The notes beneath the pieces were generated by a model. It was not told the DNA's origin. It searched no databases and was given only the letters and a program-made list of their open reading frames with translations. Positions 1 through 64,000 of a stretch of 64,000 nucleotides of DNA are shown here, in pieces. The DNA is from Streptomyces sp. AC555_RSS877 (GTDB taxonomy: Bacteria > Actinomycetota > Actinomycetes > Streptomycetales > Streptomycetaceae), in assembly GCF_019049245.1 (NCBI RefSeq), contig NZ_JAGMUK010000218.1:62001-126000 (forward strand), in the 5' to 3' direction. Within the stretch, counting starts at the first letter, position 1, and every line of letters starts with the position of its first letter. Position numbers and translations under genes: made by a program.

Positions 1-1
1 G

Positions 2-1072
2 CGGCGTTACGGCTGGTACGGCTGCGCCCTGGGCGCCTGTGCGCTCGCGCTGTTCGAACCGTTGCGCGACACCATCAGCTTCGGCCAGGTGAACCTCCTG
101 CTGCTGGCACTCGTACTCGCCGACGCCCGGCTGCTCACCACCGGCCGGGGCCGCTGGGCGGGGGCCGGGATCGGTCTCGCGGCCGCGGTGAAGCTCACGC
201 CGGTGCTCTTCATCGGGCTGCTGCTGCTCGCCCGGCGCCCCCGGGCCGCCGCGGTGGCGAGCGCCGTCACCGCCGCGGCGACGACGCTCGCGGCCTGCGT
301 GGCGCCCGACGCCTCGCGCTTCTACTGGACCGAGGCGATGTGGGACACCACCCGGGTGGGCCGACTGGACTACGTCTCCAACCAGTCACTGCAGGGGGTC
401 CTGGCCAGGCTGGGTGAACCGGACCGCGCGGTGTGGGCCGTGGCGGTCCTCCTGGTGCTGTGCGTGTGGGCGTTCCGCGCCCGCCGGGCGGTCGCCGCGG
501 GGGAGTGGACGACCGCGTTCGCCCTCACCGGCCTGACCGCCTGCCTGGTCAGCCCGATCACCTGGGTGCACCACCTGGTCTGGCTGCTGCCGTCCTTCGC
601 GGTTCTGGTCCGCGCCGGGCACCCGCGGACCGCGGGCGCCCTGTACGCGGTGCTGTGCACCAGCGTGGTCTGGCTGTGGTTCGACGACGCGTCCGGTGTC
701 GGAGGATTCCTCGGTGGCAACGCCTACACCTGGATCACGCTCGGACTGCTGCTGTGGCTGCCGGTCGGTCAACTCCGCTCGGCAGCAACGGCCTTGCCCC
801 GCAGCACCAGCACCAGCACCAGCGCCACGGCCCCGGCACCGAGCGCGGCGGCACCGGCGATCGCCCCCGTCCGGGGCCAACGAGGCCCGGTGTCCGTGGC
901 GGGCAGCGCAGCCGCGGGCAGTGCGGTCGCGGACAGTGCGGCCGGTCCGGAGCGCGGCTTCGCCCGGAGTGCGTCGAGCGAACCCACCGGCTCCACACGA
1001 CCGGCCGCGGCGAAGCCCCAGTCGAGCAGTTCCCGGGCTTCCTCGTACACGGCGAAGCCGCCGCCCGCCTGA
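2..1072 (+). CDS. GT87-family (DUF2029) polyprenol-linked mannosyltransferase, 5' partial
   Basis: This is the C-terminal part of a multispanning membrane glycosyltransferase; its start lies before the window. The visible part opens in frame with the motif EPLRDTISFGQVN, typical of actinomycete GT87 alpha-mannosyltransferases that use polyprenyl-phosphate mannose outside the membrane. Several hydrophobic helices follow, up to about base 770. The natural domain end appears to be near WLPVGQL (about base 770). The frame then runs on for another 300 bases as a low-complexity Ser/Thr/Ala tail that is simply the antisense of the convergent carboxypeptidase gene. That tail is probably a non-functional extension caused by the lack of an earlier stop codon. 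Family assignment is fairly secure; the sugar acceptor is unknown. Confidence 0.75.
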   Translation, partial: RRYGWYGCALGACALALFEPLRDTISFGQVNLLLLALVLADARLLTTGRGRWAGAGIGLAAAVKLTPVLFIGLLLLARRPRAAAVASAVTAAATTLAACVAPDASRFYWTEAMWDTTRVGRLDYVSNQSLQGVLARLGEPDRAVWAVAVLLVLCVWAFRARRAVAAGEWTTAFALTGLTACLVSPITWVHHLVWLLPSFAVLVRAGHPRTAGALYAVLCTSVVWLWFDDASGVGGFLGGNAYTWITLGLLLWLPVGQLRSAATALPRSTSTSTSATAPAPSAAAPAIAPVRGQRGPVSVAGSAAAGSAVADSAAGPERGFARSASSEPTGSTRPAAAKPQSSSSRASSYTAKPPPA

Positions 1073-1968
1073 GGGTTCATCACCGTCACGACGAGCGTGC
1101 GCCCGTCCCGGCGGGCGGCGGCGACGATCGTGTTGCCGGCGTTGCTGGTGTAGCCGTTCTTGATGCCGATCAGCCCCCGATACCGCCGCACGCCGTCGTC
1201 TCCGGTCAGCAGCCGGTTGGTGTTCCGGATCGGGTACGACCGTCCGCGGCGGCCGGGGAACCTGGCGTCGACCGTGCCGCAGTACCGAGTGAACTCCGCG
1301 TTGCGCAGCCCTGCCCGGCCGAACACCGCGAGGTCGTAGGCCGAGGACACCTGCCCCGGCATGTCGTACCCGTCCGGTGACACCACCCGCGTGTCCCGGG
1401 CGCCGAGGGCACGCGCCTTGGCCTGCATCCGCGCGGCCGTGGAGCGCCAGCCGCCGCTGAGTCCGGCCAGCACGTGCACGGCGTCGTTGCCGGAGTTGAG
1501 GAACACCCCGCGCCACAGGTCGGCGACCCGGTAGGTGCGGCCCTCCGCCACTCCGACCAGGCTGCTGCCGGAGCCGATCCCGGTCAGTTCCGCCTCACGG
1601 ACCGTGTGCCGGATGCCGCGCGGGAGGGCCGGCAGCACGGTGAGGGCGAACAAGGTCTTCAGGGTGCTGGCGGGAGGCAGCCTGCGGTGCGCGTTGTGTG
1701 CGGCGAGCACCTCGCCGGTGCGGGAGTCGGCCACCAGCCACGAGAGCGCGGAGACGTCCGGCACCCCGGGCACCCCGGCGCGCGCCCGGATCTGGGTTCC
1801 GGAGCGGTACAGCAGGGCGGGCTGCGGGGTCGCCGCCCGCGGCACGCCGGGCGGGGAGGGGTCGGCCCCCGTGTGCCCCGCCGCGGCAGCGGGCGCGAAC
1901 GCGAGCAGGCCCACCGCGCAGAGCGCAGAGGCGGCCAGGGCAGCCCGGGAAGTAAATCCGATCGTCAT
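769..1968 (-). CDS. D-alanyl-D-alanine carboxypeptidase, peptidase family S11
   Basis: Predicted exported penicillin-binding protein of 399 residues that would trim the terminal D-Ala from peptidoglycan stem peptides. From the ATG at 1968 there is a signal peptide (hydrophobic stretch about residues 9-30 ending in Ala-rich sequence). The S11 triad follows: STLK (catalytic Ser in SxxK), SGN, and KNG in place of the usual KTG. The C-terminus carries a hydrophobic segment followed by a short basic tail, which would anchor the enzyme to the membrane. Its last 304 bases overlap the convergent glycosyltransferase frame. The KNG variant could affect substrate preference but is not disabling by itself. 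The longer upstream open frame lacks any signal-peptide character, so I chose the internal ATG. Confidence 0.85.
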   Translation of the reverse strand: MTIGFTSRAALAASALCAVGLLAFAPAAAAGHTGADPSPPGVPRAATPQPALLYRSGTQIRARAGVPGVPDVSALSWLVADSRTGEVLAAHNAHRRLPPASTLKTLFALTVLPALPRGIRHTVREAELTGIGSGSSLVGVAEGRTYRVADLWRGVFLNSGNDAVHVLAGLSGGWRSTAARMQAKARALGARDTRVVSPDGYDMPGQVSSAYDLAVFGRAGLRNAEFTRYCGTVDARFPGRRGRSYPIRNTNRLLTGDDGVRRYRGLIGIKNGYTSNAGNTIVAAARRDGRTLVVTVMNPQAGGGFAVYEEARELLDWGFAAAGRVEPVGSLDALRAKPRSGPAALSATALPAAALPATDTGPRWPRTGAIAGAAALGAGAVALVLVLVLRGKAVAAERS

Positions 1969-2074
1969 ACCGCAAACGTAGGAATGAAGTCGTCGCACAG
2001 GGCGCTGCCCGGGCCGAGCGGGGCCCGCGAGCACCCGGATGCCGCATGCCGGGCCGCCGTTCCCGGGCGATTCG

Positions 2075-3217
2075 TCAGTCGGCGGGCAGCGTCGGCCGGA
2101 TACGGCGCAGGAACGTCGCGTTGTCCGGGGTTTCACGCATCCGCTCCAGCAGGGTCTCCATGCTCGGCTGGCCGTCGCGGGTCTGCAGGGCTCGGCGCAG
2201 ACCGCGTACGGCGGTCAACTCGGCCGGGGACAGGAGGAGTTCCTCGCGGCGGGTGCCGGAGGGGTTGATGTCGACGGCCGGGAAGACGCGGCGGCCCGCG
2301 AGGTCTCGGCTCAGGCGCAGCTCCATGTTGCCGGTGCTCTTGAGCTCCTCGAAGAAGAAGTCGTCGGCGCGCGAACCGGTCTCCACCAGGGCGGTGGCGA
2401 GGATGGTGAGCGAGCCGCCCTCCTCGGCCAGGCGGGCGGCGCCGAAGAACCGCTTGGGGCCGATCAGTGCGGTCGCGTCGACACCGCCGCTGAGGGTGCG
2501 GCCACCGGCGGCGGCCGCGTTGTTGTGGGCCCGGCACAGCCGGGTCAGGGAGTCGAGCAGGATGACGACGTCCTCGCCCTCCTCGACGAGCCGCTGGGCC
2601 CGCTCGATGACGAGTTCGGCGAGTGCGATGTGCTGCCTGGGCGCCTTGTCGAAGGTCGAGGCGTGCACCTCGCCGCGCACGGAGCGCCGCATGTCGGTGA
2701 CCTCCTCGGGGCGTTCGTCGAGCAGCACCACCATCAGCCGGGCCTCGGGATGGTTGCCGGCGACGGCGGCCGCGATCTGCTGCAGGAGGACGGTCTTGCC
2801 GGTCTTGGGCGGGGCCACGATGAGCCCGCGCTGTCCCTTGCCGACGGGGGCGAGCAGGTCGGTGACGCGGCCGGTGAGCCCGGCCGCCGGGTGTTCGAGA
2901 CGCAGCCGCTCCTGCGGGTGCAGCGGTGTCAGCTCGCGGAAGTGGCGACGGCCCCGCTGCTCCTGCAGGCCGCGTCCGTTGATCCGGGCGACTTCGCTGA
3001 GCACCCGCTGGGCGCCGCGTACGCCGTCGATGTGGTCGCCCTTGCGCAGGCCGTACCGGCGGATCAGCTGGGGAGGGACCTGGAGGTCGGAGGGCGTGGG
3101 GTGGAGGTCCAGGGGGCGCAGGTGCCCCTTCCCGTGCGCGTCGATGTCGAGGACGCCGGTGGCGACTCGGGCCGGGGCCTGCTGCTGGACAGGAGGGTGT
3201 TCGAGTGTGGTGGTCAT
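2075..3217 (-). CDS. Short transcription termination factor Rho (second-type Rho without N-terminal extension)
   Basis: A 380-residue hexameric RNA-dependent ATPase of the Rho family. It begins (ATG 3217) almost directly with the RNA-binding cold-shock-like domain (residues about 18-95), followed by the ATPase domain: Walker A APPKTGKT, the LLDERPEEVT segment, Walker B DVVILLDSLTR, the Q-loop PKRFFGAAR and the GSLTILATAL segment all match active Rho. It lacks both the N-terminal helix bundle of E. coli Rho and the long Arg/Asp-rich insertion of the main actinobacterial Rho. It is therefore probably an additional paralogue rather than the housekeeping factor; that is inference, since the other copy is outside the window. 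A C/U-rich leader precedes it. Confidence 0.88.
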   Translation of the reverse strand: MTTTLEHPPVQQQAPARVATGVLDIDAHGKGHLRPLDLHPTPSDLQVPPQLIRRYGLRKGDHIDGVRGAQRVLSEVARINGRGLQEQRGRRHFRELTPLHPQERLRLEHPAAGLTGRVTDLLAPVGKGQRGLIVAPPKTGKTVLLQQIAAAVAGNHPEARLMVVLLDERPEEVTDMRRSVRGEVHASTFDKAPRQHIALAELVIERAQRLVEEGEDVVILLDSLTRLCRAHNNAAAAGGRTLSGGVDATALIGPKRFFGAARLAEEGGSLTILATALVETGSRADDFFFEELKSTGNMELRLSRDLAGRRVFPAVDINPSGTRREELLLSPAELTAVRGLRRALQTRDGQPSMETLLERMRETPDNATFLRRIRPTLPAD

Positions 3218-3480
3218 GAGGGGTGGTCCTTTCACGGACGGAAGTGCTTGGGGCATGCGGAGGAAGGAAGGGGTGAAGCCGCGAGGGGAGGCGGAGCGAA
3301 GACACGCCTCGGCGGCGGGAACGCACCTCGGGCACGGCGCATGAGGCCTGCGACGAGGTGGTGCTGGGAAGCCGATGTGCCGGCCGTGGAACGGCGGGCG
3401 GTGCGGCTGGTGGAGAGGAACTGGCACCGGCGCCCGGAACGGGCGTACACAAGTGCTGACAGCAATGTACCACGCGGTGC
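3218..3480 (-). promoter_or_regulatory. C/U-rich, G-poor leader of the short rho gene
   Basis: Read on the minus strand, the about 260 bases before the rho start become strongly pyrimidine-rich toward the gene, with C/U runs especially between 3300 and 3225 and little G. Such RNA is what Rho binds (rut-like), so autogenous attenuation is plausible. At 3450-3475 there is a GTACA...TGTAC inverted repeat around TGCTGTCAGCA that could be an operator or promoter element. A 77-codon TTG-initiated frame crosses the leader but has no recognisable family and no convincing ribosome site. Confidence 0.4.
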
Positions 3481-3504
3481 GCGGTCAGGTCAGTGACGCG
3501 GGAC

Positions 3505-4332
3505 TCAGCGTTGGGCCAGCAGGCCGTACAGGAGGGGGATGCGCGGCTCGGGGAGCCGCCACCAGCCGGACGGCGTACGGACCATCCGCGGCCAGCGCTG
3601 CCAGGGCAGTTCGTCGCTCTCCCGCAGTCGTCGCACGGTCAGTCCCGCTCCCGTCAACGCGCCGACGACCTCTCCTATTCCGTGCATCCACTCGTAGCTG
3701 TCGGTGGCGCCCTGGACGGGCGGGCCGTCGGTGTAGGTGTGGGTCGCGTCCCGGCGTACGGGGCCCTCGCCGCCCAGGTAGTTGTGGCGCAGCAGCAGCT
3801 CGGGTCCCTCGCCGGGGGCGGGCTTGGGGCCCAGCGAGTTGAGCAGCGGATGGAACTCGACGATGTACAACCGGCCTCCGGGACGCAGGAGTTGGGCCAC
3901 GACCCCCGCCCAGCGCTCCAGGTCGGGCAGGTAGCACAGGGCGCCCTTGCCGGTGTAGACGACGTCGAACCGCCGTCCTTCCAGGGCCTCGACGGCGTCG
4001 TAGACGTTCGCGCACACGTACCCGACGTCCAGCCCCGCCTTGGCCGCGATGTCGTTCGCCGCCGCCACGGACGCCTCGGAGAAGTCGAGGCCGACGGCCC
4101 GGGCCCCGCGCCGGGCGAAGGCGAGCGTCTCGGTGCCGAGGTGGCACTGCAGATGGAGCACGTCGCGGCCGGCGAGGTCACCCAGGTCGTCCCACTCGAA
4201 GGCGCCGAACCAGCGCTCGGGGTCGAGGTCCTGGTCGAGTCCGTAGAACCGGCTGGCGAGGTGGACGGGGGTGCGGGCGTCCCAGTTCGCCCGGTTGACC
4301 CGCATCAGCCGCTCGTGCTCGTCGGTGGTCAT
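3505..4332 (-). CDS. Class I SAM-dependent methyltransferase
   Basis: A soluble 275-residue protein with the Rossmann methyltransferase fold. Motif I appears as VLHLQCHLGTETL followed by GLDFSEASV, which resembles the SAM-binding loop and acidic post-I strand; later come YTGKGALCYLPD (motif IV region) and LLRPGGRLYIVEFHP (post-motif). The ATG at 4332 gives a natural start MTTDEHERL, while the longer upstream frame runs into the divergent operon's promoter. The substrate cannot be told from sequence. It is convergent with nothing and sits between rho and the divergent ECF42 operon, with 169 bases to the next start. Confidence 0.8.
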   Translation of the reverse strand: MTTDEHERLMRVNRANWDARTPVHLASRFYGLDQDLDPERWFGAFEWDDLGDLAGRDVLHLQCHLGTETLAFARRGARAVGLDFSEASVAAANDIAAKAGLDVGYVCANVYDAVEALEGRRFDVVYTGKGALCYLPDLERWAGVVAQLLRPGGRLYIVEFHPLLNSLGPKPAPGEGPELLLRHNYLGGEGPVRRDATHTYTDGPPVQGATDSYEWMHGIGEVVGALTGAGLTVRRLRESDELPWQRWPRMVRTPSGWWRLPEPRIPLLYGLLAQR

Positions 4333-4436
4333 GACGGCATCCAACCGTGAACGGTCCCGGACCACCAGCCAGAGGGAAGCGGCGGCGGGCCCGCCCTTCG
4401 CCCCGGCCTCCTTTCGTACGACTCGTGCGACCGGCA

Positions 4437-4463
4437 TGTCGATTTCGCGGGGTCCCGTTCGTC
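4437..4463 (+). promoter_or_regulatory. Predicted ECF42 promoter of the DGPF-sigma operon
   Basis: TGTCGA (4437-4442), a 17-base spacer, then CGTC (4460-4463), followed by GGTGG. This matches the promoter type reported for ECF42 sigma factors (TGTCGA in the -35 region, CGA/TC in the -10 region) and lies 39 bases before the first gene of the operon that encodes such a sigma factor. The first gene has a good ribosome site, GGGAGGA. Autoregulation is the usual arrangement in this group. Confidence 0.75.
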
Positions 4464-4501
4464 GGTGGGGTGTAGGAAGCTCAAGAGCACCGGGAGGACC
4501 C

Positions 4502-5221
4502 ATGAAGTACATGCTGCTCGTCTGCGGTGACGACACCGCCGACGCCTCGGGGATGGCTCCCGTCGAGCCCTGGGTCGAAGGGCTCGGCGACCGCGGCGTA
4601 CGACTGCACGGCCACCGGCTGGCCCTGCCCACCGACGCCGTCACCGTCCGGGTGCGCGACGGCGAAGTGCTGCGCACCGACGGGCCGTTCGCGGAGACCA
4701 AGGAGTATGTCGCGGGCTTCGACGTGCTGGAGTGCGACAGTCTTCAGGAGGCGATCGAGGCGGCCGCCCAGCACCCGGTGGCGGCCATCGGGGCCATGGA
4801 GGTGCGCCCCTTCTGGGAGGACGAGGACCACGAGGGCGAGATCCGCCGGCTCGACGCCGAACTCACCGCGGCGGCCCGCGAACGTGACGTCGACCGACTG
4901 CTGGCCTGCTACGCGCCGGACGTCGAGGCCTTCCACCTGGCCACCGGTCAGGAACCGCACGGCATCGACGCCTTCCGCAAGGCGGCGGACGCGGTGTTCG
5001 CGTCCGTTGACGGGCCCGTCACCCGCGAGGTGCTGGAGTTCCGCGTCCATGTCGACGAGAGCATCGCCTTCGGCCACGCCCTCGTGCGGCTGCGCGCCCC
5101 CCGCGCGGACGGCGAACCACTGGACGACATGGTGCGCGTGACCACCGGCTACCGGAACATCGGGCCGCGCTGGGTGATCGCCCACGAGCACGTGTCGGTC
5201 GCGCTGGAAGGACGGCCGTGA
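4502..5221 (+). CDS. DGPF (YCII-related) protein fused to a SnoaL-like domain
   Basis: A 239-residue soluble protein. Residues about 1-105 form a YCII-related domain: it opens MKYMLLVCGDD and contains the diagnostic DGPFAETKEY motif. Residues about 120-238 form a SnoaL/NTF2-like domain (RDVDRLLACYAPD start). DGPF proteins are the standard neighbours of ECF42 sigma factors, though their biochemical role is not established; the SnoaL half suggests binding of a small ligand. It is the first gene of a three-gene operon and overlaps the next gene by 4 bases. A start upstream of 4502 would cross the predicted promoter, so the ATG behind GGGAGGA was chosen. Confidence 0.85.
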   Translation: MKYMLLVCGDDTADASGMAPVEPWVEGLGDRGVRLHGHRLALPTDAVTVRVRDGEVLRTDGPFAETKEYVAGFDVLECDSLQEAIEAAAQHPVAAIGAMEVRPFWEDEDHEGEIRRLDAELTAAARERDVDRLLACYAPDVEAFHLATGQEPHGIDAFRKAADAVFASVDGPVTREVLEFRVHVDESIAFGHALVRLRAPRADGEPLDDMVRVTTGYRNIGPRWVIAHEHVSVALEGRP

Positions 5222-5499
5222 AGTACCTGCTGTTCGTCTGTCTGCCGGCGGGCGCCGAGGACGCACGCCCCTTCGACGGGGCCACCGCGCGTCTGCGCCC
5301 GCCGGACGACGCGACCACCGTGCGGGTCGAGGACGACGAAGTCCTGCTCAGTGACGGGCCGTTCACCGGGGACGACGCGTACGTGACCGCGGTCGACCTC
5401 GTCGAGGCCGACGACCTGGACGAGGCGATCGCGCTCGCCGCCCGGCACTCCTGCCTGGTCCGCGGCGGTCCGGTGGAGGTGCGGCCGGTCTGGGAGTGA
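5218..5499 (+). CDS. DGPF (YCII-related) domain protein
   Basis: A 93-residue single-domain YCII-related protein starting MKYLLFVCLPAG (GTG start overlapping the previous stop as GTGA) and carrying SDGPFTGDDAYV, the family's DGPF motif. Similar in length to other stand-alone DGPF proteins. It sits between the DGPF-SnoaL fusion and the ECF42 sigma gene, with 4-base overlaps at both ends, so the three products are almost certainly translationally coupled. A signalling role toward the sigma factor is inferred from the conserved gene context only. Confidence 0.83.
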   Translation: MKYLLFVCLPAGAEDARPFDGATARLRPPDDATTVRVEDDEVLLSDGPFTGDDAYVTAVDLVEADDLDEAIALAARHSCLVRGGPVEVRPVWE

Positions 5500-6758
5500 A
5501 CAAGGGGCGCGCGGCGAACGACGTCGAGAAAGCGGTCGCCGCCGCCTTCCGTGAGGAATGGGGCCAGGTCGTCGCCACCCTGATCAGGGTGACCGGCGAC
5601 TGGGACCTCGCCGAGGAGTGCGCCCAGGACGCCTTCGCCCAGGCCCTCGGCCGGTGGCGCCGTGACGGGGTGCCGCTCCGCCCCGGTGCCTGGCTGACGA
5701 CGACCGCCCGCAACCGGGCCGTCGACGTACGGCGCCGGGAGGCGGTGGGCGCGGAGAAGCTGAGGGAGGTGGCGGTGCTGGCGCGGGACGAGCCGTCGTA
5801 CGAGGGCGAGGGTGAGGACGGCGGGGTGGGGGACGACCGGCTGCGGCTCATCTTCACCTGCTGTCACCCGGCGCTGCCGATCGAGGCCCGGGTCGCGCTG
5901 ACGCTGCGCACGCTCGCCGGGCTCACCACACCGGAGATCGCCCGCGCCTTCCTCGTCCCCGAGGCGACCATGGCGCAACGCCTGGTGCGGGCCAAGCGGA
6001 AGATCCGCAACGCCGGCATCCCGTACCGCGTGCCGCCCGCCCATCTGCTGCCCGAACGGACGACCGGTGTGCTCGGCGTGGTCTACCTCCTCTTCAACGA
6101 GGGGTACGCGGCCACGTCCGGCGCCGATCGCGTCCGGGCGAACCTCTGCGCCGAGGCGGTCCGGCTGGCCCGAGTCCTGGCCCGCCTCATGCCGGACGAG
6201 CCCGAGGTGCTCGGTCTGCTCGCCCTCCTGCTGCTGCACGACGCCCGCCGGGCCACCCGGGTGGACGCGGCCGGCGATCCGGTGAGCCTGGAGGACCAGG
6301 ACCGTACGGTGTGGGACCGGGCGGAGGCCGAGGAGGGCGCCGCCCTGCTGGAGAACGCACTGCGGCGCGGCCGCCCCGGCCCCTACCAGATCCAGGCCGC
6401 CGTCGCCGCCTGCCACACCACCGCACCCACGGCGGCGGAGACCGACTGGGCCGACATCGCCGGGCTGTACGGCGAACTGGAGCGGTTCGTGCCGTCGGCC
6501 GTGGTCCGCCTCAACCGCGCGGTGGCCGTCGGCATGTCGGAGGGGCCGCAAGCGGGCCTCACGCTGGTGGCGGAGCTGGAACGCGAGGGCGAGCTGGCCG
6601 ACTACCACCTGCTGCCCGCCACCCGCGCCGACCTGCTGCGCCGCGCCGGGCGTCCCAGGGAGGCGGCCCAGGCGTACGAGCGGGCGCTGGAGCTCGTGGA
6701 GAACGACGCGGAGCGGCGGTTCCTGGAGCGGCGGCTCGTGGAGTGTCGATCCGCGTAG
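5496..6758 (+). CDS. ECF42-family RNA polymerase sigma factor with TPR-like C-terminal extension
   Basis: A 420-residue extracytoplasmic-function sigma factor. Region 2 lies at about residues 10-80 (RVTGDWDLAEECAQDAFAQA) and region 4 at about 120-180 (EARVALTLRTLAGLTTPEIA). Beyond them is a long extension of more than 200 residues (from VYLLFNEGYAAT onward) rich in TPR-like helices, the hallmark of ECF42 proteins, in which the extension replaces an anti-sigma factor as the control element. No anti-sigma gene is present nearby, in keeping with the group. The gene is coupled to two DGPF genes and is likely autoregulated from 4437-4463. Confidence 0.9.
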   Translation: MNKGRAANDVEKAVAAAFREEWGQVVATLIRVTGDWDLAEECAQDAFAQALGRWRRDGVPLRPGAWLTTTARNRAVDVRRREAVGAEKLREVAVLARDEPSYEGEGEDGGVGDDRLRLIFTCCHPALPIEARVALTLRTLAGLTTPEIARAFLVPEATMAQRLVRAKRKIRNAGIPYRVPPAHLLPERTTGVLGVVYLLFNEGYAATSGADRVRANLCAEAVRLARVLARLMPDEPEVLGLLALLLLHDARRATRVDAAGDPVSLEDQDRTVWDRAEAEEGAALLENALRRGRPGPYQIQAAVAACHTTAPTAAETDWADIAGLYGELERFVPSAVVRLNRAVAVGMSEGPQAGLTLVAELEREGELADYHLLPATRADLLRRAGRPREAAQAYERALELVENDAERRFLERRLVECRSA

Positions 6759-6770
6759 CGGCCGTTCGTC
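6744..6770 (+). promoter_or_regulatory. Second predicted ECF42 promoter at the 3' end of the sigma gene
   Basis: TGTCGA (6744-6749), 17 bases, CGTC (6767-6770), followed by GGTGG. Spacing is the same as at 4437-4463, and the 12 bases around the -10 (GTTCGTCGGTGG) are identical in the two sites. The -35 lies inside the last codons of the sigma gene. It would fire into the 257-base region before the large GAF-PP2C gene, or produce a short RNA from there. Confidence 0.6.
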
Positions 6771-6924
6771 GGTGGAGTGACAACAGCTCCCACCACCGGA
6801 GGCCTGGCTGAGCGCTGTGCGCCGTGATGACCGACCGACGGCACCGGCCGCCCCCGACGCGTACGACGGGCCGGGCACCCCCGACGTCCGGCCGGCGGCG
6901 CTCCGCCTGGGCCGTTGACCGGCA

Positions 6925-6954
6925 TTGTGATGCCAGTCACAGAAGGGCTAGGGT
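6925..6954 (+). promoter_or_regulatory. Promoter with CRP-type palindrome before the GAF-PP2C gene
   Basis: TTGTGA (6925-6930), 18-base spacer, TAGGGT (6949-6954) resembles a vegetative sigma promoter. Overlapping its -35 is TGTGATGCCAGTCACA (6926-6941), a perfect match to TGTGA-N6-TCACA, the binding pattern of CRP-family proteins. Position over the -35 would favour repression unless a further activator site exists upstream. Confidence 0.5.
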
Positions 6955-7027
6955 GAAGTCGCTCGGAGTACGCCGGGCGGCGTGTCGAACCGCGGTGCGC
7001 GACCCGGCCCGTCTCCGGGTGAGGGAA

Positions 7028-10000
7028 GTGATCCCCTTGTCCGTCGCCTGGGACGACATCGGCGGACTCGTCGATGCCCACGAACGTTTCCTGGCCGGGG
7101 CGCTCGTCGACGCCACGGTCCGGGACTCGGTGCTCGACTCCTGGAAACGATGCAGGTCGGCGGGGCTCGAGCCGGACCAGCTGCTGGTCCCGTACGCCCC
7201 GGACCTGATGCTGGAGGACCGGTTCCTGCGCGCCGCCGACCCGGTTCTGGCGGATCTGAGCGCGTCGCTCACCGAGGTCGGCATGACCATCGCTCTCTGC
7301 GACGCGAGAGGCCGCATGGTCCAGCGGCTCGGCGGCGACCGGCAGCTCCGCGACCGCCTCGACGAGGTGCGGTTCGCGCCCGGCTTCGACGCTTCCGAGC
7401 GGGTCGTCGGCACCAACGGCGTCGGCACCGCGCTCGCCGAGCGAAGCCCCGTCTTCGTCGTCGGCCGTGAACACTTCGCCGACTGCCTCCAGCCCTTCGC
7501 CTGCGCCGGAGCGCCCGTCCGCGACCCCTTCAGCGGACGTATCGAGGCCGTCCTCGACCTGACCTGCCTGCGCACCGACAGCGACCCCACCATGCTGCGG
7601 CTGGTCCGCGAGGCCGCCCGCGGCATCGAGGCACGGCTGCTGGAGCAGTCCACGCAGCGCGAGCGGGCGCTGCTCGCGGCGTACCGGCGAGCGGGCCCCG
7701 ACGTGGGCGGGTGGCCGCGCCAGCCCCGACTCGCGGCAGCCGACCTGGGAGACGGCCGCGGCGACGGCGGCCTCGGCCGCATCGACCTGGCAGTACTGCG
7801 GGAGAAGGCCGAGGAACTCCTCGCCTCGCCCCAGCGCACCCTCGACGAGGTCGTCCTGTCCGGCGGCCGTGTCGCCACCTTGCTGCGCCGCCCGGTCATG
7901 GGCGCGGCGGGCGAGACCGGCGTGGTGGTCGAGGCCCGGATCCTCGGCGGACCACGACTGCGCCAGGCCGGATCAGCGGCGGCGGGGACGGGCTCGACGA
8001 GTCTGCCGGAGGCCGGGGTGACCGGGTCCGGATCGATGGTGGCGGGGGTGGCTGCGGCGGGACCGCCAGGGGCCGGGATGACGGCTGCCGAGGTGACGGC
8101 TCTCGGCGTGACGGGGGTCGGATCGGCGGCGGGCCCGCCCGGGGCCGAGGTGACCCCGGCCGGACCCGCCAAGGACGGGGCGCCTTCGGCGGGACCGGCA
8201 GAGGCCGGGATGACGGCTGCCGAGGTGACGGCTCTCGGCGTGACGGGGGTCGGATCGGCGGCGGGCCCGCCCGGGGCCGAGGTGACCCCGGCCGGACCCG
8301 GGGAGGACGGGGCGCTTTCGGCGGGACCGGCAGAGGCCGGGACGACCGCCGCCGGGACGCCCTCGTCCAACAGCGTGACGGACGTGCCGCCCGCACCCGC
8401 GCCGACGGCTGCCCGGGCCCTCGCGGAGGCGCCGGCCGCGCCGGTACCCGTGCCCGCGCCGACCGCGGGCGCCGGCACACTCCTGCCCGCCCCGCCCGCC
8501 AAGCCACCCGTGCCGACCCTGCGCCCGCTCGTCGCCGTGCCGTCCGTGACCGTCCCCGCCGCACCACAACCCGCGCCCGCCGCGGACACCGACTCCTCGT
8601 CGGCCCGCACCCGGCCCGGCGAGGACGACGGCGGGACCGACGACCGCCTGCTGCTCGTCGGCGAGCCGGGGGTCGGTCGGCTCGCCGTGCTGGCCCGCCG
8701 GCGCCTGGAGCTGTTGCACGACGCCGGCGTCCGCATCGGCACCACCCTCGACGTCACGCGCACGGCCGAGGAGCTGACGGAGGTGGCCGTCTCCCGGTTC
8801 GCCGACTTCACGGCCGTGGATCTCCCGGACGCGGTGCTGCAGGGCGACGAGCCGGGCCCGTTCGGATCCGGTGGCCAGTTGCGCCGGATCGCGTTGGGCT
8901 CCGTCCAGAAGGTGCCCTACCTGTACGGCGTCGGCGACCCGGTCCACTACCTGCCGTCCACCCCGCAGGCCCGCAGCCTGGAGAGCAGGCAGTCCGTACT
9001 CGAACCCGTGCTCGTCGAGGCCGAGGGCTGGCTTGCCCAGGACCCGGCACGGCTCGAACAGGTCCTCGCGGCCGGCATCCACTCCCTGATCACCGTGCCG
9101 CTCCGAGCACGCGGTGCGACCCTCGGCGTGGTCAGCTTCTACCGCTCCGAGAAGCCCGCCCCGTTCGAGGAGGACGACCTCTCCCTGGCCCAGGAACTGG
9201 CCGGCCGCGCGGCGATCTGCATCGACAACGCCCGCCGCTACACCCGCGAGCACAACACGGCCCTCGCCCTGCAGCGCAGCCTGCTGCCCCGGGGCCGGCC
9301 CGAGCAGAGCGCCGTCGACGTCGCCTACCGCTATCTGCCCGCGCAGGCCGGGGTGGGCGGCGACTGGTTCGACGTCATCCCGCTCTCCGGCGCCCGGGTC
9401 GCCCTCGTCGTCGGCGACGTCGTCGGCCACGGACTGCACGCCGCCGCCACCATGGGCCGGCTGCGGACCGCCGTACACAACTTCTGCTCCCTGGACCTGC
9501 CGCCCGACGACCTCCTCACCCACCTCGACGACCTGGTCGGACGTCTCGACCGGGGCGAGGGCTGGGCGGTGGACAACAGCCAGGCCGACTGCGGAATCGT
9601 CGGAGCGACCTGTCTGTACGCCGTTTACGATCCGGTGTCCCGGCGCTGCACCCTCACCCGCGCCGGGCACCCCTTCCCCGCCGTCGTCGCCCCCGATGGC
9701 ACGGTGGAGTTCGTCGAGCTGCCCTCGGCGCCGCCGCTCGGACTCGGCGGGATGCCCTTCGAGACCGTCGAGCTGGAGCTGGCCGAAGGCAGCCAACTCG
9801 TCCTCTACACCGACGGCCTGATCGAGGACCGGCACCGGGACATCGACTCCGGCCTCGACCTGCTGCGGACCGTCCTGGCCCATGCCGACCGGGCGCCGGA
9901 GGACACCTGCGAGGCGGTCCTCGACGCCCTGCTGCCGGAGCGGCCCAGCGACGACGTGGCCCTCCTCGTCGCCCGCACGCACGTCCTGGGGCCCGATCAG

Positions 10001-10372
10001 GTCGCCCAGTGGGACCTGCCCAGCGATCCGGCGGTCGTCTCCCGTGCCCGCGCGGCGGTCACCGAGCAGCTGGCCGCCTGGGGCCTGGAGGACCTCGCCT
10101 TCTGCACCGAACTCATCGCCAGCGAACTGGTCACCAACGCCATCCGCCATGCCACCGGCCCGGTCCAGCTCCGGCTGCTCCGCGACCGCGCACTCATCTG
10201 CGAGGTCTCCGACGGCAGCAGCACCTCACCCCGGCTGCGCCGCGCCCGCACCGAGGACGAGGGCGGACGCGGCCTCTTCCTCGTCGCCCAGCTCACCGAA
10301 CGCTGGGGGACCCGCTACACCCCGAACGCCAAGATCATCTGGACCGAGCAGCCCCTGCCGCACACCTCATGA
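7028..10372 (+). CDS. Multidomain signalling protein: GAF-type sensor, repeat linker, GAF, PP2C (SpoIIE) phosphatase, HATPase
   Basis: About 1114 residues from the GTG at 7028 (ribosome-site-like GAGGGA just ahead; the GTG at 7019 is an alternative). Order: an N-terminal sensor resembling that of acetoin-type sigma-54 activators (SWKRCRSAGL, then GTNGVGTALAE), about residues 20-215; a low-complexity Ala/Gly/Pro/Thr linker with tandem repeats, about 315-520; a GAF domain, about 555-740; a SpoIIE-type PP2C phosphatase, about 755-985, with GGDWFDVIPL and VVGDVVGHGL metal-binding motifs; and an RsbW-like ATPase, about 995-1100, with the N-box ELVTNAIRHA and GGRGLFLV. One chain thus holds both the kinase and the phosphatase activities of a partner-switching system acting on anti-anti-sigma factors. 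Confidence 0.87.
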   Translation: MIPLSVAWDDIGGLVDAHERFLAGALVDATVRDSVLDSWKRCRSAGLEPDQLLVPYAPDLMLEDRFLRAADPVLADLSASLTEVGMTIALCDARGRMVQRLGGDRQLRDRLDEVRFAPGFDASERVVGTNGVGTALAERSPVFVVGREHFADCLQPFACAGAPVRDPFSGRIEAVLDLTCLRTDSDPTMLRLVREAARGIEARLLEQSTQRERALLAAYRRAGPDVGGWPRQPRLAAADLGDGRGDGGLGRIDLAVLREKAEELLASPQRTLDEVVLSGGRVATLLRRPVMGAAGETGVVVEARILGGPRLRQAGSAAAGTGSTSLPEAGVTGSGSMVAGVAAAGPPGAGMTAAEVTALGVTGVGSAAGPPGAEVTPAGPAKDGAPSAGPAEAGMTAAEVTALGVTGVGSAAGPPGAEVTPAGPGEDGALSAGPAEAGTTAAGTPSSNSVTDVPPAPAPTAARALAEAPAAPVPVPAPTAGAGTLLPAPPAKPPVPTLRPLVAVPSVTVPAAPQPAPAADTDSSSARTRPGEDDGGTDDRLLLVGEPGVGRLAVLARRRLELLHDAGVRIGTTLDVTRTAEELTEVAVSRFADFTAVDLPDAVLQGDEPGPFGSGGQLRRIALGSVQKVPYLYGVGDPVHYLPSTPQARSLESRQSVLEPVLVEAEGWLAQDPARLEQVLAAGIHSLITVPLRARGATLGVVSFYRSEKPAPFEEDDLSLAQELAGRAAICIDNARRYTREHNTALALQRSLLPRGRPEQSAVDVAYRYLPAQAGVGGDWFDVIPLSGARVALVVGDVVGHGLHAAATMGRLRTAVHNFCSLDLPPDDLLTHLDDLVGRLDRGEGWAVDNSQADCGIVGATCLYAVYDPVSRRCTLTRAGHPFPAVVAPDGTVEFVELPSAPPLGLGGMPFETVELELAEGSQLVLYTDGLIEDRHRDIDSGLDLLRTVLAHADRAPEDTCEAVLDALLPERPSDDVALLVARTHVLGPDQVAQWDLPSDPAVVSRARAAVTEQLAAWGLEDLAFCTELIASELVTNAIRHATGPVQLRLLRDRALICEVSDGSSTSPRLRRARTEDEGGRGLFLVAQLTERWGTRYTPNAKIIWTEQPLPHTS
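8071..8334 (+). repeat. Two tandem 132-bp repeats in the linker of the GAF-PP2C gene
   Basis: Units 8071-8202 and 8203-8334 are nearly identical and in frame (44 residues each, containing GMTAAEVTALGVTGVG and GPPGAEVTPAGP); a degenerate third unit begins at 8335. A few substitutions separate the copies (for example PAKDGAPS versus PGEDGALS), indicating a recent duplication in a disordered linker. Confidence 0.93.
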
Positions 10373-10374
10373 GG

Positions 10375-10392
10375 CGACCAGCGCGTTGGTCG
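10375..10392. terminator. Candidate bidirectional stem-loop between convergent genes
   Basis: CGACCA and TGGTCG form a 6-bp stem with a 6-base loop in the 35-base gap between the convergent PP2C and GH16 genes. There is no U-tract, as is common in high-GC bacteria. Confidence 0.4.
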
Positions 10393-10407
10393 GGAAATCC
10401 GACAGGG

Positions 10408-11676
10408 TCAGTGCTGCCAGACCCTCACATAGTCGACCATCATGTCGGCGGGAGTCAGCCTTGGACCGCCGTGCTGATCGCTGACCCCGTTGTTGAGGAT
10501 CAGGTACATCGGTTGTGACGTGATTCCGGACGTGATCTGTCCGACCTGCTTTCCGTCGTAGTAGTAGGTGACGGAACCCGATTTCCATTCGGCGCCGTAC
10601 GTGTGCCATCCGGTGAAGTCACCGGACGCGCAGCCGCCGGGGCCGCCCGCATCGGAATGGAAGTGGTAGCACGCGCGGCCGCCCAGCCCTTCCATGACGT
10701 CCATTTCACCGTCGGTCGGCCAGTTCTGCCCGTCGGTCCAGAAAGCGGGCCAGTTGGCGATCTGTGAGTCGGACCCCGGTGAGTAGATTCTGGCCTCGAA
10801 AGCGCCATAGGTGAACTGGGCTTTGTCGTTGCTCTCGACCAGGCCGGAACGGTACGGGTAGGTGATGCCGTTGACCGTGGTCTGCTGCTGAACTGCCGTC
10901 AGGTGCAGCGAGCCGCCGCTGACACTGACCTGGGACGGGGCGTAGGCACCGATTTCGGCGGAATTGACCGGCTTTGTGGTGCAGGTGGGGCAGCCCAGCC
11001 AGTTGGGGTTCCACTTCGTGGAGTCGAGCGTGGTGCCGCTGAACTCGTCACCGAACACCTTCCGCCAGGTGCCGGGTATGCCCAGCGGAAGGGCCGAGTC
11101 GGTCACGGGGGTCTGGGTGGGTGTGGGTGCCGCGGTGGTGCCAGGGGTGACGGTCGGGCTCGGGCTGGTGCTCGGGCTGGGTGCCGAGGACGGGGCAGGG
11201 CTCGCACTCGCGGTGGGGCTAGGAGAAGTGCTCGCGCTGCCGGAGGTGAACGTCTTCGCCGGGGGCAGTTGGTACCGTTTGCCCTGAATCTTGTAGGTGA
11301 CGAAATAGGTGTACGTACCTGCGGGAAACGTGCGGCTGCCCGACGTGAAGGTCGTCCCGGAGGTGCCCAGTCTCGCTGAGGTCGTACCAGGAAAGTCGAA
11401 GTGCGAACCGTTTCCTGAGCGCGCGGCGACCGTCAGTTCCTGCACTTTTGTCGTGCGGTCGGAATGGAGTGTCGCGGTGGCCGCGAATTGTCCGCCGGGT
11501 GTTGCCGCGACCGACAGGGAGTCGACGGTCACGGTGGCCGATGTCGATGCGGGCTGGCTCGCTCGCGCCGTGGTGCCTGCGGCGACAACTGCCGCGGCGA
11601 GGAACAGCGGCGACAATTTGTGGACCATGGTGAGCCGGGGACGGCGTCTTGGTTTCTCGCTTTTGGTCATGTGCAT
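10408..11676 (-). CDS. Secreted glycoside hydrolase family 16 (beta-glucanase type)
   Basis: A 422-residue exported enzyme. The start at 11676 follows GGGGGGAAAGG with an 11-base gap. A basic n-region and hydrophobic helix (MVHKLSPLFLAAAVVAAG, residues about 17-34) form a Sec signal. Residues about 45-140 are a small beta domain, then a Ser/Pro/Thr linker (about 140-185), then the GH16 domain with the catalytic signature GEMDVMEG (nucleophile and acid/base Glu) followed by a C-terminal DYVRVWQ strand. GH16 members cleave beta-1,3(-1,4)-glucans, agar or carrageenan; the substrate here is not decidable. Codon use has more A/T in third positions than its neighbours and the upstream spacer is AT-richer, which suggests acquisition by transfer. 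Confidence 0.87.
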   Translation of the reverse strand: MHMTKSEKPRRRPRLTMVHKLSPLFLAAAVVAAGTTARASQPASTSATVTVDSLSVAATPGGQFAATATLHSDRTTKVQELTVAARSGNGSHFDFPGTTSARLGTSGTTFTSGSRTFPAGTYTYFVTYKIQGKRYQLPPAKTFTSGSASTSPSPTASASPAPSSAPSPSTSPSPTVTPGTTAAPTPTQTPVTDSALPLGIPGTWRKVFGDEFSGTTLDSTKWNPNWLGCPTCTTKPVNSAEIGAYAPSQVSVSGGSLHLTAVQQQTTVNGITYPYRSGLVESNDKAQFTYGAFEARIYSPGSDSQIANWPAFWTDGQNWPTDGEMDVMEGLGGRACYHFHSDAGGPGGCASGDFTGWHTYGAEWKSGSVTYYYDGKQVGQITSGITSQPMYLILNNGVSDQHGGPRLTPADMMVDYVRVWQH

Positions 11677-12142
11677 GTGGTGGTCAACCTTTCCCCCCGC
11701 GTGTCCGCCTGTGAGTTCGCGATGGAGTGACTCGAACGCACTGGACTTTGCGGGAGTCAATTCCGGTCCGCAACCACCGTGTGCACCGCGGGACGGGTTC
11801 GTTAAATCCTCCCGTTCTCAAATGTGTATGTGTCGGGGGCCGGTTGAGGGAATCGAGCCCCGTGCTGTGATGTGCGCCATAGCGGTTTCGCTTTCCCTGT
11901 ATATGGGACCTAATGGGCAAGTCGCCCGATTCTTGACGGAAGTGCCGGGTCGCGGAGTCCGGCCCGGCTTGCGGGCACGCGGAAGACAGCCGTCCGTGCA
12001 CCCCAGAACTCCACCACCGCATCCCAGCCACAGCCGCGCCATCGAGGTCGATCGGCGGCGCCTCCTCGCGTACCGACCAGGCGGCCCGGTTGTGCTCACC
12101 CGAACCGCGCTTCCGCCTCCCGGTGCGCCTAAGCTGATCCGG
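11677..12142. other. Long spacer between divergent GH16 and methyltransferase genes
   Basis: No coding frame with family character. The segment about 11780-11940 is clearly AT-richer than the surrounding DNA. TTGACG at 11933-11938 on the plus strand is a possible -35, but no convincing -10 follows. On the minus strand I could not define a promoter for the glucanase. Confidence 0.5.
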
Positions 12143-12868
12143 GTGTTCAGCCCCGAAGGCCCCAGTCTCCGCGAGCTCGCCGTCCAGGCGCTGTCGTCCG
12201 TCGAACGCGGTTACGACCTGCTCGCCCCGAAGTTCGACCACACCCCCTTCCGCACGCCCGAGCCGGTGCTAGACGCCGTCGCCTCGGCGCTGGGGCGCAT
12301 GGGCCCCTTCGACGCCGGGCTCGACCTGTGCTGCGGGACCGGCGCCGGCGTGCCCGTGCTGGCACAGGTGTGCCGGCGGAGCGTCACCGGGGTCGACTTC
12401 AGCGCGGGCATGCTCGACGTCGCACGGGAGCGCACCAGGCCCGCCGGGCCGCAGGTGTCCTGGGTGCGCGCGGACGCCCGTGCCCTGCCGTTCGGCCCCG
12501 CCTTCGATCTCGTCGTCAGCTTCGGTGCCTTCGGGCACTTCCTGCCGCGCGAACTGCCCGGCCTGTTCGCCCAAGTCCACGGTGTCCTGCGCCCTGGCGG
12601 GAGCTTCGTCTTCCCCGTGCTCGCCCCGCCGCGCCCCACGTCCCCCGCCTACTGGATGCTGCTGGGCTTCGACGCCGTGATGCGGGTGCGCAACGCCGTG
12701 TGGCGGCCGCCGTTCGTCATGTACTACCGGGCCTTCCGGCTCTCGGAGGTACGGCGGGAGCTGGAGCGCACCGGATTCGAGGTGGACCTGCACACCCTGC
12801 CCGAGTTCGGGCGCCGACGGGACGGCAGCCCGCGGGTCCGGATGGTCGTCGCCCGACGGCTGCCGTAG
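12143..12868 (+). CDS. Class I SAM-dependent methyltransferase
   Basis: A soluble 241-residue methyltransferase. SAM motif I reads LDLCCGTGAGVPVL, the acidic loop is GVDFSAGMLDVA, motif II reads RADARALPFGPAFDLVVS, and post-motif is VLRPGGSFVFPVL, all in order as in UbiE/Methyltransf_25 proteins. A C-terminal region from YYRAFRLSEV onward may form the substrate cap. The GTG at 12143 gives the shortest complete product (VFSPEGPSLRELA...); the open frame extends further upstream without protein-like character. No linked gene reveals the substrate. Confidence 0.8.
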   Translation: MFSPEGPSLRELAVQALSSVERGYDLLAPKFDHTPFRTPEPVLDAVASALGRMGPFDAGLDLCCGTGAGVPVLAQVCRRSVTGVDFSAGMLDVARERTRPAGPQVSWVRADARALPFGPAFDLVVSFGAFGHFLPRELPGLFAQVHGVLRPGGSFVFPVLAPPRPTSPAYWMLLGFDAVMRVRNAVWRPPFVMYYRAFRLSEVRRELERTGFEVDLHTLPEFGRRRDGSPRVRMVVARRLP

Positions 12869-13226
12869 CCGGGCACAGACGTCTGACCCCGGGGGGCCAG
12901 GCGAAGCGGCGTACCGACGGCAGGAGTTCTCGCTCCGAGACCCCGAATGATCGCCTCCTCCGCGCGCGGCCGGGCTTCACCGGGACGGGCTTGTCGCAGC
13001 TGCCCGGGTGTGGCGGGCCCGCCGTGTGCCACAGGCTGCCCGCCTTGCCCGCGTGCACCCGGCTGCCTTCCCCGGCACCTGCCGCCCCCGCCGCGACCGG
13101 CCGGTCGGCGCCACGGGATGCGGCTGCCCGCCACGGCAGTTGAGCGATCCGGGCGTCGATCGCCTCGACGCCTCGGGTTTCCGTCGTGCAGCGGTGCTTA
13201 CGGCATCCGCGCCGAGGCCGGTGGCG
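12869..13226. other. 358-base gap with no recognisable gene
   Basis: Open frames cross it on both strands but none has a recognisable family, a ribosome site or a sensible start. It lies between the stops of convergent genes. I see nothing functional in it beyond AGACGTCT near 12880, a short palindrome. Confidence 0.5.
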
Positions 13227-14393
13227 TCACAACGCCCCGTACAGGGCGTCGATCAGTGCCATCTTCCGCGGGTCGTCGGCGATGTGAGGCCCCATGCGGT
13301 TCATCACGTACCCCAGTGACACTCCGGCCTCCGGGTCGGCCAATCCGCACGAGCCGCCGAAGCCGTCGTGTCCGAAAGCCCGCGGGTTGGGCCCGTACGA
13401 CCCGTTCGGCCCGCTGAGCCACAGGCCCAGGCCTATCTCCGTGTCATGCTCGAAACCGGCGCCCAGCACCAGGTCGCGGCAGCTGCCCTGCCCCTCGCGC
13501 ACCCGCTCGGCGGCCTCGGGGGAGAGGACGCGGTGACCGTCGTACGAGCCCCGGCCCGCGAAGACGCCGTAGAGCGCGGCGACGGCCCGCGTGGTGCCGT
13601 GGCCGTTCGCGGCGGGAACCTCGGCCGCGCGCCAAGCGGGCGTGTTGGCCTCGGCCGCGCCCACCGGAGGGTTGGCGATCGCGGCGATCGCGGCGGGCGT
13701 CAACTGACGGAACACCGCGGCCTGTTCACTGCTCGACGCAGCCGGCGGGTGCACCAGCTCGGCGACCCGCCCGGCCTCCTTCTCCGGCAGCCCGACGGTG
13801 AAGTCGATCCCGAGCGGAGCGGTCACCTCCCGCTCCAGGAACGCACCCGGCAGCAGCCCCGACACGCGTCGTACGACCTCCCCGACCAGGAAGCCGTACG
13901 TCAGCGCGTGATACCCGGACCGGGTCCCCGGCTCCCACCAGGGCTCCGTCGCGGCGAGCCGCCCAACGGTCAGCTCCCAGTCGCAGAGCTGGGCGAGGGT
14001 GTGCGGCTCGCGCAGCCCCGCCAGCCCGGCCCGGTGCGAGAGCAGATGCCGTACGAGGACCTTCTCCTTGCCCGCCGCGGCGAACTCCGGCCAGTACAGG
14101 GCCACCGGCGCGTCGAAGTCGAGCAGCCCACGGTCGGCGAGGATGTGCGCGCACAGGGCGACCGGGCCCTTCGTCGTCGACCACACGTTGACCAGCGTGT
14201 CGCGCTCCCACGGGCGGGTGCCCGCCGCGTCGGACCAGCCGCCCCACAGGTCCACCACCGTCTCGCCGCCGGCCACCACGGTGACCGCGGCACCCAGCTC
14301 CCCGCGGTCCCGGAAGTTCTCCTCGAACACCGTGCGCACCGCGCCGAAGCGCTCGTCGCAGTGGCCGTGGACCGCCGGCTCGTTCTGGGACAT
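13227..14393 (-). CDS. Serine hydrolase, beta-lactamase/class C esterase family
   Basis: A 388-residue cytoplasmic protein without signal peptide (start MSQNEPAVHGHCDERF at 14393). It has the SxxK nucleophile motif as STTK (about residue 72), a tyrosine motif region YHALTYG in the position of YxN, and a C-terminal HDGFGG corresponding to the K/HTG box. This pattern is that of EstB-like esterases and related serine hydrolases rather than of true beta-lactamases. The substrate is probably an ester; this is inference. Upstream is an inverted repeat at 14457-14468 of the kind bound by TetR repressors. Confidence 0.83.
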   Translation of the reverse strand: MSQNEPAVHGHCDERFGAVRTVFEENFRDRGELGAAVTVVAGGETVVDLWGGWSDAAGTRPWERDTLVNVWSTTKGPVALCAHILADRGLLDFDAPVALYWPEFAAAGKEKVLVRHLLSHRAGLAGLREPHTLAQLCDWELTVGRLAATEPWWEPGTRSGYHALTYGFLVGEVVRRVSGLLPGAFLEREVTAPLGIDFTVGLPEKEAGRVAELVHPPAASSSEQAAVFRQLTPAAIAAIANPPVGAAEANTPAWRAAEVPAANGHGTTRAVAALYGVFAGRGSYDGHRVLSPEAAERVREGQGSCRDLVLGAGFEHDTEIGLGLWLSGPNGSYGPNPRAFGHDGFGGSCGLADPEAGVSLGYVMNRMGPHIADDPRKMALIDALYGAL

Positions 14394-14456
14394 AAACCCT
14401 CCGTCGCCTTCCGGAAGTCCGGGCCGCCGTGCCGCGACCCGGGCCCCAAGAACATA

Positions 14457-14468
14457 CCGACTGGTCGG
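14457..14468 (-). promoter_or_regulatory. TetR-type inverted repeat upstream of the serine hydrolase
   Basis: CCGAC-TG-GTCGG, within ATACCGACTGGTCGG, lies 64-75 bases before the hydrolase start, next to TATGTT on the minus strand that could serve as a -10. The pattern (ACCGAC..GTCGGT) is a frequent TetR operator. No TetR gene is adjacent. Confidence 0.4.
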
Positions 14469-14505
14469 ACCGGGCGGAAGGTGTCGTACACGAAGGCGGA
14501 AGGCC

Positions 14506-14910
14506 TCAGAGAAAGAAGAGCGCCCCTTCCGGCTCGCGGTGACCCGCGATCGTGTGCCAGTAGTCGCGGGTCTCGACCGCCAGGCCGGCTCCGTCGAACC
14601 GCACGAAGACGCAGCCGGCCAGCGTGGACGCCTCGCCGGCCTCCTGGGAGAACACCCGGAACTCGGCCACCGCGACCCCGTCCCGGCCGACGACCGGCGG
14701 CGAGAACCGGACATCCGTCACCTGCTCCTGGGCGAACGACCAGCGCAGGTACTCCGCCAGTCCGGCCCGGCCGCGGTGTGGCTCGCGGAAGGGCATGGAA
14801 CGGTGCACGCAGTCCTCGGCGTACAGCTCCAGCAGCCCCTCCACGTCGTACCGGGCCCAGGACCGCTCCCAGACGCGCACGAACCGCTCCGCGGCCTCAT
14901 CCGGCTCCAC
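14506..14910 (-). CDS. SnoaL-like (NTF2 superfamily) protein
   Basis: A 134-residue single-domain protein with the NTF2-like layout: helical start (ERFVRVWERSWARYDVEGLLELYAEDCVHRS, split here by my reading into two helices), then strands containing EYLRWSF and VAVAEFRVF, ending in YWHTIAGHREPEG. The GTG at 14910 follows GAGAGG. It begins 10 bases after the stop of the acetylxylan-esterase-like gene and is likely in the same operon. Members act as ketosteroid-isomerase-like enzymes, cyclases or mere binding proteins; catalytic residues are not evident, so function is left open. Confidence 0.78.
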   Translation of the reverse strand: MEPDEAAERFVRVWERSWARYDVEGLLELYAEDCVHRSMPFREPHRGRAGLAEYLRWSFAQEQVTDVRFSPPVVGRDGVAVAEFRVFSQEAGEASTLAGCVFVRFDGAGLAVETRDYWHTIAGHREPEGALFFL

Positions 14911-14920
14911 GCGCGGCCTC

Positions 14921-15889
14921 TCAGGCGTACGACCGCAGCCAGCGCACCTTGGCCGCCTCCTGGTAGGGCCCGCCGCCCTCGTGGTCGTTGAAGTCGTACA
15001 CCTCGATCGTCTTCTCTTCGTGCGCCCAGCCGTTGAAGGCCGCGAAGACGGTGGAGGGCGGGCAGGTCTGGTCCTCCAGAGCCACCGAGAACAGGGCGGG
15101 GGCCCGGCCGCGGGACGCGAAGTGCACGCTGTCGAAGTAGGAGAGGGTGCGCAGGGCGTCCTCGGCGCGGCCGCGGTGCGTCTTGAGGTAGAGGCCGATC
15201 TCCCGGTACGGGTGGCGGTCCGTGAGCGTCGCCGCGCGCGGGTAGTCGCACAGGAACGGCACGTCCGGCGCGACGGCCGCCAGGTCCGGGACCAGACCGC
15301 CCACCGCGATCGTGATGCCGCCGCCCTGGCTGGCACCGATCGCCACGGTGCGCGCGGGATCGGCCAAAGGATGCGAGCGGGCGGCCTCGACGGCACGCAC
15401 CGCGTCCGTGAACACCCGGCGGTAGTAGTAGTTCTCCGGGGCGTCGATGCCCCGCGTCATGAACCCGGGGTACGCGGGCGCGCCGCCCACCGGGTCGGCG
15501 GTACCACCGCCGCCGCCCCAGGCGCTGCCCTGACCGCGGGTGTCCATCACGAAGTGCGCCCGGCCCGTGGACGCCCACAGCAGATGCTCGTGCGGCAGAC
15601 CGCGCCCACCGCCGTACCCGACGAACTCCACCACCAGCGGGATCGGCGCGGAGACCTCGGCGGGGATCGTGAACCAGCCCTTCACCGGGTGGCCGCCGAA
15701 CCCGGAGAACGTCACGTCGTACACCTTGACGGTGGACAGACCCGTGTCGACGAGTTCGAAACGGGCGTCCAGATCGTGCTCGCGTGCCTCCTCGAGCGTC
15801 TTGGACCAGAACGCGTCGAAGTCCTCGGGCTCGGTCGACGCGCTGCGGTACTCGCGGAGCTCGTCGAGCGGAAGGTCGAACTGGGCCAT
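14921..15889 (-). CDS. Acetylxylan esterase / cephalosporin-C deacetylase family (AXE1) hydrolase
   Basis: A 322-residue alpha/beta hydrolase of the AXE1 carbohydrate-esterase 7 type. It begins MAQFDLPLDELREY as the family does; the nucleophile elbow is GASQGGG (Ser), RGQGSAW is the conserved second motif, and the C-terminal acid/His pair is represented by EDQTCPP and YDFNDHEGGG. No signal peptide, so it would deacetylate short acetylated sugars or other acetyl esters inside the cell. It is first in a two-gene operon with the SnoaL protein. A 12-bp palindrome lies 39-50 bases upstream of the start. Confidence 0.87.
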   Translation of the reverse strand: MAQFDLPLDELREYRSASTEPEDFDAFWSKTLEEAREHDLDARFELVDTGLSTVKVYDVTFSGFGGHPVKGWFTIPAEVSAPIPLVVEFVGYGGGRGLPHEHLLWASTGRAHFVMDTRGQGSAWGGGGGTADPVGGAPAYPGFMTRGIDAPENYYYRRVFTDAVRAVEAARSHPLADPARTVAIGASQGGGITIAVGGLVPDLAAVAPDVPFLCDYPRAATLTDRHPYREIGLYLKTHRGRAEDALRTLSYFDSVHFASRGRAPALFSVALEDQTCPPSTVFAAFNGWAHEEKTIEVYDFNDHEGGGPYQEAAKVRWLRSYA

Positions 15890-15927
15890 CTGGAACCGCC
15901 TTTGCGGAGAGAGCGTGCGGATGATCA

Positions 15928-15939
15928 CACCGTACGGTG
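15928..15939 (-). promoter_or_regulatory. Perfect 12-bp palindrome before the AXE1 gene
   Basis: CACCGTACGGTG is a perfect palindrome flanked by GATGATCA and ATGATC, giving an extended quasi-symmetric region 15921-15947. Its distance of 39 bases from the esterase start places it in the core promoter, as expected for a repressor operator. The regulator is not in the immediate neighbourhood. Confidence 0.45.
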
Positions 15940-15991
15940 ATGATCGGACGACTCGCCAGGTCTTTTGCCTCGCACGCGACTGCACGGCCCC

Positions 15992-16129
15992 ATGACGTCT
16001 GCCGTCGAAGCGCCGGTCGAGCTGGTGGAACTGCTGGTCAGGGACGCCGAACTGCTCGTCGTCGACGGGGGCGGGGTATCCCGGGCGGCTGCGTGCGGTC
16101 ACGGGTGGTCGGGTCACCGGTCCCGCTGA
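15992..16129 (+). CDS. Possible 45-residue ORF, unrecognised
   Basis: ATG at 15992 opens a 45-codon frame rich in Val/Leu/Glu/Asp at its start (APVELVELLVRDAELLVVDG) that looks more protein-like than the surrounding frames, then loses that character. No good ribosome site. It may be the degraded 5' end of an older gene rather than a real small protein. Confidence 0.2.
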   Translation: MTSAVEAPVELVELLVRDAELLVVDGGGVSRAAACGHGWSGHRSR

Positions 16130-16342
16130 CTGGGACGCGCGGACGAAGTCGCCCGGTCGGCGCGGTGAGACCCGGTGGAGGGTTGGCCACGCTGCGGGCC
16201 CGCTCGGGCGTGGACGACGGTGGTCGCCGTGAAGGTACGGGGCGACCGGGGCGAACCGGTGCTGCCGGGACCGGCGGACGCGCTGCGGACCCATGGCGGA
16301 ATCGCGCGGGGTATGCGGCGGCAGAACTGGTCGCCGGGCCGG
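16130..16342. other. Spacer with no supported gene
   Basis: Frames here are open on both strands, as expected for this base composition, but none shows a start, ribosome site or family motif. It may hold decayed coding sequence continuing from the small frame upstream. Confidence 0.4.
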
Positions 16343-16927
16343 TCACGCCCTGCGGCGCGTCCACTGCGGCTCGGTGAGGGCCCAGTCACGTTCCCACTCG
16401 GCCATCCGGCGACGGTTGGCCGCCCCGCGTACGACGGAGTGGCCGAGGAGCACCACCGCGGCCGCGCCGCCGGCCGCGCACGCGCCGATGGAGAGCGTGT
16501 GCTGCCAGACCGCGCTCTCGTCCGGCGGCGGGAGCACGCTGCGGCCCTTGCTGTCGAACCACACGTCCACCACCTCACCCCGTTGCGACCCCGCCGGCAC
16601 ACGTGCGCTGGCCGTCCGCGGGCCGGCTCCCGGCTCCGTCCAGCGCACGGTGGCCCGGTGGGCGTGCTCCCGGCCGCCCTGCACCGAGGGCAGTGAGCCG
16701 GCGGTCCTGCCGATGACCTCCGCGCGGACGCGATGGCGCTCGGCGCGCTGTTCCACCGCGGCCGCGCGGGCCTCGGAGTGGGCCCATGAGGCGGCGAACG
16801 CCCCGACCAGGGGAGCTCCCACACAGATCAGCACCGCGACGGCCAGCACCGTCCACGCCTCGACGACGTCCGACCGGCGCCGCAGCGGACTGCGCCGCCA
16901 GCGCCAGCCGCGCACCCGGGTTCGCAT
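16343..16927 (-). CDS. Rv1733c-type membrane protein
   Basis: A 194-residue protein with two transmembrane helices, one near residues 25-48 (WTVLAVAVLICVGAPLVGAF) and one near 150-172 (GACAAGGAAAVVLLGH). Between them is an extracytoplasmic region of about 100 residues with VDVWFDSKGRSVLPPP. This architecture is that of the Rv1733c-like family abundant in streptomycetes, whose function is unknown. The start MRTRVRGWRWRRSPLRR gives the basic, positive-inside N-terminus expected. Transcribed alone, downstream of the flavin reductase gene by 239 bases. Confidence 0.78.
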   Translation of the reverse strand: MRTRVRGWRWRRSPLRRRSDVVEAWTVLAVAVLICVGAPLVGAFAASWAHSEARAAAVEQRAERHRVRAEVIGRTAGSLPSVQGGREHAHRATVRWTEPGAGPRTASARVPAGSQRGEVVDVWFDSKGRSVLPPPDESAVWQHTLSIGACAAGGAAAVVLLGHSVVRGAANRRRMAEWERDWALTEPQWTRRRA

Positions 16928-17166
16928 GTCGACCTCCGCACCGCGCACGCCTGCGAGTGCCCCCAAGCATCCAGTACCCGTTTCCCCGGCATCGTTCACC
17001 GGCGGCCCCGCGTTCGGGCCGCCGGACAGGAGTGCCCAACAGGGTGGTGCCGAAACGCCAAAGGGCTCCGGGGGCTCCGGGGGCCGCGTGAGCCGGCCAC
17101 GAGGGCACGGCGGTCACGTTCGGTGACGCGCAGGGCTCTGCCCGCGACGCGTTCGGTTCCCGCCCG

Positions 17167-17983
17167 TCAGCCGAAGCGTTCGATCCGGATACGGTCCACC
17201 GGCTGACCTGCCTCGACCAGCAGCCGCGAGGCGTGCTCGGCGAAGGCGTTGGAGCCGCACACATAGGCCTCCCACCCACCCGGAGGCTGCTCGGCCAGGA
17301 GCGGCGCCACATGTGCGGCGGACACACGTCCCACCGGCGCACCCTCCGGCGCGCTCCGCGTGAACACCGGCGTGGTCTCGGCGCCCAACTCCCGCGCGTA
17401 GATGAGCTCTTCGGGGCCGCGCGCCGACACCAGCATCCGCAACGGCACGGACAGGCCCCGCGCCCGGTGGTGGCGCACCATCGACATCAGCGGTACGACA
17501 CCGGAGCCGGCGCCGATCAGCAGCGCCGGCCGGTCGCCGGGCCAGGCGAAGAATCCGCTCAGCGGACCGCGTACCTGGACCTCGTCGCCGGGCCCCGCCA
17601 CCGTGTGGAACCAGCCCGAGACCTCGCCGCCCTCCACGTGGTCCAGGGTCAGCTCGATGTGCCCGGAGTCGTCGGGGGCGGACGCGATCGAGTAGTGGCG
17701 CTGCGCCGCGTAGCCGTCCTCGGCGGTCAGCCGCAGCATCAGGTGCTGGCCGGGCAGATGTCCCGCCCAGGCGGGCACCGCGAAGCGGTAGGTGGAGGCG
17801 CGCGGGGTCTCGCGGCGGATCTCGGTGAGCGTGGCGGTCTGCCACATCGAGGCGGCCCGGTTGCTCACGGCGATCCGCCCGGGCACGGCGAACCGCGTCG
17901 CAGGCGTGAAGCCGGAAGGAACGGAGTCGGGGGACACGAAGCCGGCGGTGGTGGAGGCAGGGGGACCGGGGGAAGTGGACGTC

Positions 17984-17991
<8 letters not shown>
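17167..17991 (-). CDS. Ferredoxin-reductase-type FAD/NAD(P)H oxidoreductase
   Basis: A 274-residue flavin reductase. After a nonconserved N-terminus of about 45 residues come the FAD-binding barrel with RHYSIASAP (FAD motif RxYS), the GWFHT segment and the NAD(P)-binding domain with IGAGSGVVPLMSM and a C-terminal YVCGSNAF. The C-terminal 2Fe-2S ferredoxin domain of the larger relatives is absent. It overlaps by 8 bases the upstream molybdopterin oxidoreductase gene, so it is likely the electron-transfer partner of that enzyme, possibly replacing the membrane haem protein used elsewhere. The GTG at 17991 was chosen because it overlaps the upstream stop. Confidence 0.85.
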
Positions 17992-18589
<598 letters not shown>

Positions 18590-18652
18590 ATGGGTCCAGC
18601 GTGTCAGCGACGGCAGTTCCTTACGCGCTCAACCGTACGCGCACGTCGGAGA

Positions 18653-18670
18653 TGCCCCGGCTTCGGGGCA
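18653..18670. other. Stable stem-loop in the divergent spacer
   Basis: TGCCCCG-GCTT-CGGGGCA forms a perfect 7-bp stem with a tetraloop 63 bases upstream of the molybdopterin gene and 140 before the quinone reductase gene. It could be a 5'-UTR element or an attenuator; no U-tract follows. Confidence 0.4.
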
Positions 18671-18809
18671 GCCCGCGATCATTAAGGGCGCGTGAACTCT
18701 CCGGCGCCCCGGGAATAGCGGACCGCCGCTCCTCCTTGCCGACTGGTGTCGCAACCCGTGTCTCATACATCCGCCTGACCGGCGGCGACAGCGAAGGAGC
18801 GTGGCAGCA

Positions 18810-19736
18810 GTGCCCAAGGCGTACGTCTTCACGAGGTACGGCGGTCCGGAGACCGAGGCCCTCGTCGAGGTGGCCCGGCCTGTGCCGGGCCCCGGCCACC
18901 TCCTGATCGCGGTACGAGCCGCCGGCGTCAACCCCGTCGACTGGAAGCTGCGCACCGGCTTCCGCCGTCCCGGAGGCACCGGCGACCGCGAGTTCCCCGC
19001 CGTCCTCGGCAGCGAGGCCTCCGGGGTCGTCGAGGAGGTCGGCGAGGGCGTCGAGGGGGTCGCCGTCGGGGACGAGGTCTTCGGCAACACGGCCGCCGGC
19101 GCCTACGCCGAGTACGCCCTGCTGCCCGCCGCGGTGGCCGCGCACAAGCCCGCCGCGTTGTCCTTCGCCGACGCCGCGACCCTGCCCGTCGCCGCCGCGA
19201 CCGCGTACGACGGGATCCGCCAGCTCGGCCTGCCGTCCGGCGCGACCCTGCTCGTCACCGGCGCGGGCGGCGGCGTCGGCGCCGCGGTCCTGCAGCTCGC
19301 CCGCGCCTTCGGACTGGGCGCCGTCGGCGTCGCGAGCGTGGGCAAGAAGGACTTCGTCGAGTCGCTCGGCGCCGTGCACGTTCCCTCCGGGCCGAACTGG
19401 GCCGAGCGGGCACGGGCCGCCGCGCCCCAGGGCGTCGACGGGGTCTACGACCTCGTGGGCGGCGACGTGCTGTCCGAGGCGGCGCGGTTGCTCACCGACC
19501 GGACGAAGCTGATCACCGCCGGTGCCCCGCCCGAGGACGTGGAGCGGCTGGGCGGCGCCCGGGTGGCCCGAGCCCGCAACGCGGCCGTCCTGGAGGCGGT
19601 GGCGCACCTCGTGGTGAACGGCGACCTGAACCCGCGCATCACCGAAACGTTTCCGCTCGACCGGGCCGGCGAGGCCCTGCGCACGGTCGAGGGCGGCCAC
19701 GCCCGCGGCAAGGTCGTGATCGAGGTCGCCCGATGA
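18810..19736 (+). CDS. Quinone oxidoreductase-like (MDR superfamily) NADP-dependent reductase
   Basis: A 308-residue zinc-independent medium-chain reductase. It shows NPVDWKLRTGF, the GSEASGVVEEVGEGV segment, and the nucleotide-binding GAGGGVGAAVLQLA. Catalytic zinc ligands of alcohol dehydrogenases are absent, as in quinone reductases. The GTG at 18810 lies 10 bases after AAGGAG; the earlier GTG at 18801 is too close to that site. It overlaps the next acetyltransferase gene by 4 bases (ATGA). Likely role is reduction of quinones or enones, which is family knowledge only. Confidence 0.85.
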   Translation: MPKAYVFTRYGGPETEALVEVARPVPGPGHLLIAVRAAGVNPVDWKLRTGFRRPGGTGDREFPAVLGSEASGVVEEVGEGVEGVAVGDEVFGNTAAGAYAEYALLPAAVAAHKPAALSFADAATLPVAAATAYDGIRQLGLPSGATLLVTGAGGGVGAAVLQLARAFGLGAVGVASVGKKDFVESLGAVHVPSGPNWAERARAAAPQGVDGVYDLVGGDVLSEAARLLTDRTKLITAGAPPEDVERLGGARVARARNAAVLEAVAHLVVNGDLNPRITETFPLDRAGEALRTVEGGHARGKVVIEVAR

Positions 19737-20524
19737 CCATGGAAGCCGCACAGGCCACGGACGGGCCCCGGCCCACCGCGCAGTCCGCCGACCGCCCGCG
19801 GACCGGCGAAGCCGCCCACGTCCTCGACAACCCCGCCCGCGCCGCGCTGACCGGACCGCATGCCCACCTCGCCGAGCGGCACGGCCGGATCCTGCGCTAC
19901 CCCATGGACGTCACACCGTGGCTGGCCCTCTCCGATGAGCCCGACGCCGACGACTGGGCCGACCTCGCGGCCCTCGCGGGCCCCGGCGCCGAGGTGCCGC
20001 TGCTCGGGTTCCGCGGACGTGTCCCCGACGACTGGGAGATCACTTTCCGCATAGAGGGCGTCCAGTTCGTGGACGACGGTCTGAGCACCGCCCCGGAACC
20101 CGAGGCGGTCCGCCTCGGCCCCGACGACGTGCCCGAGATCCTCGACCTGGTCGCCCGCACCCGGCCCGGCCCCTTCCTGTCCCGCACCATCGAACTCGGC
20201 ACCTACCTCGGCATCCGGCGCGGCGGAGCCCTCGTGGCCATGGCCGGTGAGCGGCTGCACCCGCCGGGCTGGACCGAGATCAGCGCGGTCTGCACGGACC
20301 CCGCCTTCCGCGGCGAAGGCCTGGCGACCCGGCTGATCCTCGCCGTCGCCCACGGCATCCGCGAGCGCGGCGAAACCCCGTTCCTGCACACCGGCGCCGG
20401 CAACACCGATGCCATCCGGCTCTACGAGTCCCTGGGCTTCCGCCTGCGCCGGACCACCGCCTTCATGGCCGCCCGGGTGCCGGAACGGCTGCCCGAGGGA
20501 CGTACGGCCCTACCGGTGTCGTAG
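19733..20524 (+). CDS. GNAT-family N-acetyltransferase
   Basis: A 263-residue protein whose C-terminal half (about residues 120-245) is a GNAT domain: AVCTDPAFRGEGLATRLILAV carries the acetyl-CoA-binding R/QxxGxG/A pattern and NTDAIRLYESLGF is the typical C-terminal motif (both quoted within the 20-residue limit as AVCTDPAFRGEGLATRL). The N-terminal 30 residues are Ala/Pro/Arg-rich and likely disordered. It is translationally coupled to the quinone reductase gene and convergent with marR. The acceptor substrate is unknown. Confidence 0.83.
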   Translation: MTMEAAQATDGPRPTAQSADRPRTGEAAHVLDNPARAALTGPHAHLAERHGRILRYPMDVTPWLALSDEPDADDWADLAALAGPGAEVPLLGFRGRVPDDWEITFRIEGVQFVDDGLSTAPEPEAVRLGPDDVPEILDLVARTRPGPFLSRTIELGTYLGIRRGGALVAMAGERLHPPGWTEISAVCTDPAFRGEGLATRLILAVAHGIRERGETPFLHTGAGNTDAIRLYESLGFRLRRTTAFMAARVPERLPEGRTALPVS

Positions 20525-20539
20525 CCGCAGGGAAGCGGC
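20524..20539. terminator. Weak stem-loop between convergent genes
   Basis: GCCGC-AGGGAA-GCGGC spans the stop of the acetyltransferase gene and the 22-base gap before the marR stop. The 5-bp stem is short; call it a possible bidirectional terminator. Confidence 0.25.
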
Positions 20540-20546
20540 AGGGGAG

Positions 20547-21005
20547 TCAGTCCTCCTCGGAGCCGACCGCAGGCCAGGCGTTGTACCGCAGGAGATACCG
20601 GGCGAACCGCTCCAGGTCGTCCGCCGGCCAGTCCGCGAGCCGTTCCCGGAAGGCCGCGCGGCGGCTCTCGGTGACCTGGGCCAGGATGTGGCGGCCCGCC
20701 TCCGTGAGGTCCAGGACCTGGACGCGGTGGTCCTGCGGGTCCTGGCGCCGCTCGACGAGCCCGGCTCGCTCCAGGGCGCTCACCTGGCGGCTGACCGTGG
20801 ACTTGTCGAGGGCGTAGTGCGCGGCCAGGTCGGTGGCGCGGCAGCCGCCGCTCTCCTCCAGGTGGCCGAGCAGGGTGTACGAGACCAGCGACAGCTCCGG
20901 ATGCATCCGTCCGGCCGAGGCCCGGGCCCGGCGGGCGAAGGACGTCATCTCGCGATGGATGGTCTCCACGGCCGCGTCGTGGGCGCTTGCTGCGGGTGCT
21001 TTCAC
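20547..21005 (-). CDS. MarR-family transcriptional regulator
   Basis: A 152-residue winged-helix regulator. The DNA-binding part reads CRATDLAAHYALDKSTVSRQ (recognition helix) followed by LERAGLVERRQDPQDHR, the MarR wing with its conserved D/R pair; ELSLVSYTLLGHL precedes it. The GTG at 21005 follows GGGAGGAACC. It is divergent from the leader and HemK-like methyltransferase gene, and the 15-base quasi-palindrome at 21027-21041 lies in the shared promoter region, so autorepression plus control of the divergent gene is the simplest reading. Ligand unknown. Confidence 0.88.
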   Translation of the reverse strand: MKAPAASAHDAAVETIHREMTSFARRARASAGRMHPELSLVSYTLLGHLEESGGCRATDLAAHYALDKSTVSRQVSALERAGLVERRQDPQDHRVQVLDLTEAGRHILAQVTESRRAAFRERLADWPADDLERFARYLLRYNAWPAVGSEED

Positions 21006-21026
21006 GGTTCCTCCCTCAGGCCACTG

Positions 21027-21041
21027 GTTGCATAATACAAC
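21027..21041. promoter_or_regulatory. Probable MarR operator in the divergent promoter region
   Basis: GTTGCATAATACAAC is a near-perfect inverted repeat (GTTG..CAAC arms, AT-rich centre) of the MarR type. On the minus strand it contains TATTAT, a possible marR -10; on the plus strand TAGTGT (21057-21062) is a possible -10 for the leader transcript. Binding would block both directions. Confidence 0.55.
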
Positions 21042-21090
21042 TCGTGATCGTTGGGGTAGTGTGTCCGCGCTGTGCCCGTCGTGAACGACC

Positions 21091-21210
21091 AAGGAGGTGA
21101 GACCCATTACCGCTGTGTCAGGTCGGGTGCTCTCTCCTCGAACCGGCGCGGATCACCGCCAGTAGGCGGCCGCGAGAGCACCCTTCGGCTTCCGAAAGGC
21201 TCTCGGCTTC
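21091..21210 (+). promoter_or_regulatory. Attenuator-like leader with mutually exclusive hairpins
   Basis: The 10-base arms GGGTGCTCTC (21125-21134) and GAGAGCACCC (21174-21183) pair perfectly. The GAGAGC of the second arm can instead pair with GCTCTC at 21199-21204, around an inner TTCGG-CTT-CCGAA hairpin (21184-21196). The second structure would bury GAAAGG (21194-21199), the best ribosome site of the downstream gene starting at 21212. A leader reading frame preceded by a near-ideal Shine-Dalgarno AAGGAGGTGA runs through the first arm. This is the layout of ribosome-controlled attenuators of resistance-type genes. Confidence 0.6.
21106..21165 (+). CDS. Predicted leader peptide, 19 or 16 codons
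   Basis: Eight bases after GGAGG of the perfect ribosome site AAGGAGGTGA (21091-21100) is an ATT codon that opens ITAVSGRVLSPRTGADHRQ, ending at TAG 21163-21165. A conventional GTG lies three codons later at 21115 but at a poor 17-base distance. ATT initiation is rare (known for infC) and would itself be regulatory. The frame covers the first arm of the attenuator stem. Confidence 0.45.
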   Translation: MTAVSGRVLSPRTGADHRQ

Positions 21211-21211
21211 C

Positions 21212-22054
21212 ATGCCTCAACTTTCGCCCTCGTCTCCTGCCTCTCCGTCGTCACCCGCTTCCCCTTCTTCGCCGCCGTCCTCCCGCTCGTCCCATGACGC
21301 CGTCGTGGCCGCGCTCCGCGCCGCCGGCTGTGTCTTCGCCGAGGACGAGGCGCGGTTGATCCTCGACGCCGCCCGTACCCCGGCCGAGCTGGCCGCCATG
21401 GTCGACGGCCGCGTCCTGGGCCGGCCCCTCGAACTCGTCCTGGGCTGGGCCGAGTTCCGGGGGCTGCGGATCACCGTGGAGCCCGGCGTCTTCGTGCCCC
21501 GCCGCCGTACCGAGTTCCTCGTCGGGCAGGCCGTCGCCCAGGTCCCCGACGCGTCCGTCGTGGTGGACCTGTGCTGCGGCTCGGGTGCCGTCGGCGCCGC
21601 CCTCGCCACCGCGCTCGGCCACGTCGAACTGCACGCCGCCGACATCGAACCCGCCGCGGTGCGCTGCGCCCGCCGCAACGTGACCGCCGTCGGCGGTCAC
21701 GTCCACACGGGCGACCTCTTCGACGCCCTCCCCGCAACACTGCGCGGCCGCGTCGACATCCTGGCGGCCAACGTGCCGTACGTCCCCACCGGCGAGGTCG
21801 CCCTCCTGCCCGCCGAGGCGCGCGACCACGAGCCGCTGGTCGCCCTCGACGGCGGTGCGGACGGCCTGGACGTCCTGCGCCGGGTCGCGGCCGAGGCCCC
21901 CCGATGGCTCGCCCCCGGTGGCTGCCTCCTGGTCGAGACGAGCGAACGCCAGGCGCCGGCGGCCGTCGAGGCCTTTCTTCGCAGCGGTCTCAAGACGCGC
22001 CTGGCCGTGTCCGAGGAGATGTACGCCAACGTGGTGGTCGGAACCCGGCCGTAG
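21212..22054 (+). CDS. HemK/PrmC-like protein-glutamine or related methyltransferase
   Basis: A 280-residue methyltransferase of the PrmC/HemK type with a Ser/Pro-rich N-terminus (residues 1-28). It contains PGVFVPRRRTEFLV (as in PrmC xVFIPRPETE), SAM motif I VVDLCCGSGAVGAALA, the acidic loop HAADIEPAAV, and AANVPYVPTGEV in the position of the catalytic NPPY. The NVPY variant and CCGSG are typical of a streptomycete side branch annotated as putative N5-glutamine methyltransferases; the true substrate may differ from release factors. Divergent from marR, and preceded by an attenuator-like leader. Confidence 0.82.
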   Translation: MPQLSPSSPASPSSPASPSSPPSSRSSHDAVVAALRAAGCVFAEDEARLILDAARTPAELAAMVDGRVLGRPLELVLGWAEFRGLRITVEPGVFVPRRRTEFLVGQAVAQVPDASVVVDLCCGSGAVGAALATALGHVELHAADIEPAAVRCARRNVTAVGGHVHTGDLFDALPATLRGRVDILAANVPYVPTGEVALLPAEARDHEPLVALDGGADGLDVLRRVAAEAPRWLAPGGCLLVETSERQAPAAVEAFLRSGLKTRLAVSEEMYANVVVGTRP

Positions 22055-22081
22055 TCGGCCGTGGCGCGACCGTGGGCCGAC
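22054..22081. terminator. Stem-loop after the HemK-like gene
   Basis: GTCGGCC (22054-22060) and GGCCGAC (22075-22081) form a 7-bp stem with a 14-base loop directly after the stop, in the gap between convergent genes. No U-tract. Confidence 0.45.
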
Positions 22082-22153
22082 GGCGTTGCGCCCGCCAGGG
22101 TGTTGCCGGGCGGAGCCTTCGGTCGCGCCCCCGGTCGCGCCTGCCACGTCAGG

Positions 22154-24244
22154 TCAGGGGGTGGTCTGCACCCGGGCGATGAGCAGTGCCACGTCGTCGG
22201 AGTTGTCGGGCTGGTGCAGGGTGCGCAGCAGGAGGTCGCAGACCTCCTCCAGCGGGCGGTCGGGGCCGTCGAGCAGGGCCAGCAGGGCGTCCAGGCGTTC
22301 GTCGAGCGGGTGTTGCCGGGTCTCGACGAGGCCGTCGGTGTAGAGCACCAGCCGGTCACCGGGTTCGAGGTCGACGGTCGTGGTGGAGAAGGCGACGCCG
22401 CCCACGCCCAGCGGGGCCCCGGTGGGCAGATCGAGCAGCTCCGGTGGGCGGCCCGGACGCAGCCGGGCGGGTGGCAGGTGCCCGGCGTTGGCGATCCGGC
22501 ACTGCCGCAGCTCCGGGTCGTGGACGACGTACACACAGGTCGCGATCGACTGGTCCGGGCCGTCGGTGATCCGGTCCAGATGCTCCAGGAGCCGGGCCGG
22601 GTCCAGGTCGAGGGAGGCCAGCGTGTTCGTCGCCGTGCGCAGTCGGCCCATGGTCGCCGCCGCGTTGAGACCGCTGCCCATCACGTCGCCCACCACGAGC
22701 GCGGTCTTGCCGCCGTCCAGCGGGATCACGTCGAACCAGTCGCCCCCGACCTCGGCGGTGGCGCCGGCGGGCTGGTAGCGCGAGGCGACCTCCAGGCCGC
22801 CCGTCACGGCCGGATGGCTGGGCAGCAGGCTGCGCTGGAGGGTGAGGGCGGTGTCGCGGGCGTTCTGGTACCAGCGCGCGTTGTCGATCTGCACGGCCGC
22901 GCGGGACGCCAGTTCCCGGGCGAGCAGCACGTCGTCCTCGGTGAACGGCAGCGGGCTGCGGGTGCGCTTGAGATCGAGGGCGCCGAGCACCTCGCCGCGC
23001 GCGATCAGCGGCACCGCCAGATAGGAGTGCACGCCCGCCCGGGCCAGCAGCTCGACCGCCTCGGGGGAGCGGGCGATGCGGGGCAGGTCCCCGGCCGCGA
23101 CCTGCGCGACCAGGACCGGCTGTCCGGTGCGCACGCATTCGGTGACGTGGCGGTCGGGGGCGTACCGGGCCACGTGTCCGGGCGGGTCGGCGGCACGCAG
23201 GGCGTCCGGGGCGCGGTCCGCCTCGACGGCCAGGGCCCGGATGACGGCCGGTTCCGCCGGGCCGAGCGTGCTGGGCCTGCCCTGCACCACCGCTTCCAGC
23301 AGATCCACGGCCGCGATGTCGGCGAGGTCGGGCACGGCGACCTCGGCCAGCTCCCGGGCGGTGCGGTCCAGGTCCAGGGTGGTGCCGATCCGGGCGGAGG
23401 CGTCGGCGACGAGGGCCAGGCGCCGCCGCGCGGCCTCCGCCTCGACGGCCGCCCGGTGCTGCTCGGTGACGTCCGCCACCGAGCAGGCCACGCCCAGTAC
23501 GGTCCCGACCGCGTCCTCCAGCCGGTAGAGCGAGACCGACCAGGCGTGCTCCTCCGCGGGATCGGCCGGTGTCCGGCCCACGCTCCGCTGGTCGAGCAGC
23601 GGCCGTCCCGTCTCCAGCACCCGGCGGGCCGCGGACTCGAGGGCCTCGGCGTCGATGTCCGGCAGGACGTCGCCGATGGCGCGTCCGACGTGGTCCTCGG
23701 CCGGGATGCCGTTGATCCGCTCCAGCGCCGGGTTGACGGAGACGTACCGCAGGTCGGTGTCGAGGACGGCCAGCCCGGTCGGGGACTGCGCGACCATCCG
23801 CGTGGACAGCGCCACGTCCCGCTCCAGCCGCCGTAGGGTCGACTGGTCGGCGGCGAGGCCCAGGGCGTAGACGTCGCCCCGGTCGTCGAGAAGCCGCATG
23901 TTGCGGAACTCCACCAGCTTCGTGGTGCCGTCCTTGTGCCGCACGGGGAACGCACCGGCCCAGCCCTGACCGGTCTCCATGACGTCGGCGAACAGCTTGG
24001 CGACCAGGTCGACATGCTGCTCGTGGATCATCAGGTGCGCCGCGTAGTGCCCGAGCGCCTCCCGGGCCGGGTAGCCGAACAGCTCCTCGGCCTGCGGGCT
24101 CCACAGCACGATGCGCCCTTCGGTGTCCAGGACGATCGATGCCACCCCGAGCACGTCGAGGAGCCCGCTCGGCTGCACCGGACCACGCACCGGCCGCGCG
24201 GCCGGGTCGCCGGACCGTACCTGCTGCTCGCCGCCCTCGGTCAC
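22154..24244 (-). CDS. PAS-PAS-GAF-PP2C (SpoIIE-type) protein phosphatase
   Basis: A 696-residue cytoplasmic sensor phosphatase. Order: PAS about residues 25-140 (LGVASIVLDTEGRIVLWSP), second PAS about 145-275 (LDTDLRYVSVNPALERINGI), GAF about 285-440, PP2C about 470-690 with GGDWFDVIPLDGGKTALVVG and GDVMGSGLNAAATMGRLR motifs and the terminal SDDVALLIAR. No ATPase domain at the C-terminus, unlike the larger homologue at 7.0-10.4 kb. Such proteins dephosphorylate anti-sigma antagonists in response to a signal sensed by PAS/GAF. The GTG at 24244 follows GGGAGGG. Monocistronic. Confidence 0.9.
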   Translation of the reverse strand: MTEGGEQQVRSGDPAARPVRGPVQPSGLLDVLGVASIVLDTEGRIVLWSPQAEELFGYPAREALGHYAAHLMIHEQHVDLVAKLFADVMETGQGWAGAFPVRHKDGTTKLVEFRNMRLLDDRGDVYALGLAADQSTLRRLERDVALSTRMVAQSPTGLAVLDTDLRYVSVNPALERINGIPAEDHVGRAIGDVLPDIDAEALESAARRVLETGRPLLDQRSVGRTPADPAEEHAWSVSLYRLEDAVGTVLGVACSVADVTEQHRAAVEAEAARRRLALVADASARIGTTLDLDRTARELAEVAVPDLADIAAVDLLEAVVQGRPSTLGPAEPAVIRALAVEADRAPDALRAADPPGHVARYAPDRHVTECVRTGQPVLVAQVAAGDLPRIARSPEAVELLARAGVHSYLAVPLIARGEVLGALDLKRTRSPLPFTEDDVLLARELASRAAVQIDNARWYQNARDTALTLQRSLLPSHPAVTGGLEVASRYQPAGATAEVGGDWFDVIPLDGGKTALVVGDVMGSGLNAAATMGRLRTATNTLASLDLDPARLLEHLDRITDGPDQSIATCVYVVHDPELRQCRIANAGHLPPARLRPGRPPELLDLPTGAPLGVGGVAFSTTTVDLEPGDRLVLYTDGLVETRQHPLDERLDALLALLDGPDRPLEEVCDLLLRTLHQPDNSDDVALLIARVQTTP

Positions 24245-24528
24245 CGGGCCCTCCCGGCTGCTCTCATTGCACGCACCGCCTTCGGCCGCCCTCGCGGCAC
24301 GCAGTTCCCCCGTATGACTCCACTTGTTCTACCGCGTCCAGCCGTCTCTGTGACGTCACCGGGGGCTTCTTCCACCATCCCGCAACACGGCGGTGGCCGT
24401 CCGGCGAAGCCGGAGCACGGCGTCGTGACCGAGCCGACACCCCCGTCAGCGTATTGGTCTGTACATGACCATCCGGGCGGGCCACACTGTCCGCCGAGTA
24501 CTCCCACCCCCCCCCGGAGGAGCCTTCC

Positions 24529-25404
24529 ATGCCCCTGCGCGCCCGGCAACGTTGTCGGGCGGTCCTCGTGGCCGCCGTCGCCCTCACCGCCGCCACGGTC
24601 CTGGGAACCGCCCCACCCGCCTTTGCCGCCGACACCTGGACCGAGGCGGGCTCCGACCGCGCCGACCCGCTGACCGAGAGCCAGGGACTCACCTCCGTCG
24701 AGGTCCCGGCCGGGGCGGCCAACCGGTACACGGGGATCGGCACCATCCCCGTCGGCCTCAGCAGCCGCGGCTGGAACCACGTGGGCGACCCCGACACCTC
24801 CTACGACGGCCACTACATCGAGCCCTACCAGCGGGACTCCGGCACCACCAAGATGTTCCGCGTGCAGTCGCCGGACGGGACCTGGTCGGAGTACGTCCAC
24901 ACGCTGGGCTCCGGGGAGGCGCTGAACAACTCCTGGGTCGCCGTCTCGCCCGGCGGCCAGTGGATGCTGGCGGGGGAGTACGGCACCATGAGCCGGCTGC
25001 TGGTCTTCCCCACCCCGGGCGTCAACCCGGCCACCTCGCCCTCGGCGAACCTCCCGCAGGCCGCCACCGTCCGCCTCGACCACGCCGTACGCGACGTACA
25101 GGGCTGCGACTTCCTCAGCGCGACCCGGCTGCTGTGCTCCTCGGACGATCCCGCGGGCACGCTCTTCGGCATCACCAAGCCGCTGCTCCAGATCGACCTG
25201 ACGGCCGAACCCAACGGCACGTCCGACGTCACCGGCCACGTCACCGCGCTGCGTCAGCTGCCCCTGCGCAGTTCCTGCTCGGGCACCTTCGAGGCGGAGG
25301 GCATCGACTACGACCGCCGTACCGGCACCCTGCGCGTGATCGTCGTGTCGCCGGGGTTCTGCGTCCTGACCGACAGCACGACGTACCGCTTCACGCGGGG
25401 CTGA
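24529..25404 (+). CDS. Secreted protein of unknown function
   Basis: A 291-residue protein with a clear signal peptide (basic start, hydrophobic core AVLVAAVALTAATVLG, cleavage near AFA-ADT at about residue 35). The mature part is rich in Gly, Thr, Ser and aromatic residues (GWNHVGDPDTSYDG, YVHTLGSGEALNNSWVAVSPGGQW) and has four Cys near the C-terminal half (GCDF, LLCSS, SSCSGTF, GFCVL), suggesting two disulfides and a beta-propeller-like or lectin-like fold. I do not recognise the family. The start follows GGAGGAG after a run of ten C residues. Confidence 0.75.
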   Translation: MPLRARQRCRAVLVAAVALTAATVLGTAPPAFAADTWTEAGSDRADPLTESQGLTSVEVPAGAANRYTGIGTIPVGLSSRGWNHVGDPDTSYDGHYIEPYQRDSGTTKMFRVQSPDGTWSEYVHTLGSGEALNNSWVAVSPGGQWMLAGEYGTMSRLLVFPTPGVNPATSPSANLPQAATVRLDHAVRDVQGCDFLSATRLLCSSDDPAGTLFGITKPLLQIDLTAEPNGTSDVTGHVTALRQLPLRSSCSGTFEAEGIDYDRRTGTLRVIVVSPGFCVLTDSTTYRFTRG

Positions 25405-25535
25405 CCGTGCCGGCCGAGGGTGTGGGGCGGCGCCGGTAGTGCTCTGCCCGCGGTGGTGCTTATCTGGGGGTGGGGTGCGGTACCGCAGGGTTTGCCCCGC
25501 GGCACCGCAGCGCGGCCACGAGAGGAGCGATCACG

Positions 25536-25901
25536 ATGGACAGCGAGCGACCGCACCCGGAATCCGTCTCCGTGGAACTGAGCGGCAGCAAGGAGGACGC
25601 CCGGATCGTGTTCGACACCCTCTGCGCGTGCTTCGGGTCCGACCGGGGCGCGGAGGACGTACCCCGGGACCACCACGAGGTGCGTCCGACCGTGTGGCTC
25701 GGCACCTTCGACGTGGCCGACGAGCACGAGGGCTGCCCGCCGGCCAGTCTCGGCTCGTCCGTCATGGCCGACGTGCAGGGCGGCTACTGGGCCGTCGACC
25801 GGTTCCGTACGACTCTGGACTCCCTCTTCACCGTGCATGACCTCACCACGGTCTCCGGCGACCAGGAGAGGGAACTGCACGTGCGGCTGGAGAGCCACTA
25901 G
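25536..25901 (+). CDS. Conserved small protein of unknown function
   Basis: A 121-residue acidic soluble protein starting at the ATG behind AGAGGAG. It opens with a strand-like SVSVELSGSKEDARIVFDTL, has CACFGSD and EGCPP Cys-containing turns, and ends in ELHVRLESH. No known domain is recognised. The layout of alternating strands and helices suggests a ferredoxin-like alpha/beta fold, which is inference. Transcribed alone. Confidence 0.65.
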   Translation: MDSERPHPESVSVELSGSKEDARIVFDTLCACFGSDRGAEDVPRDHHEVRPTVWLGTFDVADEHEGCPPASLGSSVMADVQGGYWAVDRFRTTLDSLFTVHDLTTVSGDQERELHVRLESH

Positions 25902-28242
<2,341 letters not shown>

Positions 28243-28273
28243 GGCCGTATGACGGCCTCCCTAGGATGACCCC

Positions 28274-28849
28274 ATGTCACTCCCGCACGCGATCCTCACC
28301 GCCCTGCTCGAAAGGCCGTCGTCGGGCCTGGATCTGACCCGCCGGTTCGACCGGTCGATCGGCTACTTCTGGTCGGCGACGCATCAGCAGATCTATCGCG
28401 AGCTGGGAAAACTGGAGGCCGAGGGCTACATCAGGGCGCTGCCCGCCGAGCAGCCGGCGCGCGGGCAGAAGAAGAGCTACGAGGTCCTGCCCGCCGGCCG
28501 CGCCGAACTCGGGCGGTGGACGGCCGCGGCGCAGGACCCCAAGCCGCACCGCGACGCGCTGCTCCTGCGCCTGCGCGCCGCGGCCGTCGTCGGCACCGCG
28601 GGTCTGGAGTCCGACCTGCGCCGCCATCTCGACCTGCACCGGCTGCAGTTGGCCGAGTACGAACAGATCGAGCAGCGCGACTTCCCGCCCGGCCACGACA
28701 GCGCGCAGGCCAGGCTGCAGCACCTGGTCCTGCGCGCGGGCATCGAACTGGAGACCTTCTGGACGCAGTGGCTCACCGAGGCCCTGGCGGAACTGCCCGC
28801 TCTCGAAGAGGGGCTCGGCCAGGGCCCGCCCGGCGGATCGGGTCCCTAG
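28274..28849 (+). CDS. PadR-family transcriptional regulator
   Basis: A 191-residue regulator. The N-terminal winged helix reads HAILTALLERPSSGLDLTRR then HQQIYRELGKLEAEGYI, the PadR signature; a C-terminal helical dimerisation domain of about 100 residues (LDLHRLQLAEYEQIEQRDF) places it in the larger PadR subgroup. It follows fadH by 31 bases in the same direction and probably regulates that operon. Its stop codon overlaps the stop of the convergent surface-protein gene (shared CTAG). Confidence 0.85.
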   Translation: MSLPHAILTALLERPSSGLDLTRRFDRSIGYFWSATHQQIYRELGKLEAEGYIRALPAEQPARGQKKSYEVLPAGRAELGRWTAAAQDPKPHRDALLLRLRAAAVVGTAGLESDLRRHLDLHRLQLAEYEQIEQRDFPPGHDSAQARLQHLVLRAGIELETFWTQWLTEALAELPALEEGLGQGPPGGSGP

Positions 28850-29382
28850 AGCCGGTAGGGCTTCGAGCGGCGGCGCAGGAACCAGACGGTGGCCAGGGCG
28901 CCCGCCCCCACCAGGGTTCCTCCGGCGACCAGCGTGAGCGTGCCGTAGTCCTTCGTCGCGCCGCCCACGCCGCCCATGACACCCCGCGACGGCGTGGCCG
29001 TGGCGGAGACCGTGGGAGTGGACACGGGGGTCACGATGACCGACTGGGTGCCCGCGGTGCTGTTGTCCGCGCAGCGGACGATGACGGTGTAGGTGCCCGC
29101 GCTCACGCTCGACCAGGCCGCCGACTGAAGGTTGCTCGTCCCGGACAGCGACACCTGGCGGCCCTGTGCGAAGGTCGCCTGGCTGCTGTTCAGGAGTGAG
29201 GCCGTGCCCCAGTTGCCGTTGACCTGCGTACAGGCGCTGGTCGTGACGGAGACCGTGGACCCGGTGGTGCTCACGGAGATCCCCGGGCCGGCGGCAGCCG
29301 GCGTCGCGGTCAGGGCGAGCGGCAGCGCGGCGGCGGCTGCCACGGTCAGGCCGGAGCGGAGCAGAAGCTGAGTAGTGTCCAT
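28846..29382 (-). CDS. Secreted, membrane-anchored surface protein
   Basis: A 178-residue protein with a signal peptide (MDTTQLLLRSGLTVAAAAAL, cleavage near AAA-GPG), a small Ser/Thr/Val-rich beta domain containing two Cys (TSACTQ and VIVRCAD), a Thr/Pro-rich spacer and a C-terminal transmembrane helix (about residues 143-167) followed by FLRRRSKPYRL. No sortase LPxTG box is seen, so anchoring is by the helix. Function unknown; similar Ig-like tethered proteins are common in streptomycetes. Its stop overlaps that of padR. Confidence 0.75.
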   Translation of the reverse strand: MDTTQLLLRSGLTVAAAAALPLALTATPAAAGPGISVSTTGSTVSVTTSACTQVNGNWGTASLLNSSQATFAQGRQVSLSGTSNLQSAAWSSVSAGTYTVIVRCADNSTAGTQSVIVTPVSTPTVSATATPSRGVMGGVGGATKDYGTLTLVAGGTLVGAGALATVWFLRRRSKPYRL

Positions 29383-29565
29383 GGACCTGTTCCTCCGGCG
29401 GCACGGTTGGCGGTACATCCCTTGCGCCGCCGAGGATTGGGAACGCCCGTGCTGCCCTCAACGGGAAGCCAACGTGCCCACGGCCCGTCCCGCATGCGGA
29501 CGGCGTCCGGTCGGGTGACGCCTTCCGTCGTCCGGCCGCGGTGGGAGCGGAGGCGGGAGCGGTCG

Positions 29566-30573
29566 TCACGGCCGCGGGGTGGCGCCCGTGGTCACCGTCC
29601 GCTCCGCGGAGAAGCCTCCCCAGGTGCCGTCCGGCAGCTTCGCCCGGATCCGCACCCGATGACTGGCGCCGGCCTCCCGTCCCAGGTAGAAGCCGTATGT
29701 CGCCCGGTCGCGCGGCGCGGACCCGCCGAACACCAGCGAGGTGGCGGGGCGGCCGTCGAGGTGGACCTGGTACTCCGTGACCGTCCCGCCCGTGCGTGGC
29801 GGCACCCAGGCGAGGTCGAGGTGATACGCCCCGTCGGCGCGCCGGGTCGTCGCCTCGAAGCCGGTGGGAGCCGTGTCCCGCCCGTCGTCGGTGCCCGCTG
29901 TGGTGAGGCGCAGCGGAGCACCGGCGGGCGAGACGTTGTCGGCCGCGTCCCTCGCCCGCACGGTGAAGGAGTAGCGGGTGCCCGGACGCAGCCCCGTGAC
30001 CACGGTCGCCGTCTGGTTCCCGCCCACACTGTGGATCTTCGTGGGGCCCTGGTGGATGTCGTACGACGCCACGGCCCGGTCGTCCGTCGAGGCGGCCCAG
30101 GACAGCTGGACCGCCCGGCTTCCGGCCGCTCGGCCCCGCAGCCCGCCCGGCCGCGTCGGGGCCGAGCGGTCCGCCGCCACGACCGCCGGAGTGGTCGCCC
30201 GCACCTCCTGGCTGCGGGGCCCGAGGCGCCCCTCGGTGTCCCTCGCCCGCACGGTGAAGACGTACACGGTGGACGGCCTGAGCCTGGTGACGTCGACCAT
30301 GTGCCGAGAACCCGGTATCTCCTGGATTTTGGTGGTGTCGCGATACACCTCATAGGCGCCGACACCGGGGCCGGCATCCACCGACAGCGCGTTCCACATG
30401 ACGTGCACGCTCGTCGCACTGCCGGCGGTGGCGGTGACGCCCGTCGGTGCCGCGGGCGGCCGGCCGCTCTCGCCGTCGGCCGTCCCGTCCCCTCCGCAGG
30501 ACGCGATCAGCGCGAGCGCTCCGCAGAGCGCGAGGCGACGGGGCAGGGAAGCGAGGACGGGAACGCGTCGCAC
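29566..30573 (-). CDS. Lipoprotein with three fibronectin type III domains
   Basis: A 335-residue exported protein. The signal ends in a lipobox, LIASC (Cys26), so it should be a lipid-anchored surface protein. Three FnIII modules follow: about residues 40-130 (APTGVTATAGSATSVHVMW), 138-226 (RPGGLRGRAAGSRAVQLSW) and 236-332 (APTGFEATTRRADGAYHLDL), with repeated TRLRPSTVYVFTVRARD / TGLRPGTRYSFTVRARD strands. Such modules accompany chitinases and cellulases and bind or space glycans. The GTG at 30573 follows GGGAGG. A DasR-like palindrome lies 28-43 bases upstream and a chitosanase gene is divergent, which suggests amino-sugar control. Confidence 0.83.
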   Translation of the reverse strand: MRRVPVLASLPRRLALCGALALIASCGGDGTADGESGRPPAAPTGVTATAGSATSVHVMWNALSVDAGPGVGAYEVYRDTTKIQEIPGSRHMVDVTRLRPSTVYVFTVRARDTEGRLGPRSQEVRATTPAVVAADRSAPTRPGGLRGRAAGSRAVQLSWAASTDDRAVASYDIHQGPTKIHSVGGNQTATVVTGLRPGTRYSFTVRARDAADNVSPAGAPLRLTTAGTDDGRDTAPTGFEATTRRADGAYHLDLAWVPPRTGGTVTEYQVHLDGRPATSLVFGGSAPRDRATYGFYLGREAGASHRVRIRAKLPDGTWGGFSAERTVTTGATPRP

Positions 30574-30600
30574 GGCTGCCTCCCGGAGGGCATGGCGGGC

Positions 30601-30616
30601 ATTGGTCCGGACCAAT
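30601..30616 (-). promoter_or_regulatory. DasR dre-like perfect palindrome
   Basis: ATTGGTCCGGACCAAT is a perfect 16-bp palindrome with the TGGTC..GACCA core of dre elements, the targets of the N-acetylglucosamine-responsive GntR regulator DasR. It is 28 bases before the lipoprotein start, in the core promoter, and 366 bases from the chitosanase start. Confidence 0.55.
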
Positions 30617-30981
30617 ATGGCGCGCTGGCGCGAGCACATCAAGGGGGCGTGGGGAGCGGGCGCCATTCGGTGACCGCCCGGCGGCGGCCGTCCTCGGGGG
30701 TGTCGGCGACGGCGCGTCGGACGTTTCGTATGCTGAACGCCCTCGCGGCTGAACTCCCCCTGCAGAGTGGGCGGTTCACGCCGCCGCGCGGGCCGCTGTC
30801 GTCGCTGATCCCGCGCCGGTGCGGGCGGCCGGGAGGCCGGAGTCCTTCGCGGACCCGGGCTCCCGGCCCCTGTCGGCCGCTCTAGGACGTGCTCCGTCCG
30901 GCCCCCCAACAGTGGCCGCGTGATCGACGCGCCGTCAGATTGGGCTGAGTGTCCGGCAACGCCTCCCAGGAGGTTCTCATC
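30617..30981. other. Remainder of the lipoprotein-chitosanase spacer
   Basis: No supported gene. TTTCGTATGCTGAAC near 30723-30737 is locally AT-rich and could hold a promoter, but no clean -35/-10 pair is visible. The chitosanase ribosome site AGGAGG lies at its end (30968-30973). Confidence 0.4.
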
Positions 30982-31704
30982 GTGCGTGCCCAGTCACTGA
31001 CGCTGGCCGCGGCAGGCGCCGCCCTCCTCGCCTCGACGGCACCGCCCGCCACCACGCCGGTCGCGGTGCCCGCCGCCGAGCCCCGCGTCGTCCGGGAGGA
31101 GAGGGTGTCGCGGAGCGCGGGCGACGTCCGAGCCGCCGACCTGCTGGCAAAGGTGCGTGACTGCGTCCCCGTCTCCCGCGGCCGCTATCGCAGCGACGAC
31201 GGCAGGCCCGCGAGCACGCCCGTCTGTGGTACCCGGGACGCCGTGTTCTGGCGGGCCGACCTGGACATCGACTGCGACGGCCGGGCCGGCCGCCGCTGCA
31301 ACCGCCGCAGTGACCCGCTCTTCTCCGACGCCACGGCCTATCCGCAGTCCGACGGCCGACACCTGGACGCCGAACGGCTCCCGTACATCGTCGTGCCCGG
31401 CCCGAGCCGCATCTGGAACCACGGCGACGACGGCGTACGCGGCGGATCGGTGGCGGCCGTCGTCCACCGCGACCGCGTGCGCTACGCGGTGGTCGGCGAC
31501 GTCGGCCCGCGCGACCTCATCGGCGAGGCGTCCTATGCCACCGCCAAGGCCCTCGGTATCCGCCCCGACCCGCGCGCCGGCGGCACCGACTCCGGCGTCA
31601 CCTACATCGTGTTCAAGGACACGCAGGTGGCGCCCATCGAGAACCACGCGGCCGCCGTGATGGTCGGGGAGCGGCTGGCGCGGCAGTTCGTCCGCGGTCG
31701 GTGA
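30982..31704 (+). CDS. Secreted chitosanase, glycoside hydrolase family 75
   Basis: A 240-residue exported enzyme. The GTG at 30982 lies 8 bases after AGGAGG and begins a signal peptide (VRAQSLTLAAAGAALLASTA). The catalytic domain shows the GH75 features: AVFWRADLDIDCDGR with its acidic pair, LFSDATAYPQSDG, LPYIVVP and VVGDVGPRDLIGEASY, the last containing the acidic Asp/Glu region conserved in fungal and actinomycete chitosanases. It would cleave chitosan outside the cell. Placement beside an FnIII lipoprotein and a dre-like site supports a role in amino-sugar polymer use. Confidence 0.85.
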   Translation: MRAQSLTLAAAGAALLASTAPPATTPVAVPAAEPRVVREERVSRSAGDVRAADLLAKVRDCVPVSRGRYRSDDGRPASTPVCGTRDAVFWRADLDIDCDGRAGRRCNRRSDPLFSDATAYPQSDGRHLDAERLPYIVVPGPSRIWNHGDDGVRGGSVAAVVHRDRVRYAVVGDVGPRDLIGEASYATAKALGIRPDPRAGGTDSGVTYIVFKDTQVAPIENHAAAVMVGERLARQFVRGR

Positions 31705-31774
31705 CGACCCGTCGGGGCGGTCCGTGCGGACCGGTGACCGTCTCGTGGGGCGCCGGTGCCCACCCGGCGGTGCG

Positions 31775-32536
31775 TCAGACCGCGGACCAGCCGTCGTCGA
31801 CCGGCAGGACCACGCCGTTGATGTTGCTCGCCGCGTCCGAGGCGAGGAACACGATGGCGGCGGCCTGCTCCTCGGGCCGGGCGACGCGGCCGAGGTTGAC
31901 GAAGTGCGGGCCGAGCGCCGTCGGCCCGTGGGCACCCTGCTCGACGTCCACGACGATGCGGGTCGCCGTACCGCCCGGCGCGATGGCGTTGGCCCGGATG
32001 CCCTGCTTGCGGTACATGACCGCGAGGTTCTTCGTCAGCCCCACCATCCCGTGCTTCGAGGCCGTGTACGCGGCGCCCGCCGCGCTGCCGCGCAGGCCCG
32101 CCTCGGAGGCGGTGTTCACGATGGCGCCCTTGCCGGCCGCCAGCATGTGCGGCAGTACCGCGCGGGTGAGCAGGAAGGGCGCGGTGAGGTTGACCCGGAT
32201 GACCCGCTCCCACTCCGCGTCGCTCACGTCCGCGAGCGCCGACATGCGGTCCATGATCCCGGCGTTGTTCACCAGGACGTCCACCCCGCCGAAGCGCTCC
32301 ACGGCGGTCGTGGTCACCTGGTCGACGACGGCCTGCTCGCTCAGATCGCCGGTGACGGCGACCGCGCTCCCGCCCGCCTGCTCGATCTCCTCGACCGTCT
32401 GCTGAGCACCCTCGGCGTTGAGGTCCGCCACCACGACGCGCGCGCCCTGCGCGGCGAAGGCCAGTGCGGCGGCCCGTCCGATGCCCGAGCCCGCCCCGGT
32501 GACGATGACGCTGCGTCCGTCGAATCCGCCGACCAT
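31775..32536 (-). CDS. Short-chain dehydrogenase/reductase
   Basis: A 253-residue classical SDR. The NAD(P) motif is TGAGSGIG (residues about 13-20), VNNAG follows at about 92, and the catalytic Ser/Tyr/Lys set appears as NTAS and YTASK. ADLN after the second strand indicates NAD(H) preference. The C-terminus SNINGVVLPVDDGW is typical. Substrate unknown. It is divergent from a TetR gene with a 131-base spacer that contains an inverted repeat, so it is presumably the TetR target. Confidence 0.88.
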   Translation of the reverse strand: MVGGFDGRSVIVTGAGSGIGRAAALAFAAQGARVVVADLNAEGAQQTVEEIEQAGGSAVAVTGDLSEQAVVDQVTTTAVERFGGVDVLVNNAGIMDRMSALADVSDAEWERVIRVNLTAPFLLTRAVLPHMLAAGKGAIVNTASEAGLRGSAAGAAYTASKHGMVGLTKNLAVMYRKQGIRANAIAPGGTATRIVVDVEQGAHGPTALGPHFVNLGRVARPEEQAAAIVFLASDAASNINGVVLPVDDGWSAV

Positions 32537-32598
32537 GTGGGGCTCCTGTCAGTAATTTCGAAGGTGAGATGCCCGGTGCGTCCACACCCTACGACTTC

Positions 32599-32615
32599 AT
32601 GTCTGCGAGTGACAT
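32599..32615. promoter_or_regulatory. Candidate TetR operator between SDR and tetR genes
   Basis: ATGTC-TGCGAGT-GACAT is an inverted repeat (5-bp perfect arms, 17 bp in all) in the divergent spacer, 62 bases from the SDR start and 53 from the tetR start. Size and position fit a self-regulating TetR operator. Confidence 0.5.
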
Positions 32616-32667
32616 AAACTCGACGGAGAGAACCCGGAGAGGGACCGCCACCCAGCCGGAGGAACCG

Positions 32668-33306
32668 ATGACCGCCCCTCGCGTCCGCACGGGACGACCA
32701 CCCCTGACCGAGGAGCGCAAGGCCGAGATCAGGCTGGAGATCGCCCGGGCCGCGGTGGACCTGTTCGTCGCCCAGGGCGTCACGGCGACCACCGGTGAGC
32801 AGATCGGACAGGCGGTCGGCGTCTCGGCGCGGACCGTGTGGCGCTACTTCCCGAGCAAGGAGAGCTGCGTCCGGCCACTGTTCTCACAGGGCATCGACGT
32901 GATCGCCGCCTGTCTGCGGGACCGGCTCCCCGGTCAGCCCCTGGAGGAGCTCTTCGACCGGACGCTCGCGAGGGAGCTCGGTCCGGTCGGCGGCCCCGCC
33001 CGCGCCACCGTCGGCGCCCTGGTCCGGCTCACCCGCACCGAGCCCGGACTGCGCGCCGTCTGGCTCCGGACGTACGACGAGGCCGAGCCGGCGTTCGCCC
33101 GCGCACTGGCCGACCGGGCCGGGCTCGCCCCCGAGGACCTGCGGCCGACGATCCAGGCGGCGATGTTCAACGCCGCCCTGCGCGCCGGGGTCGAGCACCA
33201 CGCCTGGCGCACGGCCGACCCGTCGGCCGACCCCGCGACGGCGGAGGCCGAGCTGGTCGCCACGCTGCGCTCGGCCCTCGCCGTCGCGGCCGAAGGGGTC
33301 ATCTAG
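32668..33306 (+). CDS. TetR-family transcriptional regulator
   Basis: A 212-residue repressor-type protein. The helix-turn-helix is at about residues 35-60: TTGEQIGQAVGVSARTVWRY FPSKE (space inserted), with the typical YFPSKE end. The C-terminal ligand domain contains RTYDEAEPAFARAL. The ATG at 32668 follows GGAGGAA; the longer frame starting at 32569 would cross the operator. Divergent from the SDR gene, its likely target. Ligand unknown. Confidence 0.87.
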   Translation: MTAPRVRTGRPPLTEERKAEIRLEIARAAVDLFVAQGVTATTGEQIGQAVGVSARTVWRYFPSKESCVRPLFSQGIDVIAACLRDRLPGQPLEELFDRTLARELGPVGGPARATVGALVRLTRTEPGLRAVWLRTYDEAEPAFARALADRAGLAPEDLRPTIQAAMFNAALRAGVEHHAWRTADPSADPATAEAELVATLRSALAVAAEGVI

Positions 33307-33321
33307 CCGTCCGAAGGGGCA

Positions 33322-33732
33322 TCACACCTTCCGGTAGGTGTACGCCTCCACGGCCGCCGCCTCCACCGCCGCGAGGTCGGCTCCCGTGGCCGCCGTGACG
33401 ACCGCGGCCACCGCCCCCTCGACGAACGGGGCGTCCACCAGGCGGGTGTTGGCGGGGAGTTCGTCGCCCTCGGCGAGCAGCGCCTTCACGGTGAGGACGG
33501 CGCTGCCGAGGTCGGCGAGGACGGCGACGCCGGCCCCCCGGTCCACGGCGGCGGCCGCGGCGGCGATCAGCTCCGCGCTGGTACCGAGCCCTCCGCCCTC
33601 GGTGCCGCCCGCCGGGGCGACGGGCACCTCGGGGCCGCCACCCGCCAGCCCCTTGGCCAACTCGGCCACCGACGCGGCGACCTCGGCGCTGTGCGACACC
33701 AGTACGATCCCGACCAGCTTCCCGTCACTCAC
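33322..33732 (-). CDS. dhaM: PTS-dependent dihydroxyacetone kinase, phosphotransferase subunit
   Basis: A 136-residue EIIA-mannose-like domain: GIVLVSHSAEVAASVAELA holds the phosphorylated His14, and VAVLADLGSAVLTVKALL is the conserved second motif. It lacks the HPr and EI-like domains of E. coli DhaM, matching the single-domain DhaM of Gram-positive bacteria. Its GTG start overlaps the dhaL stop by 8 bases. It would pass phosphate from HPr to the ADP bound on DhaL. Confidence 0.9.
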   Translation of the reverse strand: MSDGKLVGIVLVSHSAEVAASVAELAKGLAGGGPEVPVAPAGGTEGGGLGTSAELIAAAAAAVDRGAGVAVLADLGSAVLTVKALLAEGDELPANTRLVDAPFVEGAVAAVVTAATGADLAAVEAAAVEAYTYRKV

Positions 33733-34324
33733 CGGCCGCCTCCGCGAGTCCCGCCACGAGGAGCGACGCCGACGTGGCACCGGGATCCTGATGCCCGATG
33801 CTGCGCTCCCCGAGGTAACTCGCCCGCCCCTTGCGGGCCTGCAACGGCGTGGTCGCCAGGGCGCCCTCCTCGGCGGCGGACCGGGCCGCGACGAAGCCGT
33901 CGCCGAGCGCGTCGAGGGCCGGCACCAAGGCGTCGATCATGGTCTTGTCGCCGGGCGCGGCTCCGCCGAGCGTCCTGACCGCGTCCACGCCCTCGCGCAG
34001 CGCCTCGGCGAACCGCTCCTCGCTGACCTCGCCGGCGTCACCGAGCGCCTTGCCGGTGCGGCGCAGCAACGTGCCGTACAACGGCCCCGAGGCGCCACCG
34101 ACGGTCGAGATGAGTGTGCGACCGGCGAGCATCAGGACCGCCCCCGGCGTGTCCGGCGCCTCCTTGTCCAGCGCCGCGGTCACCGCGGTGAGCCCGCGCC
34201 GCATATTGCTGCCGTGGTCGGCGTCCCCGATGGGCGAGTCGAGGGCGGTGAGCCGTTCCGCCTCGCGGTCGACGGACGTGGCGGTCGCCGTCATCCAACG
34301 GCGGAAGAAGTCGGCGTCGAGCAC
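33725..34324 (-). CDS. dhaL: Dihydroxyacetone kinase ADP-binding subunit
   Basis: A 199-residue helical-barrel protein. GDADHGSNMRRGL is the Mg/ADP-binding GDxDxGxNM motif; GASGPLYGTLLR and PGDKTMIDALVP are further conserved signatures of DhaL. The tightly bound ADP is the phosphate carrier between DhaM and the DhaK-bound substrate. It lies between dhaK (49 bases upstream) and dhaM (8-base overlap), forming a complete dhaKLM operon. Confidence 0.92.
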   Translation of the reverse strand: MLDADFFRRWMTATATSVDREAERLTALDSPIGDADHGSNMRRGLTAVTAALDKEAPDTPGAVLMLAGRTLISTVGGASGPLYGTLLRRTGKALGDAGEVSEERFAEALREGVDAVRTLGGAAPGDKTMIDALVPALDALGDGFVAARSAAEEGALATTPLQARKGRASYLGERSIGHQDPGATSASLLVAGLAEAAGE

Positions 34325-34373
34325 TGGATCTCCTTGCGTGGTCGGTACGTCGTGTCCGCTGGGCCTCGCCCGC

Positions 34374-35366
34374 TCACACCCCCCAGCGCAGTCCCGCCGT
34401 CTTCACCGGCGCGTCCCACAGACGCAGCAGTTCCTCGTCGATCTGGCACAGGGCGACCGAGGCGCCGGCCATGTCCAGGGAAGTGACGTAGTTGCCGACG
34501 AGGGTCCGGGCGACGGCGACCCCGCGCTCGGCGAGCACCCGCTGCACCTCGGCGTTGAAGCCGTACAGCTCCAGCAGCGGCGTCGAGCCCAGGCCGTTGA
34601 CCAGGACGAGGACGGGATTGCGCGGGGTCATGTCGTCCAGGATCGCGCCGACCGAGAAGTCGGCGATCTCCCGCGAGGTCATCATCGGCCGCCGCTCCCG
34701 GCCGGGCTCGCCGTGGATTCCGATGCCCAACTCCAGCTCGCCGGGCGGCAGATCGAAGGTCGGGCTGCCCTTGGCCGGCGTGGTGCAGGCGCTCAGCGCG
34801 ACCCCGAAACTGCGGGAGTTCTCGTTGACCTGCCGGGCGATCGACTGCACCCGCTCCAGGGGCTGCCCCTCGTCGGCCGCGGCCCCCGCGATCTTCTCCA
34901 CGAAGAGCGTCGCACCCGTGCCGCGCCGCCCGGCGGTGTACAGGCTGTCGGTGACCGCCACGTCGTCGTCGACCAGGACCTTGGCGACCTGGATGCCCTC
35001 GTCCTCGGCGAGTTCGGCCGCCATGTCGAAGTTGAGCACGTCGCCCGTGTAGTTCTTCACGATGAACAGCACACCGGCACCGCTGTCCACGGCCGCCGCC
35101 GCCCGCACCATCTGGTCCGGCACCGGTGACGTGAACACCTCGCCGGGGCAGGCCGCGGAGAGCATCCCGGGTCCCACGAAGCCACCGTGCAGCGGCTCGT
35201 GCCCCGAACCCCCGCCGGAAACCAGGGCGACCTTCCCCGCCACGGGGGCGTCCCGCCGGACGATCACCCGGTTCTCGACATCGACGGTCAACTCGGGATG
35301 GGCGGCCGCCAGGCCACGCAGCGCATCGGCGACGACGGTCTCGGGGACGTTGATCAGCATCCTCAT
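34374..35366 (-). CDS. dhaK: Dihydroxyacetone kinase substrate-binding subunit
   Basis: A 330-residue protein. GGGSGHEPLHGGFVG and GIGIHGEPGRE contain the two active-site His residues: the second is the one that binds dihydroxyacetone covalently in the family, the first gates the site. The ATG at 35366 follows AGGAGG. It heads the dhaKLM operon, which converts dihydroxyacetone to DHAP with phosphoenolpyruvate as donor via the PTS. The longer open frame to 36200 is antisense to the aminotransferase gene and was rejected. Confidence 0.93.
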   Translation of the reverse strand: MRMLINVPETVVADALRGLAAAHPELTVDVENRVIVRRDAPVAGKVALVSGGGSGHEPLHGGFVGPGMLSAACPGEVFTSPVPDQMVRAAAAVDSGAGVLFIVKNYTGDVLNFDMAAELAEDEGIQVAKVLVDDDVAVTDSLYTAGRRGTGATLFVEKIAGAAADEGQPLERVQSIARQVNENSRSFGVALSACTTPAKGSPTFDLPPGELELGIGIHGEPGRERRPMMTSREIADFSVGAILDDMTPRNPVLVLVNGLGSTPLLELYGFNAEVQRVLAERGVAVARTLVGNYVTSLDMAGASVALCQIDEELLRLWDAPVKTAGLRWGV

Positions 35367-35500
35367 GGGTACCTCCTGGTGAGACTGGAAGATGAGCCTC
35401 TGACCTCTACGGGAAGTATCAATGCTCAGGCAGCGTCGGTCACCTTCACGGGCGGGCGCCGTCGGTCTCGGCGCGGCGATGGGGGCGACCCGCCGGCCGC

Positions 35501-36676
35501 CTACCCGAGCGTGGCCAGGAACTTCCCCAGGCGGGCGATTCCCTCGCGGAGGTCGTCGGCCGACGCCGCGTAGGAGAGGCGGACGTGGGTGTCCGCCGTG
35601 CGGACGCCGAAGTCCCGGCCAGGGGTGAGCGCCACGTGCGCCTCCTGGAGCGCGCGTTCGCAGAACTCCCACGAGGTGAGTCCGGTGTGGGCGACATCGA
35701 AGTAGACGTAGAACGCGCCGTCGGGCGGGACGGGGACCGGCAGGCCGATCCGGGCCAGGCCGTCGAGGACGAGCGCGCGCCGCTCGGTGAACTCGACCCG
35801 GCGTTCCTCGCAGACCGCCAGGGACTCCGGGCTGAAGCAGGACAGGGCCGCATGCTGCGCGGGAGTGGACGCGCACAGGAAGTAGTTCTGGGCCAGACGC
35901 TCCAGCGCCGGCACGAGGACCTCGGGAACGACGCACCAGCCCAGCCGCCAGCCGGTCATGCCGAAGTACTTCGAGAAGCTGTTGATGACGATGGCGTCGG
36001 GGTCGTACGACAGCGCGCTGCGCGGCGGCTCGCCCTGGGCGTCGTGGTCGCCGAGGTTGAGGTAGATCTCGTCGACGATGCGCCACGCGTCGCGTTCGCG
36101 GGCGAACTCGCAGATGGCCGTCAGCTCGTCGGCCGGGACGGAGGTACCCGTCGGGTTCGACGGGGTGGCGATCATGACGCCGCGGGTGCGGTCCGTCCAA
36201 CTCGCCCGTACCGAAGCGGCGTTCAACTGGAAGCGGGACGCGACGGTGGTGGGAACGAGCGTGACGTCCGCGCCGAAGCTCTCGACGATCTGACGGTTGC
36301 AGGGGTACGACGGGTCCGCGATGAGCACCTCGTCGCCGGCGTCGACGAGGGCCGCCGTGGCCAGTACCAGGGCGGCCGAGGCGCCCGCGGTCACGACGAC
36401 CCGGGCGGGATCGACCTCCACTCCGTGCCGGTCCCGGTAGAAGCGCGCGATCGCCTGCCGCAGCGCGGGCAGCCCGAGCGCCGCCGTGTAGGTCATCGGC
36501 CGGCCGTCCATGGCCTCGCGCATCGCGTTCCGTACGGCCTCAGGCGCGCCGAAGTCCGGTTCACCGAGGCTGAGCTTGACGACGTGGTGGCCCCGGGCCT
36601 CCAGCGCCGCGGCATGCTTGCCGAACTCCATGGCGTAGAACGGGGCGACGGCCCGGGCACGTTGCGAGATCCTCAT
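35501..36676 (-). CDS. PLP-dependent aminotransferase, class I/II
   Basis: A 391-residue fold-type I aminotransferase. LSLGEPDFGAPEAVRNAM is the standard N-terminal motif, TPSNPTGT the PLP-binding Asn region, VDEIYLNL the Asp pair, and SFSKYFGMTGWRLGW contains the Schiff-base Lys. VRLSYAAS near the C-terminus has the substrate-carboxylate Arg. Likely an aspartate/aromatic-type aminotransferase; specificity cannot be assigned. Monocistronic, upstream of dhaK by 134 bases. Confidence 0.88.
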   Translation of the reverse strand: MRISQRARAVAPFYAMEFGKHAAALEARGHHVVKLSLGEPDFGAPEAVRNAMREAMDGRPMTYTAALGLPALRQAIARFYRDRHGVEVDPARVVVTAGASAALVLATAALVDAGDEVLIADPSYPCNRQIVESFGADVTLVPTTVASRFQLNAASVRASWTDRTRGVMIATPSNPTGTSVPADELTAICEFARERDAWRIVDEIYLNLGDHDAQGEPPRSALSYDPDAIVINSFSKYFGMTGWRLGWCVVPEVLVPALERLAQNYFLCASTPAQHAALSCFSPESLAVCEERRVEFTERRALVLDGLARIGLPVPVPPDGAFYVYFDVAHTGLTSWEFCERALQEAHVALTPGRDFGVRTADTHVRLSYAASADDLREGIARLGKFLATLG

Positions 36677-36804
36677 GCGGCGGCCTCCGGCTGATCGCGT
36701 ACAGGGGCACAGTTTATGCGCCGAGCCGGGCACGAACGTGTGCGGGGCGGGTACCGGCCTCACGGCTCTGAGGTGCACCCGCCCCACGGTCGGTGACCGG
36801 ACTG

Positions 36805-36993
36805 TCAGCAGCAGCGGCTCTGCGGGTGGCTCTCCCGGTGGAGCGTGCGTTGCACCTGGTACTCACGGCGGGTCGGTAGCGGCGCGAGCGGGTGGTGGCG
36901 TCGATGCCGGTCGCAGTAGCGGTCGTACTCGGCCTCACCCGTCAGCTCGCGCAGGTACCAGTGCACCGCCCGCGCCCACTGCCGGACCCTCAT
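36805..36993 (-). CDS. Small YbdD/YjiX (DUF466) family protein
   Basis: A 62-residue protein, WYLRELTGEAEYDRYCDRH followed by a basic middle and a terminal ESHPQSRCC. This small family is found directly downstream of cstA in many bacteria, as here, where it overlaps the cstA stop by 4 bases (ATGA). It is thought to modulate the CstA peptide/pyruvate transporter; the mechanism is not visible from sequence. Confidence 0.85.
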   Translation of the reverse strand: MRVRQWARAVHWYLRELTGEAEYDRYCDRHRRHHPLAPLPTRREYQVQRTLHRESHPQSRCC

Positions 36994-39158
36994 GTGCGGG
37001 CTCCCGTCAGCGGTTCGGCGGCCTGCTCGGGTACGTCGATGCGCGACTCGACGTACGGCGCCTCCGTGGTCGGCAGGGGAGAGGCGGACCGTACGGCGCG
37101 TACGCACACCACCGCGGCGTTCACGATCACCACGGCGACCAGCAGCAGGAAGAGGGAGATGAGTACGCCGTCGACGGTGGAGTTGGTGACCACGGTGTGC
37201 ATGTCGTCGACGGTCTTGGCGGGCGGCAGGATCTGACCGGCGTCGATGGCGTCGGCGTACCGCGCGCGCTGGGTGAAGAAGCCCACCCTGGGGTCGTCGG
37301 AGAAGACCTTCTGCCAGCCGGCGGTGAAGGTGATGGCGACCACCCAGGCCAGCGGGACGCCCGTGACCCAGGCGAAGCGCAGCCGTCCGGACTTGATCAG
37401 GACCGTGGTGCAGACGGTGAGGGCGATGGCGGCGAGCAGCTGGTTGGCGATGCCGAAGAGCGGGAAGAGCTGGTTGATCCCGCCCAGCGGGTCGGTGGCG
37501 CCGGTGTAGAGGAAGTAGCCCCAGGCGGCGACGACGAGGGCACTGCACAGCCAGATCCCGGGCTTCCAGGTGACCCGGCCGATGGGCTTCCAGACGTTGC
37601 CGAGCATGTCCTGCAGCATGAACCGGCCGACCCGGGTGCCCGCGTCGACCGTCGTCAGGATGAACAGGGCCTCGAACATGATCGCGAAGTGGTACCAGAA
37701 GGCCTTCATCGCCGTGCCGCCGAAGACCCCCGAGAAGATCTCCGACATGCCGACGGCCAGGGTGGGCGCGCCGCCCGACCGGGCGATCAGGGTCTGCTCC
37801 TCGACCGCCTTGGCCGCCTGCGTCAGCTGGTCGGGGGTGATGGTGAAGCCGAGACCGGCCACCGCGTGGGACGCGGACTCGGCCGTCGTGCCGAGGAGAC
37901 CCGCGGGGGCGTTCATCGCGTAGAAGAGGCCGGGTTCGAGGGTGGCCGCGGCGATCAGCGCCATGATCGCGACGAACGACTCCATCAGCATGGCGCCGTA
38001 GCCGATCAGCCGGACCTGGGACTCCTTCTGGATCAGCTTGGGGGTGGTGCCCGAGGCGACCAGGGCGTGGAAGCCGGACAGCGCGCCGCAGGCGATGGTG
38101 ATGAAGAGGAAGGGGAAGAGGGAGCCGGCGAAGACCGGACCGGCGCCCGAACTCGCGAACTCGCTGACCGCGTCGGCGCGCAGCACGGGGGCGGCCACCA
38201 CGACGCCGACCGCGAGCAGCGCGATCGTGCCGATCTTCATGAAGGTGGACAGGTAGTCGCGCGGCGCGAGCAGCATCCACACCGGCAGGACCGAGGCGAG
38301 GAAGCCGTAGCCGACCAGGCAGAAGACGAGGGTCGTCGGGCTGAGGGTGAAGGTGTCCGCGAGCGAGGAGTTCTGGATCCAGCCGCCGCCGACGATGGCC
38401 AGCAGGAGCAGCGCCACCCCGATGAAGCTGGTCTCGACGACCCGGCCGGGGCGGATTCGGTGCATCCAGAAGCCCATGAACAGGGCGATGGGGATGGTCA
38501 TGGCGACGGAGAAGGTGCCCCAGGGGGAGTGCGCGAGGGCGTTGACCACGACCAGGGCCAGCACACCCAGCAGGATGATCATGATGGCGAACACGGCTAC
38601 CAGGGCGGCGGCGCCGCCCGCCCGGCCGATCTCGTCGCGGGCCATCTGCCCCAGCGACTTGCCGTCCCGCCGCATCGACAGGAACAGCACCACCATGTCC
38701 TGCACGGCCCCTGCGAAGATCACCCCGGCGACGATCCACAGGGTGCCGGGCAGGTACCCCATCTGGGCCGCGAGCACCGGCCCCACCAGCGGTCCGGCGC
38801 CGGCGATCGCGGCGAAGTGGTGGCCGAGCAGCACCCGGCGGTCGGTCGGCTGGAAGTCGACACCGTCCTCCAGACGTTCGGCGGGGGTGGCCCGGCGGTC
38901 GTCCGGCCTCAGCACACGGCGGGCGATGAAGCGGGAGTAGAAGCGGTAGGCGATGGCGTACGAGCCGAGTGCGGCCACCACCAGCCAGACCGCGGAGATC
39001 TCCTCACCGCGGGCCAGGGCCAGGACGCCCCAGGCGACGGCGCCCAGCAGCGCGACGGTCACCCACAGCACGATCGACCGCGGGGACATGCGGGACCGTA
39101 CGGGCGGCGGCTCCTGTGGCGCCGGGAGACCGGATTCGGGCATGACTGACGTAGGCAT
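36990..39158 (-). CDS. cstA: CstA-family carbon starvation transporter
   Basis: A 722-residue integral membrane protein with well over 15 hydrophobic helices and the CstA hallmarks: HHFAAIAGAGPLVGPVLAAQ, AGAVQDMVVLF and GPVFAGSLFPFLFITIACGA then SGFHALVASGTTPK. Members import peptides or pyruvate under carbon limitation. The start at 39158 follows GAGGAG. Coupled to the downstream DUF466 gene. Confidence 0.93.
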   Translation of the reverse strand: MPTSVMPESGLPAPQEPPPVRSRMSPRSIVLWVTVALLGAVAWGVLALARGEEISAVWLVVAALGSYAIAYRFYSRFIARRVLRPDDRRATPAERLEDGVDFQPTDRRVLLGHHFAAIAGAGPLVGPVLAAQMGYLPGTLWIVAGVIFAGAVQDMVVLFLSMRRDGKSLGQMARDEIGRAGGAAALVAVFAIMIILLGVLALVVVNALAHSPWGTFSVAMTIPIALFMGFWMHRIRPGRVVETSFIGVALLLLAIVGGGWIQNSSLADTFTLSPTTLVFCLVGYGFLASVLPVWMLLAPRDYLSTFMKIGTIALLAVGVVVAAPVLRADAVSEFASSGAGPVFAGSLFPFLFITIACGALSGFHALVASGTTPKLIQKESQVRLIGYGAMLMESFVAIMALIAAATLEPGLFYAMNAPAGLLGTTAESASHAVAGLGFTITPDQLTQAAKAVEEQTLIARSGGAPTLAVGMSEIFSGVFGGTAMKAFWYHFAIMFEALFILTTVDAGTRVGRFMLQDMLGNVWKPIGRVTWKPGIWLCSALVVAAWGYFLYTGATDPLGGINQLFPLFGIANQLLAAIALTVCTTVLIKSGRLRFAWVTGVPLAWVVAITFTAGWQKVFSDDPRVGFFTQRARYADAIDAGQILPPAKTVDDMHTVVTNSTVDGVLISLFLLLVAVVIVNAAVVCVRAVRSASPLPTTEAPYVESRIDVPEQAAEPLTGART

Positions 39159-39241
39159 GGCGGCTCCTCACCTCGGGGGTGATGTTGTGAGAGGACGTGC
39201 GTGAAGGTCAGCGACCGGGACGTGACTCCCGTTCGCCCGGA

Positions 39242-39463
39242 TCAGGGATCGCGGTGTTCGTGCCTGGTCAGCGCGTACGCGCCGAGCAGACACAGGCCGC
39301 ATCCCGGCACCCAGGCGAGCTGGTACCAGTAGAAGAACGGCGTGCCCGCGAGCCATGGGCTCGCGCCGGCGTACCAGGGAACCCACAGCAGCCCCGCCGC
39401 GGGCGCGAGGAGCAGCACGGCGACGGCGACGCGCCGTAGCCGGGGATGACCGGTCCGTGCCAT
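39242..39463 (-). CDS. DUF3311 small membrane protein
   Basis: A 73-residue protein with two transmembrane helices (VAVAVLLLAPAAGLLWVPW and FYWYQLAWVPGCGLCLLGAY). DUF3311 proteins usually sit directly in front of a sodium:solute symporter on the same strand. Here the gene is divergent from that symporter (167-base spacer) and lies upstream of cstA, which points to a local rearrangement. It may still be a symporter accessory subunit. Confidence 0.75.
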   Translation of the reverse strand: MARTGHPRLRRVAVAVLLLAPAAGLLWVPWYAGASPWLAGTPFFYWYQLAWVPGCGLCLLGAYALTRHEHRDP

Positions 39464-39629
39464 GACCTGCGCTCCTCTCCCGCTCGCTGTGGGTCTGTGC
39501 AAGAGTTGCCCACCCGCCGGAAGTGGTTGACAGCGGATTTCCAGAAGATTTCCGCCGGTGTTCCGTCAACCGAACCAGCCGTCTGCGCAACCAACCGGTG
39601 AGATCCAGGCACACCAAGGACGGTGACCC

Positions 39630-41192
39630 ATGGCCGACGGCGCCATGACCGCGACGTTTCTCGCCGTGATCGGCGGAGCGTCGCTGCTCGCCGTGACGGC
39701 ACGCCGTCTGCACCCCAGCGACCGGCTGCCCTCCCTGGAGGGCTGGGCTTTGGCCGACCGGAGTCTGGGTCCGGTGTGGACCTGGTTCCTGCTCGGCGGC
39801 ACGATCTTCACCGCGTACACCTTCACCGCCGTCCCCGGCCTGGCGTACGGCAACGGGGCGCCCGCCTTCTTCGCGGTGCCGTACACGGTGATCGTCTGCC
39901 CGCTCGCCTTCGTGCTGCTGAGCCGCCTGTGGACCGTGGCCCGCCGGCACGGCTACATCACCGCCGCCGACTTCGTGCGCGGACGGTACGGGTCGCCGCC
40001 GCTGGCGCTGGTGGTCGCGCTGACCGGGATCCTGGCGACGATGCCGTACCTGGCGCTGCAACTGCTCGGCATACGCGCCGTGCTGACAGCCGGGGGCGTG
40101 TACCCGCGCGGGGCGGGCGGGGACCTGGTGATGGTGGCCCTCTTCGCCGGGCTCGCGGTGGCGACGTACCGGCACGGACTGCGCGCGCCCGCTGTCATCT
40201 CCGCGCTCAAGGCGGTGGCCGTGTTCGTCTCGCTCACCGCCGTCTGCTGGCTGGTCCTCGACCGGCTCGGCGGCCCCGGCCCGGTCTTCGACGGCGCCGC
40301 CCGGCGGCTCGGCGGGACGGACACGGCGCACTCCGCCCTGCTGCTGTCGCCCGCCCAGCAGCCCGCCTACGCCACGCTCGCCCTCGGTTCCGCGCTGGCC
40401 CTGCTGATGTACCCGCACGTCCTCACCGCCGGGTTCGCCGCCGACGGCCCCCGCACCCTGCGCAAGGTCTCCGTGGCGCTGCCCGCCTGGACGGCGCTGC
40501 TCGCGCTCTTCGGCTTCCTCGGTGTCGCCGCCCTCGCGGTGGGCGTACGGGCGCCGGAGGGCGGCGCGGAGGCCGCCGTGCCGATGCTGGTCGACCGGCT
40601 GATGCCGGGGCCGCTGGCCGGGCTGGTGTTCGCCGCGATCACCGTGGGGGCGCTGGTCCCCGCCGCCGTGATGTCCATCGCCGCCGCCACCAGCTTCGTC
40701 CGGAACGTGTACGTCGAGTACGTCCATCCCACCGCCACGCCCAAACGGCAGGTGCGCATCGCCAAGGCGGTGTCGCTGACCGCGAAGGTGGGCGCGGTCG
40801 CGTTCGTGTTCGGGCTGCGCGACCAGGACGCGATCAATCTCCAACTGCTCGGCGGCGTCTGGATCCTGCAGATCTTTCCCGCCGTGGCCGTGGGACTGTT
40901 CACCGGCCGGCTGCATCCACGGGCGCTGCTGGCCGGCTGGGCCGTGGGCATGGCGGCCGGAACCGTCCTGGTGGTGCGGGAGGGCTTCTCGTCCGTCGTA
41001 CCGGTCGGCTTCGGCGGCCCCGCGGTGGAGATCTACGCCGGGCTCGTCGCCCTCCTGCTCAATCTGACCGTCGCCGTGGCCGCGACCCCCGCCCTGGAAC
41101 GTCTCGGCGTCCCGCGCGGCGCCGACCTCACCGACCTACCGACCCGCCTGGCCGTCAGGCGGCGCCCCGAGACGGGAGCGAACAACTCGTGA
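39630..41192 (+). CDS. Sodium:solute symporter family transporter
   Basis: A 520-residue protein with about 13 transmembrane helices and the SSS fold: GWALADRSLGPVWTWFLLGG near the N-terminus, RHGYITAADFVRGRYG and a GFAADGPRTLRK segment. The nearest known relatives transport monocarboxylates or amino acids; the substrate here is unknown. The start follows AAGGA by 9 bases. The stop overlaps the start of an ECF sigma gene (GTGA), an unusual coupling of transporter and sigma factor. Confidence 0.87.
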   Translation: MADGAMTATFLAVIGGASLLAVTARRLHPSDRLPSLEGWALADRSLGPVWTWFLLGGTIFTAYTFTAVPGLAYGNGAPAFFAVPYTVIVCPLAFVLLSRLWTVARRHGYITAADFVRGRYGSPPLALVVALTGILATMPYLALQLLGIRAVLTAGGVYPRGAGGDLVMVALFAGLAVATYRHGLRAPAVISALKAVAVFVSLTAVCWLVLDRLGGPGPVFDGAARRLGGTDTAHSALLLSPAQQPAYATLALGSALALLMYPHVLTAGFAADGPRTLRKVSVALPAWTALLALFGFLGVAALAVGVRAPEGGAEAAVPMLVDRLMPGPLAGLVFAAITVGALVPAAVMSIAAATSFVRNVYVEYVHPTATPKRQVRIAKAVSLTAKVGAVAFVFGLRDQDAINLQLLGGVWILQIFPAVAVGLFTGRLHPRALLAGWAVGMAAGTVLVVREGFSSVVPVGFGGPAVEIYAGLVALLLNLTVAVAATPALERLGVPRGADLTDLPTRLAVRRRPETGANNS

Positions 41193-41776
41193 GACGCAGA
41201 CAGAACATTCCCCTCACGCTGCCGCCCGTGCCGCCGCCCGCCCTTCCGGCCGATCCCCTCGTGCCCACGGTGAGCGACCCGGCCGACGTGGAACGGGAGG
41301 CCGCCCTGGCCCGCCTGTTCGAGCTGCACTACGCCTCGATGCTGCGGCTGGCCGTGCTGCTCGGCGCGGACGACCCGGAGAACGTGGTGGCCGAGGCGTA
41401 CTACCAGATCTACCGCAAGTGGCGGCGGCTGCGGGACACCGCGGCGGCCGAGGCGTACCTGCGCTCCACCGTCTGCAACCTGACCCGTATGCGGATACGC
41501 CACCTGCAAGTGGCCCGCAGACACGTGGAGAACCCGCCGGAGGAGGTCGTCGCGTCCGCCGAGAGCACCGCCCTCCTGCACGACGACCAGCGCGTGCTGA
41601 TCGACGCCCTGCAGCAGCTGCCGGCCCGGCAGCGCGAGGCGCTCGTGCTGCGGCACTGGCTCGGATTGAAGGAGAGTGAGATCGCCGCCGCGATGGGGAT
41701 CTCCTGCGGGTCGGTCAAGACACACACGGCGCGCGGCATCGCCGCCCTGAGTCAGGCGATGGAGGCCCGGCGATGA
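41189..41776 (+). CDS. ECF-type RNA polymerase sigma factor
   Basis: A 195-residue sigma factor. Region 2 is at about residues 38-100 (LFELHYASMLRLAVLLGADD, then AYYQIYRKWRRL) and region 4 at about 135-190 (LPARQREALVLRHWLGLKES, EIAAAMGISCGSVKTHTARG). The N-terminal 35 residues are Pro-rich and extra. Its GTG start overlaps the symporter stop and its own stop overlaps the next gene by 4 bases, so all three are translationally coupled. Similar to the SigE/Sig24-type streptomycete factors with a transmembrane partner downstream. Confidence 0.88.
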   Translation: MRRRQNIPLTLPPVPPPALPADPLVPTVSDPADVEREAALARLFELHYASMLRLAVLLGADDPENVVAEAYYQIYRKWRRLRDTAAAEAYLRSTVCNLTRMRIRHLQVARRHVENPPEEVVASAESTALLHDDQRVLIDALQQLPARQREALVLRHWLGLKESEIAAAMGISCGSVKTHTARGIAALSQAMEARR

Positions 41777-42222
41777 ACGACACAGGTCGAGGCCGCACCG
41801 AGAACGAACGCACGGCGACCGAACGCACCGGAAGCGAACACACGGAGAAGGACCGCACGGAGAAGGCCCGCACCGAGAAGGACCGCATGGAACACGAGCG
41901 CGGCCGGGCGCCGGAAGGCGCCCTGGACATGGGCCGGACGGAACGAGAACTGAGCGAAGCCCTGGAGGCGCTGGCCGGCGGAGTACGGGCCGCGCCCGAC
42001 GCCTACCGCACGGCCCGCGGCGAGTGGCTGCGCCGCGAACGCCGCCGCCGGCTCGTCCTCACCGTCCTGATCGCGGTCGTCTTCACCCTGGCCACGCTGA
42101 TCGGCCTGTGGGTCCTCAACCAGGCCCCGGCCGACCCCGGCGTCATCTTCTCCGGCGCCCAAGGACCTGTTGTCCAGGCCCGAGCGACGGCCGGGCCGGG
42201 GTGGCCGGGCCAGTCGGGGTAG
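41773..42222 (+). CDS. Single-pass membrane protein with charged pentapeptide repeats, possible anti-sigma factor
   Basis: A 149-residue protein. Residues 9-43 are seven 5-residue repeats of the form T-E-x-x-R (for example TEKDR, TEKAR), then an acidic/helical segment (ERELSEALEALAGGVRAAPD), a basic cluster (WLRRERRRR) and one transmembrane helix (about residues 92-113, LVLTVLIAVVFTLATLIGLW). Position directly after the ECF sigma gene with a 4-base overlap fits an anti-sigma factor, and similar proteins follow such sigma genes in streptomycetes. No zinc-binding anti-sigma motif is present. Confidence 0.7.
   Translation: MNDTGRGRTENERTATERTGSEHTEKDRTEKARTEKDRMEHERGRAPEGALDMGRTERELSEALEALAGGVRAAPDAYRTARGEWLRRERRRRLVLTVLIAVVFTLATLIGLWVLNQAPADPGVIFSGAQGPVVQARATAGPGWPGQSG
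41797..41901 (+). repeat. Seven 15-bp coding repeats (T-E-x-x-R)
   Basis: Seven consecutive 5-codon units: TENER, TATER, TGSEH, TEKDR, TEKAR, TEKDR, MEHER. Alternating acid and base at these spacings favours a rigid single alpha helix. Confidence 0.85.
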
Positions 42223-42324
42223 TCGGGGCAAGGAACGCGCGGTACGCAGCTCGGGCCGGCCCGCCTGTCAGTGGACGGGGCTACTGTCGTGGGCATCCGA
42301 ACACGGCCTGAACCAAGGGACGTC

Positions 42325-42885
42325 ATGACCACACTCGACAACCGTCCGAACACGGCACTCCTCGTCGTCGACGTACAGAAGGGCGTCGTCGAGGAAGCCC
42401 ACGACCGCGACACGGTCGTCGCGAACGTCGGCAGTATCGTCGAGAAGGCACGGCACGAACGGGTCCCCGTCGTCTGGGTCCAGCATTCCGACGAGCAGCT
42501 CGTGAAGGGGAGCGACGACTGGCGGATCGTCCCCGAGCTGACCCCGGGCATCGGCGAGCCGCTCGTCGAGAAGAACTACGGCGACTCCTTCGAGGACACC
42601 ATGCTCGAAACGGTGCTGTCGGGCCTTGGAGTCGGGCGGCTCGTCGTCGTCGGAGCGTCGACGGACGCGTGCATCCGCTCGACGCTCCACGGCGCGTTCG
42701 TCAGGGGATACGACACGACCCTCGTGGGCGACGCCCACACGACGGACGACCAGACGGCGTGGGGAGCGCCGCCGCCGGACCAGGTCATCGCCCACACGAA
42801 CCTGTACTGGAGCCACCAGACGGCGCCGGGACGGACGGCGGGGACCGTCAAGGCCGAGGACGTCGACTTCGGCGGTACGGGCTGA
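42325..42885 (+). CDS. Isochorismatase-family cysteine hydrolase
   Basis: A 186-residue hydrolase. Catalytic Asp is in VVDVQKG, the Lys in EKNYGDSF, and the nucleophilic Cys in STDACIRSTLHGAF, with the preceding cis-peptide VGAST. It is the size of nicotinamidase-type enzymes. The ATG at 42325 follows AAGGGA. Which amide or ester it hydrolyses is unknown. Monocistronic. Confidence 0.87.
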   Translation: MTTLDNRPNTALLVVDVQKGVVEEAHDRDTVVANVGSIVEKARHERVPVVWVQHSDEQLVKGSDDWRIVPELTPGIGEPLVEKNYGDSFEDTMLETVLSGLGVGRLVVVGASTDACIRSTLHGAFVRGYDTTLVGDAHTTDDQTAWGAPPPDQVIAHTNLYWSHQTAPGRTAGTVKAEDVDFGGTG

Positions 42886-43055
42886 CGGACCGGCGAACTG
42901 GATCTCAGGCAGCCTTGCACCTACGGTCGAAGAGGTCGCCCGCCGGCGGCAGCAAGCAAGGGTGGCGACGACGCACCCGAGAGAGCCGCGCGATCACCGT
43001 CCGTCGCGGCAGTGCCCCTGTCTGTTCGGGACGGACCGTGCTTGAGGAGATGACG

Positions 43056-43751
43056 ATGGCGAAGATCCTTTTTGTGATGACAGGCGCCGACCAGTGGACG
43101 CTGGCCGACGGCAGCACGCAGCCCACGGGCTTCTGGGCCGAGGAGGCCGCCGTGCCGTACCAAGCCTTCAAGGACGCGGGGCACGAGATCACCGTGGCCA
43201 CCCCCGGCGGCGTGGTCCCGCCCGTCGACGAGGGCAGCCTCAGCTCCGACGCCAACGGCGGCCCTGAGCAGGCCGCCAAGATCCGCGCCGTGCTCGAGAC
43301 GGCCCCCGAGTTCCGGTCCCCGATCACGCTGACCGAGGTACGCCTCGACGACTACGCAGCGGTCTACGTCCCCGGCGGCCACGGCCCGATGGAGGACCTG
43401 GCCGTGAACGCGGACTCCGGCGGCATCCTCACGCGGGCGGTGGGCAGCGGGATGCCGGTCGGCGTGGTCTGCCACGGCCCGGCGGCGATGCTCGCCTCGG
43501 TCAGGGAGGACGGCACCAACGCCTTCGCCGGCTACCGTGTCACCGCCTTCACCAACACCGAGGAGCAGCTCGCCGGCAACGCCGAGCGCGCCAAGTGGCT
43601 GCTCCAGGACCGCCTGACCGAGGCGGGCGTCAAGGTCGAGGTCGGCGAGCCCTGGGCCCCGCACGTCGAGGTCGACCGCAACCTCGTGACCGGCCAGAAC
43701 CCCGCGTCCTCCGCGCCCCTCGCCACCGAACTGCTGAAGAAGCTGGCCTGA
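43056..43751 (+). CDS. DJ-1/PfpI family class I amidotransferase-like protein (Hsp31 type)
   Basis: A 231-residue protein of the DJ-1 superfamily. The nucleophile elbow is GVVCHGPAAML (Cys), the acidic partner lies in AVYVPGGHGPMEDL (Glu or Asp), and FWAEEAAVPYQAF is the Hsp31-type N-terminal motif. Related proteins act as glyoxalases or stress chaperones. GAGGAG precedes the ATG at 43056 (an ATG two codons earlier is possible). Convergent with a small-protein gene across a strong hairpin. Confidence 0.86.
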   Translation: MAKILFVMTGADQWTLADGSTQPTGFWAEEAAVPYQAFKDAGHEITVATPGGVVPPVDEGSLSSDANGGPEQAAKIRAVLETAPEFRSPITLTEVRLDDYAAVYVPGGHGPMEDLAVNADSGGILTRAVGSGMPVGVVCHGPAAMLASVREDGTNAFAGYRVTAFTNTEEQLAGNAERAKWLLQDRLTEAGVKVEVGEPWAPHVEVDRNLVTGQNPASSAPLATELLKKLA

Positions 43752-43776
43752 ACCCCCTGCCGTGGGCAACGGCAAG

Positions 43777-43815
43777 GCGCGGACGGGACGGCGATGATGG
43801 CCGCCCCGTCCGCGC
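43777..43815. terminator. Strong bidirectional hairpin terminator
   Basis: GCGCGGACGGG (43777-43787) and CCCGTCCGCGC (43805-43815) form a perfect 11-bp stem with a 17-base loop between two convergent genes. There is no U-tract. Confidence 0.7.
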
Positions 43816-43829
43816 GCCCGCGCTCGCCG

Positions 43830-44180
43830 CTACGTACGGTCACCCTTCGGCTTGCCCCGCTGGTCCGGGGTGCCGTGCGGCGGCGGGCTGAAGGGCTGCG
43901 GCGACGTCGCGGGCGACACGCGGGAGCCGGCGGGGGAGGCGGTCTGCTCGGGACGCAGGGCGCCCGGGTCGCCGGACGTCGGCTCGGCGCCCGCCTCCAG
44001 TTGCTCGAGACGTGCCGTCAGTACCGCGGTCACCGGGACGCGGTCGGCGTGCGTCCGCTCGTATGCCAGCAGCTCCTCGACGTCCTGCGCGGTCAGTGAC
44101 CGTACGCGGCTCTCCAGGCCGCCGATCGGCAGCTGGTCGTAGTCGGGCAGCGGCAGGCTGTCGCGGCCGGAGTCGGCCAT
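43830..44180 (-). CDS. Conserved actinomycete protein with LPDYDQLP N-terminal domain
   Basis: A 116-residue soluble protein. The first 75 residues hold the conserved pattern LPLPDYDQLPIGGLESRVRS, then ELLAYERTHADRVPVTAVLT and RLEQLEAGAEP; the remainder is a Pro/Ser-rich tail. This small helical domain recurs in streptomycetes and mycobacteria as a lipid-droplet- or membrane-associated helper, but I assign no function. Downstream of nothing in operon; convergent with the PfpI gene. Confidence 0.72.
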   Translation of the reverse strand: MADSGRDSLPLPDYDQLPIGGLESRVRSLTAQDVEELLAYERTHADRVPVTAVLTARLEQLEAGAEPTSGDPGALRPEQTASPAGSRVSPATSPQPFSPPPHGTPDQRGKPKGDRT

Positions 44181-44275
44181 GGATCTCACTTCCCTCAGTG
44201 CTGTGGGCTCCACGCGTCTGTGATGGCCCCTGTGAACACGGTGCTACGGCCGGCCGGGTGCCGGCGGCGCCGGTG

Positions 44276-44641
44276 TCAGCGCCCGCCCGCCCCGCCGCTG
44301 CCGAAGGAACCGCTGCTGCCCTCGTCCCAGCGGGGCCGGTCCTTCGGTGCGCTGGTCCGGGTTCCGGCGTTGCCGTGGCCGGGCAGCTGGTGCGGGGTGA
44401 GACGGTGGTCGCTCTCCGGGACCTCGTCGGGCTCCCGGTGCTCCCGCACCTCTCGCACCGGACCGCCCTCCGGCGGCCGCGGCTGCTCCTCGGGCGTCGG
44501 CCGCGGCGGCTCCCGGCGCTTGACGCGGACACCCAGAGCGAAGGCGCCGATCAGCACCGCCACGACCACCACACCCACCACGACCAGGCCGACGCCGAGA
44601 GCGCCCCGGCCTGCGGCGATGTCCATCCATGAGGTATCCAT
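44276..44641 (-). CDS. DUF6479-type membrane protein
   Basis: A 121-residue protein with one N-terminal transmembrane helix (about residues 12-38, GALGVGLVVVGVVVVAVLIG, FALGV) followed by VKRREPPRPTPEEQPRPPEGG, quoted here only in part, and a disordered Pro/Glu/Arg/Gly-rich cytoplasmic tail. This is the DUF6479 layout seen in streptomycetes. Function unknown. Divergent from the cysteine-rich protein gene (129-base spacer). Confidence 0.72.
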   Translation of the reverse strand: MDTSWMDIAAGRGALGVGLVVVGVVVVAVLIGAFALGVRVKRREPPRPTPEEQPRPPEGGPVREVREHREPDEVPESDHRLTPHQLPGHGNAGTRTSAPKDRPRWDEGSSGSFGSGGAGGR

Positions 44642-44770
44642 GGCACGCGAGTACCCCTGGCGTCGTCGGTGAACCGACGCCCCACCCGATCGGGCGACAG
44701 GCCCCGAAAACACGCCGGAACCCTGGAAAACACCGGGTTTGGCCCGCTCGGCGGCGGCTACCCGGCCGGG

Positions 44771-45145
44771 GTGACATCGACGACATCCCAGCAGGAGCTC
44801 TTCCGGTTCCTGGAGGACAGGTTCGCCTGCGCCCAGGCCTGCACCGAGTGCGCACGGGCCTGCGCCCTGCGTGCCAGCCTCGTGGATCCGGACGCCACCC
44901 AGGAACAGGAACTCGTACGCCGTAAGGGCATCATGTGCGCGGAGGTCTGCGACGCGACCTGCCGGGTGCTCTCCGAGCAGAACCACCTGGACGAGGAGGG
45001 CATCCGCGTCCAGCTGGAGTGGTGCCGGTCCGTGTGCCTGGAGGCCGCCCACGTCTTCGACCAGCACCCTGGCGCCGAGGACGGCGCGAAGGCGTGCCGG
45101 GAATGCGCGCAGGCGTGCTCGGACTTCATGGCCACGCTGGTCTGA
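44771..45145 (+). CDS. Cysteine-rich four-helix-bundle protein (Csp/DUF326 copper-storage type)
   Basis: A 124-residue cytosolic protein with 12 Cys in paired CxxxC or CxxC patterns on predicted helices: FACAQACTECARACAL, MCAEVCDATC, WCRSVC and CRECAQACSDF. This spacing lines the core of a four-helix bundle in the Csp copper-storage family, which binds many Cu(I) ions. The GTG at 44771 has no strong ribosome site nearby. No copper chaperone or exporter gene is adjacent. Confidence 0.82.
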   Translation: MTSTTSQQELFRFLEDRFACAQACTECARACALRASLVDPDATQEQELVRRKGIMCAEVCDATCRVLSEQNHLDEEGIRVQLEWCRSVCLEAAHVFDQHPGAEDGAKACRECAQACSDFMATLV

Positions 45146-45201
45146 GGGTCGGGACGACCAAGGCGTCCGAGGCACGCGTCCGCATGCCCATTCCCAATTT
45201 C

Positions 45202-45215
45202 TGAAACACGTTCTA
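45202..45215 (+). promoter_or_regulatory. KstR-like operator before the acyl-CoA dehydrogenase gene
   Basis: TGAAACACGTTCTA matches the KstR consensus TNNAACNNGTTNNA at every fixed position and lies 43 bases before the start codon. KstR is the TetR repressor of sterol and lipid catabolism in actinobacteria; the regulator gene is not in this window. Confidence 0.5.
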
Positions 45216-45257
45216 CCGTGTGCGCCGTCAGGACCGGCCTGGGAGCCTGGAGGCGCC

Positions 45258-46427
45258 GTGCATCTCGATCACACGCCCGAGCAGCAGCGGCTGCGCACCG
45301 AACTGCGCGTCTACTTCGCCCAGCTGGTGGCGGATGCCACCATCACCGACCGGGCCGCCCAGAAGCGCTTCTACCGCGACACGATCCGCCGCCTCGGCGG
45401 GGACGGCTGGCTCGGCGTCGGCTGGCCGAAGGAGTACGGCGGCCGGGGCCTGACCGCGATGGAACAGTTCATCTTCTTCGACGAGGCCGCCCAGGCCGGC
45501 GTACCGCTGCCGCTGATGGCCCTGAACACCGTGGGCCCGACGATCATGCGGTACGGCACCCAGGAGCAGAAGACGTACTTCCTCCCGAAGATCCTCTCCG
45601 GTGAGATCGACTTCGCGATCGGCTACAGCGAGCCCGACGCCGGCACCGACCTGGCGTCCCTGAAGACCCGTGCCGTCCGCGAGGGCGACGAGTACATCGT
45701 CAACGGCCACAAGATCTGGACCACCAACGGCGACACGGCCGACTGGGTCTGGCTCGCGGTCCGCACCGACCCCGACGCGCCGCCGCACAAGGGCATCACC
45801 ATGCTCCTGATGCCGACCACCGACCCCGGCTACTCCTGCACCGTCATCAACACCCTCGCCTCGCACGACACCACGGCCAGCTACTACGAGAACGTCCGCG
45901 TTCCCGTTGCCCACCGGGTCGGCGAGGAGAACCAGGGCTGGCGGCTGATCACCAACCAGCTCAACCACGAGCGCGTCACCCTCGCCGCGCATGGCACCAT
46001 GGCGATCCGCGCCCTGCACGACGTCCAGCGCTGGGCCATGGAGACCAAGCTGGCCGACGGCCGCCGCGTCGTCGACCTGCCCTGGGTCCGCCGCCTCCTC
46101 GCCCGCACCCACACCAGGCTCGACGCGCTCAAGCTCCTCAACTGGCGGATGGTGAACGCCGTCCAGGACGGCACCCTCACCCCGCAGGACGCCTCAGCGG
46201 TCAAGGTGTACGGCTCCGAGGCCCGCCGGGACGCGTACGCCTGGCTCATGGAGATCGTCGGGGCCGCGGGCGCGCTGAAGGAGGGCTCGGCGGGCACGGT
46301 GCTCCGGGGCGAACTGGAACGCGGCTACCGCTCGGCGGTCATCTTCACCTTCGGCGGCGGCAACAACGAGATCCAGCGGGAGATCATCTCCTGGATCGGC
46401 CTGGGGATGCCGAGGGTGCGGCGCTAG
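45258..46427 (+). CDS. Acyl-CoA dehydrogenase, sterol/long-chain FadE type
   Basis: A 389-residue flavoprotein. IGYSEPDAGTDLASLKTRA is the FAD/substrate signature (SEPxAGTDLAS), KIWTTNGDTADWVWLAVRT follows, and FGGGNNEIQREII ends the chain. The usual catalytic Glu of the YEGTxQI motif is replaced (GGGNNEI), as in FadE proteins that either use an alternative Glu or pair with a second subunit. WPKEYGGRGLTAMEQ is typical of this clade. GTG at 45258 follows GGAGG. Regulated perhaps by KstR. The next gene starts 9 bases later. Confidence 0.87.
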   Translation: MHLDHTPEQQRLRTELRVYFAQLVADATITDRAAQKRFYRDTIRRLGGDGWLGVGWPKEYGGRGLTAMEQFIFFDEAAQAGVPLPLMALNTVGPTIMRYGTQEQKTYFLPKILSGEIDFAIGYSEPDAGTDLASLKTRAVREGDEYIVNGHKIWTTNGDTADWVWLAVRTDPDAPPHKGITMLLMPTTDPGYSCTVINTLASHDTTASYYENVRVPVAHRVGEENQGWRLITNQLNHERVTLAAHGTMAIRALHDVQRWAMETKLADGRRVVDLPWVRRLLARTHTRLDALKLLNWRMVNAVQDGTLTPQDASAVKVYGSEARRDAYAWLMEIVGAAGALKEGSAGTVLRGELERGYRSAVIFTFGGGNNEIQREIISWIGLGMPRVRR

Positions 46428-46436
46428 CCTGCTGAG

Positions 46437-47336
46437 ATGGCGGAACCCCGGATAGGCGATCCAGGACTGTTCGGTCCCGACTCGGTGACCTGGCAGATGC
46501 ACGGTGATCCGATGATGTGGATCGCGGGCGTCCGTGCCCTCTACCTCCAGGCCCTGCACCCGCGCGCGGTCCGGGGCGTCATGCAGAACTCCGACTTCCG
46601 GGCCGACGCCTGGGGCCGGCTGTTCCGCACCGCGAGCTTCGTCGGCACCACGACGTACGGCACCACCGAGGCCGCCGAGAAGGCGGGAGCCCGGGTCCGG
46701 AAGATCCACGGCAAACTGGGGGCGACCGACCCCGGCACCGGCGAGCGCTACGGCGTCGACGAACCCGAGCTGCTGCTGTGGGTGCACTGTGCGGAGATCG
46801 ACTCGTATCTGCAGGTGGCGCGCCGCTCCGGCTTCCCGCTCACCGACGCGCAGGCCGACCGCTACCTGCGCGAGCACCGGGTCAGCGCCCGGCTGGTGGG
46901 CCTCGACCCGGACGCCGTACCGGCCGACCGGGCCGAGATGAACGCCTACTTCGCGAAGGTCCGGCCCCAGCTCGCCGCCGGAGAAGAGGCACGCGCGGTG
47001 GACGACTTCCTCCTCCGCCCTCCGACGCACCCTCTTCTCGTCCCGGCGCGCGAGGTGCTGTGGCGGCGCGTGGCGCATCTGGCGTACGCCGCTCTGCCGC
47101 CGTTCGCCCACGAGCTGTACGGCAGGCCGGCCCCGGAACCCGCCACCGTCACCCGCCAGTTGCGCGCCACGGGGACCCTGCTGCGCTGCATCCCCGCACG
47201 TGTGCGCTGGCAGCTCCCGCCCAAACACATCCTGCGCGCCATGTCCCGTCTGGGACCGGGCTCCCGCCCGGCGCCGTACAAACTCGGACGACAGCTCGCC
47301 ATACTGGACGGGTCAGGGGAGGGCGGGGCGCGGTGA
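46437..47336 (+). CDS. MpaB-family (DUF2236) haem oxygenase-like protein
   Basis: A 299-residue protein of the mpaB/rubber-oxygenase Lcp family. Conserved elements: WIAGVRALYLQALHPRAVRG, a His/Arg segment MQNSDFRADAWGRLFRT, TTYGT, and WVHCAEIDSYLQV where the His is a candidate haem ligand. Family members are oxygenases that use a b-type haem. It follows the acyl-CoA dehydrogenase gene by 9 bases and precedes the kinase by 21, so may belong to the same operon. Substrate unknown. Confidence 0.83.
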   Translation: MAEPRIGDPGLFGPDSVTWQMHGDPMMWIAGVRALYLQALHPRAVRGVMQNSDFRADAWGRLFRTASFVGTTTYGTTEAAEKAGARVRKIHGKLGATDPGTGERYGVDEPELLLWVHCAEIDSYLQVARRSGFPLTDAQADRYLREHRVSARLVGLDPDAVPADRAEMNAYFAKVRPQLAAGEEARAVDDFLLRPPTHPLLVPAREVLWRRVAHLAYAALPPFAHELYGRPAPEPATVTRQLRATGTLLRCIPARVRWQLPPKHILRAMSRLGPGSRPAPYKLGRQLAILDGSGEGGAR

Positions 47337-47357
47337 CGACGGGGGCGGTCGCAGGAG

Positions 47358-49595
47358 ATGGGGGACGACAGGCTTATCCAGGGCCGGTACCGGTTGCTCG
47401 AGGTGATCGGGCGCGGTGGCATGGGCGAGGTCTGGCGGGCGCGGGACGAGTCGCTGGGCCGGCATGTCGCCGTGAAGTGCCTCAAGCCGCTGGGCGCGCA
47501 GCACGACCAGGCCTTCACCCGGGTCCTGAGAGAGCGGTTCCGGCGCGAGGCCCGGGTGGCGGCCGCCCTCCAGCACCGGGGCGTGACCGTCGTCCACGAC
47601 TTCGGCGAGTACGACGGCGTCCTCTACCTCGTCATGGAGCTCCTGGAGGGCCGTAACCTCAGCCAGCTCCTGGAGGACAACAAGCACCCGCTGCCCGTGG
47701 CGGACGTCGTCGAGATCGCCGACCAGGTCGCCGCCGCCCTCGCGTACACGCACCGGCAGGGCATCGTGCACCGTGACCTGAAACCCGCGAACATCGTGCG
47801 GCTCACCGACGGCACGGTGAAGATCTGCGACTTCGGCATCGCCCGGCTCGGCGCGGACATCGGCTTCACCTCACGGCTGACCGGCACCGGCATCGCGATG
47901 GGCACCCCGCACTACATGTCGCCGGAGCAGATCGGCGGCTCCGAGGTCGACCAGCGCAGCGACCTGTACTCGCTGGGCTGCGTGCTGTACGAGATCGCCA
48001 CCGGGGCACCGCCGTTCGACCTCGACGACGCCTGGTCGATCCTCATCGGCCACCGCGACACGCCGCCCCGCCCGCCGCGCAGCCACCGCTCCGAGCTGCC
48101 CGCCTACCTGGACCAGGTCATCCTCGACCTGCTGGCCAAGGAGCCGGGGCAACGCCCGCACGACGCCAGGGAGCTGGGCCGCCGGATCGATGCGGGCCGG
48201 TCCACCCCGGCCTATGTGCCGACCGTCGTCACCCCGCAACCGGACCTGCGCCCGCCCGAGCTCGCACGGCCCCGCGAGGTGCGCCTGCCGTCCTGGACGC
48301 GGGGCATGACCACCGGCCACAAGGCCACCGGCGCCGGCCTGCGCACCACACCCCCGGACGCCGACGCGGGCCTCACCGGCGAGTGGATCCCGCGCTCCCT
48401 CACGGGCCGGATGGAGGAATCCGTACCGGACGTGCCGCCCACCCCCTCCGCGGAAGCGGTCACCGCGCTCGCCGGACGGCACAACGCCGGGCTCAGTCTG
48501 GGGCGGCTGGGCCGCTGGGCCGAGGCGGGCGAGGTGCACCGCGCGGTCGCCGCCGAACGCGAACACCTGCTCGGCCCCGACCACCCCGACACCCTGGCCA
48601 GCCGCTACGAGGTCGCCTTCACCCTCAGCCGCACCGGCCGCGCCGCCGACGCGCTGCGGGAGTACAAGCACGTCACCCGGGCGAGAAGCATCGCGCTCGG
48701 TCCGGACCACCCCGACACCCTCGCCGCACGCCAGGAAATGGCGTACGTCCTCGGCCAGTTGGGCCGCCACTTCGACGCCCACCAGGTCTACAACTCCGTC
48801 CTGGCCGCCCGCGAGCGCGCCATGGGCGCCGACCACCCCGACACCCTGCGCTGTCGCCACAACCTGGCCTTCAACCTGAGCAGACTCGGGCGCCTGGAGG
48901 ACTCGTACCGCATGGCCTGCGAGGTGGCGGCCGCCCGCGCCCGCGTCCTCGGCGCGCACCACCCCGACACCCTGGTGACCCGCTACGAGGTCGCCTACGC
49001 ACTCGGCCAGCTGGGTCGCTGGCCGGAGGCTCTGCAGACCTACCGCGAGGTCGCCGAAGCCCGCGCCCGGGCCCTCGGCCCCGACCACGCCGACACCCTC
49101 GCCGCTCGCTACGAGATCGGCATCAGCCTCGGCCGCCTCGGCCGCAGCGCGGAAGCCCTTCAGCTCTACCGCGACCTCATCGACGACCGCACCCGTGTGC
49201 ACGGCGCCGCCCACCCCGAAACCCTCCGCGCCCGGCACGGCCTCGGCGTCAACCTCGGCCGCCTCGGCCGCTGGGAGGAAGCCCTCGCCGAGTCCCGCGA
49301 CGTGTGCGCCGTCCGCGAGCGCGTCCTCGGCCCCGACCACCCGGACACCCTGGTCAGCCGCCGGGAGGTCGCCGTCGGCCTCGGCTGGCTCGGCCGCTGG
49401 CCGGACGCGCTCACCGAGTACCGGCGCGTCGCCGACGCCCGCGAGCGCGTCCTGGGCGCCGACCACCCCGACACCCTCGCCAGCCGCAACGACGAGGCCC
49501 ACTGCCTGGAACAGCTGGGCCGGGGCGCGGAGGCGGTCGAGCTGTACCGGAGGGTGGCGGCGCTGCGGCAGCAGCGGGCGTCGGGCTCCCGCTGA
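47358..49595 (+). CDS. Serine/threonine protein kinase with C-terminal TPR repeats
   Basis: A 745-residue soluble kinase. The kinase domain (about residues 10-275) has GRGGMGEVW, the Lys in VAVKCL, HRDLKPANI, DFGIA and GTPHYMSPEQ, so it should be active. A linker (about 275-370) has no transmembrane helix, unlike PknB-type kinases. Residues about 372-742 consist of nine 42-residue TPR units with the linker motif xHPDTLxxR. Such TPRs serve to dock partner proteins. Start ATG 47358 follows GCAGGAG; 21 bases after the MpaB gene. Confidence 0.9.
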   Translation: MGDDRLIQGRYRLLEVIGRGGMGEVWRARDESLGRHVAVKCLKPLGAQHDQAFTRVLRERFRREARVAAALQHRGVTVVHDFGEYDGVLYLVMELLEGRNLSQLLEDNKHPLPVADVVEIADQVAAALAYTHRQGIVHRDLKPANIVRLTDGTVKICDFGIARLGADIGFTSRLTGTGIAMGTPHYMSPEQIGGSEVDQRSDLYSLGCVLYEIATGAPPFDLDDAWSILIGHRDTPPRPPRSHRSELPAYLDQVILDLLAKEPGQRPHDARELGRRIDAGRSTPAYVPTVVTPQPDLRPPELARPREVRLPSWTRGMTTGHKATGAGLRTTPPDADAGLTGEWIPRSLTGRMEESVPDVPPTPSAEAVTALAGRHNAGLSLGRLGRWAEAGEVHRAVAAEREHLLGPDHPDTLASRYEVAFTLSRTGRAADALREYKHVTRARSIALGPDHPDTLAARQEMAYVLGQLGRHFDAHQVYNSVLAARERAMGADHPDTLRCRHNLAFNLSRLGRLEDSYRMACEVAAARARVLGAHHPDTLVTRYEVAYALGQLGRWPEALQTYREVAEARARALGPDHADTLAARYEIGISLGRLGRSAEALQLYRDLIDDRTRVHGAAHPETLRARHGLGVNLGRLGRWEEALAESRDVCAVRERVLGPDHPDTLVSRREVAVGLGWLGRWPDALTEYRRVADARERVLGADHPDTLASRNDEAHCLEQLGRGAEAVELYRRVAALRQQRASGSR
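48474..49581 (+). repeat. Nine in-frame 126-bp TPR-coding repeats
   Basis: The HPDTL-type linker recurs exactly every 126 bases, at 48582, 48708, 48834, 48960, 49086, 49212, 49338 and 49464, defining nine 42-residue units. The DNA of the units is similar enough to favour copy-number change by slippage or recombination. Confidence 0.9.
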
Positions 49596-49649
49596 CTCCG
49601 ACGCGGTCCATCTCTGGCCGATGTGGATCACTCCGTGTTACCAAGAACC

Positions 49650-51227
49650 ATGGCTGCACACGAGGGACACCCGGGACACCGCACGTACGACGCCGTCATC
49701 GTCGGCGGTGGCCACAACGGCCTCGTCGCCGCCGCCTACCTGGCCCGGGCCGGACGGTCCGTGCTGGTGCTGGAACGGCTGGACCACACGGGGGGCGCAG
49801 CCGTCTCCACGCGGCCCTTCGCCGGCGTGGACGCACGGCTGTCGCGCTACTCCTACCTGGTCAGCCTGCTGCCGAAGAAGGTCGTGCGGGACCTCGGCCT
49901 GGACTTCCGCGTCCGGACCCGCACCGTCTCGTCGTACACCCCCGTCGAACGGGACGGCCGGCCGACCGGGCTCCTGGTCGGCGGGGGTGAGCGGCGCACC
50001 CGGGAGGCGTTCGCGCGGCTCACCGGCGGGGAGCGTGAGTACGAGGCGTGGCAGCGCTTCTACGGCATGACCGCCCACGTGGCCCAGCGGGTCTTCCCGA
50101 CGCTCACCGAGCCGCTGCCCGGCCGTGACGAACTGCGCGCCCGCATCGACGACGAGGACGCCTGGCGGACCCTTTTCGAGGAGCCGATCGGGGCGGCGAT
50201 CGAGGACCGCTTCAGCGACGACCTGGTGCGGGGCGTGGTCCTCACCGACGCCCTCATCGGGACCTTCGCCGACGCCCACGACCCCGCTCTCCCGCAGAAC
50301 CGCTGCTTCCTCTATCACGTGATCGGCGGCGGCACGGGCGCCTGGGACGTACCCGTCGGCGGCATGGGCGCCCTCACCGACGCCCTCGCCACGGCAGCCC
50401 GTGACGCGGGCGCGGTCCTCGCCACCGGGCACGAGGCCGTACGCATCGACACGGACGGACGTACCGCCGAGATCACCTACCGCACCGCCGAAGGGGAGGC
50501 CGTCGCGACCGCTCGGCACGTCCTCGTCAACGCCTCACCGCAGGAGCTGGCCGTGCTCACCGGCGACGAGCCGCCCGCCCCCGCCGAGGGCGCCCAGCTC
50601 AAGGTGAACATGCTCCTCACCCGGCTGCCGAGGCTGCGCGACAACTCCGTCGACCCCCACGAGGCGTTTGCCGGCACCTTCCACATCGCCGAGGGCTACG
50701 AGCAGCTGGCCACCGCCCACACCCAGGCCGCCGCCGGCGAACTGCCCACCGCGCCGCCCTCCGAGATCTACTGCCACTCGCTCACCGACCCGACGATCCT
50801 CGGCCCGGACCTCGTCGAACAGGGCTACCAGACGCTGACGTTGTTCGGTCTGCACACACCCGCCCGGCTCTTCGACCGGGACAACGACACCGTGCGCGAG
50901 GAGCTTCTGAAGTCGACCCTCGCGCAGTTGGACGCCCATCTCGCCGAGCCGCTGGCCGACTGCCTGGCGACCGACGCCGACGGGCGGCCCTGCATCGAGG
51001 CGAGGACACCGCTGGACCTGGAGCGCGACCTCAGGCTTCCCGGCGGCAACATCTTCCACCGCGAACTGACCTGGCCCTACGCCCAGGAGGGCACCGGCCG
51101 CTGGGGTGTGGAGACCCGGCACGCGAACGTGCTGCTGTGCGGGGCGGGTGCGGTACGCGGGGGAGGGGTGAGCGGGGTACCGGGGCACAACGCCGCCATG
51201 GCCGTGCTGGAGCAACTCGACGGCTGA
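49650..51227 (+). CDS. FAD-dependent oxidoreductase, phytoene-desaturase/PYROXD2 type
   Basis: A 525-residue flavoprotein of the amine-oxidase/phytoene desaturase group. The N-terminal FAD motif is VIVGGGHNGLVAAAYLARAG with LVLERLDHTGGAA; GGGTGAWDVPVGGMGALTDA is the internal conserved motif and LLCGAGAVRGGGVSGVPGHN the C-terminal FAD-binding segment. No carotenoid genes are nearby, so a role in carotenoid synthesis is not supported. An alternative GTG start at 49623 would add nine residues including a rare TTA Leu codon; neither start has a good ribosome site. Confidence 0.86.
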   Translation: MAAHEGHPGHRTYDAVIVGGGHNGLVAAAYLARAGRSVLVLERLDHTGGAAVSTRPFAGVDARLSRYSYLVSLLPKKVVRDLGLDFRVRTRTVSSYTPVERDGRPTGLLVGGGERRTREAFARLTGGEREYEAWQRFYGMTAHVAQRVFPTLTEPLPGRDELRARIDDEDAWRTLFEEPIGAAIEDRFSDDLVRGVVLTDALIGTFADAHDPALPQNRCFLYHVIGGGTGAWDVPVGGMGALTDALATAARDAGAVLATGHEAVRIDTDGRTAEITYRTAEGEAVATARHVLVNASPQELAVLTGDEPPAPAEGAQLKVNMLLTRLPRLRDNSVDPHEAFAGTFHIAEGYEQLATAHTQAAAGELPTAPPSEIYCHSLTDPTILGPDLVEQGYQTLTLFGLHTPARLFDRDNDTVREELLKSTLAQLDAHLAEPLADCLATDADGRPCIEARTPLDLERDLRLPGGNIFHRELTWPYAQEGTGRWGVETRHANVLLCGAGAVRGGGVSGVPGHNAAMAVLEQLDG

Positions 51228-51246
51228 CGCTCAGAGCCGTGTCCCT

Positions 51247-51274
51247 CGTCGCCCGCGGCGCCGTGCCGGCGACG
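51247..51274. terminator. Stem-loop between convergent genes
   Basis: CGTCGCC (51247-51253) and GGCGACG (51268-51274) form a 7-bp stem with a 14-base loop in the 68-base gap between the oxidoreductase and serine-hydrolase genes. Confidence 0.5.
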
Positions 51275-51295
51275 GAGGCGACGCGGTCGGAGCCG

Positions 51296-53089
51296 TCAGT
51301 CGGCGGACACGGTCCAGCCCTTCGCGTCGATCCGTGCCGCGTCCGCCGGACGTGCCGCGTCGAAGAGGACGCCGTCGGCCGTCTCGACCCGCAGCCCGTC
51401 GACGTAGGCGCCGCGGCCGACGTACAGCCGGTCGGTCGTGTACCGCCAGCGCAGGCCCAGGTGCCGGGCCGCCGGGAGGGCCGCCCCGAGCCGGTGCCAG
51501 ACGCGCCCGGACCAGCCGGTGACCGTGCCGGCCGGGTGCTCCCGCGGCTCGTCGCCGTGGCGGGTGGTGGTGAACGGGACGGGCTGCCAGGTCGTGCCGC
51601 CGTCCGTGGTGGCCTCCAGGACGAGGACATCGGCCGGCTCGGTGTCCCACCACAGCGCGCAGCGCAGCCGTGCGGCGCCCGAGGCCGTGTCGAGCGCGGG
51701 CAGTGCGAGGGTGGCGGTGGTGTTGCTCGCCATTCCGGAGAACCAGGCGGTACGTCCGTACGCGGGGCGGACCCGCACGGCGCGCGCCATGTTGTTCCCC
51801 GCGGCGACCCGGGGAGCGGAGCCGGACCGCCAACCGCGCACCGGGTGGACGGAGTTGCCGAGGACGACGAGGAAGGAGTCGGTCGTCGGGTCGAGTACCA
51901 GCGAGGTGCCGGTGAAGCCGGTGTGTCCCGCCGTACGCGGTGTGGCCAGCGCACCCATGTACCAGTGCTGGTAGAGCTCGAAGCCGAGGCCGTGCTCGTC
52001 ACCGGGGAAGGCGGTGTTGAAGTCGGTGAACATCAGCTCCACGGACTGCGGCCGCAGGATGCGGGTCCGGCCGTAGGCGCCGCCGTTGAGCAGCGTCCGG
52101 CCCAGAACGGCCAGGTCCCACGCGGTGGAGAACACGCCCGCGTGGCCGGCGACGCCGCCGAGACCGAAGGCGTTCTCGTCGTGGACCTCGCCCCACACGA
52201 GTCCCCGTTCCAGTCCCGACCAGGGCTTGCGGGCGTCCTCCGTGGCCGCGATCTTCGGCTTCCAGTCGGCGGGCGGGTTGTAGCGGGTGTGGTGCAGGCC
52301 GAGCGGGGCGGTGACCTCGTCGTGGAGGAGGGTGTCCAGCGGGCGGCCCGTGATCCTCTCCAGCACCAGCTGGAGCGCGATCAGGTTCAGGTCCGAGTAG
52401 AGGTAGGTGGAGCCGGGCGCGTTGAGCGGCGCCTCCTTCCAGATGAGCTGGAGCTTCTCCTCGTACGTCGGCGCGTTGTACAGCGGGATCCAGGCGCGGA
52501 ATCCCGACGTGTGGGTGAGGAGCTGGCGGACGGTGACGTCCTGCTTGCCCGCGCCGCCGAACTCCGGGAGGTACCCGGCGACCTTCCCCTCCAGCTCCAG
52601 CGCGCCCCGCTCGATCTGCTGGACGGCGAGGATCGACGTGAACAGCTTCGACACCGAGGCGAGGTCGAAGACGGTGTCCTGCGCCATGGGGATCTGCCGG
52701 TCGGCCGGGAACTCGACGCCGCTGTCGGTCTTCTCGTCGTACGCCTGGTAGCGCACCGCCATCCCGACGGGCTGATGCAGGGCCACGGTGGAGCCGCGGC
52801 CGGCGAGCAGCACGGCGCCCGCGTACCAGGGGTGTTCGGGGGAGGGGGCGAGGAACGCCTCGGCGTCGGTGACGAGTTGCCGCAGGTGGGTGGAGAGCAG
52901 ACCGGCGCGCTCGGGGGAGCCGTGGCGCAGGGTGGGATGGGCGGTCCGCGGGGCGGCGGAGGCCGGGCCCGCGGGGAAGGGCGCGATGGCGAGGGCGCCG
53001 CCCAGCGCGAGGGTGCGTCGGCCCAGTTGACGCCGGGTCATCCCCGGCCCGTGTCCGGCCGTCGCTCTGCCCGCCGAGTCCTCCGTCAT
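51296..53089 (-). CDS. Tat-exported serine hydrolase (beta-lactamase fold) with C-terminal beta domain
   Basis: A 597-residue exported enzyme. The signal is twin-arginine type: MTRRQLGRRTLALGGALAIA. The hydrolase domain (about residues 60-430) has SVSK (SxxK nucleophile), YSDLN (YxN), and HTGFTG (KTG box with His). The C-terminal 150 residues form a beta-rich domain (WWDTEPADVLVLEATTDGG), likely a carbohydrate- or substrate-binding immunoglobulin-like module. It may act on esters or D-amino-acid peptides. GGGAGG precedes ATG 53089. Confidence 0.85.
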   Translation of the reverse strand: MTEDSAGRATAGHGPGMTRRQLGRRTLALGGALAIAPFPAGPASAAPRTAHPTLRHGSPERAGLLSTHLRQLVTDAEAFLAPSPEHPWYAGAVLLAGRGSTVALHQPVGMAVRYQAYDEKTDSGVEFPADRQIPMAQDTVFDLASVSKLFTSILAVQQIERGALELEGKVAGYLPEFGGAGKQDVTVRQLLTHTSGFRAWIPLYNAPTYEEKLQLIWKEAPLNAPGSTYLYSDLNLIALQLVLERITGRPLDTLLHDEVTAPLGLHHTRYNPPADWKPKIAATEDARKPWSGLERGLVWGEVHDENAFGLGGVAGHAGVFSTAWDLAVLGRTLLNGGAYGRTRILRPQSVELMFTDFNTAFPGDEHGLGFELYQHWYMGALATPRTAGHTGFTGTSLVLDPTTDSFLVVLGNSVHPVRGWRSGSAPRVAAGNNMARAVRVRPAYGRTAWFSGMASNTTATLALPALDTASGAARLRCALWWDTEPADVLVLEATTDGGTTWQPVPFTTTRHGDEPREHPAGTVTGWSGRVWHRLGAALPAARHLGLRWRYTTDRLYVGRGAYVDGLRVETADGVLFDAARPADAARIDAKGWTVSAD

Positions 53090-53232
53090 GGGTGAACCTC
53101 CCGCTGCCTGAAAGTATCTTTCCGGGATCACCTTGCGCTGTGAAACCCTTGTGTCAGGTGAGCGGTGTGTCAACCGGGCGCGCAGGCGTTCGCGCGGCCG
53201 TCCGTCCGGACGGCTGTGCCGGCGCGCAAAAA

Positions 53233-53249
53233 TCTGACGGAGCATCAGA
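53233..53249 (+). promoter_or_regulatory. 17-bp inverted repeat upstream of the nitronate-monooxygenase/FadD operon
   Basis: TCTGACGGAGCATCAGA has TCTGA/TCAGA arms and lies 43 bases before the first gene. A second copy of the same pattern, 13 of 17 positions identical, is at 63818-63834 between two more lipid-metabolism genes. Likely a TetR-family operator for acyl-CoA-related functions. Confidence 0.6.
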
Positions 53250-53291
53250 AATGCTCTTCCGTCGTCCGGAGGACTGCGGCATCCTGCGCCC

Positions 53292-54401
53292 ATGCAGACG
53301 GAGCTGAGCAAGACACTGGGAGTCGAGCACGCCGTCTTCGGCTTCACGCCGTTCCCCGCCGTCGCCGCGGCCATCAGCCGGGCCGGCGGCTTCGGAGTGC
53401 TCGGCGCGGTCCGCTACACGGCCCCCGACGACCTCAAACGCGACCTCGACTGGATCGAGGCCAACGTCGACGGCAGGCCGTACGGGCTGGACGTCGTCAT
53501 GCCCGCCAGGAAGGTCGAGGGCGTCACGGAGGCGGACGTGGAGGCGATGATCCCCGAGGGGCATCGCCAGTACGTCAAGGACACCCTCGCCAAGTACGGC
53601 GTACCCGATCTGGCCGAAGGGGAGGCCTCGGGCTGGCGCATCACCGGCTGGATGGAACAGGTCGCCCGCAACCAGCTGGACGTCGCCTTCGACTATCCGA
53701 TCAAGCTGCTGGCCAACGCGCTGGGTTCACCGCCCGCCGACGTCATCGAGCGTGCCCACGCGCAGGGCGTTCCCGTCGCCGCGCTCGCGGGCAGCGCCCG
53801 GCACGCCCGCAAGCACGCGGAGGCGGGCATCGACATCGTCGTGGCGCAGGGCTACGAGGCGGGCGGCCACACCGGTGAGATCGCCTCGATGGTGCTCACG
53901 CCCGAAGTCGTCGACGCGGTCGGCCCGTTGCCCGTGCTCGCGGCCGGCGGCATCGGCAGCGGCCGGCAGGTGGCCGCCGCGCTCGCCCTCGGCGCCCAGG
54001 GGGTGTGGCTCGGTTCCCTGTGGCTGACCACCACCGAGGCCGACATGCACTCGCGCGCCCTGACCCGCAAGCTCCTCGCGGCCGGGTCCGGCGACACGGT
54101 CCGCTCGCGCGCGCTGACCGGGAAACCCGCACGGCAGCTGCGCACCGAATGGACCGACGCCTGGGACGACCCGGACGGACCCGGCACGCTCCCCATGCCG
54201 TTGCAGGGACTGCTGGTCGCCGACGCGGTCTCGCGGATCCAGAGGTACGAGGTGGAGCCACTGCTCGGCACGCCCGTCGGGCAGATCGTCGGCCGGATGA
54301 ACAGCGAACGCAGCGTCCAGGAGGTCTTCGACGACCTCACCCGCGGCTTCGAGGAGGCCGTCGACCGCGTCAACCGGATCGCCGGAAGGAGCCAGGAGTG
54401 A
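53292..54401 (+). CDS. NAD(P)H-dependent flavin oxidoreductase, nitronate monooxygenase family
   Basis: A 369-residue FMN-binding TIM-barrel protein. AISRAGGFGVLGAVRYT, AQGYEAGGHTGEIASM (phosphate-binding and catalytic-His region) and VLAAGGIGSGRQVAAALALG are family motifs. It is coupled to an acyl-CoA synthetase (4-base overlap), which favours an acyl-CoA reductase role as with enzymes of sterol side-chain or ring degradation, rather than nitroalkane oxidation. That is inference from context. Confidence 0.83.
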   Translation: MQTELSKTLGVEHAVFGFTPFPAVAAAISRAGGFGVLGAVRYTAPDDLKRDLDWIEANVDGRPYGLDVVMPARKVEGVTEADVEAMIPEGHRQYVKDTLAKYGVPDLAEGEASGWRITGWMEQVARNQLDVAFDYPIKLLANALGSPPADVIERAHAQGVPVAALAGSARHARKHAEAGIDIVVAQGYEAGGHTGEIASMVLTPEVVDAVGPLPVLAAGGIGSGRQVAAALALGAQGVWLGSLWLTTTEADMHSRALTRKLLAAGSGDTVRSRALTGKPARQLRTEWTDAWDDPDGPGTLPMPLQGLLVADAVSRIQRYEVEPLLGTPVGQIVGRMNSERSVQEVFDDLTRGFEEAVDRVNRIAGRSQE

Positions 54402-55951
54402 CGACTCAGTCCCTCAACGGATTCTGGGCCCAGGCCGCGGCCGACCCCCAGCGCCCCGCCCTCGTCGCGCCCGACGGCGAGGAGTGGACGGCTGGACGGC
54501 TGCACGCCGAGACCAACCGGATGGTGCACGGGCTGCGCGCCGCCGGGCTCGAACGTGGTGACGCCTTCGCCGTCGTCCTGCCCAACGGCGTCGAGTTCCT
54601 CACCGCGTACCTCGCCGCCAGCCAGGCCGGGTTCTATCTCGTTCCCGTCAACCACCACCTCGTCGGCCCCGAGATCGCCTGGATCGTCGCCGACTCCGGC
54701 GCCAAGGTGCTCCTCGCCCACGAGCGGTTCGCCGGGCCGGCCCGCCACGCCGCCGACGAGGCCGGCCTCCCGGCCACCCACCGGTACGCCGTCGGCACGG
54801 TCGAGGGCTTCCGGCCCTACACCGAACTCCTCGACGGGCAGCCGGAGTCGGCGCCCGCCGACCGCACTCTCGGCTGGGTCATGAACTACACCTCGGGCAC
54901 CACCGGCCGCCCGCGCGGCATCCGGCGTCCCCTGCCGGGCAAGCTCCCCGAGGAGGCGTACCTCGGCGGCTTTCTCGGCATCTTCGGCATCCGGCCGTTC
55001 GACGACAACGTGCACCTCGTCTGCTCGCCGCTCTACCACACGGCCGTGCTCCAGTTCGCCGGCGCGTCCCTGCACATCGGCCACCGACTGGTCCTGATGG
55101 ACAAGTGGACACCCGAGGAGATGCTCCGCCTCATCGACACCCGCCGGTGCACCCACACCCACATGGTCCCCACCCAGTTCCACCGGCTGCTGGCCCTCCC
55201 GGACGACGTCAGGGCGCGCTACGACGTCTCGTCCATGCGGCACGCCATCCACGGCGCCGCCCCCTGCCCCGACCACGTCAAACGGGCCATGATCGACTGG
55301 TGGGGACACTGCGTGGAGGAGTACTACGCGGCCAGCGAGGGCGGTGGAGCCTTCGCGACCGCCGAGGACTGGCTGAAGAAACCCGGGACCGTCGGCAAGG
55401 CCTGGCCCATCAGCGAGCTCGCGGTCTTCGACGACGACGGCAACCGGCTGCCGCCCGGCGAACTCGGCACGGTCTACCTGAAGATGAACACCGGCGGCTT
55501 CTCGTACCACAAGGACGAGGCCAAGACCCGCAAGAACCGCATCGGCGACTTCTTCACCGTCGGCGACCTCGGCGTCCTCGACGAGGACGGCTACCTCTTC
55601 CTCCGCGACCGCAAGATCGACATGATCATCTCCGGCGGGGTCAACATCTACCCGGCCGAGATCGAGTCCGCCCTGCTCTCCCACCCCGCCGTCGCCGACG
55701 CCGCCGCCTTCGGTATCCCGCACGACGACTGGGGCGAGGAGGTCAAGGCCGTCGTCGAACCGGCCCCCGGCCACGAGCCGGGCCCCGCCCTCGCCGCCGC
55801 GCTCCTCGACCACTGCGCCGAACAGCTCGCCGGGTACAAGCGGCCCAAGAGCGTCGACTTCATCGCTCACCTGCCGCGCGACCCCAACGGCAAGCTGTAC
55901 AAGCGGCGGTTGCGGGATCCGTACTGGCAGGGCCGTACACGACCGGTCTGA
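54398..55951 (+). CDS. Acyl-CoA synthetase (AMP-forming)
   Basis: A 517-residue ANL-superfamily enzyme. The P-loop is MNYTSGTTGRPRGIRRP, the A5 motif YYAASEGGG, the A7 motif GDFFTVGDLGVLDEDGYL and the hinge DRKIDMIISGGVNIYP; the catalytic Lys is in DPNGKLYKRRLR. YAASEGG and GIRRPL place it in the FadD4/FadD-like group associated with steroid or bile-acid-like substrates. The GTG at 54398 overlaps the upstream stop, forming a two-gene operon. Confidence 0.88.
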   Translation: MTTQSLNGFWAQAAADPQRPALVAPDGEEWTAGRLHAETNRMVHGLRAAGLERGDAFAVVLPNGVEFLTAYLAASQAGFYLVPVNHHLVGPEIAWIVADSGAKVLLAHERFAGPARHAADEAGLPATHRYAVGTVEGFRPYTELLDGQPESAPADRTLGWVMNYTSGTTGRPRGIRRPLPGKLPEEAYLGGFLGIFGIRPFDDNVHLVCSPLYHTAVLQFAGASLHIGHRLVLMDKWTPEEMLRLIDTRRCTHTHMVPTQFHRLLALPDDVRARYDVSSMRHAIHGAAPCPDHVKRAMIDWWGHCVEEYYAASEGGGAFATAEDWLKKPGTVGKAWPISELAVFDDDGNRLPPGELGTVYLKMNTGGFSYHKDEAKTRKNRIGDFFTVGDLGVLDEDGYLFLRDRKIDMIISGGVNIYPAEIESALLSHPAVADAAAFGIPHDDWGEEVKAVVEPAPGHEPGPALAAALLDHCAEQLAGYKRPKSVDFIAHLPRDPNGKLYKRRLRDPYWQGRTRPV

Positions 55952-55968
55952 CCGGCCTTCACCTTCCC

Positions 55969-55992
55969 GTGCCGGCTCCTCGGACCCGGCAC
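55969..55992 (+). terminator. Stem-loop after the FadD gene
   Basis: GTGCCGG (55969-55975) and CCGGCAC (55986-55992) form a 7-bp stem 18 bases after the stop. This separates the operon from the downstream sigma gene. Confidence 0.55.
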
Positions 55993-56116
55993 GATCTGCG
56001 GCGGCGACCGGCCGTCCGGTCACTCCGGGTGGCGCGACAGGGACGCGGCGGAGTTGACTGGGGGCACCCGCACTGGCGGCGACCACCGCAGCGAACGTCT
56101 GGGAAGGACATGGGAA

Positions 56117-56983
56117 TTGGAAACCCCCGAGCCGGCGACCGAGCAGTTCGAGACCTACCGCCCCCTGCTGCTCGGCCTCGCCTACCGGCTGCTCGGCAGC
56201 ATGGGGGACGCCGAGGACGTCGTCCACCACGCCCACCTGCGGTGGACCGGCACCGACCAGGCCCAGGTCCGCGGTCCCCGGACCTACCTCGTCACCGTCC
56301 TCACGAGGTTCGCCGTCGACCGGCTCAAGTCCGCCAAGGTGACCCGCGAGGCGTACACCGGGCCCTGGCTGCCCGAGCCGGTGGCCACCGGCTCGCTCGG
56401 CCCGCTGGGCACGGCCGCGCTGCGGAACACCGTCGCCTACGCCACCGTCCACCTGATGGAGCGTCTGTCACCCCCGGACCGCGCGGCTTTCGTGCTGCAC
56501 GAGGCCTTCGAACTTCCGTACGGCGAAATCGCCCGCATCCTCGACGCCACCGAGACGAACTGCCGCCAGATGTACCTGCGCGCAAGCCGCCGGCTCGCCG
56601 CCGGACGCGACCGGTTCACGCTCTTGGACGACGACCACGCCAAGCTCCTGGCGCGGTTCCTGGAGGCCGCGCAGAGCAGGGACCAGGCCCGGCTGACCGC
56701 GCTGCTGACCGAGGACGCCGTCGCCTGGAGTGACGGGGGCGGCAAGGTCAGGGCGGCCCTGTGGCCCGTCGAGGGCCGCGAGCGGGTCGTCGCCTTCGCC
56801 GCCGACCTGGTCGCCCGCTACCCCCTCGGCACCCCGCGGCGCGTGGACGTCAACGGCCGGCCCACCCTCGCGATCACGGTCGACGGCATCGACCAGGTCG
56901 TCACGATCGACGTGCGGGACGACCGCATCGACGCCATCTACGTGGTGCTCAACCCGGACAAGCTCGGCCGCATCACCACCTGA
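56117..56983 (+). CDS. ECF41-family RNA polymerase sigma factor with SnoaL-like C-terminal domain
   Basis: A 288-residue sigma factor. Regions 2 and 4 occupy about residues 1-165 (YRPLLLGLAYRLLGSMGDAE; LSPPDRAAFVLHEAFELPYG). The C-terminal NTF2/SnoaL-like domain carries the three ECF41 marks: WLPEP in the linker between regions 2 and 4, DGGGK and NPDKL. In this group the extra domain replaces an anti-sigma factor. The TTG at 56117 lies 9 bases after GGAAGG; no ATG or GTG fits better. The usual oxidoreductase or carboxymuconolactone-decarboxylase partner gene is not adjacent. Confidence 0.9.
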   Translation: METPEPATEQFETYRPLLLGLAYRLLGSMGDAEDVVHHAHLRWTGTDQAQVRGPRTYLVTVLTRFAVDRLKSAKVTREAYTGPWLPEPVATGSLGPLGTAALRNTVAYATVHLMERLSPPDRAAFVLHEAFELPYGEIARILDATETNCRQMYLRASRRLAAGRDRFTLLDDDHAKLLARFLEAAQSRDQARLTALLTEDAVAWSDGGGKVRAALWPVEGRERVVAFAADLVARYPLGTPRRVDVNGRPTLAITVDGIDQVVTIDVRDDRIDAIYVVLNPDKLGRITT

Positions 56984-56994
56984 ACCGGCAGTGC

Positions 56995-57022
56995 GGTCCC
57001 GCCCCGTGGGAGGGGCGGGACC
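56995..57022. terminator. Strong bidirectional terminator hairpin
   Basis: GGTCCCGCCCC (56995-57005) and GGGGCGGGACC (57012-57022) form a perfect 11-bp stem with a 6-base loop, between the stop of the ECF41 gene and the end of the convergent acylase remnant. Confidence 0.8.
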
Positions 57023-57028
57023 ACACGA

Positions 57029-57616
57029 TCAGCGCTCGCGGACGAAGACGATCCTCAGCGCCGCCGAGGACAGGATGTCCCTCTCGCAGAACCGGGACGT
57101 CACCCACTTCTCGCCGGAGAACAACCGGGTCTGGTCGCTGTGGTGCGGCGAGTTCGGGTTCGAGGACTGGGAGTACGTCAGCAGCGTACGGGCGACCGGG
57201 CACCGGCTGCCGTCCCAGCCCACGGCCTATAGGTAGCTGGAGCCGGTCGTCACCTCGGTGTAGCCGCCGCCCGCCGGGTTCCACACCGGCTCGATCTTGT
57301 TCCACACGCCCAGCGACTCGGTGCCGCCCGGAACGGGGATGCGCCGGTCGTTCCGGACGACGAACTGGTGCCGCGCGAGCGGGGAGCCGAGCGCGATGCC
57401 CGCAGCCCGCAACTCGGTGACCGCGTCCGCGAGGGCGGTGGTGAAGCCCGGCGCGGCCGTGTTGAGCGTGTGCGGCGTGCGGACCGGGTCCGTCGCCGGG
57501 AACGGCACCTTCCACAGCTGCCCGGCCGGCACGGAGGCCGTCAGCTTCCGCCAGAACCGGTCGAAGAGCAGCGCACCCCGGTGCTTGACCTCCTTCTTCC
57601 GCGGACCGAGGATCAT
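57029..57616 (-). pseudogene. Penicillin/AHL acylase remnant (C-terminal part, amber stop)
   Basis: Only the C-terminal quarter of an Ntn-hydrolase acylase (penicillin or acyl-homoserine-lactone acylase type) remains, from about HRGALLFDRFWRKL to SAALRIVFVRER. The in-frame TAG at 57227-57229 interrupts SSYL/AVGWDGSRCPVARTLL at a position where the family has a Gln, so a single CAG to TAG change is likely. The frame downstream of the stop is still well conserved (TYSQSSNPNSPHHSDQTRLF). The signal, nucleophile and most of both subunits are missing, and the fragment ends only 5 bases from the divergent acyl-CoA synthetase start. Confidence 0.8.
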
Positions 57617-57621
57617 GTGTC

Positions 57622-59121
57622 ATGACGCCCGGACACGGCAGCACGGTTGACGGAGTGCTGCGACGCAGCGCCCGACGCACCCCGGCACGGGTCGCGGTGG
57701 AGTACGGCGACCGCTCCTGGACCTACGAGGAACTCGACGAGGCGGTGTCCCGCGCGGCGAGCCTCCTGCTCGGCCAGGGCCTGGACCCCGGTGACCGGGT
57801 CGGCGCCTACGGCCACAACTCCGACGCCTATCTGATCGGCTTCCTCGCCTGCGCCCGCGCGGGCCTCGTGCACGTACCCGTCAACCAGAACCTCACCGGC
57901 GACGACCTCGCGTACCTCGTCGGTCAGTCCGGCAGCTCCCTGGTCCTCACCGACCCGGATCTGGCCGCACGGCTCCCCGCCGGAGTCCGCACGCTGCCCC
58001 TGCGCGACGCCGAGGACTCCCTGCTGGCGCGGCTGGCCACCACACCCGCGTACGACGGTCCCGAAGCGCGCAGCGAGGACCTGGTGCAGCTGCTGTACAC
58101 CTCCGGGACGACGGCCCTGCCGAAGGGCGCGATGATGACGCACCGCGCCCTGGTGCACGAGTACCTGAGCGCGATCACCGCACTCGACCTCAGCGCGGGC
58201 GACCGGCCGGTGCACTCGCTGCCGCTGTACCACTCGGCGCAGATGCACGTGTTCCTGATGCCGTATCTCGCGGTCGGCGCGACCAACGTCATCCTCGACG
58301 CGCCGGACGGCGACCGCCTCTTCGACCTCGTCGAGACCGGCCGCGCGGACAGCCTCTTCGCCCCGCCGACGGTGTGGATCGGCCTGACCAATCGTGCGGA
58401 CTTCGCGGCTCGTGACCTGAGCGGTCTGCGCAAGGCGTACTACGGCGCGTCGATCATGCCGGCGCCCGTGCTGGAGCGGCTGCGCGAACGCCTGCCGAAG
58501 CTCGCCTTCTACAACTGCTTCGGGCAGAGCGAGATCGGTCCGCTGGCCACCGTCCTCGCGCCCGACGAGCACAAGGGCCGCATGGACTCCTGCGGCCGGC
58601 CCGTCCTCTTCGTGGACGCCCGCGTGGTCGACGAGGACGGCAAGGACATGCCCGACGGCACGCCCGGCGAGATCGTCTACCGCTCCCCCCAGCTGTGCGA
58701 GGGCTACTGGGACAAGCCCGAGGAGACGGCCGCCGCCTTCCGCGACGGCTGGTTCCGCTCCGGCGACCTCGCGGTGCGCGACGCGCACGGCTACTTCACG
58801 ATCGTCGACCGCGTGAAGGACGTCATCAACTCCGGTGGCGTACTGGTCGCTTCCCGCCAGGTCGAGGACGCCCTGTACACGCATGACGCCGTCGCCGAGG
58901 TCGCCGTGGTCGGCCTGCCCGACGAACGGTGGATCGAGGCCGTCACGGCGGTCGTCGTCCGGCGCGGCGAGGTCACGGAGGAGGACCTCATCGCCCACGC
59001 CCGCGAGAAGCTTCCCCACTTCAAGGCACCGAAGCGGGTGGTGTTCGTGGACGAGCTGCCGCGCAACGCGAGCGGGAAGATCCTCAAGCGGGAGCTGCGG
59101 GACCGGTTCGCGGGTGCCTGA
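57622..59121 (+). CDS. Acyl-CoA synthetase (AMP-forming), FadD13-like
   Basis: A 499-residue ANL enzyme. LLYTSGTTALPKGAMMTHRA is the P-loop, YNCFGQSEIG the A5 motif, GWFRSGDLAVRDAHGYF A7, DRVKDVINSGGVLVA A8, and NASGKILKRELRD holds the catalytic Lys. The length and the DxxPDG...CEGYW motifs are close to peripheral FadD13-type very-long-chain acyl-CoA synthetases. The ATG at 57622 follows CACGGAC-type sequence without a strong ribosome site. Likely monocistronic. Confidence 0.88.
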   Translation: MTPGHGSTVDGVLRRSARRTPARVAVEYGDRSWTYEELDEAVSRAASLLLGQGLDPGDRVGAYGHNSDAYLIGFLACARAGLVHVPVNQNLTGDDLAYLVGQSGSSLVLTDPDLAARLPAGVRTLPLRDAEDSLLARLATTPAYDGPEARSEDLVQLLYTSGTTALPKGAMMTHRALVHEYLSAITALDLSAGDRPVHSLPLYHSAQMHVFLMPYLAVGATNVILDAPDGDRLFDLVETGRADSLFAPPTVWIGLTNRADFAARDLSGLRKAYYGASIMPAPVLERLRERLPKLAFYNCFGQSEIGPLATVLAPDEHKGRMDSCGRPVLFVDARVVDEDGKDMPDGTPGEIVYRSPQLCEGYWDKPEETAAAFRDGWFRSGDLAVRDAHGYFTIVDRVKDVINSGGVLVASRQVEDALYTHDAVAEVAVVGLPDERWIEAVTAVVVRRGEVTEEDLIAHAREKLPHFKAPKRVVFVDELPRNASGKILKRELRDRFAGA

Positions 59122-59256
59122 CCTCGACGACAGGACCCGGCGGGGGCGCACGGACCTCTCCCGTGGTGTTCGGGGTCAGTGATCCAGGCGGCCCGGACGC
59201 GGGCAAGGGGGCGGCGGAGATCTTCTCGGCGTGCCGGGTCCGCATAATGGGGCGCC

Positions 59257-60120
59257 ATGCCCACCTTCACCGCACCTGACGGGACCCGGCTCGCCTACCA
59301 CCTCCGAGGCGACGGCGATCCGCTCGTCGTGCTGCCCGGCGGTCCGATGCGGGCCTCCGCCTACCTCGGAGACCTGGGCGGGCTCGGCGTACACCGCCCA
59401 CTGGTGCTGCTCGACCTCCGCGGGACCGGCGACTCGGCCGTGCCGGCGGATCCGGCCACCTACCGCTGCGACCGGCTCGTGGACGACGTGGAGGCGTTGC
59501 GGCACCACCTGGGGCTGGAGCGCATGGACGTGCTCGGTCACTCGGCAGGCGGCAGCCTGGCCACGCTGTACGCCGCCCGGTACCCGGAGCGGGTGGGTCG
59601 GCTGCTGCTCGTCACCGCCACGCCCTGGGCGCTGGGCATGCCGGCGACGGCCGAGGACCGGTTGGCGGCGGCCCGACTGCGGCAGAGCGAGCCGTGGTTC
59701 GAGGAGGCGTTCGAGGCGTTCGCGGCCTGGGTGGCGGGAACGGGTGACTTCGACCCGGTGTTCGCGCCCTTCTTCTACGGGCGCTGGGACGACGCCGCGC
59801 AGGAGCACGAGGCGCGCGGCGACGAGGAGTGCAACGACCAGGCCGCCGACGTGTACGGCTCCGAGGGCGCCTACGACCCGCCCGCGACCCGGGCCGCCCT
59901 GGCCCGGCTGACCGCACCCGTCCTCGTCCTGGCGGGCGAACTCGACGGCGGCCCGTGCCCCGGCCTCGCCCGCCGTGCCGTCGACGCCTACCCGAACGCC
60001 GAGTTCACGGTCCAGCCGGGCGCCGGTCACCACCCCTGGCTGGACGACCCCGAGTGGTTCGTACGGCGTGTCCTCGCGTTCCTGGACGGAGACGGCCCCG
60101 CTCTGCCCGCGCCGCGGTGA
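59257..60120 (+). CDS. Alpha/beta hydrolase, proline-iminopeptidase-like
   Basis: A 287-residue hydrolase. The oxyanion region is VVLPGGPMRAS, the strand LLDLRGTGDSAVP precedes the helix, and the nucleophile elbow is GHSAGGS with Ser; the acid is in LAGELDGGPCP and the His in GAGHHPW. The cap (residues about 140-215) is acidic. Family members are proline iminopeptidases and other esterases or epoxide hydrolases. Convergent with the sulfatase gene. Substrate unknown. Confidence 0.83.
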   Translation: MPTFTAPDGTRLAYHLRGDGDPLVVLPGGPMRASAYLGDLGGLGVHRPLVLLDLRGTGDSAVPADPATYRCDRLVDDVEALRHHLGLERMDVLGHSAGGSLATLYAARYPERVGRLLLVTATPWALGMPATAEDRLAAARLRQSEPWFEEAFEAFAAWVAGTGDFDPVFAPFFYGRWDDAAQEHEARGDEECNDQAADVYGSEGAYDPPATRAALARLTAPVLVLAGELDGGPCPGLARRAVDAYPNAEFTVQPGAGHHPWLDDPEWFVRRVLAFLDGDGPALPAPR

Positions 60121-60153
60121 AACGTGTGACCCGGGACGGACGCCTGCCCGGCC

Positions 60154-61983
60154 CTACTTGGCGTACGCCGTCATGAAGCGGTCGCGGAACTTGTCCATGC
60201 CCCACTGCGGGGCGTTCCCGGCGGGCTTGAGGCCGTCCGTCCAGCCCCAGTCGGAGATCCGGTCGAGCACCTTCGGGTCCTTGGCGACGATCGTGATCGG
60301 CACGTCCCTGTTCGCGCTGCCCCCGGTGACGGTCGGAACCGGCTGGTGGTCGCCGAGGAAGACGAGGACCGTGTTCTCGTCGCCGTAGCGCTCGAGCCAC
60401 TGGGTGAGGCTGTCCACGGAGTACTGCACGGCCTTGCGGTACTCGGTACGCACGCGCTCCCGGCTCTTCCAGACCTCCGTCGGATTGGTGCCCTCCTTCT
60501 TGATCTGGTTGAAGACCGTGCCGTCACCGAGGTCGTCCCAGTCGATGGTGCGGGGGATCGGCGACCAGGGGTTGTGGCTGGAGGCCAGGATGATCTCCGC
60601 CATGATCGGGTCGCGGTTCTTCTTGCCGTGCTCCAGGCGCTGGAAGGCCTCCATGCTGAACTGGTCCGGCACCGGCGACCAGCTGAAGTAGGGGCCCTGG
60701 TAGCCGAGGTGCGTGGAGTCGTAGATGTGGTCGAGGCCGAAGTACTTGCCCTCGGGCCAGTTCTTCCGTACGCCGGGGACGATGCCGACCGTGCGCCAGG
60801 CGCCGGTCTTCTGGAAGTAGCTGGTGAGCGTCGCGCGGTCGCCGGTGGTCAGGCTCAGGTACCGCTGCTGGTTCTTGATCCAAAGACCGGACAGGAAGGT
60901 CGAGTGGGCGAGCCAGCTGCCGGCCCCCGCCACGGGCGACTTCAGCCAGCCGCTGCGCGAGTCGAAACCGGCCGCCTCGAGCCGGCTCGTGCCCTCCGCG
61001 AGGGTCGCGTCCATCTCGGGCGCCATCGCCGGGTCGTCGAGCGCGACCCGGCCGTAGCTCTCGACGAAGGTGAACAGGACGTCCTTGCCGCGCAGTCCGG
61101 TCAGCAGCTGGTCGGGCGGGGTGTCGGCGAAGGCGTCGGCAGCGGCCTGCTTCTGGAAGACCTTGGCGTCCCCGAGGCCGTTGCGGACGTACTCCACACG
61201 GTTGGCGAGGACCTCGGAGTTGCCCTTGCTGGCGAAGGGGGATCCGCCGGACTGCACGCCGAGGGTGAAGCAGGCGACCCACGCGGTGCCGAGGACGAGG
61301 GTGGTGGGGACCGCCACGGTGCGGTGTCGGTCGACGACGGTCGCCAGCCGGATCACCGCCCACGTGCTCAGCGCGAGCACGGCGACGAGGAGGACGATCA
61401 CCCCGGTCACCACGAGCAACTGGCCCGATCGCCCGAACGACTCCCTGAGGAAGTCCGTCGCGTCGTTCAACAGGATCCAGTCGAAGACGAGGTCGAACGG
61501 CCGGGCCAGGAACTGGTAGAAGCCCATGTCGGTGAGTTTGAGGACGGTGAACAGGCCGAGGAACAGGCCTGAGCCGATCGCCACGAACCGACGGGGTTTG
61601 GGCGGCAGGGCGAGCAGGACGACCGCGAGAAGGATCGCCTCGACGGGGAGGCGGAGGAACGAGAAGTAAGTGGTCCGGTCGAGGCGATTGGGCAGGAGCA
61701 GCGCGAGCCCCACCAGCACGACGGCCAGGACGCTCGTCCCCACGGACACGCCACGCGACGCGCGGGGGTGGCGACGCCGCCAGCCGAACCAGCCGGGGGA
61801 GGGGGCGACGGGCCGGGGATCGTCGGCGGACTCCTCGGGCCCCGGTGCCTCGCCGGCCTCGGACGACCGGGTCTCCTGCACGACGTCCTCGGCCACCTCT
61901 TCCCCCGCGACCCCTCCGTCACCCGTATCCGCCTCGCCCCCAGCGGTATCCGGCAGTTGGCGAGAGCGAGTGAAGAGTGACAC
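60154..61983 (-). CDS. Membrane-bound sulfatase/phosphotransferase-like protein
   Basis: A 609-residue protein. The N-terminal 75 residues are acidic and disordered (cytoplasmic), followed by about four to five transmembrane helices (about residues 80-250) and an extracytoplasmic sulfatase-fold domain (about 290-600), beginning FTFVESYGRV and ending with VFLGDHQPVPTV, the metal-binding GDHQP motif of the LtaS/phosphoglycerol-transferase relatives. It probably modifies a cell-surface polymer. GTG at 61983 follows AAGGACCTCCGG. The next gene upstream is 96 bases away, so monocistronic is likely. Confidence 0.82.
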   Translation of the reverse strand: MSLFTRSRQLPDTAGGEADTGDGGVAGEEVAEDVVQETRSSEAGEAPGPEESADDPRPVAPSPGWFGWRRRHPRASRGVSVGTSVLAVVLVGLALLLPNRLDRTTYFSFLRLPVEAILLAVVLLALPPKPRRFVAIGSGLFLGLFTVLKLTDMGFYQFLARPFDLVFDWILLNDATDFLRESFGRSGQLLVVTGVIVLLVAVLALSTWAVIRLATVVDRHRTVAVPTTLVLGTAWVACFTLGVQSGGSPFASKGNSEVLANRVEYVRNGLGDAKVFQKQAAADAFADTPPDQLLTGLRGKDVLFTFVESYGRVALDDPAMAPEMDATLAEGTSRLEAAGFDSRSGWLKSPVAGAGSWLAHSTFLSGLWIKNQQRYLSLTTGDRATLTSYFQKTGAWRTVGIVPGVRKNWPEGKYFGLDHIYDSTHLGYQGPYFSWSPVPDQFSMEAFQRLEHGKKNRDPIMAEIILASSHNPWSPIPRTIDWDDLGDGTVFNQIKKEGTNPTEVWKSRERVRTEYRKAVQYSVDSLTQWLERYGDENTVLVFLGDHQPVPTVTGGSANRDVPITIVAKDPKVLDRISDWGWTDGLKPAGNAPQWGMDKFRDRFMTAYAK

Positions 61984-62079
61984 CCGGAGGTCCTTCCGTG
62001 CGGTCGTGCGAGGGCATGGCAATCAGGGCTCGAAGGCCCAGCCTGCCATCTCCCAGTACGTCCGCACGGCGCCTGCGGT

Positions 62080-63720
62080 TCAAGCGGACGGCCCCGGAAT
62101 TGATCCTTCCGCCGATGTCGCCACCTCCCGGGCCCAGCGGTAGTCCGCCTTGCCGCTGGGTGACCGGCGGAGCGTCTGCGCGACCACCAGCCGGCGCGGG
62201 ATCTTGTAACCGGCGAGCCGGGAACGGCAGTGCGCCTGGATCTCCTCCAGGGACGGCCGTACCGCCCCCTCTCGCACCTGCACCACGGCCGCCACATGGT
62301 GGCCCCACGTCGCGTCCGGAACCCCGGCGACCAGCGCGTCGTAGACGTCCGGATGGGACTTGAGCGCCTGCTCGACCTCCTCCGGGTACACCTTCTCGCC
62401 GCCCGTGTTGATGCACTGCGAGCCGCGTCCGAGGACGGTGACCACGCCCTCCTCGTCGACGGTGGCCATGTCGCCGAGCAGCACCCACCGCTCGCCGTCC
62501 TTCTCGAAGAAGGTCTCGGCACTCTTGCGCGGGTCGTTGTAGTAGCCGATTGGCACGTGCCCGCACTGCGCGACCCGGCCCACCTCGCCGACGGCGACCG
62601 GTTCGCGGGTGGCCGGATCCACCACCTGGGTACGGGAGTTGACGCGGACGCGGAAGCCGCGTTCGGGGCCGGAGTCCTCCGTCGCCGTGCCGTTGAAACC
62701 GGACTCGGAGGAGCCGAAGTTGTTCAGCAGCATCACGTTCGGGACGAGCGCCTGGAACTGCCTGCGCACCGTGTCCGACATGATCGCCCCCGACGACGAC
62801 ACGCTGAACATCGAGGACATGTCGATGCCCTTCATGGGGCCTTCGAGCGCGTCGATCAACGGTCGCAGCATCGCGTCGCCCACCAGCGACATGCTGGTGA
62901 CCTTCTCCCTCTCGATCGTCCGCAGTACCTCCTGGGGGGCGAACTTGCGGTGCAGCACGACCCGTTGACCGAAGTTGAAGCCGATGAACGCCGTCAGGGT
63001 GGACGTGCCGTGCATCAGCGGGGGAGCGGGGAAGAAGGTGATCCCGGCGCCGCCGGCCGCGACCCGCTCGGCCAGCTCCTGCGGCTTCTTCACCGGCTCG
63101 CCGGTCGGCGCGCCGCCCCCGAGCCCCGAGAAGAACAGGTCCTCCTGGCGCCACATCACGCCCTTGGGCATGCCGGTGGTGCCACCGGTGTAGATGATGA
63201 ACTGGTCGTCGCCCGAGCGGGTGGGGAATCCGCGCTCCGGGGAGCCGGAGGCCTCCGCCCTCGCGAAATCCACGGCAGCCACCTCGGCTGCCCCCGGTGC
63301 CGGCGTCCCGACCCGCACCATATGCCGCAGCGCGTCCGTGTGCGGCAGCGCCGCCGCGACCCGGTCGGTGAACTCCGCGTCGAAGACCAGGCCCACCAGG
63401 TCGGCGTCCCGGTACAGGTAGACCAGCTCGTCCTCCACGTAACGGTAGTTGACGTTGACCGGGACGATCCGCGCCTTCAGGCAGCCGAGCACGGCCTGGA
63501 GGTACTCGACGCCGTTGTAGAGGTGCAGGCCCACGTGCTCGCCGGGCCGTACCCCGCTGTCGGCCAGGTGGTGGCCGATCCGGTTGGCGGCGGCGTCCAG
63601 TTCCGCGTACGTCAGCCGGCGCTCCGCGCCCGTACCGGGGTGGTCGATGTACACGAGCGCCTCGCGGTCCGGGACCACGTCGACGACCGACTCGAACAGG
63701 TCGGCAAGGTTGTACTCCAC
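62080..63720 (-). CDS. Long-chain acyl-CoA synthetase (FadD)
   Basis: A 546-residue ANL enzyme. FIIYTGGTTGMPKGVMWRQE is the P-loop, NNFGSSESGFNGT the A5 motif, WVLLGDMATVDEEGVVTVLG A7, GRGSQCINTGGEKVYPEEV A8, and SPSGKADYRW holds the catalytic Lys. The long form with a Met-Trp after the P-loop matches the steroid and medium-chain FadD subgroup. ATG at 63720 is divergent from an enoyl-CoA hydratase with a 179-base spacer containing an operator-like repeat. Confidence 0.9.
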   Translation of the reverse strand: MEYNLADLFESVVDVVPDREALVYIDHPGTGAERRLTYAELDAAANRIGHHLADSGVRPGEHVGLHLYNGVEYLQAVLGCLKARIVPVNVNYRYVEDELVYLYRDADLVGLVFDAEFTDRVAAALPHTDALRHMVRVGTPAPGAAEVAAVDFARAEASGSPERGFPTRSGDDQFIIYTGGTTGMPKGVMWRQEDLFFSGLGGGAPTGEPVKKPQELAERVAAGGAGITFFPAPPLMHGTSTLTAFIGFNFGQRVVLHRKFAPQEVLRTIEREKVTSMSLVGDAMLRPLIDALEGPMKGIDMSSMFSVSSSGAIMSDTVRRQFQALVPNVMLLNNFGSSESGFNGTATEDSGPERGFRVRVNSRTQVVDPATREPVAVGEVGRVAQCGHVPIGYYNDPRKSAETFFEKDGERWVLLGDMATVDEEGVVTVLGRGSQCINTGGEKVYPEEVEQALKSHPDVYDALVAGVPDATWGHHVAAVVQVREGAVRPSLEEIQAHCRSRLAGYKIPRRLVVAQTLRRSPSGKADYRWAREVATSAEGSIPGPSA

Positions 63721-63817
63721 CGCTCCTCCTGACCTCGGACGGGCCCTGGCCCTTCGACGGTTCGCCGGTCATCTGAGCAAAGGGCGCCGCAACTGTGAAG
63801 AGTCCGCGTCGAATAAA

Positions 63818-63834
63818 TCTGACTGTGTGTCAGA
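63818..63834. promoter_or_regulatory. 17-bp inverted repeat between FadD and enoyl-CoA hydratase genes
   Basis: TCTGAC-TGTGT-GTCAGA is a perfect inverted repeat, 13 of 17 positions identical to the site at 53233-53249. It lies 98 bases from the FadD start and 66 bases from the hydratase start, where one regulator could control both. Confidence 0.6.
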
Positions 63835-63899
63835 AAACCCTTGAAGTGCCCAGGCGCCTCCTGCAACCTGTTCTCGTTCTTTCAGAGGGGAGATGGGCA

Positions 63900-64000
63900 A
63901 TGGGTGGGACGGAACACCTCACCGTGCGGCGCCACGGCGCCACACTGGTGCTCACGCTCAACAGGCCCGACGCCAAAAACGCGCTCTCGCTGTCCATGCT
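63900..64000 (+). CDS. Enoyl-CoA hydratase/isomerase, 3' partial
   Basis: Start of a crotonase-fold protein. GGTEHLTVRRHGATLVLTLN (residues 2-21) then RPDAKNALS is the crotonase N-terminal signature (LNRPDxxNALS). The ATG at 63900 lies about 8 bases after AGAGGGGAG. The gene continues past the window end. It is divergent from FadD and is presumably co-regulated with it; the reaction is hydration of enoyl-CoA intermediates or an isomerisation. Confidence 0.8.
   Translation, partial: MGGTEHLTVRRHGATLVLTLNRPDAKNALSLSM

Follow-up and report, generated by a model that had tools for sequence, protein, structure and literature searches.

A probable second ECF42 promoter across the stop codon of a Streptomyces sigma factor gene, and the small-protein and transporter unit behind it in relatives

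In the window, the 64,000-nucleotide stretch of Streptomyces DNA analysed here, an operon ending in an ECF42-type sigma factor gene has one ECF42-type promoter site in front (P1) and a second at its end (P2). Comparison with related genomes makes it probable that P2 is a second promoter of this same sigma factor, which in relatives would drive a small-protein/transporter unit and in the window a decayed one. When active, the sigma factor would drive its own operon from P1 and, from P2, which overlaps the sigma gene at its 3′ end, a short unit downstream. In the Streptomyces clade concerned, the P2 unit would be a small-protein gene, followed in a subset of loci by a translationally coupled MFS transporter; in a few loci the transporter would stand alone. 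In the window organism, which lacks the transporter and whose small ORF appears decayed, P2 would most likely yield a short, near-empty transcript.

Results

Two ECF42-type sites flank the sigma factor operon

The features of the locus, all on the forward strand, are listed below.

4437..4472, +, P1, putative ECF42-type promoter (extended motif) of the YCII-YCII-sigma operon, from motif searches
4502..5221, +, fusion of YCII (DGPF) and SnoaL domains, 239 aa, both domains above their Pfam cut-offs (YCII, SnoaL_3)
5218..5499, +, second YCII-like protein, 93 aa, Pfam YCII at 21.1 bits, below the 24-bit cut-off
5496..6758, +, ECF42-type sigma factor, 420 aa, with a predicted helical-repeat (TPR-like) C-terminal extension, from Pfam, a structure model and Foldseek
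6744..6779, +, P2, putative second ECF42-type promoter spanning the sigma stop codon, from motif searches and ortholog comparison
6798..6918, +, remnant small ORF: GGAGG at 6798-6802 and open frame 6808-6918 (LSAVRRDDRPTAPAAPDAYDGPGTPDVRPAALRLGR), from alignment with G338, a syntenic Streptomyces genome
6926..6954, +, palindrome TGTGATGCCAGTCACA plus TAGGGT, conserved between the window and G338, a candidate promoter region of the downstream gene
7028..10372, +, GAF-SpoIIE(PP2C)-HATPase gene, likely start 7028, outside the conserved P2 unit, Pfam GAF, SpoIIE and HATPase_c_2

The predicted architecture and the context of the sigma factor fit an assignment to ECF42. It has the sigma2 and sigma4 domains of that group (Pfam Sigma70_r2, 38.8 bits, and Sigma70_r4_2, 42.5 bits, both above their cut-offs), and DUF6596 also exceeded the Pfam cut-off. 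The structure model, built from 50 sequences (pLDDT 85), places helical repeats over residues 186-419; its best Foldseek matches among solved structures were TPR proteins, none at E ≤ 0.001, and the Pfam TPR matches likewise stayed below cut-off. From the helical repeats, with the Foldseek and Pfam TPR matches as sub-threshold support, we judged that the TPR-rich C-terminal extension of about 200 residues typical of ECF42 factors is present. A YCII (DGPF) gene, also expected, lies beside the sigma gene (4502-5221 above the cut-off, 5218-5499 below it).

The initial annotation had described two near-identical ECF42 promoters bracketing the operon, equal in spacing and sharing 12 bases around the −10. 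Both sites are there: the TGTCGA-N17-CGTC core lies at 4437-4463 in P1 (TGTCGATTTCGCGGGGTCCCGTTCGTC) and at 6744-6770 in P2 (TGTCGATCCGCGTAGCGGCCGTTCGTC), the spacer is 17 bases in both, and the longest common run, around the −10, exceeds what was claimed, at 14 bases (CCGTTCGTCGGTGG). Over the extended sites, 25 of 36 bases are identical. P1 and P2 thus have the TGTCGA and CGTC elements, about 17 bases apart, of ECF42-dependent promoters, a motif that we take to be that of this group. The available part of the study of Sinorhizobium meliloti RpoE10 (PMC6180224) supports it. From the start mapped there, P2 transcription is expected to begin near 6779. P2 begins within the final sigma codons (E-C-R-S-A-stop), its −35 lying within them, and its −10 and the following GGTGGGGTG lie past the stop in non-coding DNA, so coding constraint cannot explain the whole of P2. 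That the sigma factor uses P1 and P2, like promoter activity throughout this work, we infer from these comparisons.

The short pattern alone is weak evidence. TGTCGA-N17-CGTC has 2 matches in the window versus 0.30 expected (5 of 100 shuffles reach 2), and with one mismatch allowed 8 matches versus 10.1 expected. A genome scan with this pattern, which the initial annotation had called for, returned 21 matches, and the reversed pattern as control 10. The extended motif, TGTCGA-N15-TTCGTCGGTGGGGTG, was specific: at ≤3 mismatches P1 and P2 were its only matches in the 10.4-Mb genome (control, 1). At ≤2 mismatches it matched in 46 of 392 Streptomyces genomes, the control in one (G202), and 25 of the 46 carry a same-strand pair 2.27-2.43 kb apart. 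This specificity suggests that two ECF42-type promoters do bracket the operon.

P1 is constant and P2 is kept or lost among relatives

At loci found by protein similarity alone, P1 was present in 12/12 and 8/8 cases, and a P2 whose TGTCGA and CGTC are both intact in 4/12 and 4/8; with L052 and G097 counted as a single genome, this makes 19 of 19 distinct genomes for P1 and 8 of 19 for P2. A larger set held 47 orthologous loci, most of them found through the motif, which inflates P2 conservation in it. P1 was recognised within 4 mismatches in all 47; P2 was intact in 31 and broken or lost in 16. In 28 of the 31, P2 starts exactly 14 bases before the sigma gene end; the distance differs in L170, L185 (sigma frame runs on) and L087, whose sigma frame is broken in the record and whose P2 was counted as intact by hand. 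Two loci (L053, L180) have a P2 spacer of 16. The set comprises neither L188 and L197 (another ECF42 sub-group), nor L209 (67% identity, used as outgroup in the tree), L184 (truncated sigma gene), L052 (the same as G097), L054 (taken as the same genome as G207/L191), or L172 and L207 (no sigma match); the near-identical L058 and L187 were both counted. On a quick tree of 48 rows we counted at least 12 changes of P2, at least 10 of the small ORF described below and at least 9 of the transporter.

The initial annotation had proposed that the second site lets the sigma factor drive something downstream, and had named absence of the 6744 site from close relatives as evidence against this. The site is kept in some relatives and lost in others, and its retention in 31 of 47 loci suggests that the idea of a sigma-driven downstream unit was right. 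Behind more distant ECF42 genes, a P2-like site was found with a relaxed motif at 1 of 69 loci (0 of 69 in an in-gene control window), and a motif site lay within 1.5 kb upstream at 21 of 63, counts that skip loci with an unclear stop or too little downstream DNA and in which L113 was not entered. Broken or lost in 16 of 47 orthologous loci and absent behind 68 of 69 distant ECF42 genes, P2 is therefore not general. Extended sites at L212, L213 and L214 (2 mismatches) resemble chance matches.

Intact P2 co-occurs with a small ORF, an MFS transporter, or both

The sequence behind P2 in relatives holds a purine-rich ribosome-binding site (GGAG, GAGG or AGGA) and then a small ORF of 35-128 codons, which starts 36-47 nt past the P2 −10 in most loci and 76-104 nt past it in four. 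The body of the encoded protein is variable, basic and proline-rich, and its C-terminus reads (T/A)PDVWLAGLRLGG with few changes. Among the 47 loci, the small ORF is present in 23, an MFS transporter behind P2 in 14 and both in 9; the family, MFS_1, was assigned from one tested member and the rest were called by tblastn. The small ORF of L053, which has a truncated tail, was scored as absent, and L199 and L200 hold remnants in which the small-ORF tail lies close behind, or is fused to, the sigma end.

A target (small ORF, MFS transporter, or both) was found behind 28 of 31 intact P2s versus 0 of 16 broken ones (Fisher, p = 6e-10, kinship ignored). The intact P2s with no recognised target are those of L168, L179 and the window. 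Independent pairs on well-supported branches numbered 5, of which a mean of 4.4 agreed with the association and none opposed it (median p = 0.0625, p > 0.05).

The small-protein tail is conserved, and its gene is nearly confined to ECF42 loci

Over the last 12 small-ORF codons, compared in 25 rows (one of them the remnant L199, the window not among them), differences per site were 0.099, 0.052 and 0.404 at codon positions 1, 2 and 3, with the tail Trp in 25 of 25 rows and the Leu in 24 of 25. None of 4 members of 24 searched against Pfam had a match above cut-off (one weak match, HrpB1_HrpK, E 0.13), 3 members scanned against NCBIfam had no match, and no mention of the tail motif was found in the literature searched. 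The small protein is thus unnamed in the models and literature searched and possibly represents a new family.

The tail DNA pattern PDxWLA[GA]LRL (≤1 mismatch) matched in 24 of 392 Streptomyces genomes and its reversed control in 8, so single matches are weak evidence and their position is what counts. Twenty-two of the 24 have the match at the ECF42 locus (a remnant in G109), one is G338, which is syntenic and operon-less, and in one (G266) it falls inside an unrelated frame. With no mismatch allowed, the pattern matched in 1 of 197 class-wide genomes (181 outside the genus), namely G095, at its ECF42 locus. A peptide regular expression for the tail, run over L059-L131, found only L087, a Streptomyces ortholog. 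Within the genomes searched, the small-protein gene is nearly confined to ECF42 loci.

The unit behind P2 in the window has probably decayed

Behind P2 in the window, tblastn found no MFS transporter. The remnant small ORF aligns with the intact small ORF of G338, but its ATG is replaced by CTG and the conserved tail Trp-Leu by Arg-Pro, and 11 of the G338 codons are missing. We conclude from this alignment that the window small ORF has probably decayed and that P2 would now drive a decayed unit, as a short, near-empty transcript. The initial annotation had offered a short RNA as one product of the second site, which comes close: the unit encodes a small protein in relatives, and in the window that protein has apparently been lost. 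Synteny between G338 and the window extends to both flanks; G338 no longer has the ECF42 operon, its P2 −35 is unrecognisable and its small ORF is intact, and its best match anywhere to the window sigma factor is 52% identical. In a second genome, G049, the sigma gene is truncated, while the adjacent P2 and small ORF are both intact.

Alternative readings of P2 and of the small ORF

A chance or purely coding match could account for P2 insofar as its −35 half lies within sigma codons and the short pattern reaches two matches in a few shuffles. It leaves the −10 and the bases that follow, past the stop codon, to be explained, and related genomes carry the extended motif at this very position, the control giving next to no matches. 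Given this specificity and recurrence at orthologous loci, we reject it as scarcely credible. The initial annotation had favoured the GAF-PP2C-ATPase gene as the target of P2, which would join the ECF42 circuit to a partner-switching one. This gene is the first to follow P2 on its strand, at a distance of about 260 nt, and a scan of 4300-7200 for terminators and sigma-70 promoters found nothing, so no terminator-like site was found between. However, tblastn (E ≤ 1e-10) found no homologue in 54 other stretches (two without the sigma gene, some near-duplicates, some ending early), and G338 keeps both the gene and the conserved region 6926-6954 even though the operon is gone. Since the palindrome and TAGGGT are conserved upstream of it in both genomes, the gene probably has a promoter of its own. 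We consider it very improbable that P2 lets the ECF42 factor drive this gene, and we reject the gene as the P2 target and with it the proposed link to partner switching; read-through from P2 is possible but would be incidental.

If P2 instead serves the small-protein/transporter unit, the small ORF might be only a leader peptide through which translation of the following transporter is tuned. In 8 of the 9 loci with both, the transporter ribosome-binding site lies within the last small-ORF codons and stop and start nearly touch; moreover, arrest peptides combine a variable body with a conserved tail, which fits the small ORF as well. A leader peptide should be conserved only where the regulated gene follows, yet the transporter is absent from 15 of 24 small-ORF loci and its binding site is left in 2 of these 15. 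In the transporter-less loci (14 of the 15; L058 was omitted as near-identical to L187), tail codons 3-12 from the stop differ at 0.038, 0.058 and 0.365 per site, while the linker adjoining the tail drifts (0.468, 0.556, 0.614). The counts indicate that the tail is under purifying selection even with no transporter behind it, so it is kept for the peptide and not only as a transporter leader. Conversely, L167, L186 and L198 have the transporter behind P2 but no small ORF. A leader-only role is thus disfavoured and appears quite unlikely. It also seems unlikely, if slightly less so, that the window still makes a small protein with an altered tail, from CTG 6808 or GTG 6817. GGAGG has been retained, as has an intact P2, and the frame runs open for 36 codons; against this, the ATG, the 11 codons present in G338 and the tail Trp-Leu are all lost, and an open frame of 36 codons is presumably not rare at such G+C.

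Discussion

A further ECF42 promoter at a sigma locus is not new in kind, given the S. meliloti precedent in the available part of PMC6180224. As in the window, a YCII gene adjoins the ECF42 gene there (SMc01151-rpoE10). Over-expression of RpoE10 raises SMc01149-SMc01148, numbered next after rpoE10, whose promoter reads TGTCGG-N17-CGTC with a mapped start 9 nt behind; the YCII-sigma operon itself is unresponsive to RpoE10. Unlike here, the targets in that part of the paper are predicted hydrophobic-ligand and glyoxylase-like proteins, with no small protein among them, and it describes no promoter across the sigma stop codon. In Streptomyces venezuelae, the ECF42 factors Sven_0747, Sven_4377 and Sven_7131 resemble the window factor in their sigma2-sigma4 domains, TPR extension and nearby YCII genes, but the accessible part of PMC8999054 mentions neither a second promoter nor a small protein. 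The same part states that most of the ECF42 extension has no identified partner so far. As far as the literature was searched, the new elements are the placement of P2 over the stop codon, a small protein as its target, and the history of loss and retention of that target.

The locus would hold a second promoter that is specific to its lineage and concealed across the sigma stop codon and, in the window, a regulatory link that appears to be falling apart, the promoter outliving its target. The small-protein family, which is possibly new, is the more interesting part. TPR domains bind the C-terminal tails of other proteins. By analogy, the small protein might be the missing partner: induced via P2, it would bind the TPR extension of the sigma factor by its C-terminal tail and determine how strong the response is or when it ends. 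This reading is tentative and rather unlikely. The small ORF is retained in G338 and G049 without an intact sigma ortholog, which argues against the protein acting with this sigma factor alone and counts against the partnership, unless the loss there is recent or their other ECF42 factors serve the protein. If the partnership were true, a peptide feedback loop would start at the stop codon of the very gene that regulates it, and the small protein would supply the missing partner of a widespread ECF42 group. If the small protein does not act on the sigma factor, it would still be a defined, testable ECF42 output beside the transporter.

Other ECF42 loci have sites that, like P2, would head a separate unit. 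In the Streptomyces loci L034/L209, L188 and L197 an exact extended site lies behind the sigma stop and before a DUF899-type gene (one locus tested, two called by resemblance), and in Actinophytocola oryzae (L079), the sole case among the 69 distant loci, a similar site precedes an MDMPI_N gene. In contrast to P2, these sites lie 1-41 nt behind the stop rather than across it, and their targets belong to other families.

Promoter-like sites at other ECF42 and YCII loci

The extended site, the longer form of the TGTCGA-N17-CGTC motif common to the putative promoters P1 (before the YCII-YCII-sigma operon) and P2 (across the sigma stop codon), was found in exact form 28-41 nt past the sigma stop in a separate Streptomyces ECF42 sub-group (stretches L034, 2776-3577, identical to L209; L188; and L197), with a DUF899-type gene downstream. 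Promoter-like sites were also seen in the ECF42 locus of Actinophytocola oryzae (L079):

7238, first site, immediately past the sigma stop; MDMPI_N gene downstream
11123, second site, approximately 4 kb beyond the first; alpha/beta-hydrolase-like ORF (named by eye)

The window's own genome carries TGTCGA-N17-CGTC approximately 50 nt upstream of another YCII-like ORF (L017; G000:C196:562698-562724), possibly representing a second ECF42-type locus. MKYMLL-type YCII genes are preceded by P1-type sites in stretches L207, L210, L211, and L172; a search of the L172 and L207 stretches found no sigma ortholog.

Altered sigma genes and the GAF-PP2C region

In the relative G049 (L184), P1 and P2 are just 756 bp apart, and the C-terminal third of the sigma gene remains together with an intact small ORF, the small-protein gene downstream of P2. 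The sigma protein of G068 (L200) ends in ...LAELRLGG, the small ORF's tail having apparently been joined to sigma through a deletion.

Upstream of the GAF-SpoIIE(PP2C)-HATPase gene (window 7028-10372, +, with 7028 the probable start), the palindrome TGTGATGCCAGTCACA, which is similar to a CRP-type site, and TAGGGT are located at window 6926-6954, both being kept in the syntenic relative G338. The encoded protein contains an internal near-identical repeat (window ~8222-8353; 91% over 44 residues).
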